Assembly: GCA_016192455.1 (NCBI GenBank) | Contig: JACPUC010000026.1 | Coordinates: 142,902-198,820, forward strand | From: Candidatus Tectimicrobiota bacterium | GTDB lineage: Bacteria; JACPUC01 | Direction: 5' to 3' | Length of the DNA stretch: 55,919 bases | Program-made: the position numbers and the translations under genes | Notes under the pieces: generated by a model | The model's input: the letters and a program-made list of their open reading frames with translations, nothing else | The model's database searches: none | Told to the model about the DNA's origin: nothing | Shown: positions 1 through 55,919 of the stretch, piece after piece | Position numbering within the stretch: position 1 is the first letter of the stretch | How the letters are laid out: each line of letters starts with the position of its first letter

Positions 1-1432
1 TCGGGTTCTTGTACCAGTCCTCGCGCTGCGCCGGGTTGCCTTGCAGGCTGAGGCGTTCGCTCATCTTCTCCCCCTTGCGCGGGTCGTAGAGGAAGATGGG
101 GAAGGCGCGGGAGTCGGCGGCCAGCTTGGCCTGGTGCATAGCCATGTCATCGGCCACGCCGTGCTCCGGCTGGCAGGTGGTGTAGCAGTTGATGACGGCG
201 GGCCCTTCATACTCGTTGGCGGCCATGATCGCCCGGTAGAAGTGGTTCGTGTGCGCCGCCGTCGTCTGCGCCACCAGGACGTCGGCGTGCATCATGGCGA
301 TGAGGCCGATCTCCTTGCGGCGCTCGGTCTTCCCCTGCAGCACCTTGCCGTGCATCGACATCTTCGTCTCTTGCCCTAAGAAGGTGCTGGTGGAGGCCTG
401 CCCGCCGGTGTTCGAGTAGACCTGCGTGTCGAGGATGAGGACGTTGATGTTCATGCCGGAAGCCAGCATGCGGGAGAGCGCCTGGAAGCCGATGTCGAGC
501 ATGGCCCCGTCGCCTCCCAGCACCCAGAGCTTCTTGTCGCGCCAGCCCATCTGGTTCCAGCGGGCGCGCACCCCCATGGCATCGGTCGGCGCGTTCTCGA
601 AGAGGGAGTTCGTCCAGCAGACGAGGTAGGGGTTGTACGGGTAGGTCGAGCCGTAGACGGTGTTGCAGCCAGTGGCAGCCACGATGCCCATGCTGTTCTG
701 ACCATGGACGAAACCGGTGGCGGCGAGCATCATGCGCAGCACCGTCGCCTCGCCGCAGCCCATGCAGGAGCCGGCGCCGCCGACGTAGAGGAGCGAGCGC
801 TCCGCCAGCATCATGTCGGCCAACACCTTCTCATTGATGTACTCGGGCGGGGTGGCCGGCAGCGCCTTGAAGAAACTGAAATCGCTCGCGTAGCGCTGCA
901 GCAGGGGTGGCGTCTTGGTGACCATCTTCAGGGCGGCGTGATCGCCGCAGGCTTCGACGCACTCGGCGCAGCCCTTGCATTTCGTCGGGTCGATGAAGAT
1001 GCCGAACATGCCCGGCGCCTTGCCCTCTTTTTGCGCCTTGGCATGGTACTTCGTGGTGACGGCGAACTGCTCCTTCAGGTGTTGCCTGGTCTCCGCATCC
1101 GCCACCGAAGCCAGCCGCTCCTCCAGCACCCCCTCCTCGACAACCTTGCCGAGAATGGCGGTATCGGGGCACTGGGTGACGCAGTCCATGCAGCCGACGC
1201 AGTTCTCCTGGATGAACTCCGGGATCTCCGGGGTAATGTAGCTGAAGTCGCGCATGGCGCCCGTGCCGGCGGGGACGAAGCTGCGAGCCACGCCTGTGTC
1301 GGCCGGCAGCTCTGCCTCGGCCGTGCCATCGTTGTAGGAGCCGATGATGCGCTCGAAGAAGTCGGCCACGTCCACGCTGACAGCCGCCAGCTGCTCATCC
1401 CGCTCGTCTATGTCGTTTGGAAGTGAACTCAC
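1..1432 (-). CDS. Pyruvate/2-oxoacid:ferredoxin oxidoreductase, ferredoxin + TPP-binding half (partial)
   Basis: Second half of a NifJ-type oxidoreductase that decarboxylates a 2-oxoacid (probably pyruvate) to acyl-CoA and reduces ferredoxin. The 477 codons in the window show a two-cluster ferredoxin domain (CVGCMDCVTQCP near residue 80 and CKGCAECVEACG near 150), then the TPP domain with CMGCGE, GGDGAMLDIG and SNTGGQAS. The last codons read NPAQREDWYKNP, as in NifJ C-termini, and the gene runs off the left edge. The GTG at 1432 is chosen because AGGAAGG lies 10 nt upstream; another in-frame GTG at 1486 is possible. It follows the alpha/gamma half by 73 nt and is surely co-transcribed with it. 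Substrate is inferred, not shown. Confidence 0.9.
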   Translation of the reverse strand, partial: MSSLPNDIDERDEQLAAVSVDVADFFERIIGSYNDGTAEAELPADTGVARSFVPAGTGAMRDFSYITPEIPEFIQENCVGCMDCVTQCPDTAILGKVVEEGVLEERLASVADAETRQHLKEQFAVTTKYHAKAQKEGKAPGMFGIFIDPTKCKGCAECVEACGDHAALKMVTKTPPLLQRYASDFSFFKALPATPPEYINEKVLADMMLAERSLLYVGGAGSCMGCGEATVLRMMLAATGFVHGQNSMGIVAATGCNTVYGSTYPYNPYLVCWTNSLFENAPTDAMGVRARWNQMGWRDKKLWVLGGDGAMLDIGFQALSRMLASGMNINVLILDTQVYSNTGGQASTSTFLGQETKMSMHGKVLQGKTERRKEIGLIAMMHADVLVAQTTAAHTNHFYRAIMAANEYEGPAVINCYTTCQPEHGVADDMAMHQAKLAADSRAFPIFLYDPRKGEKMSERLSLQGNPAQREDWYKNP

Positions 1433-1505
1433 CTCGCAACCACCTTCCTGTTCAGCCTGATCCTCTCGCAGGCTGCATCGCGCCACCTCTGCTTGCGGCG
1501 CCGCC

Positions 1506-3485
1506 TTACGACACGACGCTGAGGCCGGTTACCGACGAGGCGCCGTGCTCCATCACCTCGGGGGGCACCTCGAACACCTCGTCGTAGCCGCGACGCACGC
1601 AGGTGAGGTTATCCTGGATGACCTGCTCGCCGCGGTTGCCGAAGTACTTGCGGAGCGAGCGCTCCACCCCCTCCATGAGCTGCTCGTCATCGAGACCCAT
1701 GGCGCGCTGGTAGGGGGTGACGCGCAAGAAGACCCCCAACAGGACGATCCCCTGCATACGCTGGATGAGGGAGGCGCTCGTGGCGGTCTCCTTGGCGATC
1801 TTCACCGTATCGAGGCCGAGCACCCGCACCTGCTTCCTGCGAATGAGCGACTGCGCCATGGGCGGAATGTCGGCCCACACCTCCTCGGGGGTGGTGCGCG
1901 ACGTCTGCACAAAGACGACGCCGTGATCGTCCAAACCACTCAGGGGATTGCCGAGGTTGAACGCATTCACATCGTTGAGGACGACGAAATCAACATGCTC
2001 CAGCTCGCAGTGGGTGCGGATCTTCTCCTGGCCGATGGAGAGGTAGTAGGTGGTGGGCAGGCCCTTTTTCTCGGAGCCGTACTTGGGATAGGCCTGCACC
2101 TCGAGTCCGAAGAGGTCCCCCGTCAGCGAGGCGATGATCTTGTTCGTCGTCACCGAGCCGTAGCCGCCCACCGAGTGCCCGCGCATGGAGAAGCTGCCCT
2201 TGGGCCGGATGTCCGGATCGCGGGTGCGCTTCAGGGCCAGCGGATGATCGATCCCCACGGCGAAGTAGGGAGCGCGGCTGCCGTTGCTGATGTGCTCGAA
2301 GATGGCGATGAAGTCGCCCGGTCGCACGTCCCGGCTGCCCAAGCCACCCGAGCCGGCGATGATCCGCGGCAGGCGGGTGATCGCCGGGTAGCCCTCGAGG
2401 CCGGTGAGGGCATCGGCGAAGGCGGCCTTCAGCTCGCACGCGAGGGGATTGGACTGCGCCAGGGGGTTGTCCATGCGCTCCAGCACAGCGATGCTCTGCA
2501 CATGTTTGAGGGCCTCGACGAGGCGCTGCGACGGGAAGGGACGGAAGCAGGTGAGGGAAACCACCCCGACCTTCATCCCTTCCTGGCTGCGCAGGTAGTC
2601 CACCGTCGCCGCCGCCGTCTCCATGTACGATCCCATGCCGATGATGGCGTACTCGGCGTCCTCCAGCCGGTAGGTGTCGAAGAAGTCGTAGCGGCGCCCG
2701 GTCAGGCGGTAGAACTCATCGAAGGCGCGCCGCAGCTTCGGCGCCACCTGATCGTAGAAGTAGCGCTGGGCGATCTTGCCCTTCATGTAGCTGTCCTGGT
2801 TCTGCACCACTCCCGTCATGATCGGGTTGTTGACGTCCATGAGGTTGCGCAGCTTGCCGGCGGGACTGCCAATGTACTCCTGCATCATCTCCGGTTCCGA
2901 CAACTGCACCTTTTCGACGGTATGCGTCGTCAGGAAACCATCCTGGACGTTCAGGAAGGGCGTCTCGGAGTCCTCGGCGGCGCGCCGGGCAATCAACGCC
3001 AGGTCGCCGGTTTCCTGCGCCGTGCGGGCGAAGAGCATGCCCCAGCCGCAGTCAGCCACGGCCATGACATCATCGTGACCGGCGTGCACGTTGAGCGAGT
3101 GCGAGGTGAGCGCGCGGGCGCCGATGTGGAAGACCGCCGGCAGGCGCTTGCCGGAGATGGTGTAGAGCACCTCCTTCATGAGCACCAGCCCTTGACCGGA
3201 GGTGAAGTTCGACACCCGCCCGCCGGCCAGGGCGAACCCCTCGCAGGTGGAGGCGGAACTGTGCTCCGACTCCAGTTCGAGGAACACCAGCGGCTCACCC
3301 CAGAGGTTGGTGCGCCCATTCGAGACTTCAATCTGGTAGCCCTGTCCCATGGTGGTTGAGGAGGTGATCGGATAGGCGCACGCTCCCTGGGTGATATGCG
3401 TCTCCACCCACACGACGGCGCCCGCGCCGTCCGTGGTGGTCGTAATTCCCGGATACGGAACCCGTTTGAGGTTTGCCTGTTCCAT
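1506..3485 (-). CDS. Pyruvate/2-oxoacid:ferredoxin oxidoreductase, alpha + gamma half
   Basis: First half (659 aa) of a split NifJ-like enzyme. Residues 1-250 are the pyrimidine-binding domain I (TTTDGAGAVVWV, AYPITSSTTMG, and an EHSSAS segment). Residues about 270-390 are domain II (YAIIGMGSYMETAAATVDYL, LERMDNPLAQSNPL). Residues about 420-640 form the gamma-like domain III (GHSVGGYGSVTTNKIIA). In most bacteria these domains are fused to the ferredoxin/TPP half in one polypeptide of roughly 1,170 residues; here the chain is cut between domain III and the ferredoxin domain and the rest is the next gene downstream. A good minus-strand promoter lies about 320 nt upstream. Start ATG is at the edge of family similarity. 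Confidence 0.92.
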   Translation of the reverse strand: MEQANLKRVPYPGITTTTDGAGAVVWVETHITQGACAYPITSSTTMGQGYQIEVSNGRTNLWGEPLVFLELESEHSSASTCEGFALAGGRVSNFTSGQGLVLMKEVLYTISGKRLPAVFHIGARALTSHSLNVHAGHDDVMAVADCGWGMLFARTAQETGDLALIARRAAEDSETPFLNVQDGFLTTHTVEKVQLSEPEMMQEYIGSPAGKLRNLMDVNNPIMTGVVQNQDSYMKGKIAQRYFYDQVAPKLRRAFDEFYRLTGRRYDFFDTYRLEDAEYAIIGMGSYMETAAATVDYLRSQEGMKVGVVSLTCFRPFPSQRLVEALKHVQSIAVLERMDNPLAQSNPLACELKAAFADALTGLEGYPAITRLPRIIAGSGGLGSRDVRPGDFIAIFEHISNGSRAPYFAVGIDHPLALKRTRDPDIRPKGSFSMRGHSVGGYGSVTTNKIIASLTGDLFGLEVQAYPKYGSEKKGLPTTYYLSIGQEKIRTHCELEHVDFVVLNDVNAFNLGNPLSGLDDHGVVFVQTSRTTPEEVWADIPPMAQSLIRRKQVRVLGLDTVKIAKETATSASLIQRMQGIVLLGVFLRVTPYQRAMGLDDEQLMEGVERSLRKYFGNRGEQVIQDNLTCVRRGYDEVFEVPPEVMEHGASSVTGLSVVS

Positions 3486-4190
3486 GTGCGGTGCAGCCTC
3501 TCAGTGCAAGCCTTTCGTCCTACCCCGGCAGCGGCGATCGCCTCTCTGCCCAACTCTCCGCAGGCGACTGCCTTGCCACGCCTCCTCTCAGTAGAACGCC
3601 AAAGCCCTCCGCTTCATTTCCCCGCGCCAGACGCTATCTCCGCCCTGAGGCTGACGCCTCGAAGCCGGGCTGCGCAGGGAGCGCCCTCGCCGCTTCCCGC
3701 CCGGCGGCTCTTCCTCGCCAACCCTCCCCCGGCATCCCAGCGCGGCGGCGCGCCCTCGTCGGCGGAAAACATCTCAAGTCTGGACTATTCCAACCCCATA
3801 AAAGTTAGGTTAGCCCGCATTGCTTGTCAATGACAGGTAATTTGCCGCCCGGATGACGCTCGCCTGCCGCCTCCTGCGGCCTGCCAGCCCCTCATCGCGC
3901 CGTCTCACCGCCAAGACGCTCCAAGGCCGATCCGTGCGGTTTCCTTGACCCCTGGCGCGGCGCGTGGAGCAGTTCTTCGCCGGCCCCCTCGGTCCTCATC
4001 GACATACAGGGTTATACTATCTCCAGGAGGCCGCGCCGGCTATCCTGCGAAGAGCGGCAAGAACGGCAAGACCTCATTCCAGAGCGCGGCCAAAGCGGCA
4101 TGCCCTGATGCAATCCGCGCGGCAGGCCACCTTTCGCGGCAGCGGCGGGCACTCTCAGCAGTACTCTCTCTTCGAGCAGAGAAGGCGCTC
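3486..4190. other. Intergenic region between divergent oxidoreductase and lipB
   Basis: 705 nt with no recognisable gene. Open frames here are GC-driven. It holds the minus-strand promoter at 3802-3830. On the plus strand, TATACT at 4013-4018 could be the -10 of lipB, but no convincing -35 stands 16-18 nt before it. Confidence 0.5.
3802..3830 (-). promoter_or_regulatory. Sigma70-type promoter for the split 2-oxoacid oxidoreductase
   Basis: On the minus strand TTGACA (3830-3825), a 17-nt spacer and TAACTT (3807-3802). A start near 3795 would give a leader of about 310 nt before the ATG at 3485. Consensus -35 and ideal spacing in an otherwise GC-rich region. Confidence 0.6.
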
Positions 4191-5015
4191 ATGATAGAAG
4201 CCAGGTGGCTTGGCAGGCGGGAGATCGGCGAGGTGCTGGCGCTCCAGGAGGCGGCCGCCGCGGCTCTCGCGCGGGCCAGGAGCCACGGGGCGGGCCTGGA
4301 CCCGGCTGACCCCGCGGGCGCCGGCCCCGGCGTGACCACGCAAGGGATGCTTCTCGTCGCCGAGCACCCCAGCGTCTATACCCTGAACGGCCGCCGCCAG
4401 CGCATCTCCGATGCCGACTGCCTGGCCGACCCCGAGCTGTTCTGGCGGCGCGTCGAGGCGGAGGGTATCCCCATCGTGCCGTGCGACCGTGGCGGCAAGC
4501 TCACCTACCACGGCCCCGGCCAGCTCGTCGTCTACTGCGTGCTGGACCTGGCTGAGGCGTTCCCGCAACGCGCCATGGGGCTGGAGACGCTCGCCGAAGA
4601 GATCCTGGCGCGCAGCCTGCGCGACTGTGGCATCACCGCCCTGCCGCACTGCGACGAGCCGTGGTGCAAGCGCAAGCACGGCCCCGCCCGCGGCGCCTGG
4701 GTAGACTGGCGGGGGGAGCGCAGGAAGCTCGCCTCCTGCGGCTTCCGCATCAGCAACCGCGTGTCGAAGTTCGGCTTCGCGCTGAACGTCTCGACCGACC
4801 TCGCCTACTTCGCGCCGATCTACCCCTGCGGCCTGCGCGGCATCCGCCTGGTAACGATGGAAATGGTCCTGGGAAGGATTCTGCCACTCCAGGAGGTGGC
4901 GCGCAGCCTCGTCCAGCACGCCGGGGCGGTGCTGGGAGCATCAATCCGCCTTCTTGGAAAGGAGAACGCCTCAGCTTGCGGTACGAATGTGCGGAGCGAG
5001 GATCAACGGTTGTGA
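4191..5015 (+). CDS. lipB: Octanoyl-[acyl-carrier-protein]:protein N-octanoyltransferase LipB
   Basis: Transfers octanoyl from ACP to lipoyl domains, the first step of endogenous lipoate synthesis, in the cytoplasm. 274 aa. Family motifs are EHPSVYTLNG (58-67), RGGKLTYHGPGQ (100-111), and the Lys/Cys pair K179 in RRKLASCGFRIS and C213 in APIYPCGLRG. The frame is open back to 3945, but the ATG at 4191 has AGAAGG 6 nt upstream and begins right at the family N-terminus (MIEARWLG). Two oddities: a Gly/Pro/Ala-rich stretch at 32-48 and an extra CDEPWCKRKH segment at 154-163 with two cysteines, inserted before the usual GVWV-type strand. lipA is not in the window. Confidence 0.92.
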   Translation: MIEARWLGRREIGEVLALQEAAAAALARARSHGAGLDPADPAGAGPGVTTQGMLLVAEHPSVYTLNGRRQRISDADCLADPELFWRRVEAEGIPIVPCDRGGKLTYHGPGQLVVYCVLDLAEAFPQRAMGLETLAEEILARSLRDCGITALPHCDEPWCKRKHGPARGAWVDWRGERRKLASCGFRISNRVSKFGFALNVSTDLAYFAPIYPCGLRGIRLVTMEMVLGRILPLQEVARSLVQHAGAVLGASIRLLGKENASACGTNVRSEDQRL

Positions 5016-5213
5016 GGAGGTTCTACCGAGGGACCACTCCTCCCCCGCGTCTCCGGCCCTGTTCTGGGGGGCGGCAGGCAGGCGCATCCTTGTCGCGCCA
5101 ACTGCAAGGCGGCTCGCCTGGTTGCGAGGCCTGAACCCGGAAGCGCGAACGGGTTTTGCCCTGGGAGAGGGAAGGAGAGACCTGTCTGCGTGCAGCGCGC
5201 AGGTGAGATGGGC

Positions 5214-5235
5214 GCGGGGAGCATGAGCTCCCCGC
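5214..5235. terminator. Hairpin between convergent lipB and coxS
   Basis: Perfect 9-bp stem GCGGGGAGC / GCTCCCCGC with loop ATGA. A second small hairpin (CACCTC-TCT-GAGGTG, 5254-5268) follows. Neither has a T-tract. They lie in the 302-nt gap 5016-5317 between two converging genes, where I see no other feature, so a bidirectional terminator is the simplest reading. Confidence 0.5.
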
Positions 5236-5317
5236 AGGCGTGGGAAAGAACGACACCTCTCTGAGGTGGTTCACCATCGCGGCAACCGCCGCCCGTCCGA
5301 GGCGCGACCTGGCGGCG

Positions 5318-5800
5318 CTACGCCGCCTGCGCCGCGCCTTGCAGCTTCTTCGCCGCGGCCAGGATCGACAGCACGATGTGGTGGTAGCCGGTGCAGCGGC
5401 AGAGGTTGCCGGAGATGGCGAGGCGCACCTCCTGCTCGGTCGGGTTCTTGTTCTCCCGTAGCAGCTCCTCGGCGCAAATGAGCATGCCGGGGGTGCAGAA
5501 GCCGCACTGCAGGCCGTGGTTTTCCCAGAAGGCCTCCTGCAGGGGGGAGAGCTTGCCGTCCTTGGCGAGGGACTCCACCGTCTCGATGGAGGTGCCGTCG
5601 GCCTGCACCGCGAAGGTCAGGCAGGAGCGCACGCCCACCCCATCGATGAAAACGGTGCAGGCGCCGCACATGCCATGCTCGCAGCCGACGTGCGTGCCGG
5701 TGAGGCCGATGTCCTCGCGGATGAAATCGCTCAGGAGCTTGCGCGCCTCCGCCTGGCCCTCGAACTTCTTGCCGTTGATTGTCAGGCTGATCGAATGCAT
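5318..5800 (-). CDS. Molybdenum hydroxylase small subunit, 2x[2Fe-2S] (CoxS-like)
   Basis: Electron-transfer subunit of a xanthine dehydrogenase-family hydroxylase, 160 aa. The plant-type [2Fe-2S] cluster is bound by C40, C45, C48 and C60 (GCEHGMCGACTV) and the second by C99, C102, C134 and C136 (CGFCTPG and NLCRCTGY). The start at 5800 is preferred over the longer frame beginning at 5851: it begins at the family N-terminus, has GGAGGG upstream, and lies 7 nt after the stop of the FAD subunit. Last gene of the L-G-M-S operon. Electrons from the Mo site in the large subunit would pass through these clusters to FAD in the medium subunit. Confidence 0.93.
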   Translation of the reverse strand: MHSISLTINGKKFEGQAEARKLLSDFIREDIGLTGTHVGCEHGMCGACTVFIDGVGVRSCLTFAVQADGTSIETVESLAKDGKLSPLQEAFWENHGLQCGFCTPGMLICAEELLRENKNPTEQEVRLAISGNLCRCTGYHHIVLSILAAAKKLQGAAQAA

Positions 5801-5807
5801 CGACACG

Positions 5808-6683
5808 TTACTTCCCTCCCTGCACCCGGCTGAGGGCTTTCTTAAGGGCACGCTCGGTGAAGACCTTCGACATGGCCCGGCGATACTCCGTGGAAGCGTG
5901 CATATCCCCTTCCGGCTCCACCTCTTCGCTGATCTTCTGGCCGGCCTCGCTGATGAGCTTGTCGGTGAGCTTCTGCCCCTTCAGCATCGCCTCGGCGTCG
6001 GGGGAGCGGTGCGGGAAGGGTCCCACGCCGATCAGCGCCAGGCGGGCCTCCTGGCACGTTCCCTTGCCGTTCATGGTCACCTGGGCGGCGCAGCCGACGA
6101 GGGCGAAATCGCCGTGGCGGCGCGCCAGCTCCACGAAGGCATACCCCGACCCCGGCTTGGGGAGCGGAAAGCGCAGCTCGGTGAGGACCTCGAAGGGCTG
6201 CAGGGAGGTCGTCAGGTAAGTGACGAAAAACTCATCCCAGGTGGTGGTGCGGCTGCCATCCGGCCCCTGGATGGTCAGCTCGGCGTCGCTCAGCACGACG
6301 AGCGCCGGGTACTCCGAGGCGGGGTCGGCGTGGGCGACGCTGCCGCCGATGGTGCCGCGATTGCGAATCTGCACGTGGCCGATCCACTCCGTGGCTTCCG
6401 TCAGCAGCGGGAATTTCTGCCGCACGAGAGCGGAGCGCTCGATGGTGCGCTCGCGCGTCAGGGCGCCGATCGCCAGCTTGCCGTCCTTTTCCCGGATGTA
6501 GTCGAGCTCGCTCACCTTGTTGATGTCGATGAGGTGGGACGGACGGGTGAGGCGGAAATTCAGCATCGGCACGAGACTCTGCCCGCCGGCCAGGATCTTG
6601 GCATCCTCTCCCGCCTCCTGGAGCAGGCTCACAGCCTCTTCCACCGTGCGCGCGGCGCGGTACTCGAACTTTGGCGGTTTCAT
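5808..6683 (-). CDS. Molybdenum hydroxylase FAD-binding medium subunit (CoxM-like)
   Basis: 291 aa, FAD-binding subunit of the xanthine dehydrogenase/CO dehydrogenase family. FAD motifs are ILAGGQSLVPMLNFRL (about 30-45) and GTIGGSVAHADPASEYP (about 113-129). The C-terminal CO_deh_flav domain ends with STEYRRAMSKVFTERALKKA. The ATG at 6683 has AGGAG 7 nt upstream. It starts 19 nt after the CoxG-like gene and is followed after 7 nt by the small subunit, so translation is probably coupled. The physiological electron acceptor cannot be read from the sequence. Confidence 0.93.
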   Translation of the reverse strand: MKPPKFEYRAARTVEEAVSLLQEAGEDAKILAGGQSLVPMLNFRLTRPSHLIDINKVSELDYIREKDGKLAIGALTRERTIERSALVRQKFPLLTEATEWIGHVQIRNRGTIGGSVAHADPASEYPALVVLSDAELTIQGPDGSRTTTWDEFFVTYLTTSLQPFEVLTELRFPLPKPGSGYAFVELARRHGDFALVGCAAQVTMNGKGTCQEARLALIGVGPFPHRSPDAEAMLKGQKLTDKLISEAGQKISEEVEPEGDMHASTEYRRAMSKVFTERALKKALSRVQGGK

Positions 6684-6702
6684 GTCGCGCTCCTCTCTCA
6701 GC

Positions 6703-7137
6703 TCATTGAATCTTCTTTTCCATCGCCTTAAAGAACTGGTTGACCATGAGCTTGGTCACGCCGCCCAGCATGCGTTGGCCGATGCTGGCGACCAGGCCGC
6801 CGATCTGGGCCTCGCCGCTGTACAGGATATCCGTCTTGTCGCCCTTGTCCTCCAAGCTGATCGTGGCCTCCCCTTTCACGAAACCTGGAGCGCCGCTGCC
6901 CTCAACCTCCATGCGATAGCTGCTGATGGGGTGCTTTTCCAGGATGCGGACCTTCCCGTCGTAGGTCCCCTTCACCGACGCCACGCCGATCTTCAGGCGC
7001 GCCTCGAACTGATCGGGGGCCACCTCCTCCAGCCGTTCACATCCCGGCAGACAGGAGGCCAACACCTTCTGGTCGAGGAGCACGTCCCAGACCTTCTGGC
7101 GCGCGGCTTTGAACGTGTACTTGCCCTCCAGCTTCAT
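6703..7137 (-). CDS. CoxG-like SRPBCC (START-fold) protein
   Basis: 144 aa, MKLEGKYTFKAARQKVWDVL..., the CoxG/COG3427 family. In the carbon monoxide dehydrogenase system CoxG is linked to membrane anchoring; in other molybdenum-hydroxylase operons its role is undefined. The conserved segment VLASCLPGCERLEE and the hydrophobic C-terminal half (GGLVASIGQRMLGGVTKLMVNQFF) are typical. The ATG at 7137 with GGAGG 5 nt upstream is chosen over a longer frame from 7269, which would overlap the large subunit. It sits between L and M of the operon, which ties it to that enzyme. Confidence 0.85.
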   Translation of the reverse strand: MKLEGKYTFKAARQKVWDVLLDQKVLASCLPGCERLEEVAPDQFEARLKIGVASVKGTYDGKVRILEKHPISSYRMEVEGSGAPGFVKGEATISLEDKGDKTDILYSGEAQIGGLVASIGQRMLGGVTKLMVNQFFKAMEKKIQ

Positions 7138-7261
7138 ATTCGCCTCCGACTTGTCCTCGCCAGCGCATCCGTGGCATCGAGTTCTGCGCGGCGTCCTCGT
7201 CTCGTCTCTGGTGCGTGGGAAGCTCGTTTCCCTGTACGGTCGACGGCGGACGGCGCCCGCA

Positions 7262-9712
7262 TCAGGCAACCCCCTTCGCCTTCTGCTCCTGCAACAGCTT
7301 CCAGACCTTGTTCGGCGTCATCGGCAGCTCCCGCACCGCGATGTTGAGCGGCCGCAGCGCGTCGGCGATGGCGTTGGCAACGACCGCCGGCGCCGTCATC
7401 GTGCTGCTCTCTCCGCAGCCTTTCGAGCCGAGCACCGTAAACGGCGAGGGCGACACCACGTGACCGATCTCGATGGGGGGAGCCTCCATCGCCGTGGGAC
7501 AGAGGTAGTCCATGAAGCTGGCGGCAAGGAACTGGCCGGACTCATCGTACGCCATTTCCTCGTAGAGCGCCCCCGCCACGCCGTGCAGGGCGCCGCCCAT
7601 CACCTGCCCCTCGACGATCATGGGGTTGATAAGGGTGCCGACGTCGTGCACGGTGACGTACTTGTCGATGCGCACCTCGCCGGTGGCCGGATCGATTTCC
7701 ACCCCCATGACTTCGGCGATGAAGCCGTAGGTCTGCGAGGAGTCGACGCGATCCTTCTCATCGGGTGGTTTGGCGTTGGGGAAGTTGAACATGCAGGTGG
7801 CCTGGAGACCCGGCTCCAGCCCCTCCGGCAGCAGCGTCGCCGACCAGTGGGCCTGGCCGGCAATGCGCCGGATCGGCACGGAGCGTTCCGGCGACCCTTT
7901 CACAAAGACCTTGCTGTCCCGCACGTCCAGGTCCTGTGGATTCACCTCCAGCATGGGGGCGGCGATCTTCAGGACCTTCTCCTTCACCCGGCGCGCCGCC
8001 GTGGCCACGGCGCTCGCGCCCACCGAGGCGAAGCGGCTCGAGTAGGAGCCGGAGGTGATGCTCCAGGTGCGCGTGAAGGTGTCGAACTCGGTGATGACGT
8101 GCACGTCGCCGATCGCCATCCCCAGCTCATCGGCGACGATCTGCGACACGGCGGTCTCATGCCCCTGTCCTTCCGGCGTGGTGTTCACCATGCAGAACGC
8201 TTTACCGGAAGGATCGATACGCACCGAGCCGGTTTCCGAGGAGCCGGCCTTTGGGAGGTAGCCTTTGCGCGCGCGCTCTTCCGGCGTCCAGGCGACGGTG
8301 ATGTACGCCATGTTCGTCACCGAGGGGTCCACCGCGGTCGCCACGCCGATGCCGTAGAGCTTGCCGCTGGCGCGCGCCGCGGTCTGGCGCTTGCGCAGCT
8401 CGTCGTACTTCGCCATGTCGAGGGCGAGCCGCACCGACTTGGAGTAGTCGCCGCTGTCGTAGATGCCACCGGAGGGGGTGGTGTACGGAAAGGCGCCGGC
8501 GGGAATGAGGTTCTTCAGGCGCACCTCGGCGACATCCATCCCCAGGTCGTAGGCGACCTGATCGACGAGGCGCTCCAGGCCGAAGTAGAGCTGCTGGCAG
8601 CCGTAGCCGCGGTTCGGGCCGGTCAGTGACTTGTTCGTCATGACGGCGTACTGGTCCATCTTCAGGTTCTGGAAGAGGTAGGCGCCGCTGTAGTTGCCCG
8701 TGGCGCGGTAGAGGCAGGCGGGCTCCGGGGTGCGGATGTAGCCGCCGCAGTTGTCGTAAATCTTCATGCGCACGCCGAGGATGGTGCCGTCCTTCTTCAC
8801 TGCCGCTTCCAGGTAGGAGACGCGGTCGGTGCCGCTGGAGCTGGCGACGAGGTGCTCGCGCCGATCTTCGATCCACTTCACCGGCAGGCCGGTGACGCGG
8901 GCGCAGATCGCCATCAGGGTCATGTAGGGGTAGACGCTCGACTTGATGCCGAAGCCGCCGCCGATGTCGGGCGGCACGATGAAACGCAGGCGGTCCTCCG
9001 TCACCCCCAGGGCCCTGCACATCACCGGGTGCATGATGAAGGGACCGTGGAAGTTGGACCAGATGGTGTAGGCCTGGTTCAAGGGGTCCCACTGCGCCGC
9101 CGCGGCATAGCCTTCCACCGGCGTGGAGCCGTACTTCGGGAAGACGAGGCGCCCCGTCTTCACGATCAGGTCCGCCTCCGCCCAGGCTTTGTCGGTATCG
9201 CCGTAGTGCAGGACGCGGTGGTTGGCGACGTTGCTGCCGACGTTCTCATGCAGGATGGGGGCGGTGGGGTCCTCGACCGCCTTCTCGGGATCGAGGACGC
9301 AGGGGAGGGGTTCGTAGTCCACCTCGATGAGATCGCAGGCGTCCTCGGCCGTGTAGCGGTCCTTCGCCACCACCACCGCCACCGGCTCGCCGACAAAGAG
9401 CACCTTGCCTACGGCGCAACTGTAGTAGCGCACCGGCGCCGCGACGCCGAGGGGAAAGGCTTCCGAGAGCTCCGCAACCTGCTTGCCGCGCACCACCCCC
9501 ACCACGCCCGGCAGGGCTTCGGCCTTGCTTGCGTCGATGCCGCGGATGCGGGCGTGGGCATGCGGGCTGCGCAGGATCGCCGCCTGGTGCAGATTCGCCA
9601 GGTGCAGGTCGTCCACGTAGGTGCCGCGGCCCGTCAGGAGACGGGGGTCTTCCACCCGCTTCACACTCCGTCCCACCCATCTCTGCGCCGTCTCCGTTGT
9701 GGTTGCTGCCAT
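7262..9712 (-). CDS. Molybdenum hydroxylase large (Mo-cofactor) subunit, CoxL-like paralog 1
   Basis: 816 aa catalytic subunit of the xanthine dehydrogenase family. N-terminal a/b hammerhead domain (VGRSVKRVEDPRLLTGRGTY), then Mo-cofactor domains with PPDIGGGFGIK (247-257) and the C-terminal catalytic-Glu motif GSKGCGESS. The active-site loop reads GPNRGYGC (365-372). It is not the form I CO dehydrogenase loop with AYRCSFR nor the AYRGAGR form, so the substrate is probably not CO but remains unknown. The ATG at 9712 (MAATTTETAQRW) has GGAAGGA upstream; the longer frame from 9823 has no family support. First gene of an L-G-M-S operon with a promoter at 10083-10111. A close paralog is at 25113-27554. 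Confidence 0.92.
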   Translation of the reverse strand: MAATTTETAQRWVGRSVKRVEDPRLLTGRGTYVDDLHLANLHQAAILRSPHAHARIRGIDASKAEALPGVVGVVRGKQVAELSEAFPLGVAAPVRYYSCAVGKVLFVGEPVAVVVAKDRYTAEDACDLIEVDYEPLPCVLDPEKAVEDPTAPILHENVGSNVANHRVLHYGDTDKAWAEADLIVKTGRLVFPKYGSTPVEGYAAAAQWDPLNQAYTIWSNFHGPFIMHPVMCRALGVTEDRLRFIVPPDIGGGFGIKSSVYPYMTLMAICARVTGLPVKWIEDRREHLVASSSGTDRVSYLEAAVKKDGTILGVRMKIYDNCGGYIRTPEPACLYRATGNYSGAYLFQNLKMDQYAVMTNKSLTGPNRGYGCQQLYFGLERLVDQVAYDLGMDVAEVRLKNLIPAGAFPYTTPSGGIYDSGDYSKSVRLALDMAKYDELRKRQTAARASGKLYGIGVATAVDPSVTNMAYITVAWTPEERARKGYLPKAGSSETGSVRIDPSGKAFCMVNTTPEGQGHETAVSQIVADELGMAIGDVHVITEFDTFTRTWSITSGSYSSRFASVGASAVATAARRVKEKVLKIAAPMLEVNPQDLDVRDSKVFVKGSPERSVPIRRIAGQAHWSATLLPEGLEPGLQATCMFNFPNAKPPDEKDRVDSSQTYGFIAEVMGVEIDPATGEVRIDKYVTVHDVGTLINPMIVEGQVMGGALHGVAGALYEEMAYDESGQFLAASFMDYLCPTAMEAPPIEIGHVVSPSPFTVLGSKGCGESSTMTAPAVVANAIADALRPLNIAVRELPMTPNKVWKLLQEQKAKGVA

Positions 9713-10082
9713 CGTCAACGCTTCCTTCCAACCAAGGATTGGGCGCGGCACGCTGTCGCGCGTGTCGTCTCGGTCGCCCTTCATCTGCAACAGCGGGGTC
9801 GGCGCCGCCGCGCGGTGACCCACTCTCTCCGCTCTACCCCTCCTGCATCAGAGCTGTCCTGCACCTACGGCGCCTACGGTCGCGCCGCTCTTCAGCGGCC
9901 TAGGCTCCGCCAGCGCGCCCACCCCCGAGCACCCGCCCGGACCATGAACCCCATCACCCCGTCCACTGGCCACCGACACGCACCGGCCCGACCTTCCCAG
10001 AACCGGCGAGACAGTCCTTCAGCCTGCTGCCGCGCGCATTCCATGGCGGGAATGGAACGGAGGATGTTCTCGAATCTTCCCG

Positions 10083-10111
10083 ACTATAGAGAAGTGGGCC
10101 GCGGATGACAA
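10083..10111 (-). promoter_or_regulatory. Sigma70-type promoter for the CoxL-G-M-S operon
   Basis: Minus strand TTGTCA (10111-10106), 17-nt spacer, TATAGT (10088-10083). It would give a leader of about 360 nt to the large-subunit ATG. Confidence 0.55.
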
Positions 10112-10227
10112 GTGCTATCGGCGACGCCGTCACCATTTCGCCTCGCGGCGCCTCACCGGCGCCGGCGCCGGAGGAGACCGCCGCACCTTCAGGGCTCCTC
10201 GGATCTTAATGAGACCTGGCCGGAAAG

Positions 10228-10254
10228 TCAAGTACTGGATAGTCCTCTACTTGA
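10228..10254. promoter_or_regulatory. Inverted repeat, possible operator
   Basis: TCAAGTA and TACTTGA separated by 13 nt, located between two divergent promoters. No regulator gene lies next to it. Function is a guess. Confidence 0.3.
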
Positions 10255-10500
10255 ATAGTTCCCCCATGCCACGTTCTGGAATTGGGAGTCGCAAGCAGAC
10301 ATCCCAGCGCCGGCTTCCTCTCCACCGGGTGGTCGGGCCCCATCCTGCCACCAAGGCGCCTGAGCATCACCCCGCACCCCTTCGCCGCCCCTTGCCGCCT
10401 CGCTCGGTCCCCGGTCGCCCACACCTGCCTCCTTCCTTCCTTTCCCCTCCTGTTTCCCCTTCTTGCCACAGTACTGAAGAAATCCTTTGAAGCTGACACC

Positions 10501-10529
10501 TTGACACATTCTGGAGCCCTTCGTAGGAT
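10501..10529 (+). promoter_or_regulatory. Sigma70-type promoter for the ligase/iron-sulfur operon
   Basis: TTGACA (10501-10506), 17-nt spacer, TAGGAT (10524-10529). Leader of about 170 nt to the ligase start. Confidence 0.55.
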
Positions 10530-10704
10530 TGACCAGGGGGCGCCTTCTTTGGTGAGCTCTGCGGGAGAGGCAGAGGGAGAGAGGTCGAGGCGGAGCTTCA
10601 GAGCCAGGGGTGAGGCCGCATTCAGGGCAACGGGGGATCGCGGAGCAGGGCCGCCGGCTGCTGACGGGATGCGCCCTACCCGCAACGAGCAGGAGTCGAG
10701 AAGC

Positions 10705-12327
10705 GTGAAGGTTACCGCACACCTCCCGCCGGAACGGCTGCAGCGCTGCGTCGCCTCGCAGGATTGGCTGCACCTCTTCATGCATGAGTACGTGGATCGC
10801 TGGGAGCGGGAACGCCCCGAGCGCGTCGCCTTCACGGACGGCGAGCGCACCATGACCTGGCGCCAGGTGGCCGCCGTCACCCGCAGCCTGGCCCGCAGCC
10901 TGGCGGCGCTTGGGGTCGGCCGCGGCGACGTCGTCTCGGTGCAGCTCCCGAATATCCTCGAGTTCCCCCTCCTGCACCTGGCGCTGTCGCGCCTGGGCGC
11001 CGTGATCAACCCGGTCCACATGGCCTTTCGCCAGGCGGAGATCGCCGGCGTCGCCAAGCACGCCGAGGCGAAAGTTCTGATCTGCACCGACACGTACAAG
11101 GGTGTGAAGTACCTGGAGATGATCCAGGGAATGCGCGACCGCCTGCCGACGGTGCAGCATCTCGTGGTGCTCGGCGAGCCGCGGGGCGAGAGCTGTCACA
11201 GCCTCGCCTCCCTTCTCGAAGCGCCGGGGGGGCAGGAGCCGAGCCTTGTGCCCCTCGATGACGGCGCCGCGCTCGCCCTCTTCTACACCTCCGGGACCAC
11301 CGGCGACCCCAAGGGTGTCATCCACACCCATTTCGCCCCTCTCAGCAATGCCGGCTACTGCCTCGACGAATGGCACATGGACGAGCACACCGTCCTGATG
11401 ACCCTGGCGCCCTACACCTTTGCCTTTGGAACGTGGGCCATTTACTGCAGCGTTGCCCGCGGCATCACCCAGGTGCTCTTGGAGACCTTCGAGGTGGAGC
11501 GCTTCTGCGACAAGGTGCAGCGGCACAAGGTCAGCCTGCTCTACTGGTCGCCGGCGCACGCCATCATGGTTTTCGCCGACGAGACCTGGCGGCGGTACGA
11601 TTTCTCCCGCTTGGGCACCGTCCTCTTCAGCGGCACCTCGGTGCCGCCGTCGCTCGTCAAGCAGGTGGGGAGCAGGCTCGGCGGCAAGGTGATCGTGCTG
11701 TGGGGGATGTCGGAGTGCTACGGCACCCTCATCACCCGCCTGGAGGACGCCACGGAGATCATCGAGCGCACCGTGGGCCGCGCCGCGCGCGGCTGCGAGG
11801 TGGCGATCATCGACGCCGAGGGCAGGGAGGTGCCGCGCCGCGAGGTGGGCGAGCTGGCCCAACGCGGCGCCAACCTCTTCACCCACTACTACAAGAACCC
11901 GGCGGTAACCGCCGCCTCCTTCACCGCCGACGGCTGGTTCCGCTCCGGCGACCTGGCCACCATGGACGCCGCCGGCAACGTCACCATCGTCTCTCGCCTG
12001 AAGGATATGATCAACCGCGGCGGCACGAAGATCTACCCCGCGGAGCTGGAGGCGATGCTCATGGAGTACCCCAAAATCCAGGCGGCGGCCATCGTCGCCA
12101 TGCCGGACGAGCGGCTGGGCGAGAAGTCCTGCCTCTACGCCGTGCCGCGCCCCCGGCAAACCATCACCCTGGAAGACATCACCGCCTTCTTGAGCGAACG
12201 GGGCGTCGCCAAGTTCAAGTTTCCCGAGCGCCTGGAGATTCTTGAGCGCCTGCCGCTCAACCCTTCCAACAAGGTGGATAAGATGACGCTGCGGCGTTGG
12301 GCCGCCGAGGCCGCGGCGAAGACATAG
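10705..12327 (+). CDS. AMP-forming acyl-CoA ligase (ANL superfamily)
   Basis: 540 aa enzyme expected to activate a carboxylic acid with ATP and CoA. Motifs: P-loop-like FYTSGTTGDPKGV, the WGMSECYG segment, GWFRSGDLATMDAAGN, hinge KDMINRGGTKIYPAE and the C-terminal catalytic Lys in PLNPSNKVDK. The GTG at 10705 has AGGAG 9 nt upstream; an in-frame ATG at 10669 lacks a good ribosome site. It leads an operon with two QueG-like iron-sulfur proteins (15-nt gap to the first), so its acyl-CoA product may be their substrate or the proteins may act in the same route. The acid substrate cannot be named; the protein resembles cyclohexanecarboxylate/fatty-acid-type ligases. Confidence 0.88.
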   Translation: MKVTAHLPPERLQRCVASQDWLHLFMHEYVDRWERERPERVAFTDGERTMTWRQVAAVTRSLARSLAALGVGRGDVVSVQLPNILEFPLLHLALSRLGAVINPVHMAFRQAEIAGVAKHAEAKVLICTDTYKGVKYLEMIQGMRDRLPTVQHLVVLGEPRGESCHSLASLLEAPGGQEPSLVPLDDGAALALFYTSGTTGDPKGVIHTHFAPLSNAGYCLDEWHMDEHTVLMTLAPYTFAFGTWAIYCSVARGITQVLLETFEVERFCDKVQRHKVSLLYWSPAHAIMVFADETWRRYDFSRLGTVLFSGTSVPPSLVKQVGSRLGGKVIVLWGMSECYGTLITRLEDATEIIERTVGRAARGCEVAIIDAEGREVPRREVGELAQRGANLFTHYYKNPAVTAASFTADGWFRSGDLATMDAAGNVTIVSRLKDMINRGGTKIYPAELEAMLMEYPKIQAAAIVAMPDERLGEKSCLYAVPRPRQTITLEDITAFLSERGVAKFKFPERLEILERLPLNPSNKVDKMTLRRWAAEAAAKT

Positions 12328-12342
12328 AGAGGAGCGCCGTTC

Positions 12343-13302
12343 GTGGGAGCCCTACGCGTTGTCAAGAGAACGCCGCCGGGAGACGCGCCCGCGGCCCCTC
12401 CGGGGCATGACCCCGCGCACCCTCCAGCGCCTGCCTCCGGGCCTTCCCAGGAGGTTGTGCAGACCGTCGAACAGGAGCTGAAAGAGGTCGGCCACAAGGC
12501 CGGCGCCGCCGTGGTCGGCATCGTGGCGGCGAACGCCTTCGACGATCTCGTGCCGGAGGGGCATCGGCCGCGGGACCTGCTTCCCGGCTGCGCGAGCGTC
12601 ATCGTCGCCGGCGGCGTGGGACCCTCGGCCGGCCAGTGGCGCTCGCCTGATAACGAGACCATCGAGATCGTCGGCTACGACCTGCGCGAGAACGTGGCGG
12701 CGCACGTCATCGCCGATTACATCGAGCGCGTGCACGGCTACTACGCCATCCAGGCCCCGTCCCTCTCCCTGGAGGGCTGGAACCCGCCGATGAGCATGAT
12801 GCTGCCGGCGGAGCTGGCGGGCCTGGGCAATCGCAGCCTGGCGGCGCAGATCATCCTGAACCCCGAGTACGGCCTCCTCTACTACGCCGCCCTGCTGACC
12901 ACCATGCCGCTAACGCCGGATGCGCCGCTCGATGCCGAGGAGTACGCCTGCCCTTCGAAGGGCTGCGCCCAGATGTTCAGGAAGACTGGCACCACCCCCT
13001 GCCTGCGGGCCTGCCCCGATTGCCTCGACGGCGAGATCGACGCCAACGGTCGCATCGTCTGGAGCTCATACAACCGCGAGGTCTGCAGCACGCGGGCCCA
13101 GAACTACTCTCCCCAGGCGTTCCAGAAGATGCTCCTGCAGATCATCGAGGAAGAGGACCCGATGCGGCGCAAGATGATGATCTACAGCGAGTTCTTCACG
13201 CGCGCCATCTCCGCCGTCGGGTTCTACAAGGAGAGCATCGGCCAGTGCTTCGAGTGCATGCGCGTCTGCCCGGTGGGACGGGTGCAGCGCATGAAGAAGT
13301 GA
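12343..13302 (+). CDS. QueG/reductive-dehalogenase-like iron-sulfur protein, paralog 1
   Basis: 319 aa. After a Pro/Ala-rich N-terminal stretch (1-35), the region from about 45 to 200 resembles the cobalamin-binding part of epoxyqueuosine reductases and reductive dehalogenases (AGAAVVGIVAANAF, LPAELAGLGNRSLAAQI, NPEYGLLYYAALLTTMPL). The C-terminal half carries ten cysteines: C-x4-C, then TPCLRACPDC, a single Cys in REVC, and the final CFECMRVCPVG. This is not the usual pair of CxxCxxC-x3-CP sets of QueG, so QueG itself is unlikely. GTG start with GAGGAG about 9 nt upstream. It pairs with the next gene, and both follow an acyl-CoA ligase. Confidence 0.72.
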   Translation: MGALRVVKRTPPGDAPAAPPGHDPAHPPAPASGPSQEVVQTVEQELKEVGHKAGAAVVGIVAANAFDDLVPEGHRPRDLLPGCASVIVAGGVGPSAGQWRSPDNETIEIVGYDLRENVAAHVIADYIERVHGYYAIQAPSLSLEGWNPPMSMMLPAELAGLGNRSLAAQIILNPEYGLLYYAALLTTMPLTPDAPLDAEEYACPSKGCAQMFRKTGTTPCLRACPDCLDGEIDANGRIVWSSYNREVCSTRAQNYSPQAFQKMLLQIIEEEDPMRRKMMIYSEFFTRAISAVGFYKESIGQCFECMRVCPVGRVQRMKK

Positions 13303-13396
13303 GGGCGGAGCCGCCCGACCGTAGTCGCCGCGCCGCCCCCCCCAGACGCCGGACGGAACCGCCGGGACTCACCGGGATCCCGGCAAGGAATAGACC

Positions 13397-14245
13397 ATGA
13401 CGCACGAGGAGAAGATCAAGGAATTCGGCAAGCGAGCCGGCGCCCACGAGGTGGGGATCGCCGCCGCCGCGGACTTCGATGCCTACGCTCCCGAGGGGTT
13501 TCGTCCCACCGACCTTTTACCGGGCGCGAAAGCGGTCGTGGCGGCGGCCGGGGCGCCTCACAAGGCGGGCGACTGGATCAGCCCGAATCCCTTCACCATG
13601 GAGGCGACGAGCACCGCGGACCGCATCAACGGCGCGGGCCGGCGGATCACCTCGTTCATCGAGGAAGAGTTCGGCTACTACGCCCTCTACGTGCCGCCCG
13701 GGCCGCGCTCCGGGCACACGCCCTTCCTCAGCCTGCAGCTCTGCGCCGAGCTGGCGGGCTTGGGCACCCGCTCCATCGCCGGGCCGACCCTGCACGCCAA
13801 GTGGGGCATGCTCTACTTCACCGCCGTGGTCACCACGATGCCGCTGGCCGCCGACGGCCCCCTGCCGGAGCCGGTCTGCCCGGCGCCCGCCTGCATCGAG
13901 ATGTTCAAGGTCGAGCGGCGCACCCCCTGCACGAAAGTCTGCCCCGACTGCCTGCACGCCGACCTCGACGTGACGAAGGAGCGCGCCAACGGCCTCATCA
14001 AGCTGCGCACCTACGACCGCGAACGCTGCCACACCCGCTCGCAGGGCTTCTGGATCGGTGGTTTCCAGAAGGCCCTTGAAGAGGTGCTCAACGAGCCCGA
14101 CAAGGAGCGCCGCAAAATGATGCTTTACGGCGACTACTTCACCCGCACCTTGTGGGCGATCACCTTCTCGGCGCAGAACATCGGCCAGTGTTTCGAGTGC
14201 ATGCGCGTCTGCCCGGTGGGGCTTGAGGCGCGCATCTTGAAGTAG
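13397..14245 (+). CDS. QueG/reductive-dehalogenase-like iron-sulfur protein, paralog 2
   Basis: 282 aa paralog of the preceding protein with the same ten-cysteine layout: CPAPAC, TPCTKVCPDC, RERC and CFECMRVCPVG. It lacks the Pro-rich N-terminal extension (MTHEEKIKEFGKRAGAHEVG...). Conserved non-Cys segments include LCAELAGLGTRSIAGPTLH, KWGMLYFTAVVTTMPL and DKERRKMMLYGDYFTR. No Tat signal or membrane segment is visible, so it is cytoplasmic and unlike respiratory reductive dehalogenases. ATG with AAGGA 7 nt upstream. The 94-nt gap to paralog 1 holds no clear promoter. Whether it binds cobalamin and what it reduces is unknown; the two may form a heterodimer. Confidence 0.72.
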   Translation: MTHEEKIKEFGKRAGAHEVGIAAAADFDAYAPEGFRPTDLLPGAKAVVAAAGAPHKAGDWISPNPFTMEATSTADRINGAGRRITSFIEEEFGYYALYVPPGPRSGHTPFLSLQLCAELAGLGTRSIAGPTLHAKWGMLYFTAVVTTMPLAADGPLPEPVCPAPACIEMFKVERRTPCTKVCPDCLHADLDVTKERANGLIKLRTYDRERCHTRSQGFWIGGFQKALEEVLNEPDKERRKMMLYGDYFTRTLWAITFSAQNIGQCFECMRVCPVGLEARILK

Positions 14246-15006
14246 CGGCTGGAGTGGCAACGAGCCCCTCCGCAAGCGCTTGGCGCGGGGAAGAACTCAG
14301 CCCTACCCTGGCGCCTCATCCTTTCCCTGCCAGTCCCCTGCCTGAAGCGCCGACGGTCCCAGACCCGGGTTCCCGCAACGATCCTAACAAACGCCCCTCG
14401 GTCCTCCTCCTTTGGCGCTCTCCTCATCTTGTACTCTCCTGTCTAACTACATCGAGTATCGATTGATGAGGCACACGCCTTGCATAGGGTAGCATCAGAT
14501 CGAGCGCTCAACTCCGGGTGTGGGTTTTCGACACACGTCCGGCGCCCACAAGCACCTGGCGGTCCCCGCGGCAGGCCACACCCGCGGGGCGGACTTGCGA
14601 AATGAGCGCTCGGTACGATCAGCAGGCAGGCGGAGAGAAGAGGAGTCCCTGCGTCCTGGCCGCGAGAACCGAGAAGCCGGGAGGAGCGGAGACGCCGTCG
14701 CCACTCTCCCGATGCGTGCTCCTGAAGGGGCGTCTCCGATAGGTTAGACGCTCAGAGCGTTAGAACATTGGCGAGGTAGCGGTCTGTCCTTGGCAGGCGC
14801 CGGCACAGGAGGCGGCGGTCAACTGTGACGGCATCCCGGGAGGCGCAGCTCCCAAGGTTTCAGCATGCGGCGGCACAGCGTCAGAGGGGCGGTCTCCCTG
14901 GTGATGAGATGGCCACGGGAGAAGGAAGGCGCCATCTTCTCTGATCCCTGTTCCTTCCTCGCTCTCCCGTCCAAGGAGAGGGACGCCGCCGAAAAGGACG
15001 TAGGAG
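14246..15006. other. Intergenic region before the sensor kinase
   Basis: 761 nt. Open frames here resemble no family. A near-palindrome ACGCTC-A-GAGCGT lies at 14748-14760. I see no clear promoter or gene. Confidence 0.4.
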
Positions 15007-17055
15007 ATGCCCAGCTCGCGGCGGCTTAAGCGCCTCATCCTCGGCATCAGCGTGGTGCTCGTCGCCATCACGGCGTTGGCGGTCTGGCAGTACTACGATG
15101 ACCTTTTGGCGCACGAGCATTACCAGCTTGTTATGGATCAACACCAGGCCCTGCATCAGGTAGGGAGCTCGTTGGCCGCGTATGTGGAAACCCTCCGCCG
15201 TGAAATCAGCGAGCTGACAACCAACGAGGCCTTTGTCCTCTTCCCCGAGGTGCGCCGCGGCGTCCTGCAGCAAAAGTTCACTTCCTGGCGGGACAGACAG
15301 GATCAGTTCTCCAACATCGCCATCGCCTTCATCAATGCGGCTGGACGGGTGGACATCGCTCTCCCCGAGCTCCCCAGCGCGGTGGAGGGAAGCTCTCTCC
15401 TTGAACGGCCCTACTTCCGCAAGGCGCGCCAGGATCTCCAACCATCGCTAAGCTTTGTGATGGAGAGCCTGGCGGGAGCCCGCTGGCTGACGATCGCCGT
15501 GCCGGCCGTCAGCTTCGAAGGAACCTTCGAGGGACTCATCCAGGTGATGATCCCCTTGAATTACCTGGTGAATCGGTTTTTCCTGCCAGCCCGACTTCGT
15601 CAGCATGGCGACATCCTCCTGGCCAACAAGGAGGGCAGGATTCTCCTGTATACCAAAGCGGAATCCATCGGCAAGAACCTGCGTGAAGGTACCGAAGAAC
15701 TGTCCGGCGAAGCGCGGCAGGCTCTTCAACGCCTGCTTCAAGAAGCCTTGGCGAACCTCTCAGGCCAGGCGATCCTTGAGTGGGATGCCGACGGGAAGGC
15801 GGCTCCGCTGCAGAAGTACGTCAGCTACGAACGCCTCCTCCTCCTGGAACAGGAATTCATCCTCTTTGCTGCCAATGGCGAAACCGACCTTGCGGGAGGT
15901 CTGCGAGGCTCCCTGTGGAGGTTCGTGCTCATCCTGACGGCCATCGCCGGGCTTGGCGTGGCGCTCGCTTCCATCGGCCTCAATGCCGTCGAGAAGCGCA
16001 CCGCCGCGGCCGACGCGCTTCGTGAGCGCGAGAACCTGGCTGAGCTGATGTCCATCATGGGCACGCGCCTCTACTTGATTGATCGGCGCATGCGCGTCCT
16101 CTGGTCCTTTACCGGCGGCGCCGAAAAGACCGCGGAGGGACCATGTCAAACCGTGATCTGGGGCCACAAGCGGCTGTGCGAGACCTGTTCCGTGCCCTTG
16201 GTCTTCGAGAGCGGCAAGACGCAGACGATGGAGTTCCGCGACGACGAACAGACTTGGTGGCGCGCCACGGCATTTCCGGTGCGGAGAGACGACGAGATCG
16301 TGGCGGTGTTTGAGCTCCTCGTCGAGATCACGGCCGAAAAGAGCCGCGAGATGGAGATGGAGCGGAGTCGCGTCATGGCGCAGCGGGCCGAGCAGCTCGC
16401 CATCGTCAGCCAGCTTGCCAGCGGCATCGTCCACGATGCCATCAACCCGCTCAACCTGATCTCCCTGCGGGCGCAGTCCCAGCTCCTGATGAACCCGACT
16501 GGAGAAGAGGCCGAGTTCCTGCACCGGGTCGTGGCAACCGTGGAACGCGTGGCCGGACTGCTCGACAAGTTGCGGCGCCTCTCCAAGACCCAGCATCCCG
16601 AGCGAACCGCTGTTGACCTTGTTGCGCTGGCGAGCCGCTGTCTCGAGCTGGTGCAACCCAAGCTGCGCGAAAAGGGAATCCAGGTCGTGCAGCACTTCCT
16701 CCACAACCTGCCGATGGTCCACGCCGATGCGAGCGCCCTGGAGCAGGTCCTGCTCAACCTCATCCTCAACGCTCTCGACGCCATGCCCGAAGGGGGCATC
16801 CTGACCCTTGCCGCTGAAGTGGAGGCGACGAACGGCCACAGGTCCGCCCTTCTCTCCGTAGCGGACACGGGAGTCGGCATTCCCGCGGAGAACCTGCGGA
16901 GAATCTTCGAACCCTTCTTCACCACGAAGGGCGAGAGGGGAACCGGTCTGGGGTTGTTCATGAGCAAGAGCCTCATCGAGGCGAATCACGGCGAGATACG
17001 CGTGGAAAGCGAACCAAACAAGGGAACCGCGTTCCATCTGGCGCTGCCGATCTGA
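15007..17055 (+). CDS. Membrane sensor histidine kinase with Cache-like sensor and Cys-rich PAS
   Basis: 682 aa. TM1 (about 10-28), a periplasmic sensor of about 275 residues (Cache-type by size and the LLERPYFRKARQ segment), TM2 (about 304-325), a PAS-like domain (345-445), a phosphoacceptor helix with H476 in SGIVHDAINPLN, and a HATPase domain with N box NLILNALDAMP, G1 DTGVGIPAEN, F box FEPFF and G2 GTGLGLFMSK. The PAS contains C380 and the pair CETC (391-394) in a GHKRLCETCSVP context, as in Cys-rich PAS domains common in deltaproteobacterial kinases. The phosphoacceptor context HDAINPL deviates from the usual HEINNPL. No response regulator is adjacent. ATG with AAGGA 8 nt upstream. Confidence 0.9.
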   Translation: MPSSRRLKRLILGISVVLVAITALAVWQYYDDLLAHEHYQLVMDQHQALHQVGSSLAAYVETLRREISELTTNEAFVLFPEVRRGVLQQKFTSWRDRQDQFSNIAIAFINAAGRVDIALPELPSAVEGSSLLERPYFRKARQDLQPSLSFVMESLAGARWLTIAVPAVSFEGTFEGLIQVMIPLNYLVNRFFLPARLRQHGDILLANKEGRILLYTKAESIGKNLREGTEELSGEARQALQRLLQEALANLSGQAILEWDADGKAAPLQKYVSYERLLLLEQEFILFAANGETDLAGGLRGSLWRFVLILTAIAGLGVALASIGLNAVEKRTAAADALRERENLAELMSIMGTRLYLIDRRMRVLWSFTGGAEKTAEGPCQTVIWGHKRLCETCSVPLVFESGKTQTMEFRDDEQTWWRATAFPVRRDDEIVAVFELLVEITAEKSREMEMERSRVMAQRAEQLAIVSQLASGIVHDAINPLNLISLRAQSQLLMNPTGEEAEFLHRVVATVERVAGLLDKLRRLSKTQHPERTAVDLVALASRCLELVQPKLREKGIQVVQHFLHNLPMVHADASALEQVLLNLILNALDAMPEGGILTLAAEVEATNGHRSALLSVADTGVGIPAENLRRIFEPFFTTKGERGTGLGLFMSKSLIEANHGEIRVESEPNKGTAFHLALPI

Positions 17056-17153
17056 GCCGCCGACCCGGAAGTTCGGCAAAGCCCACCGCCGCCCCGCCAG
17101 GGGACACAGTCCCGCCGCGTCACCCCTGCCCCCGCAACGACAGCCCGCACCAC

Positions 17154-17182
17154 TTGAACCAGCACCGCCGAGTTGTTATATC
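17154..17182 (+). promoter_or_regulatory. Sigma70-type promoter for the 17268 gene
   Basis: TTGAAC (17154-17159), 17-nt spacer, TATATC (17177-17182). Leader of about 80 nt containing the hairpin at 17216-17246. Confidence 0.6.
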
Positions 17183-17215
17183 TAGGGATGGCGTGGAGGC
17201 TCGCGCGTGCCATTC

Positions 17216-17246
17216 CCCGGGCGCTGCGCGCGAGAATGCGCCCGGG
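17216..17246 (+). promoter_or_regulatory. Leader hairpin upstream of the 17268 gene
   Basis: Perfect 9-bp stem CCCGGGCGC / GCGCCCGGG around a 13-nt loop, ending about 10 nt before the AAGGAGG ribosome site. Position between promoter and start suggests a post-transcriptional control element or just leader structure. Confidence 0.4.
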
Positions 17247-17267
17247 ACATTCTGAAAGGAGGCAGGG

Positions 17268-17531
17268 GTGGGGCTTTACCTGACCGACCCGGAACTCTAC
17301 AAGAAGTACAAGGATGAGGTGCTGAAACGCTCGCCGTCATTCCAGCGCAGCGACAAGCGCGCCATGAGCGACAAGGAGATCGCCGCCGAGCTGGGGTTGG
17401 AGGTGCGCGACGTGACGCAGATTCGCTGCATCGCCGAGCGCGACTGCTACCCGATCGAGATGTACCAGGAGTCGATGGACTTCAAGCGCGCCGCCGCGAA
17501 AGAGTATGCCGAGAAACGTTTGCGGTCGTGA
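17268..17531 (+). CDS. Small conserved-looking protein with HTH-like segment
   Basis: 87 aa, highly charged, no signal or membrane segment. GTG start with AAGGAGG 6 nt upstream and a good promoter, so it is very likely expressed. Residues about 33-56 (MSDKEIAAELGLEVRDVTQI) look like a helix-turn-helix of the type in which an AAELGL turn precedes the recognition helix. No family recognised. It stands alone between a kinase gene and a convergent methyltransferase. A DNA-binding role is only a guess; the C-terminal half is basic and helical (SMDFKRAAAKEYAEKRLRS). Confidence 0.7.
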   Translation: MGLYLTDPELYKKYKDEVLKRSPSFQRSDKRAMSDKEIAAELGLEVRDVTQIRCIAERDCYPIEMYQESMDFKRAAAKEYAEKRLRS

Positions 17532-17573
17532 ACGCTGCGGGCGCAATACCCCGGCAGGGAGCAGGGTGGCGGA

Positions 17574-17603
17574 AGCCGGCGGCGTGCAGGGGAGTCGCCG
17601 GCT
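17574..17603. terminator. Hairpin between convergent genes
   Basis: 8-bp stem AGCCGGCG / CGCCGGCT with a 14-nt loop, 43 nt after the stop at 17531 and just beyond the stop of the minus-strand methyltransferase. No T-tract. Confidence 0.4.
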
Positions 17604-17629
17604 CCACTGCCGGCGGTGCGCTGGGCGGT

Positions 17630-18544
17630 TTAATCACCTCGGCGCCGCAAGAGCCGCCGCCCTGCCGACTTCATGATCTCGGGCGCAAACCACGGGACGA
17701 CGTAGCGCCGATGAGAGAAAAAATACCTGAAATAGAACTTGGTCCACGGCCAAGAAAAGAATCTTCCTTTGCGCTGGTAAGGAGAGCCAGGCTTGGCGAG
17801 AAGGTAAGCAACATGCTCCTGCAAGGCAGGATGCACCCCTACGTGGATAGGTCCTAGATCCTTAAGAATAACCAAGCCCGCTCCGCTGATGATCTCCTCA
17901 TAGGTTCCCTTCCTGAGCTTCCAGGATAACTGCCTTCCCTCCACGTGGCGTCCAAAACCTTCCTCGTCGTCGTTATAGACGGGAATCTCGACGTAAGCCA
18001 GGCCGTCCGGAAGAAGGAGATCCCGCATGGTGCGAAACGCCGCCACGGGGTTTTCAAGGTGCTCGAAGACACCGAGACTCAGGACATAGTCGAAGCATTT
18101 CTTGAACTCCAGCGTCATCAAGTCAGCAACCACGTATTGCACCTTCTTCGTGCGCTGCTTCGCCACTTTGATGCCTTCGAGGGCAAAGTCGACGCCGAAG
18201 AGTTTCAGCTTTGCGGTCCTCTCCTTGTTTTGCAACAATTCCTCGATTACCGCGAGCGTGTACCCGCTGCCACAACCGAGATCGATCAGCGTTCCGGCCG
18301 GCGGACCCTGCCCCGCCCCTTCGCTGAAGGCCCGCAACGCCTGAAAGGCGAAACCCGGCTTGCCGTGATCATCCCAGCGATAGGGGCTGCGCCTCAAGTG
18401 GGCATCGTACCAGGCCACAAGGTTCCGCGCCTGGCTGCCACGTTGATAGCGTTCGAGCTGAGGATCAGGGGTGGCATGGTACGCGGCATAGAGTCGTGTC
18501 AGGCGCTCTTCGACGGCAGTTTGTTGCACCTCCAAGGTCCTCAC
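17630..18544 (-). CDS. Class I SAM-dependent methyltransferase
   Basis: 304 aa. Motif I is LIDLGCGSGYTLAVIEELL (motif core 88-94), followed by LFGVDFALEGIKVAK, the YVVADLMTLEF strand and YVLSLGVFEHLENP, the Methyltransf_11/23 pattern. The C-terminus is aromatic and basic (FFSWPWTKFYFRYFFSHRR), seen in methyltransferases that act on glycans or lipids near the membrane. Substrate unknown. The start is uncertain: GTG at 18544 has no clear ribosome site and internal GTG 18529 is an alternative. Codon use is more A/T-tolerant than its neighbours (many aag, aaa and att codons), a hint of separate origin. Confidence 0.82.
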   Translation of the reverse strand: MRTLEVQQTAVEERLTRLYAAYHATPDPQLERYQRGSQARNLVAWYDAHLRRSPYRWDDHGKPGFAFQALRAFSEGAGQGPPAGTLIDLGCGSGYTLAVIEELLQNKERTAKLKLFGVDFALEGIKVAKQRTKKVQYVVADLMTLEFKKCFDYVLSLGVFEHLENPVAAFRTMRDLLLPDGLAYVEIPVYNDDEEGFGRHVEGRQLSWKLRKGTYEEIISGAGLVILKDLGPIHVGVHPALQEHVAYLLAKPGSPYQRKGRFFSWPWTKFYFRYFFSHRRYVVPWFAPEIMKSAGRRLLRRRGD

Positions 18545-18613
18545 CCGAAAGCCGATGTGGAGCCACGGTCAAGAGCCGGCTCGCACGACGACCCACAGGT
18601 CACGCCCGGGCCC

Positions 18614-19357
18614 CTACCCGATCGACTGCATCTCCTTCAGGCGCGGCTCGTGCAAGGGGATGACGAAATCGCCCAGGCGCTTTGCCTTCAGGGTGCTCGC
18701 GTACGCCAGCTCGGCGTTCAGGTGGATGCCGGGACAGATGACCGGTTGATAGGCGGCGATTTCCGGCGGCGGATTGAAGTTGATGTCGATGCTGCAGAAA
18801 CCGGAGATCACCGCCGCCCCTTGCGCCGTCTTCACCACCACCGCCTGGCAGGCTTCGGTGTGGCCGGGAACCGGCACGAGGTTGATGCCGGGAGCCACCT
18901 CGTACTCGCCCCGCACCGGATGGTAGTTCAGGTCCTTCCCGTGCTCGTTGAACCAGCGGTACATCTTCGCGGTGATGGGGTGCGGCGCGCCGGCGTGCCG
19001 CAGCTCGTCTTCCTGCACGATGATCTCGGCGTTGCGGCATTTTTGGGTGTTGAGAACGTGGTCGAAGTGCAGGTGGGTTTGAATGACGATCTCGACGTCG
19101 TCCGGCGTGAGGCCGTGCTTGCCGAGCAGGTCCTCGAAGGCGTGCACGTGCCGCCAGGGGGCGCCGAACTGTGAGTTGTTCCGCATATCCTCCTGCGAGC
19201 CCGCCGAGTCCACGATGATCGCCTTCTTCCCCCCCTCGATGAGGAAGGACACGGCGGGAACCGTCAGCATCTCGCCGGGATAGAGGAGGTAGGTAAAGAC
19301 CGACTTCGCCAAGGGTGTTTCAACCGTCACCATCGGGTGAATCTTGTAGTACGGCAT
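18614..19357 (-). CDS. Metallo-beta-lactamase fold hydrolase, N-acyl-homoserine lactonase-like
   Basis: 247 aa. The zinc motif THLHFDH is at 94-100, a third His is in VPGHTE (H166), and a C-terminal His is in VIPLHEP. The layout with SFLIEGGKKAIIVDSAG matches the lactonase subgroup. The residue that bridges the two metals is normally Asp in a GD motif near residue 187; here the segment reads ISGFCSID, so that Asp is displaced or replaced. It follows the second hydroxylase large subunit by 125 nt on the same strand and may hydrolyse a lactone or ester produced in that route. ATG with AGGA 8 nt upstream. Confidence 0.83.
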   Translation of the reverse strand: MPYYKIHPMVTVETPLAKSVFTYLLYPGEMLTVPAVSFLIEGGKKAIIVDSAGSQEDMRNNSQFGAPWRHVHAFEDLLGKHGLTPDDVEIVIQTHLHFDHVLNTQKCRNAEIIVQEDELRHAGAPHPITAKMYRWFNEHGKDLNYHPVRGEYEVAPGINLVPVPGHTEACQAVVVKTAQGAAVISGFCSIDINFNPPPEIAAYQPVICPGIHLNAELAYASTLKAKRLGDFVIPLHEPRLKEMQSIG

Positions 19358-19482
19358 CGTGGGATCCTCATCGCTCTTCGCCGCTGCAACGGCGGCACCG
19401 CCGGGCGGGGAACCGTCGCCGGCTCCCCGCTGGGACGCTGCGCCGCACGCGCGCCGGCGCCTTCGCCGGGCGCCGCCTCCCC

Positions 19483-21819
19483 CTACCTCTTCTTCACCGT
19501 CTTCATGGCCGCCAGCACCCGCTCCGGCAGGAGTGGCAGCTCGGTGACCTGCACGCCGATGGCGTCGGCGACAGCATTGGCCACGGCCCCGGTGGTCGGC
19601 ACGATGGGAGGCTCGCCGATCCCCTTGCTGCCGTACGGCCCGTCGATGTTGTTCGTCTCGATGATGTCGAACTTGATGGGCGGCACATCGCAGCAGAGGG
19701 GAATCTTATAGTCGAGGAAGCTGGGATTCTGCATGCGGCCCTCGCCGTCGAATCCGACGCGCTCCGAGAGGGCGATGCCCAAGCCCATCACCGCGCCGCC
19801 CTCGATCTGACCTTCCACGCACATGGGGTTGATCGAGTAGCCCACGTCGTGGGCAGCGGCGAAATCGGTCACCTTGACGTTGCCCGTTTCGCCATCAACC
19901 TCCACCACCGCGGCCTGGGCGGCGTAGGAGAGCTGCGCCGAGACGAAGAGGCTCCCCTCCACCAGGCCATACTTGGGATCAAAGGGTGGGGCCATGGTGT
20001 TGAAGGAGCCGCGCCCGACGATGGGGCCAAGGGCAAACGGCGCCGCCTGGGCAACGATGGCGAAGGGAATGCCCTTCTCCGGCGTCCCCTTCACGAAGAT
20101 CATGCCCTGCGCGATGTCGAGGTCATCGGGGTTGGCTTCGATCATCGCCGCGGCGTTCGCCATGAGCTGGCGGCGCGCGTCCTGGGTCGCCTGGCGCAAC
20201 GCATGCCCCAGGTTGAAGGTGGTGCGGCTGCCCACGCCGCCGTAATCGAAGGGAGCAATCCCCGTATCGGAGGCGTGCACGCGCACCTGGCTCACATCGA
20301 CCCCCAGCTCCTCGGCGACGATCATCGGGGCCGTGCCGAAGGTCGAGCCGGTGCCGTGTTCGACGGTGCCGGTGGTGATGTGGACGGTGCCGTCCTGCTC
20401 GATGGAGACGAGGGCGCCGGTGCCGAACCCGACCGCCGTGATCCACCAGGCGCACGACAGGCCCCGGCCGACGAGCGCGCCATCGCCGCCCGCCGCCTTC
20501 GGCTGCTTCCAGCCGATGCGCTCGGCAGCCTTCACGAGACACTGCTTCAGCCCCACCGCGTGCAGCTTCTGGCCGTTATGGGCGATGTCCCCCTCCTCGT
20601 AGGCGTTCTTCAGGCGCAGCGCCAACGGGTCCATGCCGATCTTGCGCGCCAGCTCGTCCATGTGCGACTCGATGCAGAAGTTGAGCTGCGGGCCGGACGG
20701 GCCGCGCACCGCCGAGCAGCTCGGCTTGTTCGTGTAGACGCAGTAAACATCGATCTTCAGGTTCGCAATCTTGTAGGGGCCCGCCGCCGTCAAGGCGCCG
20801 AGGGAGCCCTGCACCGCTGAGAGCATGGACGTGAAGCCGGTATCGAAATAGATGGTGGCCTCCCGGGCGACGATGGTGCCGTCCTTCTTGATGCCCGACT
20901 TGACGTACATCTTGGCCGGGTGCCGCGGCTGCGCCATGCTGAACTCTTCTTCGCGGTTGAAAACGAGCTTCACCGGGCGCCCCGTCTTGCGCGCCAAGGC
21001 CGCCGCGTGCGGCTCCACCCAAGCCTGGCACTTGGCCCCGAAGCCGCCCCCGATGGCCGGCGCAATCACCCGTACCTGGGAGATCGGGATATCGAGGAAG
21101 GCGGCAACCGTCATCCGCACCACGTAGGGAACCTGGGTGGCGGTCCAGATTGTCACGCTGCCGTCGTCATGAGGCTGGGCGAGAACGCTGTGGTTCTCGA
21201 TCGGCGAGCCGTGCACCATCGGCGTGGTATAGACCCCTTTGACGACGACGTCGGCCTCCTTGAAGCCCTTCTCCACGTCTCCCTTGCGGACGATGCTGGA
21301 CCAGGAGCAGTTGCGGCGCGGGTTCTCCTTCTGCCACTGCCACACCGGCATCACTTTCGGGGAGGGGAGGCAGGCGTAGCTCTTCCACTTCTCGTGGATG
21401 AGGGGAGCGCTCGGCTTCATCGCTTGCTCGGCATCGAAGACGGCCTTCAGCGGCTCGTAGTCCACCTTCACGAGTTTCGCCGCCGCATCGGCCGTCGCCT
21501 GGTCCTCCGCCGCCACGATGGCGATGATGTCACCCTGGTAGCGCACCTTCTCCTTGGCGAAGAGGCGTTCATCCCAGATGAGCTCGCCGTGGAGGTGGTC
21601 CGGCACGTCCTTGTGGGTGACCACGCCGATCACCCCGGGGTGCTTCTCCGCCCGCGAAGTGTCGATGCGTTTGATGCGGGCGTGCGGATGGGACGAGTGC
21701 ACCAGTTTGGCGTACGCCATGCCCGGCAGGATCATGTCGCCCACGAACTTCGTTCTGCCGGTCGTTTTATCTACGGCGTCCAGTCGTGGGACGCGCGTGC
21801 CGAATACTTTCGTCGTCAT
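19483..21819 (-). CDS. Molybdenum hydroxylase large subunit, second operon (paralog 2)
   Basis: 778 aa xanthine dehydrogenase-family catalytic subunit. Motifs: hammerhead start GTRVPRLDAVDKTTGRTKFVGD, APAIGGGFGAKCQAWVEPHA, the substrate-pocket loop SAVRGPSGPQ, and the catalytic Glu in GSKGIGEPPIVPT. The loop and the GIGEPP end resemble xanthine/nicotinate/4-hydroxybenzoyl-CoA-type enzymes, not CO dehydrogenase, and differ from paralogs 1 and 3. An insertion around 150-175 (KWKSYACLPSPKVMPVWQWQ) is unusual. ATG with AGGAGG about 8 nt upstream, 79 nt after the small subunit. Last of an M-S-L operon. Substrate not assignable. Confidence 0.92.
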   Translation of the reverse strand: MTTKVFGTRVPRLDAVDKTTGRTKFVGDMILPGMAYAKLVHSSHPHARIKRIDTSRAEKHPGVIGVVTHKDVPDHLHGELIWDERLFAKEKVRYQGDIIAIVAAEDQATADAAAKLVKVDYEPLKAVFDAEQAMKPSAPLIHEKWKSYACLPSPKVMPVWQWQKENPRRNCSWSSIVRKGDVEKGFKEADVVVKGVYTTPMVHGSPIENHSVLAQPHDDGSVTIWTATQVPYVVRMTVAAFLDIPISQVRVIAPAIGGGFGAKCQAWVEPHAAALARKTGRPVKLVFNREEEFSMAQPRHPAKMYVKSGIKKDGTIVAREATIYFDTGFTSMLSAVQGSLGALTAAGPYKIANLKIDVYCVYTNKPSCSAVRGPSGPQLNFCIESHMDELARKIGMDPLALRLKNAYEEGDIAHNGQKLHAVGLKQCLVKAAERIGWKQPKAAGGDGALVGRGLSCAWWITAVGFGTGALVSIEQDGTVHITTGTVEHGTGSTFGTAPMIVAEELGVDVSQVRVHASDTGIAPFDYGGVGSRTTFNLGHALRQATQDARRQLMANAAAMIEANPDDLDIAQGMIFVKGTPEKGIPFAIVAQAAPFALGPIVGRGSFNTMAPPFDPKYGLVEGSLFVSAQLSYAAQAAVVEVDGETGNVKVTDFAAAHDVGYSINPMCVEGQIEGGAVMGLGIALSERVGFDGEGRMQNPSFLDYKIPLCCDVPPIKFDIIETNNIDGPYGSKGIGEPPIVPTTGAVANAVADAIGVQVTELPLLPERVLAAMKTVKKR

Positions 21820-21898
21820 TCCTTGCTCCTCCTGGAGAGTCAGCTTGCGCCGCCGCCGCTAGCCGCTGCGTTCCCCGGCGCCGCCGCAGCGTCCGCCG

Positions 21899-22360
21899 CT
21901 AGGCGGGGCTCGCCGCGGCCCGCACCGCTTCAACGATCTTGGCGTAACCGGTGCAGCGACAGAGGTTCCCCGACAACCCCAGCCGAATCGCCGCCTCGCT
22001 GGGCTTGGGATTGCGCTCCAGCAGGGCGGTGGCCGACATGAGCATGCCGGGGATGCAGAAGCCGCACTGCACCGCGCCGTGCTCGACGAACGCCTCCTGG
22101 AGAGGGCTCAGCTTGCCGTTGCTGGCCAGGCCCTCGACGGTGCGCACCTTCTTCCCCTGCGCCTCCCCGGCGGGGTAGATGCAGGAGTCCACGGTACGGC
22201 CATCGATGATGACCGTGCAGGCGCCGCAGTCCCCTTCCCCGCAGCCCTCCTTGGCGCCCGTCAGGCCCAACCCCAGACGCAGGGCGCTGAGGAGCGACTC
22301 CCCCGGCCGGACATTCACTTTGTGCGTGGCGCCGTTCACATTGAGCGTTATCGTGATCAC
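21899..22360 (-). CDS. Molybdenum hydroxylase small subunit, 2x[2Fe-2S], second operon
   Basis: 153 aa. Cluster ligands C40, C45, C48, C60 (EGCGEGDCGACTV and SC) and C99, C102, C134, C136 (CGFCIPG and NLCRCTGY), at the same numbers as in the first operon's small subunit. GTG start with GGAGGG about 8 nt upstream. Lies 23 nt after the FAD subunit and upstream of the large subunit. Passes electrons from molybdenum to FAD. Confidence 0.93.
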   Translation of the reverse strand: MITITLNVNGATHKVNVRPGESLLSALRLGLGLTGAKEGCGEGDCGACTVIIDGRTVDSCIYPAGEAQGKKVRTVEGLASNGKLSPLQEAFVEHGAVQCGFCIPGMLMSATALLERNPKPSEAAIRLGLSGNLCRCTGYAKIVEAVRAAASPA

Positions 22361-22383
22361 GTCTCTCTCCCTCCTGCGGCAGG

Positions 22384-23256
22384 CTATCCGGCTTGAGCCA
22401 CCTTGGCGGCCTGCTGGAGTGCGCGCCGCGTGAACACCTCGACCATCTCGCGGCGGTACTCCGCAGAGCAGCGGAAATCAGTGATGGGCTTGCACTCCTT
22501 GGCCGCGGATGCGGCCGCCTCGCGGCAAAGGCCGTCGCTGAACGGCTGCCCGGTGAGCAGCTTCTCGGCCTTCTCGGCGCGCATCGGCACGGGGGCCACC
22601 GCGCCAAGGGCAATGCGGGCACGGGCAACGGCGCCGTTGCGCATGGTGAGGCTGACGCCGGCGCTCACCATGGCGATCTCGAGCTGGCCGCGCAGGCCGT
22701 GCTTCAGGAAGCAACTCCCGGAGGCGCGCGCCGGCGGCGGCACGAGCACCGCCGTCACCATCTCCCCGGCCCGCAAGGCCGTCTGGTTGGGGCCGACGAA
22801 GAACTTCTGCAAGGGGAGGGTGCGCGCGCCCGCCGGCCCGCTGATCTCGACCTGCGCGTCCAGGGCCAGCAGGGGCGGTCCCATGTCAGCCGATGGGGAG
22901 GCGTGGCAGAGGTTGCCGACAATGGTGCCGACGTTCTGCACCTGGCGCGCCCCGATGAGGCCGGCCGCCTGCGCCAGGATCGGGTAGTGCTCGCACACCA
23001 CCGCCCTCTCCAGCAGGTCGCTGTAAGTCACCAGCGGGCCGATACTGAGGCCAGCCTTGGCGGTGAAGGTGAGCTTCCGCAGCGCTGGGATGGCGTTGAT
23101 GCTCACCAGGTGCTCAGGGGTCACCTTCTCGGCGCGCAGCAGCACCATCACGTCGGTGCCCCCGGCGATGAGCTTGGCCTTCTTCCCATGACGCTTGAGG
23201 AGTTCGACTGCCTCTTTGACCGTTTTCGGCCTGTGGTACTCTTTCATCCCAACCAT
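22384..23256 (-). CDS. Molybdenum hydroxylase FAD-binding medium subunit, second operon
   Basis: 290 aa. FAD motifs IAGGTDVMVLL (about 31-41) and GTIVGNLCHASPSADMGPPL. The length lacks the extra [4Fe-4S]-binding insertion that marks the 4-hydroxybenzoyl-CoA reductase beta subunit, so that enzyme is unlikely. C-terminal STEYRR-type segment reads SAEYRREMVEVFTRRALQQA. ATG at 23256 (MVGMKEYH) has GGAGG about 6 nt upstream. First gene of the M-S-L operon. Confidence 0.93.
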   Translation of the reverse strand: MVGMKEYHRPKTVKEAVELLKRHGKKAKLIAGGTDVMVLLRAEKVTPEHLVSINAIPALRKLTFTAKAGLSIGPLVTYSDLLERAVVCEHYPILAQAAGLIGARQVQNVGTIVGNLCHASPSADMGPPLLALDAQVEISGPAGARTLPLQKFFVGPNQTALRAGEMVTAVLVPPPARASGSCFLKHGLRGQLEIAMVSAGVSLTMRNGAVARARIALGAVAPVPMRAEKAEKLLTGQPFSDGLCREAAASAAKECKPITDFRCSAEYRREMVEVFTRRALQQAAKVAQAG

Positions 23257-23459
23257 ACCTACCTCCTCAGACGTTCCAGTGGAGTGCCCTTCCCCCTGCC
23301 GCCGTGTTGACTACCCCGTCGGCTCCGACCATCGCTCGCCCCCTTTCGCAGAGGACCCCTCGCGCCTGCTCCTCCGCGCCGCCACCTCGGCGCCTGAAGA
23401 ATTTCCGCTCCTCCCTCTTCAGGCTTGCCGCACAAGACGGCGCCACCTCCTCGCGGCAG

Positions 23460-24752
23460 CTAGCCGGCGGCCGGCGCCAGCGCGGGCTCGGCGGCCTGCT
23501 CGCGGATGCAGAAGCTGACGGCTGCGGCGGCCAGGGCTACGAAGCCGGCGATGAGAAACGCCACGTCATACCTGCCAAGCGAGTCGTAAATCACGCCGCC
23601 GAAGAAACCGCCGAGAGCGGCGCCAAGTTGATGGATGAAGGTGATGCCGCCGAAGATCGCGCCGCTGTGCCGCAGCCCGAAGGCACGATGGGCGATGGCC
23701 GTGGTGAGCGGCACGGTGGCGAGCAAGCCGAAGCCGGCCACCACGCAGAAAAGAAAGATGGCGACGAGGCTCTGGGCGTAGACCAGGTAGAGCAGCGCCA
23801 GGCCACGCACGAGGTAGCTGACGCCAAGGGGCCGCGAGCAGCCGACGCGGTCCGAGATCGCACCCATGGAGATATTGCCGACGATGTTGGCCGCCCCCAG
23901 CAGGGAGAGGGCCTGGGCGCCAAGGCTGCTGGCGTACCCCTGATCCGTTACGAAGGCAGCGAGATGCGTGATGATGAACATCCAGGTGAAGCCGCAGGCG
24001 AACTGCCCGGACGAGAGGAGCCAGAAGAGCGGCGTCCGGGCGGCCGCCGTGGCGGTATAGGAAACCCCCTCGCCCACCTCCGCCGGGGCCGTCCGCCGCG
24101 GCGTGGCGGCGCGCCTCCCGGGCTCGACGCGAGGACGGTCCTGGATCGGGGCCCTCGACTGCCGCTGCGGCGGCGGATCAACGAGGACGAAGAGCGCCAG
24201 CGGAATGGCGATCAGGCCCAGGACGATTCCCTGGCCGACATACGTCGCGCTCCACCCCCAACTGACGATGCCGAGGTTGAGGACGGGGAACCAGAGGAAC
24301 GTGCCTAAAGAGGATCCCGCTGAGCTCACGCTCAGGGCCAGCCCCCGGCGCTCGTCAAAGAAGCGCCCCAGGAGGGTGAAGTGGGTCACGAACGAGGAGC
24401 AGCCCGAGCCGATCCCGACGCCGATCCCGTAGTAGAGGTAGAGCTGCCAGAGGCGTGTGACGGTTCCCAGGAGAAGACCCGAAAGCGCCATCACCACCAC
24501 CCCGAAGAGGATGACGCGGCGGGGCCCCACGCGGTCGGCCAGCCGGCCGACCAGGGGCAGGCTGATGCCGTAGACGAGCATGTTGATCGAGACCGCCAGG
24601 GAGATCGTCGAGCGGCTCCAGGGGAAGTCGCTTTGCAGGGGTTTGAGGAAGAGCCCAAAGGACGTCCACGTTCCCGCCCCGAAGAAGAGAATGAAGAACG
24701 AGCCGCCGACGAGCAGCCATCGCAAGCGCTGGTCCATGGTGCCACTCTGCAT
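23460..24752 (-). CDS. MFS transporter, oxalate/formate antiporter or monocarboxylate carrier type
   Basis: 430 aa, 12 predicted membrane segments with a central Arg/Pro-rich cytoplasmic loop (about 195-230). The A-motif GRLADRVGPRRV lies between TM2 and TM3, and GAISDRVGCSRPLG repeats it in the second half. The N-terminal pattern GTWTSFGLFLKPLQSDFPWSRSTIS is typical of the OFA/MCT branch that moves organic anions. Start ATG 24752 (MQSGTMDQRLRW) has GGAAG 9 nt upstream; the frame is open much further upstream but a promoter lies at 24886-24914. Divergent from paralog 3 of the large subunit, so it may import the substrate of that enzyme. Confidence 0.9.
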   Translation of the reverse strand: MQSGTMDQRLRWLLVGGSFFILFFGAGTWTSFGLFLKPLQSDFPWSRSTISLAVSINMLVYGISLPLVGRLADRVGPRRVILFGVVVMALSGLLLGTVTRLWQLYLYYGIGVGIGSGCSSFVTHFTLLGRFFDERRGLALSVSSAGSSLGTFLWFPVLNLGIVSWGWSATYVGQGIVLGLIAIPLALFVLVDPPPQRQSRAPIQDRPRVEPGRRAATPRRTAPAEVGEGVSYTATAAARTPLFWLLSSGQFACGFTWMFIITHLAAFVTDQGYASSLGAQALSLLGAANIVGNISMGAISDRVGCSRPLGVSYLVRGLALLYLVYAQSLVAIFLFCVVAGFGLLATVPLTTAIAHRAFGLRHSGAIFGGITFIHQLGAALGGFFGGVIYDSLGRYDVAFLIAGFVALAAAAVSFCIREQAAEPALAPAAG

Positions 24753-24885
24753 CGGTGCAACTTCCGGGCGCGGAGCCGCGGCGAGACAAAGCCCGCCTTC
24801 GTCGCAACCCCGATCCGCGGCGCGGAGGAGGCGGCACGGCCCAGCTCGCCACGCTGGCCGACTGGCTGTCGTGCGCGTTTCGTGC

Positions 24886-24914
24886 ATCGTAGTGAAGCGC
24901 CGGAACTCTGTCAA
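24886..24914 (-). promoter_or_regulatory. Sigma70-type promoter for the MFS gene
   Basis: Minus strand TTGACA (24914-24909), 17-nt spacer, TACGAT (24891-24886). Leader about 125 nt. It lies in the 360-nt divergent gap 24753-25112. Confidence 0.6.
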
Positions 24915-24980
24915 TATCCGCGGCGGAGCTTGCGCCGCGAAGCCGGGTTCGGTAGGCGATGCCGCCGGCGGCATTCCTCC

Positions 24981-25009
24981 TTGTCGAATCGGCTGAGATG
25001 GCGTACATT
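24981..25009 (+). promoter_or_regulatory. Sigma70-type promoter for large-subunit paralog 3
   Basis: TTGTCG (24981-24986), 17-nt spacer, TACATT (25004-25009), about 100 nt before the ATG at 25113. The divergent MFS promoter is 70 nt away, so one regulator could serve both. Confidence 0.5.
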
Positions 25010-25112
25010 GGCCTGCACATTTCCTCAGGGTTCCCGTCGGCGTCAGGTCTGCGACGGCCGCGGTGCAGCTCGCTGCCGCCCTGGGTCGGAGGTCGCGAGA
25101 AGGATTGCCGGC

Positions 25113-27554
25113 ATGGCTACGCTTGAAGACCGCGCGGCGACGATGCAGTGGATCGGACAGAGTATCAAGCGCGTCGAAGATTCTCGTCTGTTGACCGGCA
25201 AGGGGAGCTACGTCGATGACCTGCGCATCCCGAACCTGCACCATGCGGCCATCCTGCGCAGCCCGCACGGGCACGCGCGCATCCTCGGCATCAGCAGTGC
25301 GGAGGCCCTGAAGCAGCCCGGCGTCGTGGCGGTGCTCACCGGCGAGGACGTCGCCGCCATGGCGCGGCCGTTCCCCACCGGCGTCGCCACCGAGGTCCAC
25401 TACTACCCCCTGGCGGTGGGCTCGGCCCGCTTCGTGGGCGAGCCGGTGGCGGTGGTGGTGGCCCGCACGCGCTATGAAGCGGAAGATGCGCTCGACTCCA
25501 TCGAGGTGGACTACGAGCCGCTGCCGGTCGTCACCGACCCCGAGGAGGCCACCGGCGAGTCGGCCCCCCTCCTGCACGACTACGCCGGTACGAACATCGC
25601 CAACCACCGCCTCCTGACGTACGGCGATCTGGAGCAAGCCTTCAGCCAGGCCGACCAGGTGGTGCGGGAGCGCTTCGTCTTCCCGAAATACGCCTCCACG
25701 CCGATGGAGACCTACGCCGTCGCGGCGCACCACAACCCCATCGACGGCACCTTCACCGTGTGGTCGAACTTCCATGGGCCGTTCATCATGCACCCCGTGG
25801 TGGCCAAGGCCCTGAAGGTTCCGGAGACCAAGCTGCGCTTCATCGTGCCGCCCGACATCGGAGGCGCCTTCGGCATCAAGGTGAGCATCTACCCCTACAT
25901 CGCTCTGCTGGCGCTGGCCGCGAAGAAAGCCGGCGTGGCGGTGAAGTGGATCGAGGACCGCCGCGAGCACCTGCTCGCCAGCTCCAGCGGCGCCGACCGC
26001 GTCTCCTACCTGGAGGCGGCGGTAAAGCAGGACGGGACCATCCTCGGGATGCGCGGGCGCATCTACGACAACGTCGGCGGCTACCTGCGCACGCCCGAGC
26101 CGGGCTGCCTCTACCGCCCCACCGGCAACTTCGTCGGCGCCTACAACTTCAAGAACCTGCAGCTCGACAACTACGCCGTGATGACGAATAAGTCGCTCAC
26201 CGGGCCGAACCGCGGCTACGGCTGCCAGCAGCTCTACTTCGGGCTGGAGCGCCTGATCGACCGCGTGGCGCGCACCCTGAAGCGCGACCCCGTGGAGGTG
26301 CGCATGCGGAACTTCATCCGCCCGGAGGAGTTCCCGTACACCACCCCCACCGGCGGCATCTACGACAGCGGCGACTACCCGGCCGCCATGCGGAAGGCGG
26401 TGGAGCTGGCGCGCTACGAGGAGCTGAAGAAGGAGCGCCAGGCGGCCCGCCGCGCCGGGCGGCTCTTTGGCATCGGCGTGGCCACCGCCGTCGATCCCTC
26501 CGTCACCAACATGGCCTACATCACCCTAGCGCTGGAGCCGGAGGTGCGCGCCCGCAAAGGATTCCTCTCGAAATCGGGATCGAGCGAATCGGCGACGATC
26601 AAGATCGACCCTCTCGGCAAGGTGAACATCACCCTCAGCACCACGCCGCAGGGGCAGGGGCATGAGACGGTGGTGGGGCAGATCGTGGCGGACGAGCTGG
26701 GGGTCTCCTTCGAGGACGTGCGCGTGACGACCCAGATGGATACCTTCACGAACCTCTGGTCGATCACCTCGGGCGCCTACTCGAGCCGCTTCGCCGCCGC
26801 CGGCGCCAGCGCCTTCGCGCTGTCGGCGCGCAAGCTGAAGGAGAAGGTGAAGGAGATCGCCGCCCACCTCCTGGAAGCCCACGGCGCCGATCTCGAAATC
26901 GAGAACGGCACCATCCGGGTCGTCGGCAGTCCCGAGAAGAGCATGCCGGTCAAGCAGGTCGCCGGCATCGTCCATTGGAGCCCGCACCTGCTGCCGCGCG
27001 GCCTGGAACCGAACCTCACCGCCACCGCCACCTTCAACTTCCCGAACGCCACGGCGCCGGACCAGCAGGACCGCGTCGATTCCTCCAACACCTACGGCTT
27101 CATCGCCGAGATCGTGGCGGTGGAAATCGATCCGGAAACCTGCGAGGTGAAGATCGTGCGCTACGCCTCGGTGCACGACGCCGGGCGCATCCTCAACCCC
27201 CTCATCGTGGAGGGGCAGATCATCGGCAGCATCGTGCACGGCATCGGCGGGGCGCTCTACGAAGAGCTGGCCTACGACGACAACGCCCAGCTCATGGCGG
27301 CCACCTTCATGGATTACCTCTGTCCCACGGTGGACGAGGTGCCGAAGTTCGACCTCGACCACCTCGAGTCGCCCTCCCCCTTCTCGATCCTCGGCGCCAA
27401 GGGCTGCGGCGAGAGCAGCTCGATGGTCGCCCCGGCGGTGATCGCCAACGCGGTGGAGGACGCCCTTTGGCACCGCGGCGTGCGCATCACCACGCTGCCG
27501 CTGTCGCCCAACCGCGTCTGGCACTTGTTACAGGCCGCCAGGCGACAGGGGTAG
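25113..27554 (+). CDS. Molybdenum hydroxylase large subunit, stand-alone (CoxL-like paralog 3)
   Basis: 813 aa, very close in sequence to paralog 1 (same GQSIKRVEDSRLLTGKG start, PPDIGGAFGIK, loop GPNRGYGCQQ and end GAKGCGESSSM). No medium or small subunit gene is next to it; the nearest are the operons at 5318 and 21899. It must borrow subunits or act with a distant pair. ATG 25113 has AAGGA 9 nt upstream; the frame is open from 24381 but that part is antisense to the MFS gene. The nitrilase-type gene starts 147 nt downstream and may be co-transcribed. Substrate probably related to that of paralog 1. Confidence 0.92.
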   Translation: MATLEDRAATMQWIGQSIKRVEDSRLLTGKGSYVDDLRIPNLHHAAILRSPHGHARILGISSAEALKQPGVVAVLTGEDVAAMARPFPTGVATEVHYYPLAVGSARFVGEPVAVVVARTRYEAEDALDSIEVDYEPLPVVTDPEEATGESAPLLHDYAGTNIANHRLLTYGDLEQAFSQADQVVRERFVFPKYASTPMETYAVAAHHNPIDGTFTVWSNFHGPFIMHPVVAKALKVPETKLRFIVPPDIGGAFGIKVSIYPYIALLALAAKKAGVAVKWIEDRREHLLASSSGADRVSYLEAAVKQDGTILGMRGRIYDNVGGYLRTPEPGCLYRPTGNFVGAYNFKNLQLDNYAVMTNKSLTGPNRGYGCQQLYFGLERLIDRVARTLKRDPVEVRMRNFIRPEEFPYTTPTGGIYDSGDYPAAMRKAVELARYEELKKERQAARRAGRLFGIGVATAVDPSVTNMAYITLALEPEVRARKGFLSKSGSSESATIKIDPLGKVNITLSTTPQGQGHETVVGQIVADELGVSFEDVRVTTQMDTFTNLWSITSGAYSSRFAAAGASAFALSARKLKEKVKEIAAHLLEAHGADLEIENGTIRVVGSPEKSMPVKQVAGIVHWSPHLLPRGLEPNLTATATFNFPNATAPDQQDRVDSSNTYGFIAEIVAVEIDPETCEVKIVRYASVHDAGRILNPLIVEGQIIGSIVHGIGGALYEELAYDDNAQLMAATFMDYLCPTVDEVPKFDLDHLESPSPFSILGAKGCGESSSMVAPAVIANAVEDALWHRGVRITTLPLSPNRVWHLLQAARRQG

Positions 27555-27701
27555 CAGCTTGATCCGCTTCCACGCAGCGTTGCGCCCCCAGCCGCGCGGC
27601 GGCGCGCCTGCGAGATGCCCGTGACCATGTCCGCCCACCCAGGAGCCTGATCACCACGACACGTTGAGCCGCCGGAACATCAGCTCAGAGAGGAGAACGC
27701 G

Positions 27702-28760
27702 ATGATCGGACAGTACACCGCGCTGGCCATCCAATCGAATATCCCCGTGGCGCGCAGCCGGGAAGAATTCCCTGATCACATCAAGCATCTTGGAAAGATT
27801 CTCGACTCGGCCGTCAACACCCTGAACATCGAGTTCCCGGTGCGCTTGGCGGTGTTTCCGGAGGCCTCGTTCCAGGGATTTCGCGACGAGTACATCGATC
27901 AGGATCATGTGGACTATGTGAACCGCATGGCCATCGACATCCCCGGCCCCGAAACCGATCTCTTCGGCCAGAAGGCGAAGCAGTACAACACTTACATCGT
28001 GGCCACCGCCAAGGCGAAGCACCCGAAGTTCCCGAACCGCTTCTTCAACGTCGCCTTCATCGTCTCCCCCGAGGGCGAGGTGGTGCATCAGCACTACAAG
28101 TGCCAGCTCTGGGTGAAGGAGCACTCGACGACGCCGCACGACGTCTACGACAAGTGGGTGGAGCTGTACGGCGACGGCCTCGATGCCTTCTTCCCGGTGG
28201 CGAAGCTGCCCATCGGCAACATCGGCACCACGATCTGCATGGAGGGGAGCTTCCCGGAGCCGTACCGCGCCCTGGCGATGAACGGCGCCGAGATCATCAC
28301 CCGTGTCGCCTACCCCGAGCCGTGGGTTTCCCAGGGGCAGTGGGAGGTGCAGAACCGCGCCCGCGCCCTGGATAACACCTGCTACGTCGTCTCCCCGAAC
28401 CACGGCACGATGCTGCGGCGCCACGGCCGGGCTGACCAGATCGGCGGCGGCAACGGCGGGCAGACGATGATCGTGGACTATCGCGGCGTCGTCACGGCAA
28501 AGGTGAGCTACGCCACCGAGTCCTTCATCGGCGCCTCCATCAACCTCGCGGCCCTGCGCGAGCATCGCGCCAGGGCCAAGTTCTGCAACTTCCTGCCCTA
28601 CCTGAAGACGGAGATCTACCAGAAGGTTTACGAGCGTCCCATCTGGCCGAAGAACCTGGCGGCCCAGGAGCCGCCGGGGAAGCACGCCGAGGTGGAAGGC
28701 ATTTTCATGGACACCGTCACCGATCTGCAGAAGCGCGGCTGCTTCTTCAGCCCGGCGTAG
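27702..28760 (+). CDS. Nitrilase-superfamily carbon-nitrogen hydrolase, paralog 1
   Basis: 352 aa. Catalytic triad E54 (FPEASFQGF), K133 (HYKCQLW) and C179 (TICMEGSFPE), with the second Glu of the family in the loop EHSTTPHDVYDKWVELYGDG. The chain is longer than simple amidases and resembles nitrilase / aliphatic-amidase branches that form spirals; it should hydrolyse a nitrile or amide to an acid and ammonia. It follows a molybdenum hydroxylase and precedes a ring-cleavage dioxygenase, so it may handle a nitrogen-bearing intermediate. ATG 27702 with GAGGAGAA upstream. Ends at a strong hairpin. Confidence 0.88.
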   Translation: MIGQYTALAIQSNIPVARSREEFPDHIKHLGKILDSAVNTLNIEFPVRLAVFPEASFQGFRDEYIDQDHVDYVNRMAIDIPGPETDLFGQKAKQYNTYIVATAKAKHPKFPNRFFNVAFIVSPEGEVVHQHYKCQLWVKEHSTTPHDVYDKWVELYGDGLDAFFPVAKLPIGNIGTTICMEGSFPEPYRALAMNGAEIITRVAYPEPWVSQGQWEVQNRARALDNTCYVVSPNHGTMLRRHGRADQIGGGNGGQTMIVDYRGVVTAKVSYATESFIGASINLAALREHRARAKFCNFLPYLKTEIYQKVYERPIWPKNLAAQEPPGKHAEVEGIFMDTVTDLQKRGCFFSPA

Positions 28761-28810
28761 TGCTGCGTGCTGATCCCCGCCGGGGGCCGTGTTCGCCCGC
28801 CATGAAACCC

Positions 28811-28843
28811 AGCAGCGCCGGAGAAAACATCTCCGGCGCTGCT
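28811..28843 (+). terminator. Strong hairpin after nitrilase paralog 1
   Basis: Perfect 14-bp stem AGCAGCGCCGGAGA / TCTCCGGCGCTGCT with loop AAACA, 50 nt past the stop. Only two T residues near the 3' side, so it is not a textbook intrinsic terminator. The rest of the gap 28761-29175 holds only the palindrome and promoter listed next. Confidence 0.65.
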
Positions 28844-29039
28844 TGTCGGCCGACCAAGCCCCGCCCCGCTGCATCCTCTTTCAGCCCTCTGGGGGCCCGA
28901 TTCTGAACGGCCCTCGCTCCAGCAGCCGCAACCGGCGGTCAGACGGCTCGCTCCAGCTCATCCGCCGGGCGGCAGCGCGCCGCATTGCGCAGCGACCCTG
29001 GCGCCCTGGCAGCCGCTCCCGACCTCGGCCAGAAGCAAT

Positions 29040-29052
29040 TTCACAGTGTGAA
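29040..29052. promoter_or_regulatory. Palindrome upstream of the dioxygenase promoter
   Basis: TTCACA-G-TGTGAA, a 13-nt palindrome centred about 44 nt upstream of the -10 at 29090. The placement fits an activator site, but no regulator gene is nearby. Confidence 0.35.
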
Positions 29053-29086
29053 TTGAAACAACTCCTACCCACCATTCCCGGGGCTG

Positions 29087-29095
29087 TGATATAAA
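29087..29095 (+). promoter_or_regulatory. Extended -10 promoter for the LigA-like gene cluster
   Basis: TG-A-TATAAA (29087-29095) with no good -35, consistent with an extended -10 promoter that needs an activator. About 80 nt before the first start. Confidence 0.5.
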
Positions 29096-29175
29096 GATGG
29101 GCGGGGAGTGATGCCGCGCGCGCCCAAGCGCAAGCCGCGAAGCTCCCCTTCAGCACGTGCCCGAGCAGGAGGGCG

Positions 29176-29499
29176 ATGGAGGAGATCATGGGAATCGACA
29201 ACACCGATCGCACGCTGGCATCCAACCGGCTGGTCTTCGAGGTGCGGCGCGATATGGCCGCGTACCGTCGTTTCAGAGAGAACTTCGAGCTGGTCATGGG
29301 AGAGTATGGCCTCACGGAGGAAGAGAAAGAGGCTTGGCGCACCTTGGACCTCAAGAAGCTCGGCGACCTTGGGGTGCACCCGTACTTCCTGCCGCAGATC
29401 AGCCGTCTATTCCATGGAGGTGGTTACAACCACAATCGCAGCGAGGCATGCAAAGCCTATGCGGCGTCGGTGCTTGCCGGGCCCGCCGGCGACCAGTAG
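29176..29499 (+). CDS. LigA-like extradiol dioxygenase small (alpha) subunit
   Basis: 107 aa (103 if the ATG at 29188 is used, which has GGAGG 5 nt upstream). The all-helical pattern with YGLTEEEKEAWRTLDLKKLGDLGVHPYFLPQIS matches the protocatechuate 4,5-dioxygenase alpha-chain family, whose members cap the active site of the LigB-type partner. The LigB-like gene follows after 48 nt. Expected to act only in complex with that subunit. Ring substrate unknown. Confidence 0.8.
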   Translation: MEEIMGIDNTDRTLASNRLVFEVRRDMAAYRRFRENFELVMGEYGLTEEEKEAWRTLDLKKLGDLGVHPYFLPQISRLFHGGGYNHNRSEACKAYAASVLAGPAGDQ

Positions 29500-29547
29500 G
29501 AGAACGAAAGGACGACCACGGCGACAACCGTGAGGAAGGAGGGAGTG

Positions 29548-30390
29548 ATGGGCGAGATCGTCCTCACCATCGCGCTGGCGCACGCTCCCGGCCTGACGGG
29601 CTGGCTGGACCAGGCGCCGCAAGACCAGCAGCAACGGCTGCGCGACGGCTACCAGGAGATGGGGCGGATTGTCCGCGCCGCCAAGCCCGATACCATCATC
29701 GGCCTTGCCAACGACCATATCCTGAACTTCCAGTTCGACAACCCGCCCAACTTCTGCATCGGCACCGCCGACATCTGGCACGGCCCGGCCCCTTGGTTCA
29801 AGGACTGGCTCAACGTCCCCGATTACACGGTGAAGGGGAATCGCGACCTCGCCCATACCCTGGTGCGCGAGGGAGACCGGGCCGGGGTTCGCTTCGCCTA
29901 CTCCGACTCGCTCCTCTTCGATGATAACTGGTCGGTGCCGCTCTTCTACCTCACCCCCGACCACGATGTGCCGCTCGTGCCCATCCACATGAACTGCATC
30001 CTGCCGCCCCTGCCCACCCCGGCGGAATGTTTTCGCGTCGGCGAGGTGATCGCCGAGATCGTGCGCACCCGTCGGCCGGCACGCGAGCGCATCATCCTCA
30101 TGGCGACCGGGGGTCTCTCCCACGATCCGGGTGGGCCGGCTTACTTCAATGTTGATGAAGCGTTCGACCGCTGGTTCCTCAGCCTGCTCGAGGAGGGGAA
30201 CCCCCAGCGTGTCCTCAAGGAAGCGACGATCGAGCGCATGAAGCAGGCGGGCGACGGCGGCACCAGCGAGCTCCTCGCCTGGATCGCGGCGATGGGGGCC
30301 GTCGGCGGGCGACGCGCCAGAACCATCTGCTACGAGCCGGCCGTGGAGCTGCGCTGCGGCATGGGTGGCGTCGTCTGGGAGATGGCGTAG
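29548..30390 (+). CDS. LigB-like class III extradiol dioxygenase catalytic subunit
   Basis: 280 aa Fe(II) ring-cleavage enzyme. By comparison with LigAB, iron ligands are H12 (ALAHAPG), H57 (LANDHILNF) and E241 (GTSELLAW), with catalytic H192 in GGLSHDPGGPA. All are present, so it should be active. ATG 29548 has GGAGG 6 nt upstream; the GTG at 29530 is not needed. Together with the LigA-like chain it should open a catecholic or aminophenolic ring with O2. Its neighbours are a nitrilase and two isochorismatase-fold amidases, pointing to a nitrogen-containing ring or product. Gallate, protocatechuate or an aminophenol are possible substrates; none is proven. Confidence 0.87.
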   Translation: MGEIVLTIALAHAPGLTGWLDQAPQDQQQRLRDGYQEMGRIVRAAKPDTIIGLANDHILNFQFDNPPNFCIGTADIWHGPAPWFKDWLNVPDYTVKGNRDLAHTLVREGDRAGVRFAYSDSLLFDDNWSVPLFYLTPDHDVPLVPIHMNCILPPLPTPAECFRVGEVIAEIVRTRRPARERIILMATGGLSHDPGGPAYFNVDEAFDRWFLSLLEEGNPQRVLKEATIERMKQAGDGGTSELLAWIAAMGAVGGRRARTICYEPAVELRCGMGGVVWEMA

Positions 30391-30510
30391 GCGCGCAACC
30401 GCGCGGCTGGTGCGAAGCCCCGCCACCAGCCGCCGATGCATCCACGGGCGGGCTGCGCCCTGGCGACCTGCGTCAGGTCGGTCTGGCGGATCGGCCCGTT
30501 GGGAGGTACC

Positions 30511-31143
30511 ATGCGTAACGTGCTTCCTGATCTGGCGGCAAGAGTTGACCCCAAGCACACCGCCCTGGTCGTCATCGACATGCAGAACGACTTCTGCGCT
30601 CCAGAGGGATACATCGACAAGCTCGGCCTCGACGTCTCGCGCTGCCAACAGGTTGCCGCGCCGCTGACCGACCTCGTCGAGACGGCGCGCCGAGCCGATG
30701 TGCCGGTGATCTGGGTGCAGGCCATCTACGACGAGGTCTACCTCGCCGCCCCCATGCTCGCCAAGCGCCAGGAGATGGGGGCGCGTTTCGGCTGCTGCGA
30801 GACGGGCTCCTGGGGGGCTGAATTCTTCGGCGTCAAACCGCTGCCCGGCGAGTTCGTGGTGCAGAAGCATCGCTACAGCGCCTTTTCGGGCACCGAACTC
30901 GATAGCCTCCTGCGCGATCACGGCATCAAGACCATCGTCGTCACCGGCGTGCAGACCAACGTCTGCGTCGAGTCCACGCTGCGCGACGGCTTCTTCCATG
31001 GCTACTACATCGCCGTGCCGCGCGACTGCGTCGCCTCGCACTCGCCGGAGCTGCACGACGCCACCCTGAAGAACGTCGATCTCTGCTTCGGCAACGTGAC
31101 GAGCGGCGCCGAGCTGCGGCGCCTCTGGAGCGGCGCTTCGTAG
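30511..31143 (+). CDS. Isochorismatase-fold cysteine hydrolase, copy 1
   Basis: 210 aa. Catalytic triad D23 (VVIDMQNDFCAP), K119 (VVQKHRYSAF) and C152 (VQTNVCVESTLRDG), as in N-carbamoylsarcosine amidase, maleamate amidohydrolase and ureidoacrylate hydrolase. It should cleave a C-N bond of an amide or carbamoyl compound. The ATG at 30511 with GGGAGG just upstream begins at the family N-terminus. It lies 120 nt after the dioxygenase and is followed by a close paralog. The substrate lid GARFGCCETGSWGAEFFGVKP is shared with the paralog. Confidence 0.88.
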   Translation: MRNVLPDLAARVDPKHTALVVIDMQNDFCAPEGYIDKLGLDVSRCQQVAAPLTDLVETARRADVPVIWVQAIYDEVYLAAPMLAKRQEMGARFGCCETGSWGAEFFGVKPLPGEFVVQKHRYSAFSGTELDSLLRDHGIKTIVVTGVQTNVCVESTLRDGFFHGYYIAVPRDCVASHSPELHDATLKNVDLCFGNVTSGAELRRLWSGAS

Positions 31144-31289
31144 TATCCAGTCATGCCGAAGGGAGTCGAACGGCCGGCGCGGCAGGCGGCGGTGGCGACG
31201 AGTTCACGTGCGGGAGTGCCGACGATTCCAGCCGGAGCGTCGCCGCCAACCTCTTGGTACGCCCAGGAACCAGTGGCAAAGGAGAGCCG

Positions 31290-31922
31290 ATGCGCGAGAT
31301 TCTCACGGAGTTGGCAGAGATCGTGAAGCCGGAGCATACCGCGCTGCTCGTCATCGACATGCAGAATGATTTCTGCGCCCCGGGCGGCTACGTCCAGGCC
31401 GTCATGGGCAAGGACGTGAGCGGCGCGCCGCGACTGGCCGAAATCATCATGGACCTGGTGGAAGCGGCGCGACGGCTGCGCATCCCCCCCATCTGGATTC
31501 AGGCCATCTACGATGATCACTACTTGCAGCCACCCATGATCGCCAAGCGCCTGCCGAGGGGGTCGGAGGTCTTCTGCTGCCGCACCGGCACGTGGGGCGC
31601 CGACTTCTTCGGGGTGAAACCGCTCCCCGGCGAGTTCATCGTGCAGAAGCACCGCTTCAGCGGCTTCAACGGCACGCCGCTCGATAACCTCCTGCGCGAC
31701 CACGGCGTCAAGACCATCGTCACCACCGGCGTGACGACCAACGTCTGCGTCGAGTCCACCCTGCGCGACGGCTTCTTCAATGGCTACTACACGGTCGTGC
31801 CGAGCGACTGCGTGGCGGCGAACTCGCCGGACCTGCACGCCTCCTCGCTGAAGAACATCGAGCTCTTTTTCGGCTACATCAGCACCAGCGCCGAGCTGCA
31901 GGAGCTGTGGGAAAGGGGCTGA
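31290..31922 (+). CDS. Isochorismatase-fold cysteine hydrolase, copy 2
   Basis: 210 aa paralog of copy 1 with triad D23 (LVIDMQNDFCAP), K120 (IVQKHRFSGF) and C153 (VTTNVCVESTLRDG). The two differ mainly at residues 35-60 and in the lid (RGSEVFCCRTGTWGADFFGVKP), which suggests different substrates or a heteromer. ATG 31290 has AAAGGAG about 7 nt upstream. Last plus-strand gene before a convergent thioesterase. Confidence 0.88.
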   Translation: MREILTELAEIVKPEHTALLVIDMQNDFCAPGGYVQAVMGKDVSGAPRLAEIIMDLVEAARRLRIPPIWIQAIYDDHYLQPPMIAKRLPRGSEVFCCRTGTWGADFFGVKPLPGEFIVQKHRFSGFNGTPLDNLLRDHGVKTIVTTGVTTNVCVESTLRDGFFNGYYTVVPSDCVAANSPDLHASSLKNIELFFGYISTSAELQELWERG

Positions 31923-32054
31923 CGGGACATCCCAAAAGTTCAGTGACGAATTCAATGCGCTGGAGGAGGCATCGGCGAGGGGATTTTTTCGGGACCCTGG
32001 CTCCCCCACACCCCCATTCCCCGCGGCTGCGCGGCGGCTCGCCTAGGTAGGGTG

Positions 32055-32111
32055 CGCGAGGGGAGAAGGCCCCCTCGCGGACTTCGGTTTCGGGCGGGGC
32101 AAGCCCCGCCC
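32055..32111. terminator. Two hairpins between convergent genes
   Basis: CGCGAGGGG / CCCCTCGCG (32055-32079, 7-nt loop), then GGGCGGGGC-AA-GCCCCGCCC (32092-32111). The second looks like a dispersed GC-rich repeat unit with flanking CCTACG. They fill the 298-nt gap 31923-32220, which has no gene. Confidence 0.5.
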
Positions 32112-32220
32112 CTACGATCAGCTCCCGCGGAGGGGCGCGAGGGACGAGGGTCCCGGCAAGGGTGCTCTCCCCGAATCAGCACCCCCATCAGACGATGGAA
32201 GGAACATCCGAGAGGCGACC

Positions 32221-32673
32221 CTAGCGCCCCGCCTCCGCTGTCTCCCAGGGGGCCTGCTCGATGCGCTGCGCAATATAGTCGGGGAGAGGGATGCCCTTGT
32301 GCGCATCGCCGAGGCCGCTGGTGCAGCAGTCGATCTTCTCGCCGCGCGCCACCTCCTCGCCGTTCTTGCTGAAGGAGAAGGTGAACGTCAGGCTCTTCGT
32401 GCCCTTGCGCTTCACCCAGACGTGGGTCTCGATGACATCATCGAACACCACGATCTTTTTGTACTCGCAGGTCGCCTTCACCACGGTCCAGTCGTAGTTG
32501 TACTTGCCGGTGGCTCCCCAGTGATCCACCAGCGGCCCCGGCAGGTTCAGCGAGCGGAAGAACTCCCCCTCCATCTCATCCATCCACTTGAAGTAGTTCG
32601 CAAAGAAAATGATGCCCGCGGCATCAGTCTCGTGGAACTGCACGCGGCGTGTGTGGCGAATTTCGTAGGCCAT
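32221..32673 (-). CDS. Hotdog-fold acyl-CoA thioesterase (4HBT family)
   Basis: 150 aa. The catalytic segment FHETDAAGIIFFANYFKW (13-30) with D17 matches the 4-hydroxybenzoyl-CoA / 1,4-dihydroxy-2-naphthoyl-CoA thioesterase branch. It releases CoA from an aryl- or acyl-CoA. The ATG at 32673 fits the family start (MAYEIRHTRRVQFHETD); AAGG lies 5 nt upstream. It follows the minus-strand CoA ligase at 32897-34543, so ligase and thioesterase probably act on the same CoA thioester pool. Confidence 0.88.
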   Translation of the reverse strand: MAYEIRHTRRVQFHETDAAGIIFFANYFKWMDEMEGEFFRSLNLPGPLVDHWGATGKYNYDWTVVKATCEYKKIVVFDDVIETHVWVKRKGTKSLTFTFSFSKNGEEVARGEKIDCCTSGLGDAHKGIPLPDYIAQRIEQAPWETAEAGR

Positions 32674-32896
32674 GCATTGCACCTTCTCAGACGTGTGGCG
32701 GTCGCGCGGGGGATGTCGGCCCCCCTCCCCGGTTGCACGCAGCTCGGCCTGCCGCCCGCTTCCCTGCACGGCGTCGCCGCGCCGAGCCGAGTACGGCGGC
32801 GAACCACTCCCCTCCTCCTGCGCATCCATGGAGAGCGGCGCAGCGGCAGGTGATTGAAAGGCGGGGGGCGCGCGTCGGCAGCGCACCCGCAGCCCC

Positions 32897-34543
32897 TCAG
32901 GACTGCGGGTGTTTCGCCTGCTCGCGCTGGCGCAGCTCGGTGCGGCGGATTTTGCCGGTCGGGGTGCGCGGCAGGTCGTCCACGAACTCGATGAGGCGAG
33001 GGTACTTGAACGGCGCCAGGCGCTCCTTGACGAAGCGCCGCAGCTCCTGCTTCAGAGGCTCCGCCGCCGCGGCCGGCTCCTTCAGCATGACGAAGGCCTT
33101 CACCACCATGCCGCGCTGCGAGTCGGGAGCGCCGATGACCGCCGCCTCGAGCACCCGCGGGTGCTGCATGAGGGCGTGCTCCACCTCCGGCGCGCCGATG
33201 TTGTAGCCGCCGCTGATGATCAGGTCGTCGTTGCGGCAGACGTAGGTGTAGAAGCCGTCCTCGCCGCGCCGGTACATATCGCCGGTGAAGTTCCACCCCT
33301 GGCGCACCACCGCCTGCTGGCGCTCCGGCTTGCGCCAGTAGACGATCCCCAGCGGGCCGCGCACGGCGAGCATGCCGGGTTCACCGAGGGGCACATCGTT
33401 GAGCTGTTCATCCACCAGCCGCACCTCGTAGCCCGGCACGGGCACGCCGGTGGTGCCGGCCTTGACGTGCCCCGGGCGGTTGCTGAGGAAGGTGTAGTAC
33501 ATCTCGGTACTGCCGATGCCGTCGAGGAGCTCGATGCCGAGGCGCTCCCGGTAGGCGTGGAAGAGGCTGGCGGGCAGCGGCTCGCCGGCGCTGATGCAGG
33601 CGCGCAGGCTGCTCAGGTCGTAGGCGGCGCCGAAGCCGGGATGCTGCAGCATGAAGTTGTACGCGGTCGGCACGGCGAAAAGCACCGTGATGCGGTGGCG
33701 GTGGATGGTCTCGAGCATCGTCTCGGGCGTGAACGTCCCCACCATCGAGGTGGCGGCGCCGAAGCGCAGCGGGATGATCAGCAACCCTCCCAGTCCGTAG
33801 GTGAAGGCCAGCGGCGGGTGCCCGCCGAAGATGTCATCCTGCCGAGGCTCGACGACGTGGCGGCCGAAGGCGTCCGCGATGATATTGTTATCGATATGGA
33901 AGTGGGCCGCTCCCTTCGGCTCGCCGGTGGTGCCGGAGGTGTAGGCGATGAGGGCGAGGTCGTTGGCATCGCAGAACACCGGGTCAAGCTGGTCCGACTC
34001 GGCCGCCTGCAGCTCGTCCAGCCGCAGGAAGCCCTCCCGCGCGGGACCCGTGGCGAGGCAGTGGCGCACCGTCGTGAAGCGGCCGCGGCCCCGCTCCACC
34101 TCCTCGGTGAGATCGCCGGCGCAGAGGATGGCACTCACCTCGGCGTCGTTGGCAATGTAAGTGAGCTCGTGGGCGCGGAACAGCGGCATGGTGGAGACGC
34201 AGACGGCGCCGAGGCGCAGCACGGCCAGCCAGGCGATGATGAAGTCCGGCTCGTTGCGGTAGCGCAGCAGCACGCGGTCAAGCCGCCTGATGCCGAGGCG
34301 CCGCAGGGCATTCCCCAGCCGGTTCACCGCCGCCGCAAGCTGGCCGTAAGTCATCGTGGTCTGCCGGTAGTAGACCGCAACCTTGTTCCCCCGCCCCGCC
34401 TCGAGGTGATCATCCAGCAGGTAGGTCACCGAGTTGAAGCGCTCCGGGTAGCGGAACTCCGGCAGGGGGTAGCGCCGCTCCGGCCACAGCTCCGGCGCCG
34501 GCAGAAACCGCTCCATGATCTCCTGCATCGTCTGCACGCTCAT
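32897..34543 (-). CDS. AMP-forming aryl-CoA ligase, benzoate/2-aminobenzoate-CoA ligase type
   Basis: 548 aa ANL enzyme. Motifs: AYTSGTTGEPKGAAHFH, GGHPPLAFTYGLGGLLIIPL, DGIGSTEMYYTF, hinge NDDLIISGGYNIGAPEVEHAL and catalytic Lys in LPRTPTGKIRRTEL. The FTYGLGG segment and GIGSTEMY are typical of benzoate-, 4-hydroxybenzoate- and 2-aminobenzoate-CoA ligases. Substrate is inferred as an aromatic acid. It has an extended -10 promoter about 65 nt upstream and is followed by the thioesterase gene. The ACMSD-type amidohydrolase is divergent. Confidence 0.88.
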   Translation of the reverse strand: MSVQTMQEIMERFLPAPELWPERRYPLPEFRYPERFNSVTYLLDDHLEAGRGNKVAVYYRQTTMTYGQLAAAVNRLGNALRRLGIRRLDRVLLRYRNEPDFIIAWLAVLRLGAVCVSTMPLFRAHELTYIANDAEVSAILCAGDLTEEVERGRGRFTTVRHCLATGPAREGFLRLDELQAAESDQLDPVFCDANDLALIAYTSGTTGEPKGAAHFHIDNNIIADAFGRHVVEPRQDDIFGGHPPLAFTYGLGGLLIIPLRFGAATSMVGTFTPETMLETIHRHRITVLFAVPTAYNFMLQHPGFGAAYDLSSLRACISAGEPLPASLFHAYRERLGIELLDGIGSTEMYYTFLSNRPGHVKAGTTGVPVPGYEVRLVDEQLNDVPLGEPGMLAVRGPLGIVYWRKPERQQAVVRQGWNFTGDMYRRGEDGFYTYVCRNDDLIISGGYNIGAPEVEHALMQHPRVLEAAVIGAPDSQRGMVVKAFVMLKEPAAAAEPLKQELRRFVKERLAPFKYPRLIEFVDDLPRTPTGKIRRTELRQREQAKHPQS

Positions 34544-34606
34544 GCGCTGCCATCCTGCTTCTAAAGCCCAGTCACGAGAGAGAACCTAGACGCGACGCGG
34601 AGCTTT

Positions 34607-34615
34607 ACTATACCA
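34607..34615 (-). promoter_or_regulatory. Extended -10 promoter for the aryl-CoA ligase
   Basis: Minus strand TG-G-TATAGT (34615-34607), no good -35. Predicted start near 34600, about 60 nt before the ATG. Confidence 0.5.
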
Positions 34616-34764
34616 TAAGCGGCGGCAAGGCCCAAAACGGCGGGGCCGGCCCCGCGCCGACCGCACGGCGATGCCGGCAGGGCCATCACGGCGGCCCATC
34701 CACCGCGGACTCAGCGCCGGCGCTTACCACGCGCGCGCCGCGAATTTCTCAGAGGTGGTCTGAC

Positions 34765-35775
34765 ATGGACAGGACGATCGACATCCACTCGCACCTCTTC
34801 ACACACGAGTGCGCCGCCGCCTGCTCGCGGGTCGATGCCGACTGGCAGTTCTCCATTCAGGCCAATGAGCGCGGTCTGCACTACATCCATATCCGCGACC
34901 AGATCATCGGTCCCGTGCGGCCGGGCATGTTCGACCTGGCGGCGCGCCGGGAGGACATGCAGCGCAGCCGCCTCGAGCGCCACGTCCTCAGCGTCATGCC
35001 CTTCGCCTTCCTCTACCACGCCCCGGTTTCCTGCGCCATCGCCTTCTCCCGGCTGCAGAACGAGATGCTCGCCGCGGCGGTGCAGCGCCACCCGCGCCAG
35101 TTCGTCGGCCTCGCCACGGTGCCGCTCCAGGACCCGGACGCCGCCGTCAAGGAGCTGCACCACGCCGTGACGCAGCTCGGCCTGCGCGGCGTGGAGATCG
35201 GCACGAACGTGCAGGGCGCCTACCTCGACGACCCGCGCTTCTTCCCTTTCTACGAGGCGGTGCAGGACCTCCAGGCGCCGATCCTCGTCCATCCCCAGGA
35301 TGTGGCGGGAGGGGAGGCGCTGAACCCCTATTTCCTGCGCAACCTCATCGGCAACCCCCTGGACACGGCGATCGCCATGGCGCGCCTCATCCTTGGGGGG
35401 GTGATCGAGCGCTTTCCGCGCCTGCGCCTCTGCTTCGTGCACGGCGGCGGTTTCCTGCCGTACCAGATCGGGCGGCTGGACTTCGCCTACCGCTCGCGCC
35501 CGGAGCTGCAGGGAACCCTGCCGAAACCGCCGAGCGAGTACTTCAGCTCCCTCTACTTCGACACCGTTCTTTTCCACGAGCCGGCCATCGAGTACCTCAT
35601 CAACCAGGTGGGGGCCGACCACGTGCTCCTTGGCACGGATTACCCCTTCCGGCTCTCCGACCCCAACCCGGTGGCTACGGTGAACCGCTGCACGGGGCTG
35701 GGGGTTGACGAGCGCCGGGAGGTGCTTGGCCGCAACGCGCAGCGGTTCTTGAACCTTCCTGACGATGAGGCGTAG
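34765..35775 (+). CDS. Amidohydrolase 2 / ACMSD-family metal-dependent hydrolase or decarboxylase
   Basis: 336 aa TIM-barrel enzyme. Metal-binding DIHSHLF gives H8 and H10; further motifs are ILVHPQD, CFVHGGGFLPYQIGR and the C-terminal GTDYPF with the metal Asp. This family includes 2-amino-3-carboxymuconate-6-semialdehyde decarboxylase and gamma-resorcylate decarboxylase, and 4-oxalomesaconate-type hydratases are related. It fits downstream of an extradiol ring cleavage. ATG with GAGGTGG upstream. It is divergent from the aryl-CoA ligase; 53 nt separate it from the helicase, probably a coincidence of packing. Confidence 0.87.
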   Translation: MDRTIDIHSHLFTHECAAACSRVDADWQFSIQANERGLHYIHIRDQIIGPVRPGMFDLAARREDMQRSRLERHVLSVMPFAFLYHAPVSCAIAFSRLQNEMLAAAVQRHPRQFVGLATVPLQDPDAAVKELHHAVTQLGLRGVEIGTNVQGAYLDDPRFFPFYEAVQDLQAPILVHPQDVAGGEALNPYFLRNLIGNPLDTAIAMARLILGGVIERFPRLRLCFVHGGGFLPYQIGRLDFAYRSRPELQGTLPKPPSEYFSSLYFDTVLFHEPAIEYLINQVGADHVLLGTDYPFRLSDPNPVATVNRCTGLGVDERREVLGRNAQRFLNLPDDEA

Positions 35776-35828
35776 CGGGCGCGCACGGCGCCGGTCGGCC
35801 TGGGCGCGGAGAGCACGCGGGAGCAGTG

Positions 35829-38042
35829 ATGAGCCTCGTCGTCCAGGGCGAAGTCGAGAACGTCGTCTACCGCAACCCGGAGAACAACTATACGGTGCTG
35901 CGGCTGCGCCTCGAGGGACGCCAGGGCCTCGCCACCGCCGTCGGGCACCTGCACGAGGTGGCGTGCGGGGAGTTCCTGCGGCTTACGGGCGACTGGGTGT
36001 CGCATAAGCGCTACGGCGAACAGTTCAAGGTGGAGCGCTATGAGACGGTGGCGCCCACCAGCCAGAGCGGCATCGAGCGCTTCCTCGCCTCCGGGCTCCT
36101 GAAGGGGATCGGCCCCGAGCTGGCCCGGCGCATCACGGCGGCGTTCGGCGAGCAGACCTTCGAGGTCCTCGACACGCAGATCGAGCGCCTCCTCGAAGTG
36201 GAGGGGATCGGCGAGATTCGCCTGGGCCAGATCGCGGCGAACTGGCACGAGCATCAGCAGACCCGCAGCATCATGTTCGGCCTGCAGGAGATGGGCGTCA
36301 GCATCGCCTACGCGACGCGCATCTTCAAGAAGTACGGCGCCGAGAGCCTAGCGGTGGTAAGCGCCAACCCCTACGTGTTGGCGGAGGAAATCTTCGGCAT
36401 CGGCTTCAAGCGCGCCGACGCCATCGCCATGCACCTCGGCATCGAGCGCGACGCGGCGCTGCGTCTGCAGGCGGGGGTCGTCTACACGCTGACACAGTTC
36501 GTCGAGGAGGGGCATGTTTACTGCCCCTACGAGACCCTCATCGAACGCGCTCAGAGCCTCCTCGGCTGCGAGCGCGAGGCGGTCGCCATGGCCGTCGCCC
36601 AGGAGGTGCAGGCGCGGCACCTCCTCATCGTCGACCTCAACCTCGACGCCGAGCAGCCGCAGGTCAACCACAAGGCCGTCTACCTCCCCTTCCTCTACCA
36701 TGCCGAGACGGCCATCGCCGAGCGCTTGGCGAAGCTCCTGCGCGCCGACTGCCCCCTCGTCATCGACGAGGAGGAGCGCGTCATGGCCGCCTGCCTCGAC
36801 GGCTGGTCGATTGAGCTGGCGCCGGCGCAGCGCCGCGCCATCGCGGCGGCCCTGCGGGAGAAGCTCCTCATCATCACCGGCGGGCCGGGCACCGGCAAGA
36901 CCACCATCGTCAACGCCATCATCACCATCTTCCAGGCCTACCGGGCGCGCATCCTCCTGGCGGCGCCGACAGGGCGCGCCGCCAAGCGCCTCACGGAGAC
37001 CACCGGCCGCGAGGCGCGCACCATCCACATGCTCCTCGAGTACACCTTCCAGGCTGGCTTCCAGCGCCACGCCAAGCGGCCCCTGGAGGCCGACCTCCTG
37101 ATCATCGACGAGGCGTCGATGATCGACACCTCCCTCATGCACCACCTCCTGAAGGCCATCCCCGCCCAGGCGCGCCTCATCCTGGTGGGGGACGTGAACC
37201 AGCTCCCCTCCGTGGGACCGGGGAACATCCTGCACGACCTCATCAGCTCGCAGCGCCTGCGTGTGACCGAGCTGCACGACATCTTCCGCCAGGAGGCCAG
37301 AAGCCTCATCGTCCTCAACGCCCACCGCATCAACGAGGGACGCCTACCCGTGTACGACGTGGAGGGGGGCGAGCGCCTGGCCGATTTCTTTTTCATCGAG
37401 GAGGAGGATGCCGCCAAGGTCCTGGAGGTCGTGAAACGCCTCTGCAGCGAGCGCATCCCGGAGAAGTTCCAGCTCCACCCGACGCACGACATCCAGGTGA
37501 TGACGCCGATGTACAAAGGGCTCGTCGGCGTCGACAACCTCAACAGCGAGCTACAGGCCCTCTTCAATCCCAATGCGCCACCGGTGGCGACAGGTCGCGG
37601 CAACCTGCGCCTGGGCGACAAGGTGATGCAGATTCGCAACAACTACGAGAAGGGGGTGTTCAACGGCGATATCGGCTGGGTGGCGGAGGTGCGCGGCGAG
37701 GATGAGCTGCTGCGCATTGATTTCGACGACCGCGCCGTGACCTACGAGTTCGGCGATCTCAATGAGGTCGTCCTCGCCTACGCCGTCTCCGTGCACAAGG
37801 CGCAGGGGAGCGAGTACCCCGCCGTCGTGCTCCCCCTTCTGCCGCAGCACTACCTGCTTCTGCAGCGCAACCTCCTCTACACCGCCGTGACGCGCGCCCG
37901 CCAGCTCGTCGTCATCGTCGGCTCCAAGAAAGCCCTGGCGATGGCGGTGCAGAACGACCGCGTCATGCACCGCTACACCGGCCTCGAGCGCTGGCTGCGC
38001 GAGGAGGTCGCGCCGCTCGCCGATCCGCAGCTCCTCCGCTGA
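35829..38042 (+). CDS. RecD2-like SF1B DNA helicase
   Basis: 737 aa. N-terminal OB-like domain (1-75), helix-hairpin-helix region (about 85-205, including GIGPELARRI and IFGIGFKRADAIA), Walker A GGPGTGKTT (351-359), motif II LLIIDEAS (423-430), motif III VGDVNQLPSVGPG, and C-terminal motifs VSVHKAQGSEYP and YTAVTRARQLVVIVG. RecD2 proteins are 5'-3' helicases in bacteria lacking RecBC and help mismatch and recombination repair. No recB or recC is adjacent. ATG at 35829 preferred over the adjoining GTG at 35826. Unrelated in function to the surrounding catabolic genes. Confidence 0.93.
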   Translation: MSLVVQGEVENVVYRNPENNYTVLRLRLEGRQGLATAVGHLHEVACGEFLRLTGDWVSHKRYGEQFKVERYETVAPTSQSGIERFLASGLLKGIGPELARRITAAFGEQTFEVLDTQIERLLEVEGIGEIRLGQIAANWHEHQQTRSIMFGLQEMGVSIAYATRIFKKYGAESLAVVSANPYVLAEEIFGIGFKRADAIAMHLGIERDAALRLQAGVVYTLTQFVEEGHVYCPYETLIERAQSLLGCEREAVAMAVAQEVQARHLLIVDLNLDAEQPQVNHKAVYLPFLYHAETAIAERLAKLLRADCPLVIDEEERVMAACLDGWSIELAPAQRRAIAAALREKLLIITGGPGTGKTTIVNAIITIFQAYRARILLAAPTGRAAKRLTETTGREARTIHMLLEYTFQAGFQRHAKRPLEADLLIIDEASMIDTSLMHHLLKAIPAQARLILVGDVNQLPSVGPGNILHDLISSQRLRVTELHDIFRQEARSLIVLNAHRINEGRLPVYDVEGGERLADFFFIEEEDAAKVLEVVKRLCSERIPEKFQLHPTHDIQVMTPMYKGLVGVDNLNSELQALFNPNAPPVATGRGNLRLGDKVMQIRNNYEKGVFNGDIGWVAEVRGEDELLRIDFDDRAVTYEFGDLNEVVLAYAVSVHKAQGSEYPAVVLPLLPQHYLLLQRNLLYTAVTRARQLVVIVGSKKALAMAVQNDRVMHRYTGLERWLREEVAPLADPQLLR

Positions 38043-38289
38043 GGCCTCGCCCGCCCCCGCCGCTCCCGACTGGTCACCCACTCCGCACCCGTGAGGCGCG
38101 CCGTTGACACTCCTCGTACCCCCCGCTAGAGTGACGGAGGGCGTCAGGCGCAGGAGAAGCTCCCTCGGCAGGCGGCCTCCTCCTGGCGAGGGCGCCGGAC
38201 ATGCCGCGCCGGCCTCGGGGAGCTGAGGCGGGGAACCCGCGGCAGGGAGTTCCAGGCGCCGCAGCGGCGTGGGCAAGGCGGAGGCGGCC

Positions 38290-38688
38290 ATGCCGATCTG
38301 GGTGCTACAGATCTTGCAGATTGTCGTCTGGCCTCTGGCGGTGCTGGGGGTGGCGTTCGTCCTGCGCTCGGCGGTTCTTGGCTGGGCGCGCAGCCGCTCG
38401 CAGGTGGCGCTCGGTCGCCGCCTGCGCGCGCACGTCGAGGCGCTGGAGCAGCGCCTGTCCGGCAACGAAGAGCAGGAACGCCTGGCAACCCACATCGCCG
38501 CGCAGTTCGACCCCTCCAGTGAAGCCATCCGCATCGCCAATGCCGTGGCGGAGATTCCCCCCGTGGCGCGGGAGAAGATGAAGCCGCGCCTGCAGGAATA
38601 CCTGGGCGAGGCGGTGCGCCGCAGCAGCCGACTGGCCGCCGGCTGCGTGGTCGAGACCCTGCGCAAGAGCGAGAACGGGATCAGGTGA
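38290..38688 (+). CDS. Hypothetical single-pass membrane protein
   Basis: 132 aa. One membrane segment at about 5-27 (QILQIVVWPLAVLGVAFVLR), then a basic, helical cytoplasmic part with an EALEQRLSGNEEQERLATHI coiled-coil-like stretch. ATG 38290 has GGAGG 5 nt upstream; a GTG at 38269 would add seven residues. No family recognised. A small protein of similar plan is at 43395-43637. Confidence 0.6.
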   Translation: MPIWVLQILQIVVWPLAVLGVAFVLRSAVLGWARSRSQVALGRRLRAHVEALEQRLSGNEEQERLATHIAAQFDPSSEAIRIANAVAEIPPVAREKMKPRLQEYLGEAVRRSSRLAAGCVVETLRKSENGIR

Positions 38689-39036
38689 ACCGTGTCAGGA
38701 CGAAAGGGTTGCAACGCTGGTGGCATCGACGTAGACTAGGTTTTGTGCTGGCGCGCGGTTGAGTCCGCCGATGTGGATGACGCGAGGGAGGCGCGGCGGC
38801 CGTCAGGCGCCGGCATGGCGGCGTGGTCCCCCTTCCCGAGCGAATCCCACGGCCCAGGGGTGCGATGGCGGCTCTGTTGAAGCGCGCCGTAATGAGCTGA
38901 GGGGGGGCCCCTGCCTCGGTGGGAGGAGGAGCGAGGAGTCTGCTCGCCCTAGGGTGCGGCTGATTGTTCAGGTTGGCCATGGAATAGAGGCAGGGAAGCA
39001 GGCAGGTGGAAGTCCGTTTGCTCAGGGTGGAGTCCA
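38689..39036. other. Intergenic region
   Basis: 348 nt between two hypotheticals on the plus strand. I see no gene, clear promoter or hairpin of note. Confidence 0.4.
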
Positions 39037-39318
39037 ATGGAGCAAGTAGTGTTCGAGTTGGCTGGTGGGAAGTACTCGGTGCGTGAGACCTATTGGAATG
39101 ACGAGACGAAGGCGCTCTTTCGCATTATCAACGAAAAGGAGGGGCGAACGGAGGTTTCGGATTTCTACGTCAGCGCCAAGCGGCGGCGCGGCAAATCCAC
39201 CCCCCTCGAGGAGCTGATTGGCTTTCTGGAGAAGATCCTCAATCATTCAAAGTCGCGCGATCGACAACCGTTTCCTACACCGGGGCACGAGGAAGGGCGC
39301 GCGTTCACCTCGCGGTAG
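39037..39318 (+). CDS. Hypothetical protein
   Basis: 93 aa, soluble and charged. Residues 1-70 look like a small alpha/beta domain (VVFELAGGKYSVRETYWNDE, ALFRIINEKEGRTEVSDFYV), the rest is low-complexity. Base composition is more A/T-rich than its neighbours. No family recognised and the ribosome site (GGGTGGAG) is modest. Confidence 0.5.
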   Translation: MEQVVFELAGGKYSVRETYWNDETKALFRIINEKEGRTEVSDFYVSAKRRRGKSTPLEELIGFLEKILNHSKSRDRQPFPTPGHEEGRAFTSR

Positions 39319-39519
39319 CACCGGCACGCTCGATCCCATGGGAGCGTTACGAGGGCTGAGTCGGGACCAGTGAGCGCCCAGGGGTGAGAACCGCAGCATC
39401 GCTTCACCCTCGGCATGCCATCGGAGGCTGGTCCTGGCGTTAAGGTTCAACCACCCTGTTGCGCACGCTTTCCATTCCGGGGACAGCCCGCCGTTTTTGG
39501 GCCCTGATGCGGGAATGCG

Positions 39520-39551
39520 GGAACGGCGCCGCCCTCTGACAGCGCCGTTCC
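39520..39551. terminator. Hairpin between convergent hypothetical and MFS genes
   Basis: 10-bp stem GGAACGGCGC / GCGCCGTTCC with a 12-nt loop, followed by TTG. Sits in the 390-nt gap 39319-39708, which otherwise holds nothing I can name. Confidence 0.5.
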
Positions 39552-39708
39552 TTGATGCCTCTGCCGATCCTTGCAGTCTACAACCTGGCCTCCTCCCCAA
39601 AGCCCCTGTGGCAGTGGCGTCTCAACTAAGCCCACCCAGCTTTTCCCATCGAGGCGCACCGTCGAGATGGCGCTGGCCGGCCGCCGATGGCTCCCTCCGC
39701 GCCGCCCC

Positions 39709-40935
39709 TTACGCCTTCGCAGGGGCCTCCTGACCGCTGCTCACCGGCAGGGGCTCAACCTGGGCGCGATGCTGCCGTGCCGGGTAGGCGACAATGGTGA
39801 GCACCGCTCCCAGCACCAGGGCGAGGGCCGCGAAGTAGAAGATGACGCGGATCGACCAGGCATCGGCGACCAGCCCGGCGAGCGCGGCTCCCAGCGTCGA
39901 GCAGGCTAGGTTGGCGGTGAAGAGGAGCCCCACCAGGCTCCCTCCCAGCTCCTTCGGGGTCACGTCGAAGGCGGTCGCGAAGATCACCGGCCGGATCGAG
40001 TAGAGAAACACCCCAATCATAAAGAGCATGATCTGGAACGCGAGCCCCACGGGGGCCAGGCCCAGCAGCGCGACGCAGGCGCCGGCCGCGAAGAGACCGG
40101 CCACGAGGACCGGCCCCCGCCCGATGCGATCGGAGAGCCAGCCCGCCAGCGGCGCTGAGAAGAAGCTCGCCACGGTCAGGGAGGAGACGTAGATGCCGAG
40201 CTGCGTGGAGGAGAAGTTCAGCTCCCTGGCGAGGTAGAGCGGCAGGAAGGTGACGAGCACCACCTGGCCCACGGTCCGCAGCGCCGACACGCCCGCCATC
40301 GCCACCACCTGGCGATCCCGGACCATCGCCCGCACCGCAGTGCCATAGGCCCGCAGCGCCATCCCCTTGCCGTAGCCGGCGTCGCTGTCACGGATGATCA
40401 GGAAGAGCGCCGCGGCCATGATGAAGGCGGGGATCGCCATGAACTGCGTGGTGGTCCGCCACCCCATCGCCGCGATCATGGCGGTCAAAATGAGCGGCGT
40501 GAGGAAGTCGCCGGAGTTGGCTCCCAGCTCGTGCGCGGAGAGAGCGAACCCCTTGCGCTGCGGGTAGAGCGAGGAGAGCAGGGACATCGACGGCGAGTGC
40601 CAGAACGAGGCGCCGAATCCCAGCAGGGCCAGGCTTGGGAACACCCACAGGTAGGTCGGCGCAAAGCCAACCGTGAGGTAGCCCAGCGCCGGGATGAGGA
40701 GCGCCCCCATCATGAAGAGGCGTCGGGTGCCGAGCACATCGACGGCGACGCTGCTGGGGATGTTCAGGCTGGCGGCCATCAGGGAGGCAAAGGAGATGAT
40801 GAGGCCGCTCTGGAAGTAATTCAGCCCGAACTCCTTGGCGATGAACGGCACCACCAGGGCCAGGGCTGTGAAGTGCCAATGCTCCACCGCATGCCCAAAG
40901 GAGATGGCAAAGACCTTGGGTAGCTTCGTGCGCAT
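39709..40935 (-). CDS. MFS transporter, fosmidomycin-resistance/FSR-like
   Basis: 408 aa, 12 membrane segments. The N-terminus FAISFGHAVEHWHFTALALVVPF and the segment FGASFWHSPSMSLLSSLYPQRKGFALSAHELGANSGDFLTPLI match the FSR branch, in which the GHxxxD/H start and a WHP-like motif in TM4 are typical. A-motif-like GWLSDRIGRGPVL between TM8 and TM9. Substrate unknown; the branch includes drug and small-acid exporters. ATG 40935 begins at the first membrane segment. It lies 293 nt upstream of the phosphohexomutase stop on the same strand. Confidence 0.87.
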   Translation of the reverse strand: MRTKLPKVFAISFGHAVEHWHFTALALVVPFIAKEFGLNYFQSGLIISFASLMAASLNIPSSVAVDVLGTRRLFMMGALLIPALGYLTVGFAPTYLWVFPSLALLGFGASFWHSPSMSLLSSLYPQRKGFALSAHELGANSGDFLTPLILTAMIAAMGWRTTTQFMAIPAFIMAAALFLIIRDSDAGYGKGMALRAYGTAVRAMVRDRQVVAMAGVSALRTVGQVVLVTFLPLYLARELNFSSTQLGIYVSSLTVASFFSAPLAGWLSDRIGRGPVLVAGLFAAGACVALLGLAPVGLAFQIMLFMIGVFLYSIRPVIFATAFDVTPKELGGSLVGLLFTANLACSTLGAALAGLVADAWSIRVIFYFAALALVLGAVLTIVAYPARQHRAQVEPLPVSSGQEAPAKA

Positions 40936-41228
40936 CGCTGCATTCCCCCGCTCTATCGTCTACCAGCCCACTGAAAACCTGCTGGCGCCCGTTTTCACTC
41001 CAGGAAGGAGAGATCGACCTTTCACCCTGCGGCTCCATGCCCGAGCGTGCATCAAGCAGCGCCTCGGTCCCAACCGCGGCGCTATTGTAGGCACGCTCCC
41101 CCAGGGGAAGCAAGCAACTTGCAGCCGGCGAGCGCCCCCACCGGCATAAAGAGAGAGCTGGCAACGAGTGTGGTCGCGGGAATGAGGGCAGCGCGGGGAG
41201 AGGGCTGCGGCCACCGCCTCCGCTGGGC

Positions 41229-43130
41229 CTACGCCGCATCTTCCTGGTAGCGCAGCGTCAGGCGTTCGAACTCATCAAGGAGCGCGCGGGTGCGCTCCTG
41301 CACTTGCCGCTGCACCCCAGCCAGCGTCGCGTCGTCCGCCGTCGCCGGCACGTCGGCGTTGCCGAAGCCGTAGATTTTCAGCTTCGGCTCGGTGCCGGAG
41401 GGTCGGATGACGATCTTCGTGAAGCCATCCTCGGAGAGCTGGTAGACCAGGACATTGCCGCGCGCGCCGACCACCACGCCGCGTTGGGCGCCGTCGCGCG
41501 GATCGCTGATGGCGCCGGTTTGACGGTCGATGACCGCCCGCAGCGGCAGCCCGCCGAGGCGCTGCGGCGGCTCGCGTCGCAGCCGTTCCATGACCCTGAC
41601 CATGGTGCGCTCCCCGGCGCTGCCGGTCATGAAGAAGTTGCGCGTCTCCTCGAAGAAGTAGCCGTACCTGCGGTAGAGCTTGTGGAGATAGTCATCAAGG
41701 GTTGCTCCCTCGGCCTTCAGCTCGGCCGCGAGCTCCGCCGTCAGCAAGGCCGCGCTCGCCGCGTCCTTGTCCCGCACCGCCGCGCCGCGCAGGTAGCCGA
41801 AACTCTCCTCGAAGCCGAAGATGAAGCGCTCTGGATCATCGAGCTTGCCGATGAGCTCGGCGATATACTTGAAGCCGACGAGGAGATCGCCGACCAGCCG
41901 CACCTGGAAATCGGCGGCGATGCGGGTGACGAGATCGGTGCTCACCATGGTCTTGACGAGCAGCCCATCTTTCGGCAGCCTGCCGACGTCGCGCAGGGTT
42001 CGCAGCACGTAGTGGCTGAGGAGCGCCCCGAGCTGGTTGCCGGAGAGGTGTCGCCAGGAGCCGTCCCGCAGCGGCACGGCGACGCCGAGGCGATCCGCAT
42101 CGGGATCGCTGGCCATGGCGAGGTCCGCATCGATCTCGCGCGCCAAAGCAATGGCCTCGGTCAACGCTGCCGGCGATTCGGGGTTGGGGATGTGCCCCGC
42201 CACGTTTGGGAAGTCGCCGTCCGGGGTGCTTTGGGCGGCCACCAGGTGCAGGTCCGTGAAGCCGGCCCGGCGCAAGACCGGGACCACATTGGTGACGCCG
42301 GCGCCGTGCAGCGGCGTGTAGACGAGACGCAGGCGGCGGCTGGCGCCGAGGGCCGTCGCCGCCACGGCGTCCACGTAGGCCCGGTCCACCTCCCGGGCGG
42401 CGCGCTCGGCGAAGCCGGGCGAGCCAACCGGCGCTGATGCCGCCGCCTCCTCGGCGCCCAAGAGGACGATGAGGCCGCGCTCGCAAGCCGCTTGGTACGG
42501 CAGGCGTTGGATGTCGTCGACCCGCTGCACCTCGTCGATGATGCCGGTATCATGCGGCGGCAGCACCTGCCCACCATCCCGCCAGTAGACTTTGAAGCCG
42601 TTGTCCGTGGGAGGGTTGTGCGAGGCGCTGATGACGATGCCGGCATCCGCTCCGAGGTGGCGCACCGCGAAGGAGACCTCGGGGGTGGAGCGGCAGCCAT
42701 CGAAGAGGTAGGCCATGAAGCCATGGGCGGCCACGATGCAGGCGCACTCCTCGGCGAAACGGCGGGCCTGGTGGCGGGTGTCGTGACCAATGACGATGCG
42801 GTGGCTCAGGGAGGCGCCGCTCTCCGCGTGCCCCCCGCTTTCCCGCCCTTGCTTCAGGAGGTAGCGCGCCAGGCCTTGCGCCGACTCGCCGATGGTGCGC
42901 AAGTTCATGCGATTCGGGCCGACCCCCATCTTCCCTCGTCTGCCGCCGGTGCCGAAGGGAATGATGGTGTAGAAGCTGTCGTTGAGTTCCTGCCAGTCCT
43001 GCGCGGCGATGAGCTGCTCGATCTGCTCCCGTTCCGCCGCGGGGGATGGCCGCCGCAGCCAGCGCCGCAGGGCCTCCAGGCTGCCCGCTTCGATGGCTGC
43101 GGCAGGAATCCGCGCGGTGATTTCCACCAT
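41229..43130 (-). CDS. Phosphoglucomutase/phosphomannomutase family protein
   Basis: 633 aa alpha-D-phosphohexomutase. N-terminal FGTGGRRGKMGVGPNRMN, phosphoserine loop ISASHNPPTDNGFKVYW (S170), metal loop MASDPDADRLG, sugar loop FGFEESFGYL and phosphate-binding RPSGTEPKLKIYG near the C-terminus. All four loops are complete. Length fits the PGM2-like group that accepts glucose-1-phosphate or pentose phosphates. The ATG at 43130 (MVEITARI) is chosen over the open frame from 43259; the ribosome site is weak. A promoter is at 43300-43327 and the leader contains an 8-bp hairpin (43197-43221). Confidence 0.92.
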   Translation of the reverse strand: MVEITARIPAAAIEAGSLEALRRWLRRPSPAAEREQIEQLIAAQDWQELNDSFYTIIPFGTGGRRGKMGVGPNRMNLRTIGESAQGLARYLLKQGRESGGHAESGASLSHRIVIGHDTRHQARRFAEECACIVAAHGFMAYLFDGCRSTPEVSFAVRHLGADAGIVISASHNPPTDNGFKVYWRDGGQVLPPHDTGIIDEVQRVDDIQRLPYQAACERGLIVLLGAEEAAASAPVGSPGFAERAAREVDRAYVDAVAATALGASRRLRLVYTPLHGAGVTNVVPVLRRAGFTDLHLVAAQSTPDGDFPNVAGHIPNPESPAALTEAIALAREIDADLAMASDPDADRLGVAVPLRDGSWRHLSGNQLGALLSHYVLRTLRDVGRLPKDGLLVKTMVSTDLVTRIAADFQVRLVGDLLVGFKYIAELIGKLDDPERFIFGFEESFGYLRGAAVRDKDAASAALLTAELAAELKAEGATLDDYLHKLYRRYGYFFEETRNFFMTGSAGERTMVRVMERLRREPPQRLGGLPLRAVIDRQTGAISDPRDGAQRGVVVGARGNVLVYQLSEDGFTKIVIRPSGTEPKLKIYGFGNADVPATADDATLAGVQRQVQERTRALLDEFERLTLRYQEDAA

Positions 43131-43299
43131 CTCAGTGCAAGCTCCGCCGCGGTCCTGCCGGCGACGCGCCAGCCGGCTCCTCGGCTCGAAGAAGGGCGCA
43201 GGTGTGGGGTGGGCACCTGCGGGCGCCGCCGCGGCGCGCTTTGAGTTCTGGGACCGCAAGCGGCTCCGACAGGCAGCCTGGCACTGAGCGACCGAGTGG

Positions 43300-43327
43300 A
43301 ATATAGCTTATGCCATCTCAGCGGCAA
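43300..43327 (-). promoter_or_regulatory. Sigma70-type promoter for the phosphohexomutase
   Basis: Minus strand TTGCCG (43327-43322), 16-nt spacer, TATATT (43305-43300). Confidence 0.5.
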
Positions 43328-43394
43328 GCGGAAGGGGGCCGGCGGCCAGGGGCGGGGCAGGCAGGTCTGTCTGCCGTGCCGGTACGGGCAGGCG

Positions 43395-43637
43395 TTAGCT
43401 GGAAGGAGGAGGCTGCAGGCGCAGGCGCAGAAGTTCGCGCTTCATCTCGTCCTGGCGGCGCACCAGGAGACGAGCGCTGGAGTGGAGGAGCAGCCGGTGC
43501 AGGAGAGACAGGGCAAGGACAAGGACGACGGTCAGACCTGCCAACCGCGGCAGCCAAGCGCCGACCGTGCCGAGGTAGGGGCTCGCCCCTGACCACGAGA
43601 GCTTGAGTACAGCAAGGAGCAGGGTCTGGACGTCCAT
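43395..43637 (-). CDS. Small hypothetical membrane protein
   Basis: 80 aa with one strong membrane segment (about 27-48, WLPRLAGLTVVLVLALSLLH) and a basic Arg/Leu-rich tail. ATG 43637 is chosen because the extension to 43742 is not hydrophobic; the ribosome site is weak. A 16-nt palindrome lies 20 nt upstream. No family recognised. It could be a chance frame. Confidence 0.4.
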   Translation of the reverse strand: MDVQTLLLAVLKLSWSGASPYLGTVGAWLPRLAGLTVVLVLALSLLHRLLLHSSARLLVRRQDEMKRELLRLRLQPPPSS

Positions 43638-43656
43638 ACCGTCCCGCCTTAAGGTT

Positions 43657-43672
43657 CTCTCGCGCGCGAGAG
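43657..43672. promoter_or_regulatory. Perfect 16-nt palindrome in a divergent region
   Basis: CTCTCGCGCGCGAGAG, between the divergent starts at 43637 (-) and 44014 (+). Possible operator. The 376-nt gap 43638-44013 otherwise holds the promoter at 43732. Confidence 0.35.
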
Positions 43673-43731
43673 CATCATGACTCTCCTTGGCTCTGCCTCT
43701 CTGGTACTGCATCGGCAGAGCGTGCAGAACC

Positions 43732-43760
43732 TTGAGCGACACGCTGGGGCAGCCTACACT
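43732..43760 (+). promoter_or_regulatory. Sigma70-type promoter for the PfkB-like gene
   Basis: TTGAGC (43732-43737), 17-nt spacer, TACACT (43755-43760). Leader about 245 nt to the ATG at 44014. Confidence 0.5.
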
Positions 43761-44013
43761 GTCGCCGGTCGCTTCTGCCTCTTTACCCTGTGTCGGGATG
43801 CCCCAGGGGCAAGCGCGGGCGGGGAGATGGCGGGCGCCGCAAAACGGAGATGCCGCCGGCGCCCATCCCTTCGAGAGCTACCGGTGGGATGCGTCGCGGC
43901 GCCGCAGGATGCGTGGTAAACGGAGGTGAGTCCAGGGGAATGTCTTCCCCATCCGGCGATGGGCGACGTTCCGAAGCTGTCCCAAGGAACGCCAGCGGAG
44001 AACGAGTTTAGCC

Positions 44014-44988
44014 ATGCAGGTGCAAGACCTCTTGCCCCGCTTCTCGCAGCAGTCGGTGATGGTGCTGGGTGATCTGGTGGTGGAGAAGTACGTTTGGGGC
44101 ACGGCGCGAGGTCTGGCGAATGATGCGCCCGTACCCGTGCTGCGGGTCGAAGGCGAGGAGTACCAACTCGGCGGGGCCGCGAACGTGGCGCGTCACCTCG
44201 CGGCCTTGGGGGCACAGGTGCGCCTCTGCGGCTTGGTGGGGTACGACGACGCGGCGCACGCCTTGCGGCGCTCGGTGCGCCAGTCCGGCATTGACACCAG
44301 TGGCATCTTCCCGGCCCAGGGCCGGCAGACAGCCTCCAAGGTCAGGGTGCTCTCGCACCAGCACGGCCAGCAACTCCTGCAGCTCGACTATGAGCCGCCG
44401 CGCAGCACCACGGACCTCGAGCGCGGCAGCCTGCGCACGTACATTGAAGCCACGCTGGAGAGCACCGACTGCCTGATCCTGTGCGACTACGAGAAAGAGA
44501 CGTATGGCTCGCTGGAGTTCGTCCAGGAGCTGGCGCGCCTGGCCGCCGCCCAGAAGGTCCTGACGGTTGCCGATGCTCACCCCGCCGGCGTGTCGCTGCT
44601 CCGTGACACGCACCTCACCTTGGTGAGCGATGCCGCCGCGCGTGACCTCCACGCCACGCTCTACGAGCACTCCGGAGTCAGCCGCGGGGAGCTGGCCCGC
44701 GACCTCCTCGAGTTCCTGCACTGCGGCGCGATCGTCCTCATCGACGCGGCAGAGGGGATGCTGGGGGTGCGCCAGGAGGGTGAAGCGGCGAGCATCCCCT
44801 GCAGCCTCGGTGCGCCGTTTTCGGTCCTCGGCCTGCGCGAGCCCCTGCTCGGCACCCTAACCCTCTGCCTCCTCGCGGGAGGCGATCTTGGCTTGGCCCT
44901 GCGCGTGGCTGGGCGTGCCGGCGCGAAGCTCGTCAGCAAACCCGGACCGGCGTCGCTGCGCCCCGAGGAGCTTTTGGACGATTCCTGA
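44014..44988 (+). CDS. PfkB/ribokinase-fold protein related to HldE kinase domain, active site degenerate
   Basis: 324 aa. The N-terminal half is clearly like the heptose-7-phosphate kinase domain of HldE/RfaE (VMVLGDLVVEKYVWG, APVPVLRVEGEEYQLGGAAN, GLVGYD). The C-terminal kinase signature is lost: where the family has DVTGAGDT with the catalytic Asp, this protein reads SVLGLREP (270-278), and the VDPKG phosphate-donor segment reads VADAHPAG. The rest of the helix after the signature is kept (LLGTLTLCLLAGGDLGLALRVAG), so the fold seems intact. Probably a pseudokinase or sugar-binding protein; ADP-heptose synthesis is unlikely. The stop is 270 nt before atpZ, with a separate promoter between. 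Confidence 0.82.
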   Translation: MQVQDLLPRFSQQSVMVLGDLVVEKYVWGTARGLANDAPVPVLRVEGEEYQLGGAANVARHLAALGAQVRLCGLVGYDDAAHALRRSVRQSGIDTSGIFPAQGRQTASKVRVLSHQHGQQLLQLDYEPPRSTTDLERGSLRTYIEATLESTDCLILCDYEKETYGSLEFVQELARLAAAQKVLTVADAHPAGVSLLRDTHLTLVSDAAARDLHATLYEHSGVSRGELARDLLEFLHCGAIVLIDAAEGMLGVRQEGEAASIPCSLGAPFSVLGLREPLLGTLTLCLLAGGDLGLALRVAGRAGAKLVSKPGPASLRPEELLDDS

Positions 44989-45187
44989 GGAGGCAACCGT
45001 ACCTCCTGGCAGGCAGAGCGCCGCTTGCTGGCGGCGGGCGTCCTCCGCGTGGCTGGAGTCTGGCCCACGCCGTGCGTGGCCGGCGGGCACCAAAGACATA
45101 CCACGCAGGGGGCGGTTGGGTGACCGGCTTCGGCATGCCGCGGCTCGGGTGAACTGCTGGCGAAACGGGCAAAAGGCCAGAATTTCA

Positions 45188-45216
45188 TTGACATCCATTC
45201 GCCATTCTGGTAGAGA
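45188..45216 (+). promoter_or_regulatory. Sigma70-type promoter for the F0 operon
   Basis: TTGACA (45188-45193), 17-nt spacer, TAGAGA (45211-45216), about 45 nt before atpZ. Confidence 0.6.
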
Positions 45217-45258
45217 GAGAAGGTCTAACCGCCGCCCAGCCATGAGCGGCGAATTCTT

Positions 45259-45522
45259 ATGGCTAAGAACCAGTGGCAGTCCTTCCGTCAGGTCTTTCGC
45301 CTTATTGGCGACTTCAGCACTATCGGGCTGCAACTCGTCATTTCAACCTGCCTCGGCTTGGCGGCAGGGTTCTATCTCGACCGTTGGCTGCGGACGCAGC
45401 CGATTCTGACGTTGGTGTTTCTCGTCCTCGGCATCGCAGCCGGCTTCATCAACATCTTCCGTACCCTGCAGCGGATTCCGCGACAGAAACGGAATGACCG
45501 AGAGGACGAGGACCGTGACTAA
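45259..45522 (+). CDS. atpZ: AtpZ/AtpI-like F0F1-ATPase accessory membrane protein
   Basis: 87 aa with two membrane segments (about 18-40, IGLQLVISTCLGLAAGFYLD, and 48-68, PILTLVFLVLGIAAGFINIF) and a charged C-terminal tail. The GFYLDRWL and GxxAGFxNxxR pattern is that of the AtpZ/AtpI-type small proteins coded upstream of F0 genes; AtpZ is linked to Mg2+/Ca2+ transport or c-ring assembly. First gene of atpZ-I-B-E and overlapping the next gene by 29 nt. Confidence 0.82.
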   Translation: MAKNQWQSFRQVFRLIGDFSTIGLQLVISTCLGLAAGFYLDRWLRTQPILTLVFLVLGIAAGFINIFRTLQRIPRQKRNDREDEDRD

Positions 45523-45925
45523 GACGCCAGGAGAGCGTGGACGGACGCGCCTGCTGCGCACCCTCGAACGCCACGGCTGGATCTGGCTGGGGGTGCTTGT
45601 CGGCGCGACGCTGCTTTGGGGGCATTGGGAAGCAGCGGCGCGTTTGGCGTTGGGCGGCGCGATCAGCGTGCTGAACTTCCGCTGGCTCTGCTTCTTCTAC
45701 CAGCATGTCCTGCCGCGGCGCAGCCGCCGGTTGCACCTGCTCGCCGGCCTCGGTTACCTGGCGCGGTACGTGGTGATCGGCTTCCTCCTCTACCTGGCCC
45801 TGAGCAAGAACACCGTCGAGCTGCTGGCGCTCATCGCCGGGCTGTCGCTGATGGTCTTCGTCATTCCCGGCGTTGGCTTGTGGACCTTGCGGCATACGCC
45901 CCACGGTCAGTTTGAGGCTCGCTGA
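45494..45925 (+). CDS. atpI: ATP synthase subunit I (AtpI)
   Basis: 143 aa with four hydrophobic segments (GWIWLGVLVGATLLWG, ARLALGGAISVLNFRWLCFF, YLARYVVIGFLLYLAL, ELLALIAGLSLMVFVIPGVG). Size, topology and position before atpB fit AtpI, which assists c-ring assembly. ATG 45494 overlaps atpZ; a GTG at 45515 is an alternative start. Its TGA shares one base with the atpB ATG, so translation is coupled. Confidence 0.8.
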   Translation: MTERTRTVTKTPGERGRTRLLRTLERHGWIWLGVLVGATLLWGHWEAAARLALGGAISVLNFRWLCFFYQHVLPRRSRRLHLLAGLGYLARYVVIGFLLYLALSKNTVELLALIAGLSLMVFVIPGVGLWTLRHTPHGQFEAR

Positions 45926-46605
45926 TGGAACATCCGCTGCTCTACCTCAACTACATCGTGAACTGGCTGGCCCCCGGCTTCCTGGATAAAGAGCACGTCA
46001 CGTATACGTGGTTCCTCATCCTCCTCTTCCTGGCCGCGGGGTTGCTGGTGCGGCGGCGCCTGGAGCGCGTGCCGCGCGGGGCCCAGAACGTTTTCGAGGC
46101 GGTGGTCGAGGGCATCACGAGCTTCATGGACACCACCATGGGGCACGGCGGCTCGCGCTACTTCCCCCTTATCGGCGCGCTGGCCTTCTTCATCCTCCTC
46201 TCCAATCTCATGGGGATCATCCCCGGCGGCATGTCCCCCACGAGCAACATCAACACCAACGCCGCCTGCGCCCTCACCGTCTTCCTCGCCACCCACTACG
46301 TGGGCTTCAAAACGCATGGGATCAAGTACGTGCGGCACTTCACCGGCCCCATCATCTGGTTGGCGCCGCTGATGATGCCGATCGAGATCATCGGTCACTT
46401 GGCCAGGCCTCTTTCTCTCTCGGTGCGTCTGTTCGGCAACATTCGAGGGGAAGACCTGGTAATCATCATCCTGGTGTCGCTCGTGCCCCTCATCGTGCCG
46501 CTGCCGATGTTTTTCCTGGCGATCTTCACCAGCATTATCCAGACGTTCGTCTTCTGTCTCCTGTCCATGATCTACATTGCGGGCGCCATGGAACACGCCC
46601 ACTAA
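45925..46605 (+). CDS. atpB: ATP synthase F0 subunit a
   Basis: 226 aa, membrane stator of F0 that forms the ion half-channels. The essential Arg is R168 in LARPLSLSVRLFGN. Other family segments are SNLMGIIPGGMSPTSNINTN and the last helix IIQTFVFCLLSMIYIAGAMEHAH. Short N-terminus compared with E. coli. ATG overlaps the atpI stop (TGATG). Confidence 0.95.
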   Translation: MEHPLLYLNYIVNWLAPGFLDKEHVTYTWFLILLFLAAGLLVRRRLERVPRGAQNVFEAVVEGITSFMDTTMGHGGSRYFPLIGALAFFILLSNLMGIIPGGMSPTSNINTNAACALTVFLATHYVGFKTHGIKYVRHFTGPIIWLAPLMMPIEIIGHLARPLSLSVRLFGNIRGEDLVIIILVSLVPLIVPLPMFFLAIFTSIIQTFVFCLLSMIYIAGAMEHAH

Positions 46606-46661
46606 ATCGACATCGGGTCTGCATCGCCCATTAAGCCGGTTGCATTGAAAGGAGGAACCTC

Positions 46662-47012
46662 ATGGCGAAGACATGGCTCGTCTCAACCCTCAGCGCGCTT
46701 CTGCTGACCTTCGTCGTGGTGCCGGCTGCTCTCGCGCAAGGGGCTGGGGAGAGCGGCAAGATCAGCTACTTCATCTGGGCCGCCATCGTCTCCGGTGGCG
46801 CGCTTGCCCTGGCGGCCATGGCGGGCGCTTTCGGCCAGTCCCGCGGCCTCTCTGCGGCACTCGACGGGATTTCCCGCAATCCGAGCGCCTCGGGGCAGCT
46901 CACCACCACGCTCATCATCGGCCTGGCCCTCATCGAGTCGTTGGTCATCTACGTGCTCGTCGTCAGCCTCATCCTCCTGTTTGTCGATCCCTTCAAGATG
47001 CTGGCTGGTTAG
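46662..47012 (+). CDS. atpE: ATP synthase F0 subunit c
   Basis: 116 aa rotor subunit. The hairpin has ion-carrying E92 in the second helix (IIGLALIESLVIYVLVV) and the loop SRNPSASG. Residues Q59, E92, S93 and Y97 occupy the positions known from Na+-binding c subunits, but the neighbour of S93 is Leu, not Thr, so the ion is undecided. An extra N-terminal hydrophobic segment ending VVPAALAQG (1-27) looks like a signal peptide or third helix. Strong ribosome site GGAGGAA. No b, delta or F1 genes follow. Confidence 0.93.
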   Translation: MAKTWLVSTLSALLLTFVVVPAALAQGAGESGKISYFIWAAIVSGGALALAAMAGAFGQSRGLSAALDGISRNPSASGQLTTTLIIGLALIESLVIYVLVVSLILLFVDPFKMLAG

Positions 47013-47255
47013 AGCAGCTAACGGGGGAGACCTCGCGAGGTCGGCGCTGCCGGCCGCGGACCGGCGCTGCGGCCCGCCCGACGCTTCTCGGGAGGCTAAC
47101 GGCGCCTGAGAGGCATCTTCCATGGGAACCGGGCTGAGCAACCTGTAGGGGACGACCGGGCGGGCGAAGGGCGAAGGCGGAGAGCGCAGGCCAGCGTTCT
47201 TCATCATGGAGGCTTCGCGAGAGGAACGAGAAGGCCCGGCATACGGAGGTGATGG

Positions 47256-48662
47256 ATGGCGCGCAAAGCCCCAACAGAACCGATCTACTATGACCGAGAG
47301 GTCGAGACCATGCCCCGCGAGCAGAAGGAGGCTATGCGCCTGCAGAAGCTGCGCAGCCTGCTGGAACACCTGCTTGCCAGCAATGGTTTCTATGGCCCAC
47401 GCCTAAAGAAGGCAGGCGTGAGGCCGCAAGCCATTACGTCGATCGCCGAGTTCCGCAAGCGCGTGCCGGCGACCTTGAAGCAGGAGCTCGTGGCCGACCA
47501 GGAGGAGAACCCTCCGTATGGCAAGCGGCTTGGCGTTCCCGAAGAGCAGCTCGCGCAGATTTTCATGACCAGCGGCACCTCCGGCATCGGCCAGGAGGTC
47601 AGCCCGCTGTCGAAGAGCGACACCTACCACGCGGCGCTGGGATTCGCCTTTCAGCTCAACGCCGGGGGCCTGGCGCCGGGCGACATCTCGGCGCACATGT
47701 GGCCCGTGGCCACGATGCCCGGCGGGCTCGCCGCCCTCGAGGGGCTGCGCATGCTGAAGACGAACCCGATGATCCTCGGCATCTTCGACACCAAGAAGAA
47801 GCTCCAACTCATGGTGCGGTTCAACGTGCACCACCTCTTCACCACGCCCGCCTACCTCACGCGCCTGGCGCTGCTGGCGCAGGAGATGGGCATCGAACCG
47901 CGGCGCGACCTGTCGCGCCTGAAGGCGATCACCCTCTCCACGGAAGCCTTCCCCCCCATCTGGGCGCACAACATGGAAGCCTTCTGGGGCGTGCCCCTGC
48001 AAGACTGCTACGGCTCCACGCAGCTCGGCACGGTGTTCGCCTTCACCACCGAGCGCGGGGTGGCGCCGGGCGGCGCGCGGGGCGTCTACCACACCCTCGA
48101 CCACATGGGGATTGTGGAGATTGTCGATCCGCAAAGCGGCGAAGAGGTCCCTTACGGGGAGTACGGCGAGCCGATCGTCACGCCGCTCTGGCGGGAGGCG
48201 TCCCCGGTGCTGCGCTTCCGCTCGGGAGACCGGGTGCGGCGCCTACCCCCGACCAGCGAGATCGACGGACGCACCTGCGACACCTGGGAGATGGGAACGA
48301 TCTCCCGCCTCGACGACATGATCAAGATGAAGGCCACCAACATCTGGCCCTCGACGATTGATGAAGTCCTCTTCGCTCATGCCGAGATCGATGAGTACAA
48401 CGGCCGGGTCCTCATTGATGCCCAGGGCCGGGAGCGGGTGCAGATCAAGCTGGAGTTCAAAACCCACATCACCTCTGAGAGCGTCAAGCAGGCGGTGCTG
48501 GCCAAGCTTCCCAGCCAGCTCCGCGAGAAGACCGGCATGACGATCGAGGTGGAGGCGGCGCCTTTCGGCACCATCGAGCGCTTCGAGTACAAGGCGCGGC
48601 GCTGGAAAGACGAGCGCATGAGCGGCCTCGAGGGAGTCCGCTTCCGCGACAAGGCCGTGTAA
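47256..48662 (+). CDS. Phenylacetate-CoA ligase-like (PaaK family) AMP-forming ligase
   Basis: 468 aa. PaaK-type motifs: YYDREVETMPREQ near the N-terminus, P-loop FMTSGTSGIGQEVSPLSKSD, QDCYGSTQLGTVFAF, FRSGDRVRR and RLDDMIKMKATNIWPSTID. Activates an aryl or short carboxylic acid to its CoA thioester. Several PaaK-like paralogs have unknown substrates; no paaABCDE genes are here, so the classical phenylacetate route is not indicated. ATG 47256 with GGAGG 6 nt upstream. Followed by a 12-bp hairpin. Confidence 0.88.
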   Translation: MARKAPTEPIYYDREVETMPREQKEAMRLQKLRSLLEHLLASNGFYGPRLKKAGVRPQAITSIAEFRKRVPATLKQELVADQEENPPYGKRLGVPEEQLAQIFMTSGTSGIGQEVSPLSKSDTYHAALGFAFQLNAGGLAPGDISAHMWPVATMPGGLAALEGLRMLKTNPMILGIFDTKKKLQLMVRFNVHHLFTTPAYLTRLALLAQEMGIEPRRDLSRLKAITLSTEAFPPIWAHNMEAFWGVPLQDCYGSTQLGTVFAFTTERGVAPGGARGVYHTLDHMGIVEIVDPQSGEEVPYGEYGEPIVTPLWREASPVLRFRSGDRVRRLPPTSEIDGRTCDTWEMGTISRLDDMIKMKATNIWPSTIDEVLFAHAEIDEYNGRVLIDAQGRERVQIKLEFKTHITSESVKQAVLAKLPSQLREKTGMTIEVEAAPFGTIERFEYKARRWKDERMSGLEGVRFRDKAV

Positions 48663-48692
48663 AAGCGTGGCGTCGGTCGCTCCGGTGGCAGG

Positions 48693-48723
48693 GCCTTCTC
48701 GGGGCGGGCCTCCCCGAGAAGGC
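48693..48723 (+). terminator. Hairpin after the PaaK-like gene
   Basis: Perfect 12-bp stem GCCTTCTCGGGG / CCCCGAGAAGGC around a 7-nt loop, 30 nt past the stop. No T-tract follows. Confidence 0.6.
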
Positions 48724-48925
48724 GGCGAAAGCGGCCCGACCAGCATCTCGAAGCATGTGGGCCTCCCCGGCGCTCCATTGCCACCGAGGAAGTCCACCCT
48801 ACCGAGCAGAGGCTGCGCGTTTCCTGCCTCATCTCCTTCCGCGCCAGGGTCCGCGACGCGCAGTGCATCCCATTGCTGAACCGTTGAACTTCGTGAGCGC
48901 GATCGCCTCGTCGTTCGTCATCTGC

Positions 48926-49612
48926 ATGCCGCTGGCATCGGCTCGGCTGAGCTGGGGCCACCTCTTCGGCAATCAGGCCCCCGTGGAGCTCGAGGTCGGC
49001 TTCGGCAAGGGGATGTTCCTTCTCAGCGAAGCGGCGGCGCGCCCACAGGTGAATTTCGTCGGCCTCGAGGTGGCCGGCAAGTACCACCACCACACCCTCC
49101 AGCGCGTGGAAGGGCGCCGGCTCCAGAACGTGCGGCTGATCCACGGCGAGGCGGGCGAGGTGATCAGCCGGCATGTCGCGGATACCAGCCTGCAGGCCAT
49201 CCACATTTACTTCCCCGACCCCTGGCACAAGAAGCGCCACAAGAAGCGCCGCCTCTTCGGGCCGGGATTCCTCTACCATGCCGCGCGCACCCTGCGCCGC
49301 AACGGAGCGCTCTACATCGCCACCGACTACGCGGAGTACTTCGACTCCATCGTGGAGCGCGTCGAAGCATGCGGCTACTTTGGCCGTCTGCTCCAGAGCC
49401 CTTTCGTGGAGCGCTGGCAAGCCTCGTTCCGAGAAGGCCGAAAGACGACGGCCTGCGGCACGGCGCCGGCGGAGCAGCCGCGCCTTCCCCAGTCCCCCCC
49501 GCCGCCGGGTGGCGCGCAGGCCGCCACGGACCTCCCCCTCACACACTATGAGCGCAAGTATCGCCGCGAGGGGCGCAGAATCTACGCCGCTCACTACGTG
49601 GTGCAACGGTGA
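48926..49612 (+). CDS. trmB: tRNA (guanine-N7-)-methyltransferase TrmB
   Basis: 228 aa. Makes m7G46 in tRNA with SAM. SAM motif ELEVGFGKGMFL (21-32), the family signature IHIYFPDPWHKKRHKKRRL (92-110), and a C-terminal end THYERKYRREGRRIYAAHYV typical of TrmB. A Pro/Ala-rich stretch of about 40 residues before that end is unusual. The start is uncertain: ATG 48926 gives a normal length, but no ribosome site is visible; a GTG at 48893 or ATG at 48755 is in frame. Located between a hairpin and the YeeE genes. Confidence 0.88.
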   Translation: MPLASARLSWGHLFGNQAPVELEVGFGKGMFLLSEAAARPQVNFVGLEVAGKYHHHTLQRVEGRRLQNVRLIHGEAGEVISRHVADTSLQAIHIYFPDPWHKKRHKKRRLFGPGFLYHAARTLRRNGALYIATDYAEYFDSIVERVEACGYFGRLLQSPFVERWQASFREGRKTTACGTAPAEQPRLPQSPPPPGGAQAATDLPLTHYERKYRREGRRIYAAHYVVQR

Positions 49613-49925
49613 GGCGTCCTGAGCGGCGGCCCGTCTTTGCTCCGCCCGCGAGTTGCTCCCCTCTGCCGTGAGCGCCAGGCTGCGTCCTCCAGGTTGCGCA
49701 GGGGCGACCCGCAGCTCATATGTTCGCTTGACGGCGCCAACCACGGAGGCCGGTCGGATGGTTCGCAACGAGGGTGGCAGCCTGCCCGCCTGAGTTTCGG
49801 CGACCCGCCAGAAGGGGTCTGGAGACCAGTGGAGGATCGGCCCCGCGCCTCCCCTCCTGGCCCTGCCCAACGTCCCGCTGCCCCACTATCCGTCCCATCC
49901 TCTGGTAAAACGAAGGAGATGCATC
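49613..49925. other. Intergenic region before the YeeE/YedE pair
   Basis: 313 nt. Only a weak promoter-like pair, TTGCGC (49694) and TATGTT (49719) with a 19-nt spacer. No gene. Confidence 0.35.
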
Positions 49926-50510
49926 ATGGAGATGCCGCGCAGCAACCTTCCACACCCGCAGCCGCTCGCCGGCTGGACCGGGAATCCCCTGCAAGGTGTT
50001 CCGCCGCCTCGTTACGCCTCACCCTACGCCGCCGGCGCCGCCCTTGGCGGCGTCCTCCTCCTCACCTTCCTGGTGATGGGGCATGGGCTGGGCGCCTCCG
50101 GCGCGTTCGCCCGCCTCGGCGTGGCCCTGCTCGGCTTGGCGGCGCCCGCGGCAACGAAGGCGCACGCCTACTTTTCGCTCTACCTCTCTCCGGACCGCTC
50201 CACCCTGAATGCCTGGATCGTCTATGAGGTAGTCGGCGTTCTCGTCGGCGCGTTCGTCAGCGGCCTGCTTGCCCGCCGCCTGAGGTGGGAGGCGGTACGC
50301 AGCCCCAACGCGCACCGCAGGCTGCGTCTGCCGCTGGCCCTGGTCGGCGGCGTCCTCGTCGGCTTCGCGGCGCGCCTGGCCGGCGGCTGCACGAGCGGCA
50401 TCGGCCTCTCCGGAGGCGCCGTCCTGGCGCTTGCCGGCTGGCTCTTCATCCTCTGTTTCTTCGCCGGCGGCTACCTTGCGGCCGCCGCGGTGCGGAGGGA
50501 ATGGCAATGA
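49926..50510 (+). CDS. YeeE/YedE-family half-size transporter subunit 1
   Basis: 194 aa inner-membrane protein with about four to five membrane segments. The signature is FAARLAGGCTSGIGLSGGAVL with C155, the conserved Cys of the first repeat in YeeE/YedE proteins. Members import thiosulfate (TsuA) or are linked to selenium metabolism. Full-length family members contain both repeats in one chain; here the repeats are in two genes and the second follows with an ATGA overlap. ATG 49926 with AAGGAG 8 nt upstream. Confidence 0.85.
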   Translation: MEMPRSNLPHPQPLAGWTGNPLQGVPPPRYASPYAAGAALGGVLLLTFLVMGHGLGASGAFARLGVALLGLAAPAATKAHAYFSLYLSPDRSTLNAWIVYEVVGVLVGAFVSGLLARRLRWEAVRSPNAHRRLRLPLALVGGVLVGFAARLAGGCTSGIGLSGGAVLALAGWLFILCFFAGGYLAAAAVRREWQ

Positions 50511-51109
50511 TGCCCCTGACCTCGCTGAACTTCTTCTCCCCCTGGCTGGCAACCCCGGCCGCCCTCCTCCTCGGCTTCGGCTTCGGCTTCTGGCTGGAAC
50601 GCGGCGGCCTCGGCAACGCCCGCAAGCTCACCGGCATGTTCTACTTGACCGATTTCGTCGTCGTGCGGGTCATGTTCAGCGCCGTGGTGGTCGCCGCCTT
50701 TGGTCTGGCCCTCTTCCAGGCGCTGGGCATTCTCGACCTGAAGCTGGTCTACCTCCCCCCCCTGGCACTCGGCGGCATCATCATCGGCGGCCTGCTCATG
50801 GGTATCGGGTTCGTCACCGGCGGGTATTGACCGGGAACCTCGGCCGCGGGCGCGGCCACGGGGAAGTGGGATGCCCTGGTGTTTATCGTGGGGATGGTGC
50901 TCGGGGTGTGGGGGTACGGCGCCGGCTATGCGCTCTTCGGGCCGCTGGGAGAGGCGGGTGATCTCGGCGTCATCACGCTGCAGGGCTTGCTGGGACTACC
51001 GACTCTGGTCGTGGTGGTGGCGGCGGCGGCCCTCGCCCTGGTTCTCTTCTGGCTCAGCGCGCGCCTCGAGCGCCCCGCCCGGCAGGAGAAACTCCCTGTC
51101 CAGCAGTAG
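50507..51109 (+). CDS. YeeE/YedE-family half-size transporter subunit 2, candidate selenoprotein (in-frame UGA = Sec108)
   Basis: 200 codons if the TGA at 50828-50830 is read through. Before it lie three membrane segments and the family lead-in GIIIGGLLMGIGFVTGGY; after it the same frame continues PGTSAAGAATGKWDALVFIVGMVLGVWGYG and two more membrane segments to a TAG at 51109. In the family the motif is GGY-C-PGT, so the TGA takes the exact place of the conserved Cys. A hairpin fitting the bacterial SECIS pattern lies at 50842-50857. Start ATG 50507 has GGAGG 8 nt upstream and overlaps the subunit-1 stop (ATGA). Alternatives are a nonsense mutation or a base error; the intact distal frame and the hairpin argue for selenocysteine. 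Confidence 0.78.
50842..50857 (+). promoter_or_regulatory. Candidate bacterial SECIS element
   Basis: GGCCGC-GGGC-GCGGCC, a perfect 6-bp stem with a loop that begins with G. The loop starts 17 nt after the TGA. Flanking CC (50838-50839) and GG (50860-50861) could extend the stem beyond a small internal loop. Bacterial SECIS hairpins lie just 3' of the UGA with a G in the first loop positions. SelB recognition itself is not proven. Confidence 0.55.
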
Positions 51110-51281
51110 ACTTTGCCGCCGCCGGGTGGTCATTTCAAGGGACTACGGCGAGGAGTTGGGGCTCCTCCGCGGAGAAATCGTGATTGCAAAGCTCCCCCCA
51201 CCTCGGACGTGGGTGCAGCGAGGTGTTCAATCGTCAGGATTTCCGCGCCGCAGTGCTCCGCCGTCGGATGGCAAGACTGGT

Positions 51282-53414
51282 CTACTCTTCCTCCACCTTC
51301 CGCACCTCGCAGAGATGCCCGATCAGCCACGAGGTTCCCTCGATGGGATCGTACGGCGGTCCGTCGGGGATAACCATGCTGATGTTGCTCTCGAAGCAGC
51401 CGTAATCGGGGGCTGGTTTCTCCGGGTACCACCAGTAGCCGTAAGCGGAAACGACGTCCGGCGGCACGTTTTCCGTCACCTTGGCTCTCTGCTTGCACCG
51501 TCCAAATCCCGTCTCGATCCAAACCCAATCACCCTCGCGGATGCCACGCTCGGCGGCGGCGCGCTGGTGAATCTCGACGGTGGCGACCGGCTTGGTTTTG
51601 CGCAGCGAGGGGGAGTGGCGCTGGCGGCTGTTGAAGAACCGTGCCTCGCGCGGGGCGATGAGCTGAAGCGGATAGGCGCGCCGAACGTCCGAACCGGGGG
51701 CGGGGCTCCGGGGCAGCTCGTGGTGCACCGGCAGGGGTTCGTAGCCGTACCGTTCAAGGAGGGTGGAATACAATTCCACCTTTCCGGTCGGGGTGTTGAA
51801 ACCGTGCTCTTCGTAAGCCTTGTACTTGATGGGAATGGCGAGCCGCCGCTGTTTCTTGAGGTCGTCGAACCTCATGTTCAGGCCGCTGACCTGAAAATCG
51901 AGAAACTCCTCGACACTGTTCCACGGGATAAAATCGTGCGGCAGAAGCTTGCGCGCCCGCATCTCCTTGGCCAGTTCAATGAAAATCTTGTTATCGTCCC
52001 AGGCTTCGCCCAGCGGCTCGATCGCCCGTTCGCTTGCCGGGATGTGCAGGGAATGCCACTCCGGTCCAATCTCCTCGCGCTCCAACCACGTAACCGCGGG
52101 GAGGAAGACGTCGGCCAGCTCCGTGGTGGGCGTCTGGAAACAGTCCACGGCAACGATGAGGTCGAGTCGGCGGAAGGCTTCCCGGACACGCTGTGGGTCG
52201 GGGGTGTTCAAGGCGTAGTTGTTGCCCGTGACGATGGCTCCCTTGACGCCGGAGTGGGCGGAGAGCATCTCGTCGATGACCAGGGAGTTATGACTGGTGG
52301 CCCCGACGCCGTTGGGACCGGTCCAGAGTGGAAACTCCCGAGCCCCGCGGGCCTCCGCCTCGATCGCTGCCGGCAGCCGCCACGCCTTGCCGAAGACCAT
52401 CTCTCCCCTGGACACGAACCCGTCAAGCCGCTTGGGGAGGAGGTTGCCTCCCTGTACGTCGATGTTCCCCGACAGGGCGACCAGCAACGTGATGCCGCGA
52501 CAGGCTTGCGTGGAGTTGGGTTTGCGGGTCAACCCATTGCGGGCAAACATGCAGGCCGGCTTGGTGGTGGCGTACAGCCGCGCCGCCTGCACCAAGCTTT
52601 CAGCCGGAACGCCGGTGATCCGTTCCACCTCACCGGGCGGGTACTTCTGAACGTGTTCCCGTAGCTGCTCGAAGCCGTAACACCAAGCCTTGACGAACGG
52701 CGTATCGTAGAGTTCTTCGTTGATGATGACGTGCATCATGCCCAGCGCCAGGGCCCCATCAGTTCCTGGCCGCACGGGCAGCCACACGTCCGCGCGCCCC
52801 GCCACCGTGGTTTTGCGCGGGTCCACGACGATGAGTTTGGCGCCCCGGTTGCACCCTTCGACGATCTTCTTCCAATAGGGGGGATGGGAAGCCTGAGGAT
52901 TGGTCCCCCACAGGAGGTAGCAGCGGCTGTGATCCAGGTCGTGATAGGCGAAGTGCGTGATCGGGCCCCCGACGGTCACATGATCCGCGACCATTCCCGG
53001 CCCTTCACACCACAGCGGCGTGGTGCTGACGATGTCGGGGCTGCCGAGCGAGCGGGTGAACAGCGTCGACATGATGCACCGGGAGGTTCCAGGGTATCCC
53101 GCGAACGCCACGATGGCTTTCGGGCCGTGTGCGCGGATGATCTGTTCGAGCCCATCGGCAACCCGCGTCAGCGCTTCGGGCCAGGTGATGCGGACCCATT
53201 TCCCTGCTTCCCGCCCGCCCTCTTTCCACAAGGGCGAGGTGACGCGCTGGGGTGAGTAGGTGACTTCGTGAGCATTCGCTCCCTTGATGCAGATGCCACC
53301 TCGATAGACGGGGTCTTCGGGGTCGCCCCTCAGCCCGCGGATGCGGCCCTCCGCAACATCCACCTCCAAATGACAATACATATAACAGTCGCTGCAAATG
53401 CTGTGGCGGATCAT
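51282..53414 (-). CDS. Molybdopterin-dependent oxidoreductase (DMSO reductase/formate dehydrogenase family)
   Basis: 710 aa. N-terminal [4Fe-4S] ligands C7, C10, C14 and C42 (SICSDCYMYC and GGICIKG). The Mo/W ligand position reads VSTTPLWCEGPG with C136, so Cys coordination is expected, as in some formate dehydrogenases and unlike Ser-type DMSO reductases. Later segments LLWGTNPQASHP, VVDPRKTTVAGRAD and the C-terminal GIREGDWVWIETGFG dinucleotide-binding domain are typical. No Tat signal, so cytoplasmic. No iron-sulfur or membrane partner gene is adjacent. ATG 53414 with GGAGG 7 nt upstream. Substrate unknown; acetylene hydratase- or hydroxylase-type roles are also conceivable. Confidence 0.9.
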   Translation of the reverse strand: MIRHSICSDCYMYCHLEVDVAEGRIRGLRGDPEDPVYRGGICIKGANAHEVTYSPQRVTSPLWKEGGREAGKWVRITWPEALTRVADGLEQIIRAHGPKAIVAFAGYPGTSRCIMSTLFTRSLGSPDIVSTTPLWCEGPGMVADHVTVGGPITHFAYHDLDHSRCYLLWGTNPQASHPPYWKKIVEGCNRGAKLIVVDPRKTTVAGRADVWLPVRPGTDGALALGMMHVIINEELYDTPFVKAWCYGFEQLREHVQKYPPGEVERITGVPAESLVQAARLYATTKPACMFARNGLTRKPNSTQACRGITLLVALSGNIDVQGGNLLPKRLDGFVSRGEMVFGKAWRLPAAIEAEARGAREFPLWTGPNGVGATSHNSLVIDEMLSAHSGVKGAIVTGNNYALNTPDPQRVREAFRRLDLIVAVDCFQTPTTELADVFLPAVTWLEREEIGPEWHSLHIPASERAIEPLGEAWDDNKIFIELAKEMRARKLLPHDFIPWNSVEEFLDFQVSGLNMRFDDLKKQRRLAIPIKYKAYEEHGFNTPTGKVELYSTLLERYGYEPLPVHHELPRSPAPGSDVRRAYPLQLIAPREARFFNSRQRHSPSLRKTKPVATVEIHQRAAAERGIREGDWVWIETGFGRCKQRAKVTENVPPDVVSAYGYWWYPEKPAPDYGCFESNISMVIPDGPPYDPIEGTSWLIGHLCEVRKVEEE

Positions 53415-53517
53415 CCCCTGTCCTCCGTTCCGCGGCCTCCCCCCCTGCATCTTGCCTCGCCCGCAGGCACTACGTCAAACCCTTGAGCGCCGAAATCCTT
53501 CCTCAAATCATTGGTAG

Positions 53518-53546
53518 AGTACATCCCCTTCTCCTCACTATGTCAA
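53518..53546 (-). promoter_or_regulatory. Sigma70-type promoter for the molybdopterin oxidoreductase
   Basis: Minus strand TTGACA (53546-53541), 17-nt spacer, TGTACT (53523-53518). Leader about 95 nt. Located in the 296-nt divergent gap 53415-53710. Confidence 0.6.
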
Positions 53547-53710
53547 GTCTAACTAATCCTCGGTACGGTTGCAGGGTGCGCATCGCTTGCGCCGGGGGCG
53601 CGCAGAGTGCTAGGCTAGAGCAACGCCGTCCTTCAACCCTGGAAGCCGCGGCACCCCCTGCCGGCATGCCGCGCATCACCCCCGCCGCCAGGCTGGAGAG
53701 GAGGATCATC

Positions 53711-54799
53711 ATGATCGAACGCTACACCGCCATGGGCTTGCAGACCAGCGTCTGGTACATCGAGACGCGCGCCGACTGCAAGCGCAACCTCGAGCATATC
53801 CTCGAGTGCATCGACTCAGCGTACTGGGTGGGCTCAACGGAGTTCCCGGTGAAGCTCATCTGCATCCCCGAGGGCGCCATCCAGGGATTCACCGACTCCA
53901 CCTTCGACTGGGAGCAGGCGAAATCCGCCCGCGAGCTCTTCTGCGAGCTGCCGGGGTGGGAAACGGACATGCTGGCCACCAAGGCCAAGGAGCTGGACAC
54001 CTACATCATGTCGCAGTTGCGGGTCAGGAAGCCGGAGTTCCCTGACTACTACTTCAACGTCGCCTTCATCATCAGCCCCCAGGGTGAGATCATCTACCAG
54101 TACCACAAGCTGCAAGTCTTCGTGGGCGAGCCCTCGACGGTGCCGCACGACGTCTGGGACAAGTGGGTGGAACTCTACGGCGAGACCATGGACGCCTTCT
54201 TCCCCGTCTGCGACACGGAGATCGGGCGCATCGGCGCGGTCATCTGCATGGACGCCTTCTTCCCGGAGACGTCGCGCGGCATGGCGATGAACGGCGCCGA
54301 GGTCCTCTACATGCCCTCCACCTACGACCCCTACGTCGGCAACGACTGGTACGAGATTCAGCGCCGCTCGCGCGCCATCGACAACTCGCTCTTCGTCATC
54401 GCGCCGAATACCGGCCAGCGCTACCTGCACAAGCACTCGGCGGCGCCGGTAGACATGTTCGGAGGCGACTCGATGATCGTGGACTACAAAGGCCAAGTCC
54501 TCTCGCGCCACCGCTCGGCCGCCGACTCTTACGTCAGCGCCGTGATCGACATCGAGGCGCTGCGCGACTGGCGCATCAACAGCCGCTTCCCGAACACCAT
54601 GAAGGACCTACGCACCGAGCAGTTCAAGCTCATCTACGAAGAGCCGGTGTTCGAGAAGAACATGGCCCTGCACAAGCCGAAGGGGCGGCGCGCCGAGCGC
54701 GAGCCGTACTTTGCGCGCAGCATCCAACGTCTGGTTGATCGCGGCATCTGGAAGCGCCCGCGCTACCAGCGCACCGACCGCACCACGCTGAAGGACTGA
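53711..54799 (+). CDS. Nitrilase-superfamily carbon-nitrogen hydrolase, paralog 2
   Basis: 362 aa. Triad E54 (IPEGAIQGF), K133 (YHKLQVF) and C179 (VICMDAFFPE), at the same residue numbers as paralog 1 at 27702. The shared stretch TVPHDVWDKWVELYGETMDAFFPV aligns without gaps, so they are recent relatives, yet the region around 210-240 differs (YMPSTYDPYVGNDW here), which should change specificity. ATG 53711 with GAGGAGG 7 nt upstream; the frame is open from 53483. A branched-chain-type ABC binding protein follows and may supply the substrate. Confidence 0.88.
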   Translation: MIERYTAMGLQTSVWYIETRADCKRNLEHILECIDSAYWVGSTEFPVKLICIPEGAIQGFTDSTFDWEQAKSARELFCELPGWETDMLATKAKELDTYIMSQLRVRKPEFPDYYFNVAFIISPQGEIIYQYHKLQVFVGEPSTVPHDVWDKWVELYGETMDAFFPVCDTEIGRIGAVICMDAFFPETSRGMAMNGAEVLYMPSTYDPYVGNDWYEIQRRSRAIDNSLFVIAPNTGQRYLHKHSAAPVDMFGGDSMIVDYKGQVLSRHRSAADSYVSAVIDIEALRDWRINSRFPNTMKDLRTEQFKLIYEEPVFEKNMALHKPKGRRAEREPYFARSIQRLVDRGIWKRPRYQRTDRTTLKD

Positions 54800-54803
54800 G
54801 CCG

Positions 54804-54835
54804 CGTGCCGCGCCAGCAGCGCGGCGCGCGCGGCA
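54804..54835 (+). terminator. Hairpin after nitrilase paralog 2
   Basis: 10-bp stem CGTGCCGCGC / GCGCGGCACG with a 12-nt loop, followed by TTG, immediately after the stop. Confidence 0.55.
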
Positions 54836-54909
54836 CGTTGCCGCGGCAGAATCCCCACGGGGGAGGCGCGACGCGCCGGGCGCTTCCCCTCTCTCGATCG
54901 TAGGACGCG

Positions 54910-54935
54910 AACTGTCCCGCGCCAGTGGGACGGTT
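54910..54935 (+). promoter_or_regulatory. Leader hairpin before the ABC binding protein
   Basis: AACTGTCCC / GGGACGGTT, 9 bp with one G-U pair and an 8-nt loop, 24 nt before the ATG at 54960 and next to the AAAGGGGG ribosome site. Possible operator or leader structure. Confidence 0.35.
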
Positions 54936-54959
54936 CTCACTAGAGAAAGGGGGTCGGCA

Positions 54960-55919
54960 ATGCGATCCCGCTGTTTCCTGTGGAATTTCCTGATCGTGGC
55001 CCTCGGTCTCGCTCTTAGCTTTGTGCCGCTACAAGCGGCTTCCGCCGCAAGCGACGAGGTGGTGATCGGCGTGCCGCTCCCGACGAGCGGCTACATGACC
55101 TACTACGGCAGCCAGCAGCTCCAGGCCACGCAGATGGCGGTCGAGGATATCAACAAGGCAGGTGGCATCAAGGGCCGCAAGCTTCGCATCATTCACTATG
55201 ACACTGCGAGTAAGCCCCAGGAGGCGATTACCGCGGTGCGCAAGCTCATTGAGCATGACAAGGTGTTGGCCCTTGCCGGTCCGCTCCTCAGCAGCTCAAC
55301 GCGGGTGGCGTTCCCGGTGGCCAACCGCGCCGGGGTGCCCATCGTCTCGTCCGCCTCCTCAGCACCCGGCATCGCCGCCGACAACCGGCCGTGGTCTTTC
55401 CGCAACACCGCCTTGGAGGCCGATACCGCCCGCCCCGCCCTCGAGTACTGGGTGAAACACTTCAAACTCAAGCGCGTGGCGATCATCGTGGATACCAAGG
55501 ACTTCGTCAGCAAGTCCTACGGCACGGAGGTGGTCCCGGCCCTGCTGAAGGAGTTCGGCGTCGAGATCGCTGATACGGTGAGCCTGCAGTCGGGTGACGT
55601 CGATTTCAGCGCCCAGGTCACCCGCGTGAAGCAGATCAACCCTGAGGGCATCGTGCTAGCGGCGCTCTACAATGAAGCGGCGGGCATCGCCCGCGAGGTG
55701 CGGCGGCAAGGCATGACCCAACCGTTCTACGGCGGCAACCCCCTTGCCGGCCCAGGCTACGTGGAGCGTGGCGGCAAGGCCGTGGAAGGCACCATCGTCG
55801 CCAGCGGCTTCTGGGCCGATGATCCGAAGCCGGAGATCGCCGCCTGGGTGAAGCGCTTCAAAGATCTCAGCCCGCAGCACTCGGCGCCACACGAGGTCGC
55901 CCTTTACCAGTACCAGACG
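54960..55919 (+). CDS. ABC transporter substrate-binding protein, branched-chain amino acid (LivK) type, partial
   Basis: 320 codons to the right edge. Signal peptide at 1-30 (FLIVALGLALSFVPLQAASA). The mature part starts DEVVIGVPLPTSGYMTYYG and continues AVEDINKAGGIKGRKLRIIHYDTASKP, VRKLIEHDKVLALAGPLLSSST and VAIIVDTKDFVSKSYG, the periplasmic-binding fold of the LIV/HAAT family. These bind amino acids but also aromatic acids, amides and urea. ATG 54960 preceded by AAAGGGGG. It follows nitrilase paralog 2 by 160 nt, suggesting uptake of an amide or amino-acid-like substrate. The C-terminus and permease genes lie beyond the window. Confidence 0.9.
   Translation, partial: MRSRCFLWNFLIVALGLALSFVPLQAASAASDEVVIGVPLPTSGYMTYYGSQQLQATQMAVEDINKAGGIKGRKLRIIHYDTASKPQEAITAVRKLIEHDKVLALAGPLLSSSTRVAFPVANRAGVPIVSSASSAPGIAADNRPWSFRNTALEADTARPALEYWVKHFKLKRVAIIVDTKDFVSKSYGTEVVPALLKEFGVEIADTVSLQSGDVDFSAQVTRVKQINPEGIVLAALYNEAAGIAREVRRQGMTQPFYGGNPLAGPGYVERGGKAVEGTIVASGFWADDPKPEIAAWVKRFKDLSPQHSAPHEVALYQYQT

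Follow-up and report, generated by a model that had tools for sequence, protein, structure and literature searches.

Closest described systems

Within the YeeE/YedE family (PF04143), the PmpAB/YedE1E2 transporters are encoded by two short half-genes with one conserved cysteine each. YedE1E2 of Cupriavidus, which is 59% identical to PmpA/PmpB, is an importer of zero-valent sulfur; changing either of its conserved cysteines to serine abolishes the uptake of zero-valent sulfur, and a persulfide hand-over has been proposed (PMC10812762). The cysteine of PmpB is the counterpart of Cys91 in TsuA and that of PmpA the counterpart of Cys293 (PMC11582611), and the TsuA cysteines form a relay line across the membrane (PMC11073785). 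TsuA/YeeE of Spirochaeta thermophila (6leo, 8k1r) is a single chain of about 340 amino acids with a third cysteine (Cys22).

A selenoprotein of the YeeE/YedE thiosulfate transporter family, WP_012471001.1, has already been catalogued with the motif GUxSG (PMC13188914, Table 1), and a different selenocysteine (Sec; U) motif makes a distinct subfamily in the scheme of that review (PMC13188914). Two papers cited for the GUxSG family (PLoS Genet 2008 and ISME J 2016) do not name YeeE in their main text. A more distant relative, the selenium metabolism membrane protein YedE/FdhT, has been described with Cys (PMC5322559).

A two-gene transporter with an in-frame UGA

The window, a stretch of 55,919 nucleotides from Candidatus Tectimicrobiota bacterium, carries a pair of YeeE/YedE half-genes, the second of which contains an in-frame UGA:

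49926-50510 (strand +): first half-gene, PmpA/YedE1 type, C-terminal half of YeeE/YedE; 194 amino acids, Cys155 kept; PF04143
50507-50510 (strand +): ATGA shared by the stop of the first half-gene and the start of the second, as read in the sequence
50507-51109 (strand +): second half-gene, PmpB/YedE2 type, N-terminal half of YeeE/YedE; 200 amino acids with the TGA read as Sec; PF04143
50828-50830 (strand +): predicted Sec codon UGA (residue 108 of the second half-gene, motif GGY-U-PGT); TGC, TGT or TGA in the 73-sequence alignment, and counterpart of TsuA Cys91 in the alignment to 6leo
50842-50857 (strand +): predicted apical hairpin of a bacterial SECIS, GGCCGC-GGGC-GCGGCC; loop start 17 nt after the UGA codon

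The ATGA overlap suggests translational coupling of the two half-genes. The second half-gene is a single frame from the ATG at 50507 to the TAG at 51107-51109, with a lone internal TGA at codon 108. Both halves exceed the curated PF04143 cut-off of 27 bits: the read-through product of the second half-gene matches on both sides of the TGA (residues 38-193, profile positions 7-160, 54.5 bits), and the first half-gene matches profile positions 177-309 (83.2 bits). Cys155 of the first half-gene, encoded by TGC, lies in GGCTSG. The preliminary description of this DNA had placed the TGA exactly at the Cys of the family motif GGY-C-PGT, with the same frame and recognisable family sequence on either side, a normal TAG end and an upstream partner that retains its Cys; each of these statements is borne out. 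No further YeeE/YedE pair was found in the source genome.

In having adjacent half-genes with a C-terminal and an N-terminal match and one Cys or Sec each (Cys155, U108) at the same positions, the pair resembles PmpAB/YedE1E2 (CpYedE1/CpYedE2 of Cupriavidus, PmpA/PmpB of Serratia). It differs in that the second-half Cys is replaced by a predicted Sec and in that both halves are longer than the approximately 130 amino acids of those systems. The pair is very likely a YeeE/YedE transporter of this kind with Sec at codon 108, a judgement that concerns chiefly the Sec reading.

Profile comparison with solved structures places residue 108 on the relay cysteine Cys91 of TsuA/YeeE (6leo, E 1.2e-11). 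However, the half-genes have no counterpart of Cys22, and they score far from TsuA proper: NF052577/NF041049 gave 20.5 and 39.4 bits against 400 and 39.1 against 645 (20.5 against 400 for NF052577). An AlphaFold model of the half-protein had a pLDDT of 75 and a pTM of 0.57. Because a Foldseek search with this model returned zero matches, sequence profiles are the basis for placing the site in the pore. An Rfam scan of the locus gave nothing relevant.

The window protein has in common with WP_012471001.1 the PF04143 domain and Sec in place of a conserved family Cys. Compared by listed motif, however, GUxSG fits GGUTSG in the partner half of two other pairs (L033, L042) or GGUGSG in a single-chain protein (L084), not the YUPGT of the window, where the UGA motif is GYUPGTS and the partner half, in which GUxSG would be expected, keeps Cys. 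The preliminary description could not tell whether such a protein had been described before: a YeeE/YedE selenoprotein had indeed been catalogued, but under a motif other than YUPGT, and no YUPGT form was found among the open-licence papers that the literature search covered.

Recurrence of the UGA in the family

Position 108 is an invariant Cys in the family members examined. The aligned codon is TGC or TGT in the first 11 CPGT-motif homologues from other genomes, and among 73 distinct aligned sequences it is exclusively TGC, TGT or TGA, never TAA or TAG. The residues P109, G110, T111, G129 and G133 that follow are conserved.

A TGA-specific scan of 84,980 GTDB species genomes with a 53-base pattern (GG[YF]-TGA-PGT plus downstream G..D[AG]) produced 12 matches. 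Nine are genuine homologues of the window protein (E 5e-18 to 2e-51) in which the TGA is flanked on either side by a long open frame, from records labelled Acidobacteria, Deltaproteobacteria, Nitrospirae, Methylomirabilota and one unnamed bacterium; one of them, L033, ends 47 codons past the UGA and has a short or truncated C-terminal part. The other three matches, being random short frames, were rejected. A profile survey of 386 random unrelated genomes, made with no selection for TGA, detected the family in 67 at E 1e-15 or better and yielded four TGA copies besides that of the window (L066/L080, L081, L082 and the single-chain L084). With the window copy this gives 14 TGA copies, set against 59 Cys copies. 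Plasmid sequences searched by tblastn and viral contigs scanned with the TGA pattern gave zero matches.

In a maximum-likelihood tree of the 73 sequences, in which Sec copies are over-sampled through the pattern scan, the Sec label requires 7 changes, of which well-supported branches force at least 5. The window copy belongs to an all-Sec clade of four with L035, L043 and L066 (support 100/95). Judging from these label changes, Cys and Sec have been exchanged at the codon-108 site several times. Because unrelated bacteria carry the same substitution, the predicted Sec of the window gene is regarded as real and recurrent, not as a sequencing error. Comparison of four Acidobacteria gave dN/dS values of 0.06-0.18 beyond the UGA, close to the 0.04-0.13 found before it. 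In these bacteria the part of the protein encoded past the UGA remains functional and under purifying selection.

The UGA also occurs at the second relay site. Two gene pairs contain a TGA in both half-genes, in GGUTSG and GFUPGT:

L033:2143-3113: double-Sec two-gene transporter, hairpin after each TGA
L042: double-Sec two-gene transporter, partner TGA lying 422 nt upstream of the main one, hairpin after each

Another pair (L101, genome G298) has a TGA in the partner half-gene only, at the Cys293-counterpart site, and a single-chain YeeE-like protein (L085, genome G273) has one only at its Cys293 counterpart; both have a hairpin downstream. As a separate observation, the single-chain YeeE-like gene L084:1932-2990 (genome G237) has its TGA at the Cys91 counterpart (GGUGSG) and is followed at L084:3238-3531 by a short ORF resembling a TusA/SirA-type protein.

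SECIS-like hairpins and Sec machinery

Hairpins were scored by a rule formulated after the sequences had been inspected: a loop starting GG or AGG, 17-24 nt past the UGA codon, closed by 6 or more consecutive base pairs. All 14 TGA copies satisfy it, compared with 6 of 59 Cys copies. Under synonymous recoding with each sequence's own codon usage, 2.0 of the 14 TGA copies (14 observed) and 5.1 of the 59 Cys controls (6 observed) would be expected to do so. The nominal p of 8e-14 is too small, owing to kinship among the sequences and the post hoc rule; the contrast between TGA copies and Cys control is nevertheless clear. Two-sided changes that keep the pairing affect at least one stem pair within each of three separate groups, and the closing pair varies among C-G, U-G and U-A in the window's own clade. 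For the 53-nt segment of the window, minimum-free-energy folding is ordinary (z 0.19); the support for a SECIS comes from the conserved hairpin type and not from folding energy. A Cys (TGT) copy, L017/L102, from a genome with a strong tRNA-Sec (G023), retains a 7-bp hairpin with an AGGGC loop, possibly a SECIS relic after a reversal from Sec to Cys.

The source genome encodes a tRNA-Sec (75.5 bits, contig C8), SelB (366 bits) adjoining SelA (596 bits) on contig C23, and SelD (389 bits, contig C3). The selD gene (L046, G000:C3:190907-191827) has its own in-frame TGA and represents a second predicted selenoprotein. Three features expected of a bacterial selenoprotein gene are found here: an in-frame UGA at a position where homologues have Cys, seen in multiple lineages; a predicted SECIS hairpin immediately downstream with a G in the apical loop; and a complete selA/selB/selC/selD set in the genome. 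The preliminary description had proposed to look for these four genes, for Cys/UGA pairs in homologues and for frame-breaking changes past the TGA. The genes are all present, the pairs emerged from both the pattern scan and the 73-sequence alignment, and no such changes have accumulated, selection persisting downstream.

A tRNA-Sec above 57 bits is found in 12 of the 14 genomes with the TGA form. In two of the nine pattern-scan genomes (those of L036 and L037) no tRNA-Sec exceeds 45 bits, which may reflect incomplete bins. The same threshold is passed in 28 of 45 Cys-form genomes. Because the Cys form too occurs mostly in Sec-using genomes, the machinery by itself separates the two forms poorly, and tRNA-Sec presence, common in both, was rejected as a discriminator.

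Gene neighbourhoods

In the window, the pair is flanked by an upstream TrmB-like ORF, named from its sequence, and by a convergent molybdopterin oxidoreductase of no clear subtype. The window contains no sulfur genes co-operonic with the pair and no sel genes beside it. Elsewhere the surroundings include:

L044:3659-5050 (strand -): fusion of a cytochrome b561 domain to a PmpA half, lined up with genes for PhsA-like and FeS subunits
L043:3805-4662 (strand -): gene for the selenium-dependent molybdenum cofactor protein YqeB (TIGR03309, 238 bits) in a Methylomirabilota bin, immediately upstream of the Sec pair

In four Acidobacteria (L037, L039, L040, L044), the Sec copy directly follows such a b561-PmpA fusion; the domain assignment was tested in L044 and extended to L037, L039 and L040 through the matching ORF. 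Where the locus extends far enough, genes for an FeS protein and a PhsA-like molybdoenzyme precede the fusion, the L044 molybdoenzyme scoring 498 bits to PhsA against a cut-off of 694. The position of the fusion beside a molybdoenzyme makes a direct electron or sulfur link to the transporter possible. The acidobacterial Sec copies also have a rhodanese-type gene nearby, and L039 has in addition a short ArsR-type regulator and an OsmC-like protein. The ArsR-family regulator BigR controls YedE/YeeE elsewhere (PMC12170894).

Reading of the UGA and function of the pair

The UGA at codon 108 very probably encodes Sec. Decoding would rely on the SelABCD machinery of the same cell and be directed by the hairpin that follows the UGA. 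A TGA lies one base from TGT or TGC, the ancestral Cys codons, and could stem from a miscalled base or a recent nonsense mutation in a broken gene. This is extremely improbable, as TGA stands at the same codon in nine homologues from other genomes and phyla and in four survey copies, the window copy falls in a supported four-member Sec clade, all TGA copies have a SECIS-like hairpin, and selection continues past the TGA in relatives. The pseudogene and base-error readings were rejected on the recurrence of TGA at the exact site, the Sec clade and the downstream selection. Termination is the default reading of UGA, and a programmed stop giving a short product that ends at codon 107, with occasional read-through by an ordinary tRNA, is also very unlikely. 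Such a product would lose the invariant Cys and the conserved P109, G110, T111, G129 and G133; moreover, the surveyed site is Cys or TGA but never TAA or TAG, and Sec machinery and hairpins are present.

With UGA read as Sec, the substrate class is probably sulfane (zero-valent) sulfur, taken up into the cell; this is put forward with modest confidence as the likeliest function because of the YedE1E2 literature. A transporter of selenium compounds, as in YedE/FdhT and the M. maripaludis protein, is unlikely though by no means negligible. A link to selenium genes has been described for YedE TIGR04112 (PMC5322559), YqeB lies directly upstream of the L043 Sec copy, and the first window half shows distant homology to the selen_YedE_FdhT profile NF033796. 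The scores (48.2 bits for the first half and 18.2 bits for the other) are, however, far under the cut-off of 350; the window pair stands apart from the sel genes, with selA/selB on C23, tRNA-Sec on C8 and selD on C3; and the best-supported neighbourhood elsewhere consists of thiosulfate-reductase-like and rhodanese genes.

In sulfane-sulfur import, the two halves would form a heterodimer in which Sec acts as a relay nucleophile, with a final hand-over to a thiol acceptor inside the cell. A selenolate surpasses a thiolate both as nucleophile and as leaving group, and Sec would for that reason speed the relay step. The preliminary description had instead suggested that Sec couples selenium status to the uptake of sulfur or selenium compounds. 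That proposal is speculation, and the persulfide relay role appears better supported, given the YedE1E2 experiments.

Significance

Selenoproteins are for the most part redox enzymes. It would be unusual for a membrane importer, here one whose homologue has a solved structure, to have Sec in its transport path. The natural Cys/Sec swaps at the counterparts of Cys91 and Cys293, with several origins, make the transport chemistry testable: if sulfur moves by covalent persulfide exchange, Sec should speed its passage, whereas for passage by hydrogen bonding Sec should matter little. Genes for Sec transporters of this kind are likely annotated as truncated.

On balance, the YUPGT proteins (PmpB half) appear to form an uncatalogued Sec subfamily of sulfane-sulfur importers, in which Cys has repeatedly been replaced by Sec at either or both of the pseudo-symmetric relay sites. 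If so, these would be transporters with a selenium-containing transport path, double-Sec pairs included.

Follow-up and report, generated by a model that had tools for sequence, protein, structure and literature searches.

This locus raises the question of whether a UGA codon midway through the gene for a small membrane protein is a stop, or is read as selenocysteine (Sec) with the help of the hairpin that follows it. The window, meaning the whole stretch of 55,919 nucleotides that was analysed, holds two adjacent genes on the forward strand at this point. The upstream gene (49926..50510) encodes a PmpA-like protein of 194 residues corresponding to the C-terminal half of YeeE, with 83.2 bits to PF04143 (Sulf_transp) and a cysteine, Cys155, in the motif GGCTSG. 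Its partner (50507..51109) overlaps it by 4 bp and would, read through the UGA, give a PmpB-like protein of 200 residues, corresponding to the N-terminal half of YeeE, with 54.5 bits to PF04143. That match covers residues 38-193, spans the UGA, and lies on the other half of the profile from the match of PmpA. A putative Shine-Dalgarno sequence, GGAGGG (50494..50499), is found 7 nt before the ATG at 50507. The UGA itself (50828..50830, forward strand) is codon 108 and stands at the invariant cysteine of the motif G[YF]CPGT.

The first-pass annotation had placed a perfect stem-loop, GGCCGC-GGGC-GCGGCC, at 50842-50857 on the same strand, and both the coordinates and the letters proved to be exact, with GGCCGC at 50842-50847, the loop GGGC at 50848-50851 and GCGGCC at 50852-50857. 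It had also argued that the distance and the loop agree with the rule for bacterial SECIS elements; 17 nt (50831-50847) do separate the UGA from the loop, and the first base of the loop is a G. The element thus has the general features of a bSECIS, a hairpin directly 3' of an in-frame UGA within the gene, with a small apical loop, a G near its start and a set distance to the UGA. In the first 30-48 nt 3' of the UGA the hairpin is the minimum free energy structure, at -13.2 kcal/mol, or -16.9 with a lower stem (RNAfold). This likely extended hairpin, seen by RNAfold only, covers 50838..50863, with CCTC (50838-50841) paired to GGGG (50860-50863) and a 2-nt bulge at 50858-50859. The folding check proposed with the annotation, on 50828-50880 with the UGA included, was uninformative: the hairpin is present in the centroid structure and absent from the minimum free energy structure, and the total energy is ordinary (z 0.19). 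An Rfam search of the hairpin region gave chance matches only and no family. A reading of the hairpin as a terminator was rejected.

How much the hairpin says by itself can be judged from the window. When one set of criteria is applied throughout (a loop of 3-7 nt that begins 16-25 nt after the UGA and has a G within its first two bases), 40 of the 1,385 TGA triplets (2.9%) are followed by an equal or better hairpin in this window, whose GC content is 66%, and the whole window contains 40 perfect 6-4-6 hairpins. About 10% of the synonymous recodings of the window peptide equal the native hairpin, because the codons of Ala-Ala opposite Ala-Ala (GCN-GCN opposite GCN-GCN) are self-complementary. 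Taken alone, the hairpin is weak evidence and only modestly beyond chance, and its significance rests on the homologs.

A peptide-pattern scan using the window protein gave no relatives, and a motif pattern with an in-frame TGA was used instead. In 84,980 species genomes this pattern found 107 stretches, to which genome searches added further ones, and after removal of duplicates there remained 108 distinct genes with TGA in this position (Sec genes) and 30 Cys genes. More than 100 other bacteria thus have a UGA at exactly this codon. They belong to about a dozen phyla, Chloroflexota being the most frequent, and include Rokubacteria/Methylomirabilota, Deltaproteobacteria, Acidobacteriota, Nitrospirota and Spirochaetota as well as Bacillota, Betaproteobacteria, Latescibacterota, KSB1 and SAR324; a plasmid search found no homolog. 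In all 80 of the listed loci the same type of protein is encoded on either side of the TGA. When the pattern allowed TAA, TAG, TGA or TGG at the codon, the three matches in 386 genomes were all TGA, and the reversed pattern had no match in the same number of genomes. In an alignment of 21 diverse members the Sec/Cys column is invariant, with conserved sequence on both sides, which is the picture expected of a selenoprotein gene, a UGA where homologs have Cys between conserved flanks. Sec and Cys proteins are mixed in the protein tree, with at least 10 changes between them, at least 4 of which are forced by well-supported branches; this was a quick tree with long branches, and the number of changes is rough. 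Homologs within a clade are related to each other, and the counts given here are not independent.

The annotation had named two outcomes that would speak against a SECIS, a hairpin equally conserved in Cys homologs and a stem that is not conserved in other UGA homologs, and the comparison went the other way in both respects. The mean energy of the best hairpin is -10.8 kcal/mol in the 108 Sec genes as compared to -2.3 in the 30 Cys genes, and an energy of -5 kcal/mol or lower is reached by 98% and 13% of them, respectively. Relative to synonymous recodings of equal GC3, z is -2.03 for Sec genes and +0.08 for Cys genes. The difference is also seen when the Sec genes are reduced to 25 clusters at 80% identity (z -1.55, Wilcoxon p 6e-8), and the contrast between Sec and Cys at cluster level has a Mann-Whitney p of 1.3e-7. 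A hairpin with a G-led loop follows nearly all of the TGA codons, and in 99 of the 108 Sec genes the distance from the UGA to the loop is 17-20 nt. The closest Cys homolog (L159) shares its genus with a Sec homolog (G412, G413), and in it both wobble pairs of the stem are broken.

In the 10 genes of the clade of the window, the stem has no unpaired position (60 of 60 cells). Its four wobble positions are invariant in these genes, while wobble positions outside the stem vary. Since five of the six pairs never vary here, the covariation comes from other clades, and compensatory changes are hardly present in the window's own. They are clear in the V-A-[VG]-A type (13 Sec genes), where 78 of 78 stem cells are paired, as compared to 24-82% in slid controls. 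In this type the wobble-wobble pair 18-27 is GC in 5 genes, UA in 4, AU in 3 and CG in 1, the pair 15-30 is GC in 9, UA in 3 and CG in 1, and the covariation score was reached by none of 500 shuffles. The 72 genes of the Anaerolineae type fold the region in slightly shifted registers, among them GCCG-GGUC-CGGC. A stem with compensatory changes in UGA homologs that is missing in Cys homologs is what characterises a bSECIS.

The genome of the window encodes SelA, SelB, SelD and tRNA-Sec, as a selenoprotein gene requires. The tRNA-Sec (contig C8) scores 75.5 bits with a gathering score of 47, and selA (491 bits) adjoins selB (366 bits) on contig C23. The selD gene (389 bits; L199, G000:C3:190907-191827) has an in-frame TGA of its own near the start, followed by a hairpin whose loop lies 17 nt after the UGA and begins with GGG, as does the hairpin in the window; the UGA and hairpin of selD are an internal positive control. 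The tRNA-Sec scores 69 bits or higher in 14 of the 15 UGA-bearing genomes searched, the exception being a genome that is 77% complete.

Two other readings of the codon have to be weighed against this evidence. The UGA could be an ordinary stop that leaves a PmpB of 107 residues, or the gene could be broken, and in either case the hairpin would be a by-product of alanine-rich and GC-rich codons, which agrees with its being unremarkable on its own. An ordinary stop is however hard to combine with a frame that is conserved for 92 codons past the UGA and a codon that is TGA and never TAA or TAG. It also fits poorly with a SECIS-specific excess and covariation that are found in Sec and not in Cys homologs, and with a complete Sec machinery, and we regard it as very improbable. 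A changed genetic code, with UGA read as Trp or Cys, would keep the frame open just as well, whatever the residue, but the gene contains a single TGA codon and its partner PmpA ends in TGA (50508-50510). Furthermore, SelA, SelB, SelD and tRNA-Sec are all encoded in the genome and the SECIS accompanies UGA and not Cys codons, which makes a changed code hardly credible. The conservation of the UGA and the hairpin among homologs, the covariation and the Sec machinery together support the SECIS interpretation of the annotation. It is therefore highly likely that the stretch 50828-50863 is a bacterial SECIS and that the gene is that of a selenoprotein, a PmpB-like protein that is likely half of a reduced-sulfur transporter. 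On comparative sequence grounds, the Sec codon, the SECIS hairpin and the Sec machinery can be taken as established. In vivo, the hairpin in the mRNA would recruit the SelB of this genome with Sec-tRNA-Sec, and the UGA at 50828 would be decoded as selenocysteine and not as a stop, giving the 200-residue membrane protein with the motif G-Y-Sec-P-G-T.

The prototype of the bSECIS is that of fdhF in E. coli, and like the element in the window it is a short hairpin in the coding region after the UGA, with a small G-led loop. In fdhF the loop lies 18 nt after the UGA, has the sequence GGUC and is accompanied by a bulged U; the SelB of E. coli needs the GU of the loop and the bulged U in the stem. 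The element in the window differs from this strict type, as its loop is GGGC and its upper stem is unbroken. The GGUC loop of fdhF is found in some relatives of the gene.

The protein family gives an indication of what the selenocysteine may do. In StTsuA, the YeeE of Spirochaeta thermophila (6LEO, 6LEP, 8J4C, 8K1R), the residues Cys293, Cys91 and Cys22 are stacked across the membrane and have been proposed to relay thiosulfate (PMC11073785). Cys91 and Cys293 have been termed indispensable (PMC11582611), and the structure entry 6LEP is titled 'inactive mutant - C91A'. In Serratia, PmpA and PmpB are likewise encoded by two adjacent short genes and represent the halves of YeeE with one conserved Cys each, PmpB matching the N-terminal and PmpA the C-terminal half (PMC11582611); the Serratia PmpB is about 130 residues long, as compared to about 200 for the Sec-containing protein in the window. 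A profile of the 21 members matches StTsuA with an E value of 4e-12 and places the Sec/Cys column, Sec108, on Cys91, as expected for a YeeE/YedE protein of the PmpB type. The AlphaFold model (pLDDT 82.7) has a helix that is broken at Sec108 (helices 88-105 and 109-117). It resembles residues 1-187 of StTsuA with a Z of 9.1-9.7, the next row being at 5.3, although such Z values are common for helical proteins; Foldseek gave an E of 0.3 and a probability of 0.99. From these comparisons of sequence and model, the family, the fold of the N-terminal half and the equivalence of the residues can be considered established as well.

In almost every locus, whether Sec or Cys, a PmpA homolog immediately precedes the PmpB gene, and the Cys of PmpA at the Cys293 site of StTsuA is kept, in 95 matches from Sec loci and 30 from Cys loci. 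The two proteins should together form a split YeeE/YedE pore of the TsuA type. StTsuA is a single chain with three pore cysteines, whereas in the window pair the equivalent of Cys91 would be a selenol, that of Cys293 would stay a thiol, and the Cys22 site is missing. Such a pore would most likely import or relay reduced inorganic sulfur, in the form of thiosulfate, polysulfide or sulfane sulfur, and the lower pKa and better nucleophilicity of selenocysteine may be its advantage over cysteine.

The neighbours of the relatives point in the same direction. In the Anaerolineae-type loci a PhsA-like molybdoenzyme is encoded directly downstream in 52 of 70, with 584 bits to thiosulfate reductase PhsA, which is below the cut-off of 694, and Fe-S and NrfD subunits are present in 28 of the 46 loci whose length allows this to be judged. 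In the other type of locus a rhodanese domain is fused or adjacent in 13 of 28, and in L091 and L158 (also L078, L083 and L114) the Sec PmpB carries a C-terminal rhodanese fusion. The window's own neighbours do not share these links to sulfur. A molybdopterin oxidoreductase gene (51282-53450, minus strand) faces the pair, and its product is nearer to formate dehydrogenase alpha (324 bits) than to PhsA (281 bits), both being below the cut-off. With the sulfur genes seen in relatives and not in the window, the substrate and the benefit of Sec can only be inferred. Judging from the family and the neighbours of relatives, the product most likely transports reduced sulfur species through a pore that contains a selenol.

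It is also conceivable that the protein carries selenium and feeds SelD, as YedE/FdhT would. YedE/FdhT is a member of this superfamily, weak NCBIfam matches to it are seen, and a YedE-like protein from archaea has been linked to selenium transport (cited in PMC11582611). These matches, to the selenium metabolism protein YedE/FdhT (NF033796), are however 18.2 and 48.2 bits against a cut-off of 350. Moreover, selA, selB, selD and tRNA-Sec are on other contigs than the gene pair, and the relatives adjoin PhsA-like molybdoenzymes and rhodaneses, so we consider a selenium transporter unlikely and a transporter of reduced sulfur the better reading. The NCBIfam transporter models matched by the window protein and its relatives were of the TsuA and YedE types, all below the cut-off. 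TsoY (NF047643) was absent from the listed matches, both those of the window protein (at E up to 1) and those of five relatives (at E up to 0.01), and its motif is UxxV, as compared to UPGT here.

A selenoprotein of the YeeE/YedE type has been listed before, with the motif GUxSG, PF04143 and the accession WP_012471001.1 (table in PMC13188914; also PMC9312934). It belongs to the same superfamily, and Sec replaces a pore Cys as in the PmpB of the window. Its GUxSG fits the PmpA half, whereas the Sec described here is on the PmpB side, in G[YF]UPGT; the two are set apart by motif, and not by the site of WP_012471001.1 itself. The G[YF]UPGT site was not found in the compiled selenoprotein lists consulted, although Haft and Tolstoy 2025 may have reported it earlier. 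As the listed motif fits PmpA, the PmpB site is unlisted and the NCBIfam models are below cut-off, the PmpB site (GYUPGT) appears to be new. We think it probable that the PmpB half, with Sec at the gate of the sulfur path, forms a widespread and unlisted selenoprotein family of about a dozen phyla, with several switches between Sec and Cys and one clade with a two-selenol pore.

Selenoproteins are mostly redox enzymes, and transporters with Sec in the pore are rare. Such a pore bears on the way in which proteins of the YeeE type deal with thiosulfate or sulfane sulfur, by a relay of hydrogen bonds or by covalent sulfur transfer, and since Sec and Cys forms occur naturally as pairs in related species, this question of mechanism is directly testable. 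Standard annotation ends genes at the UGA, so both the transporter half and its link to the thiosulfate/polysulfide-type molybdoenzyme of Anaerolineae are easily missed. The homologs also make up a large collection of SECIS elements supported by covariation, from lineages distant from E. coli.

Some variants of the arrangement were also observed. Four loci from Betaproteobacteria (L118, L123, L124 and L146) have a UGA at the PmpB site, and in L123 at least the two halves are fused into a full-length YeeE, whose second half contains GGGCTTG. A more distant relative (L049, genome G235) has a UGA in the motif GGUPGQS, and its genome contains a strong tRNA-Sec. In L059, L134 and L171 the PmpA reads DG-UGA-TSG, 422 nt upstream of the UGA of PmpB (FUPGT), and each of the two UGAs is followed by a hairpin, which suggests that a pore with two selenocysteines is possible in these bacteria.
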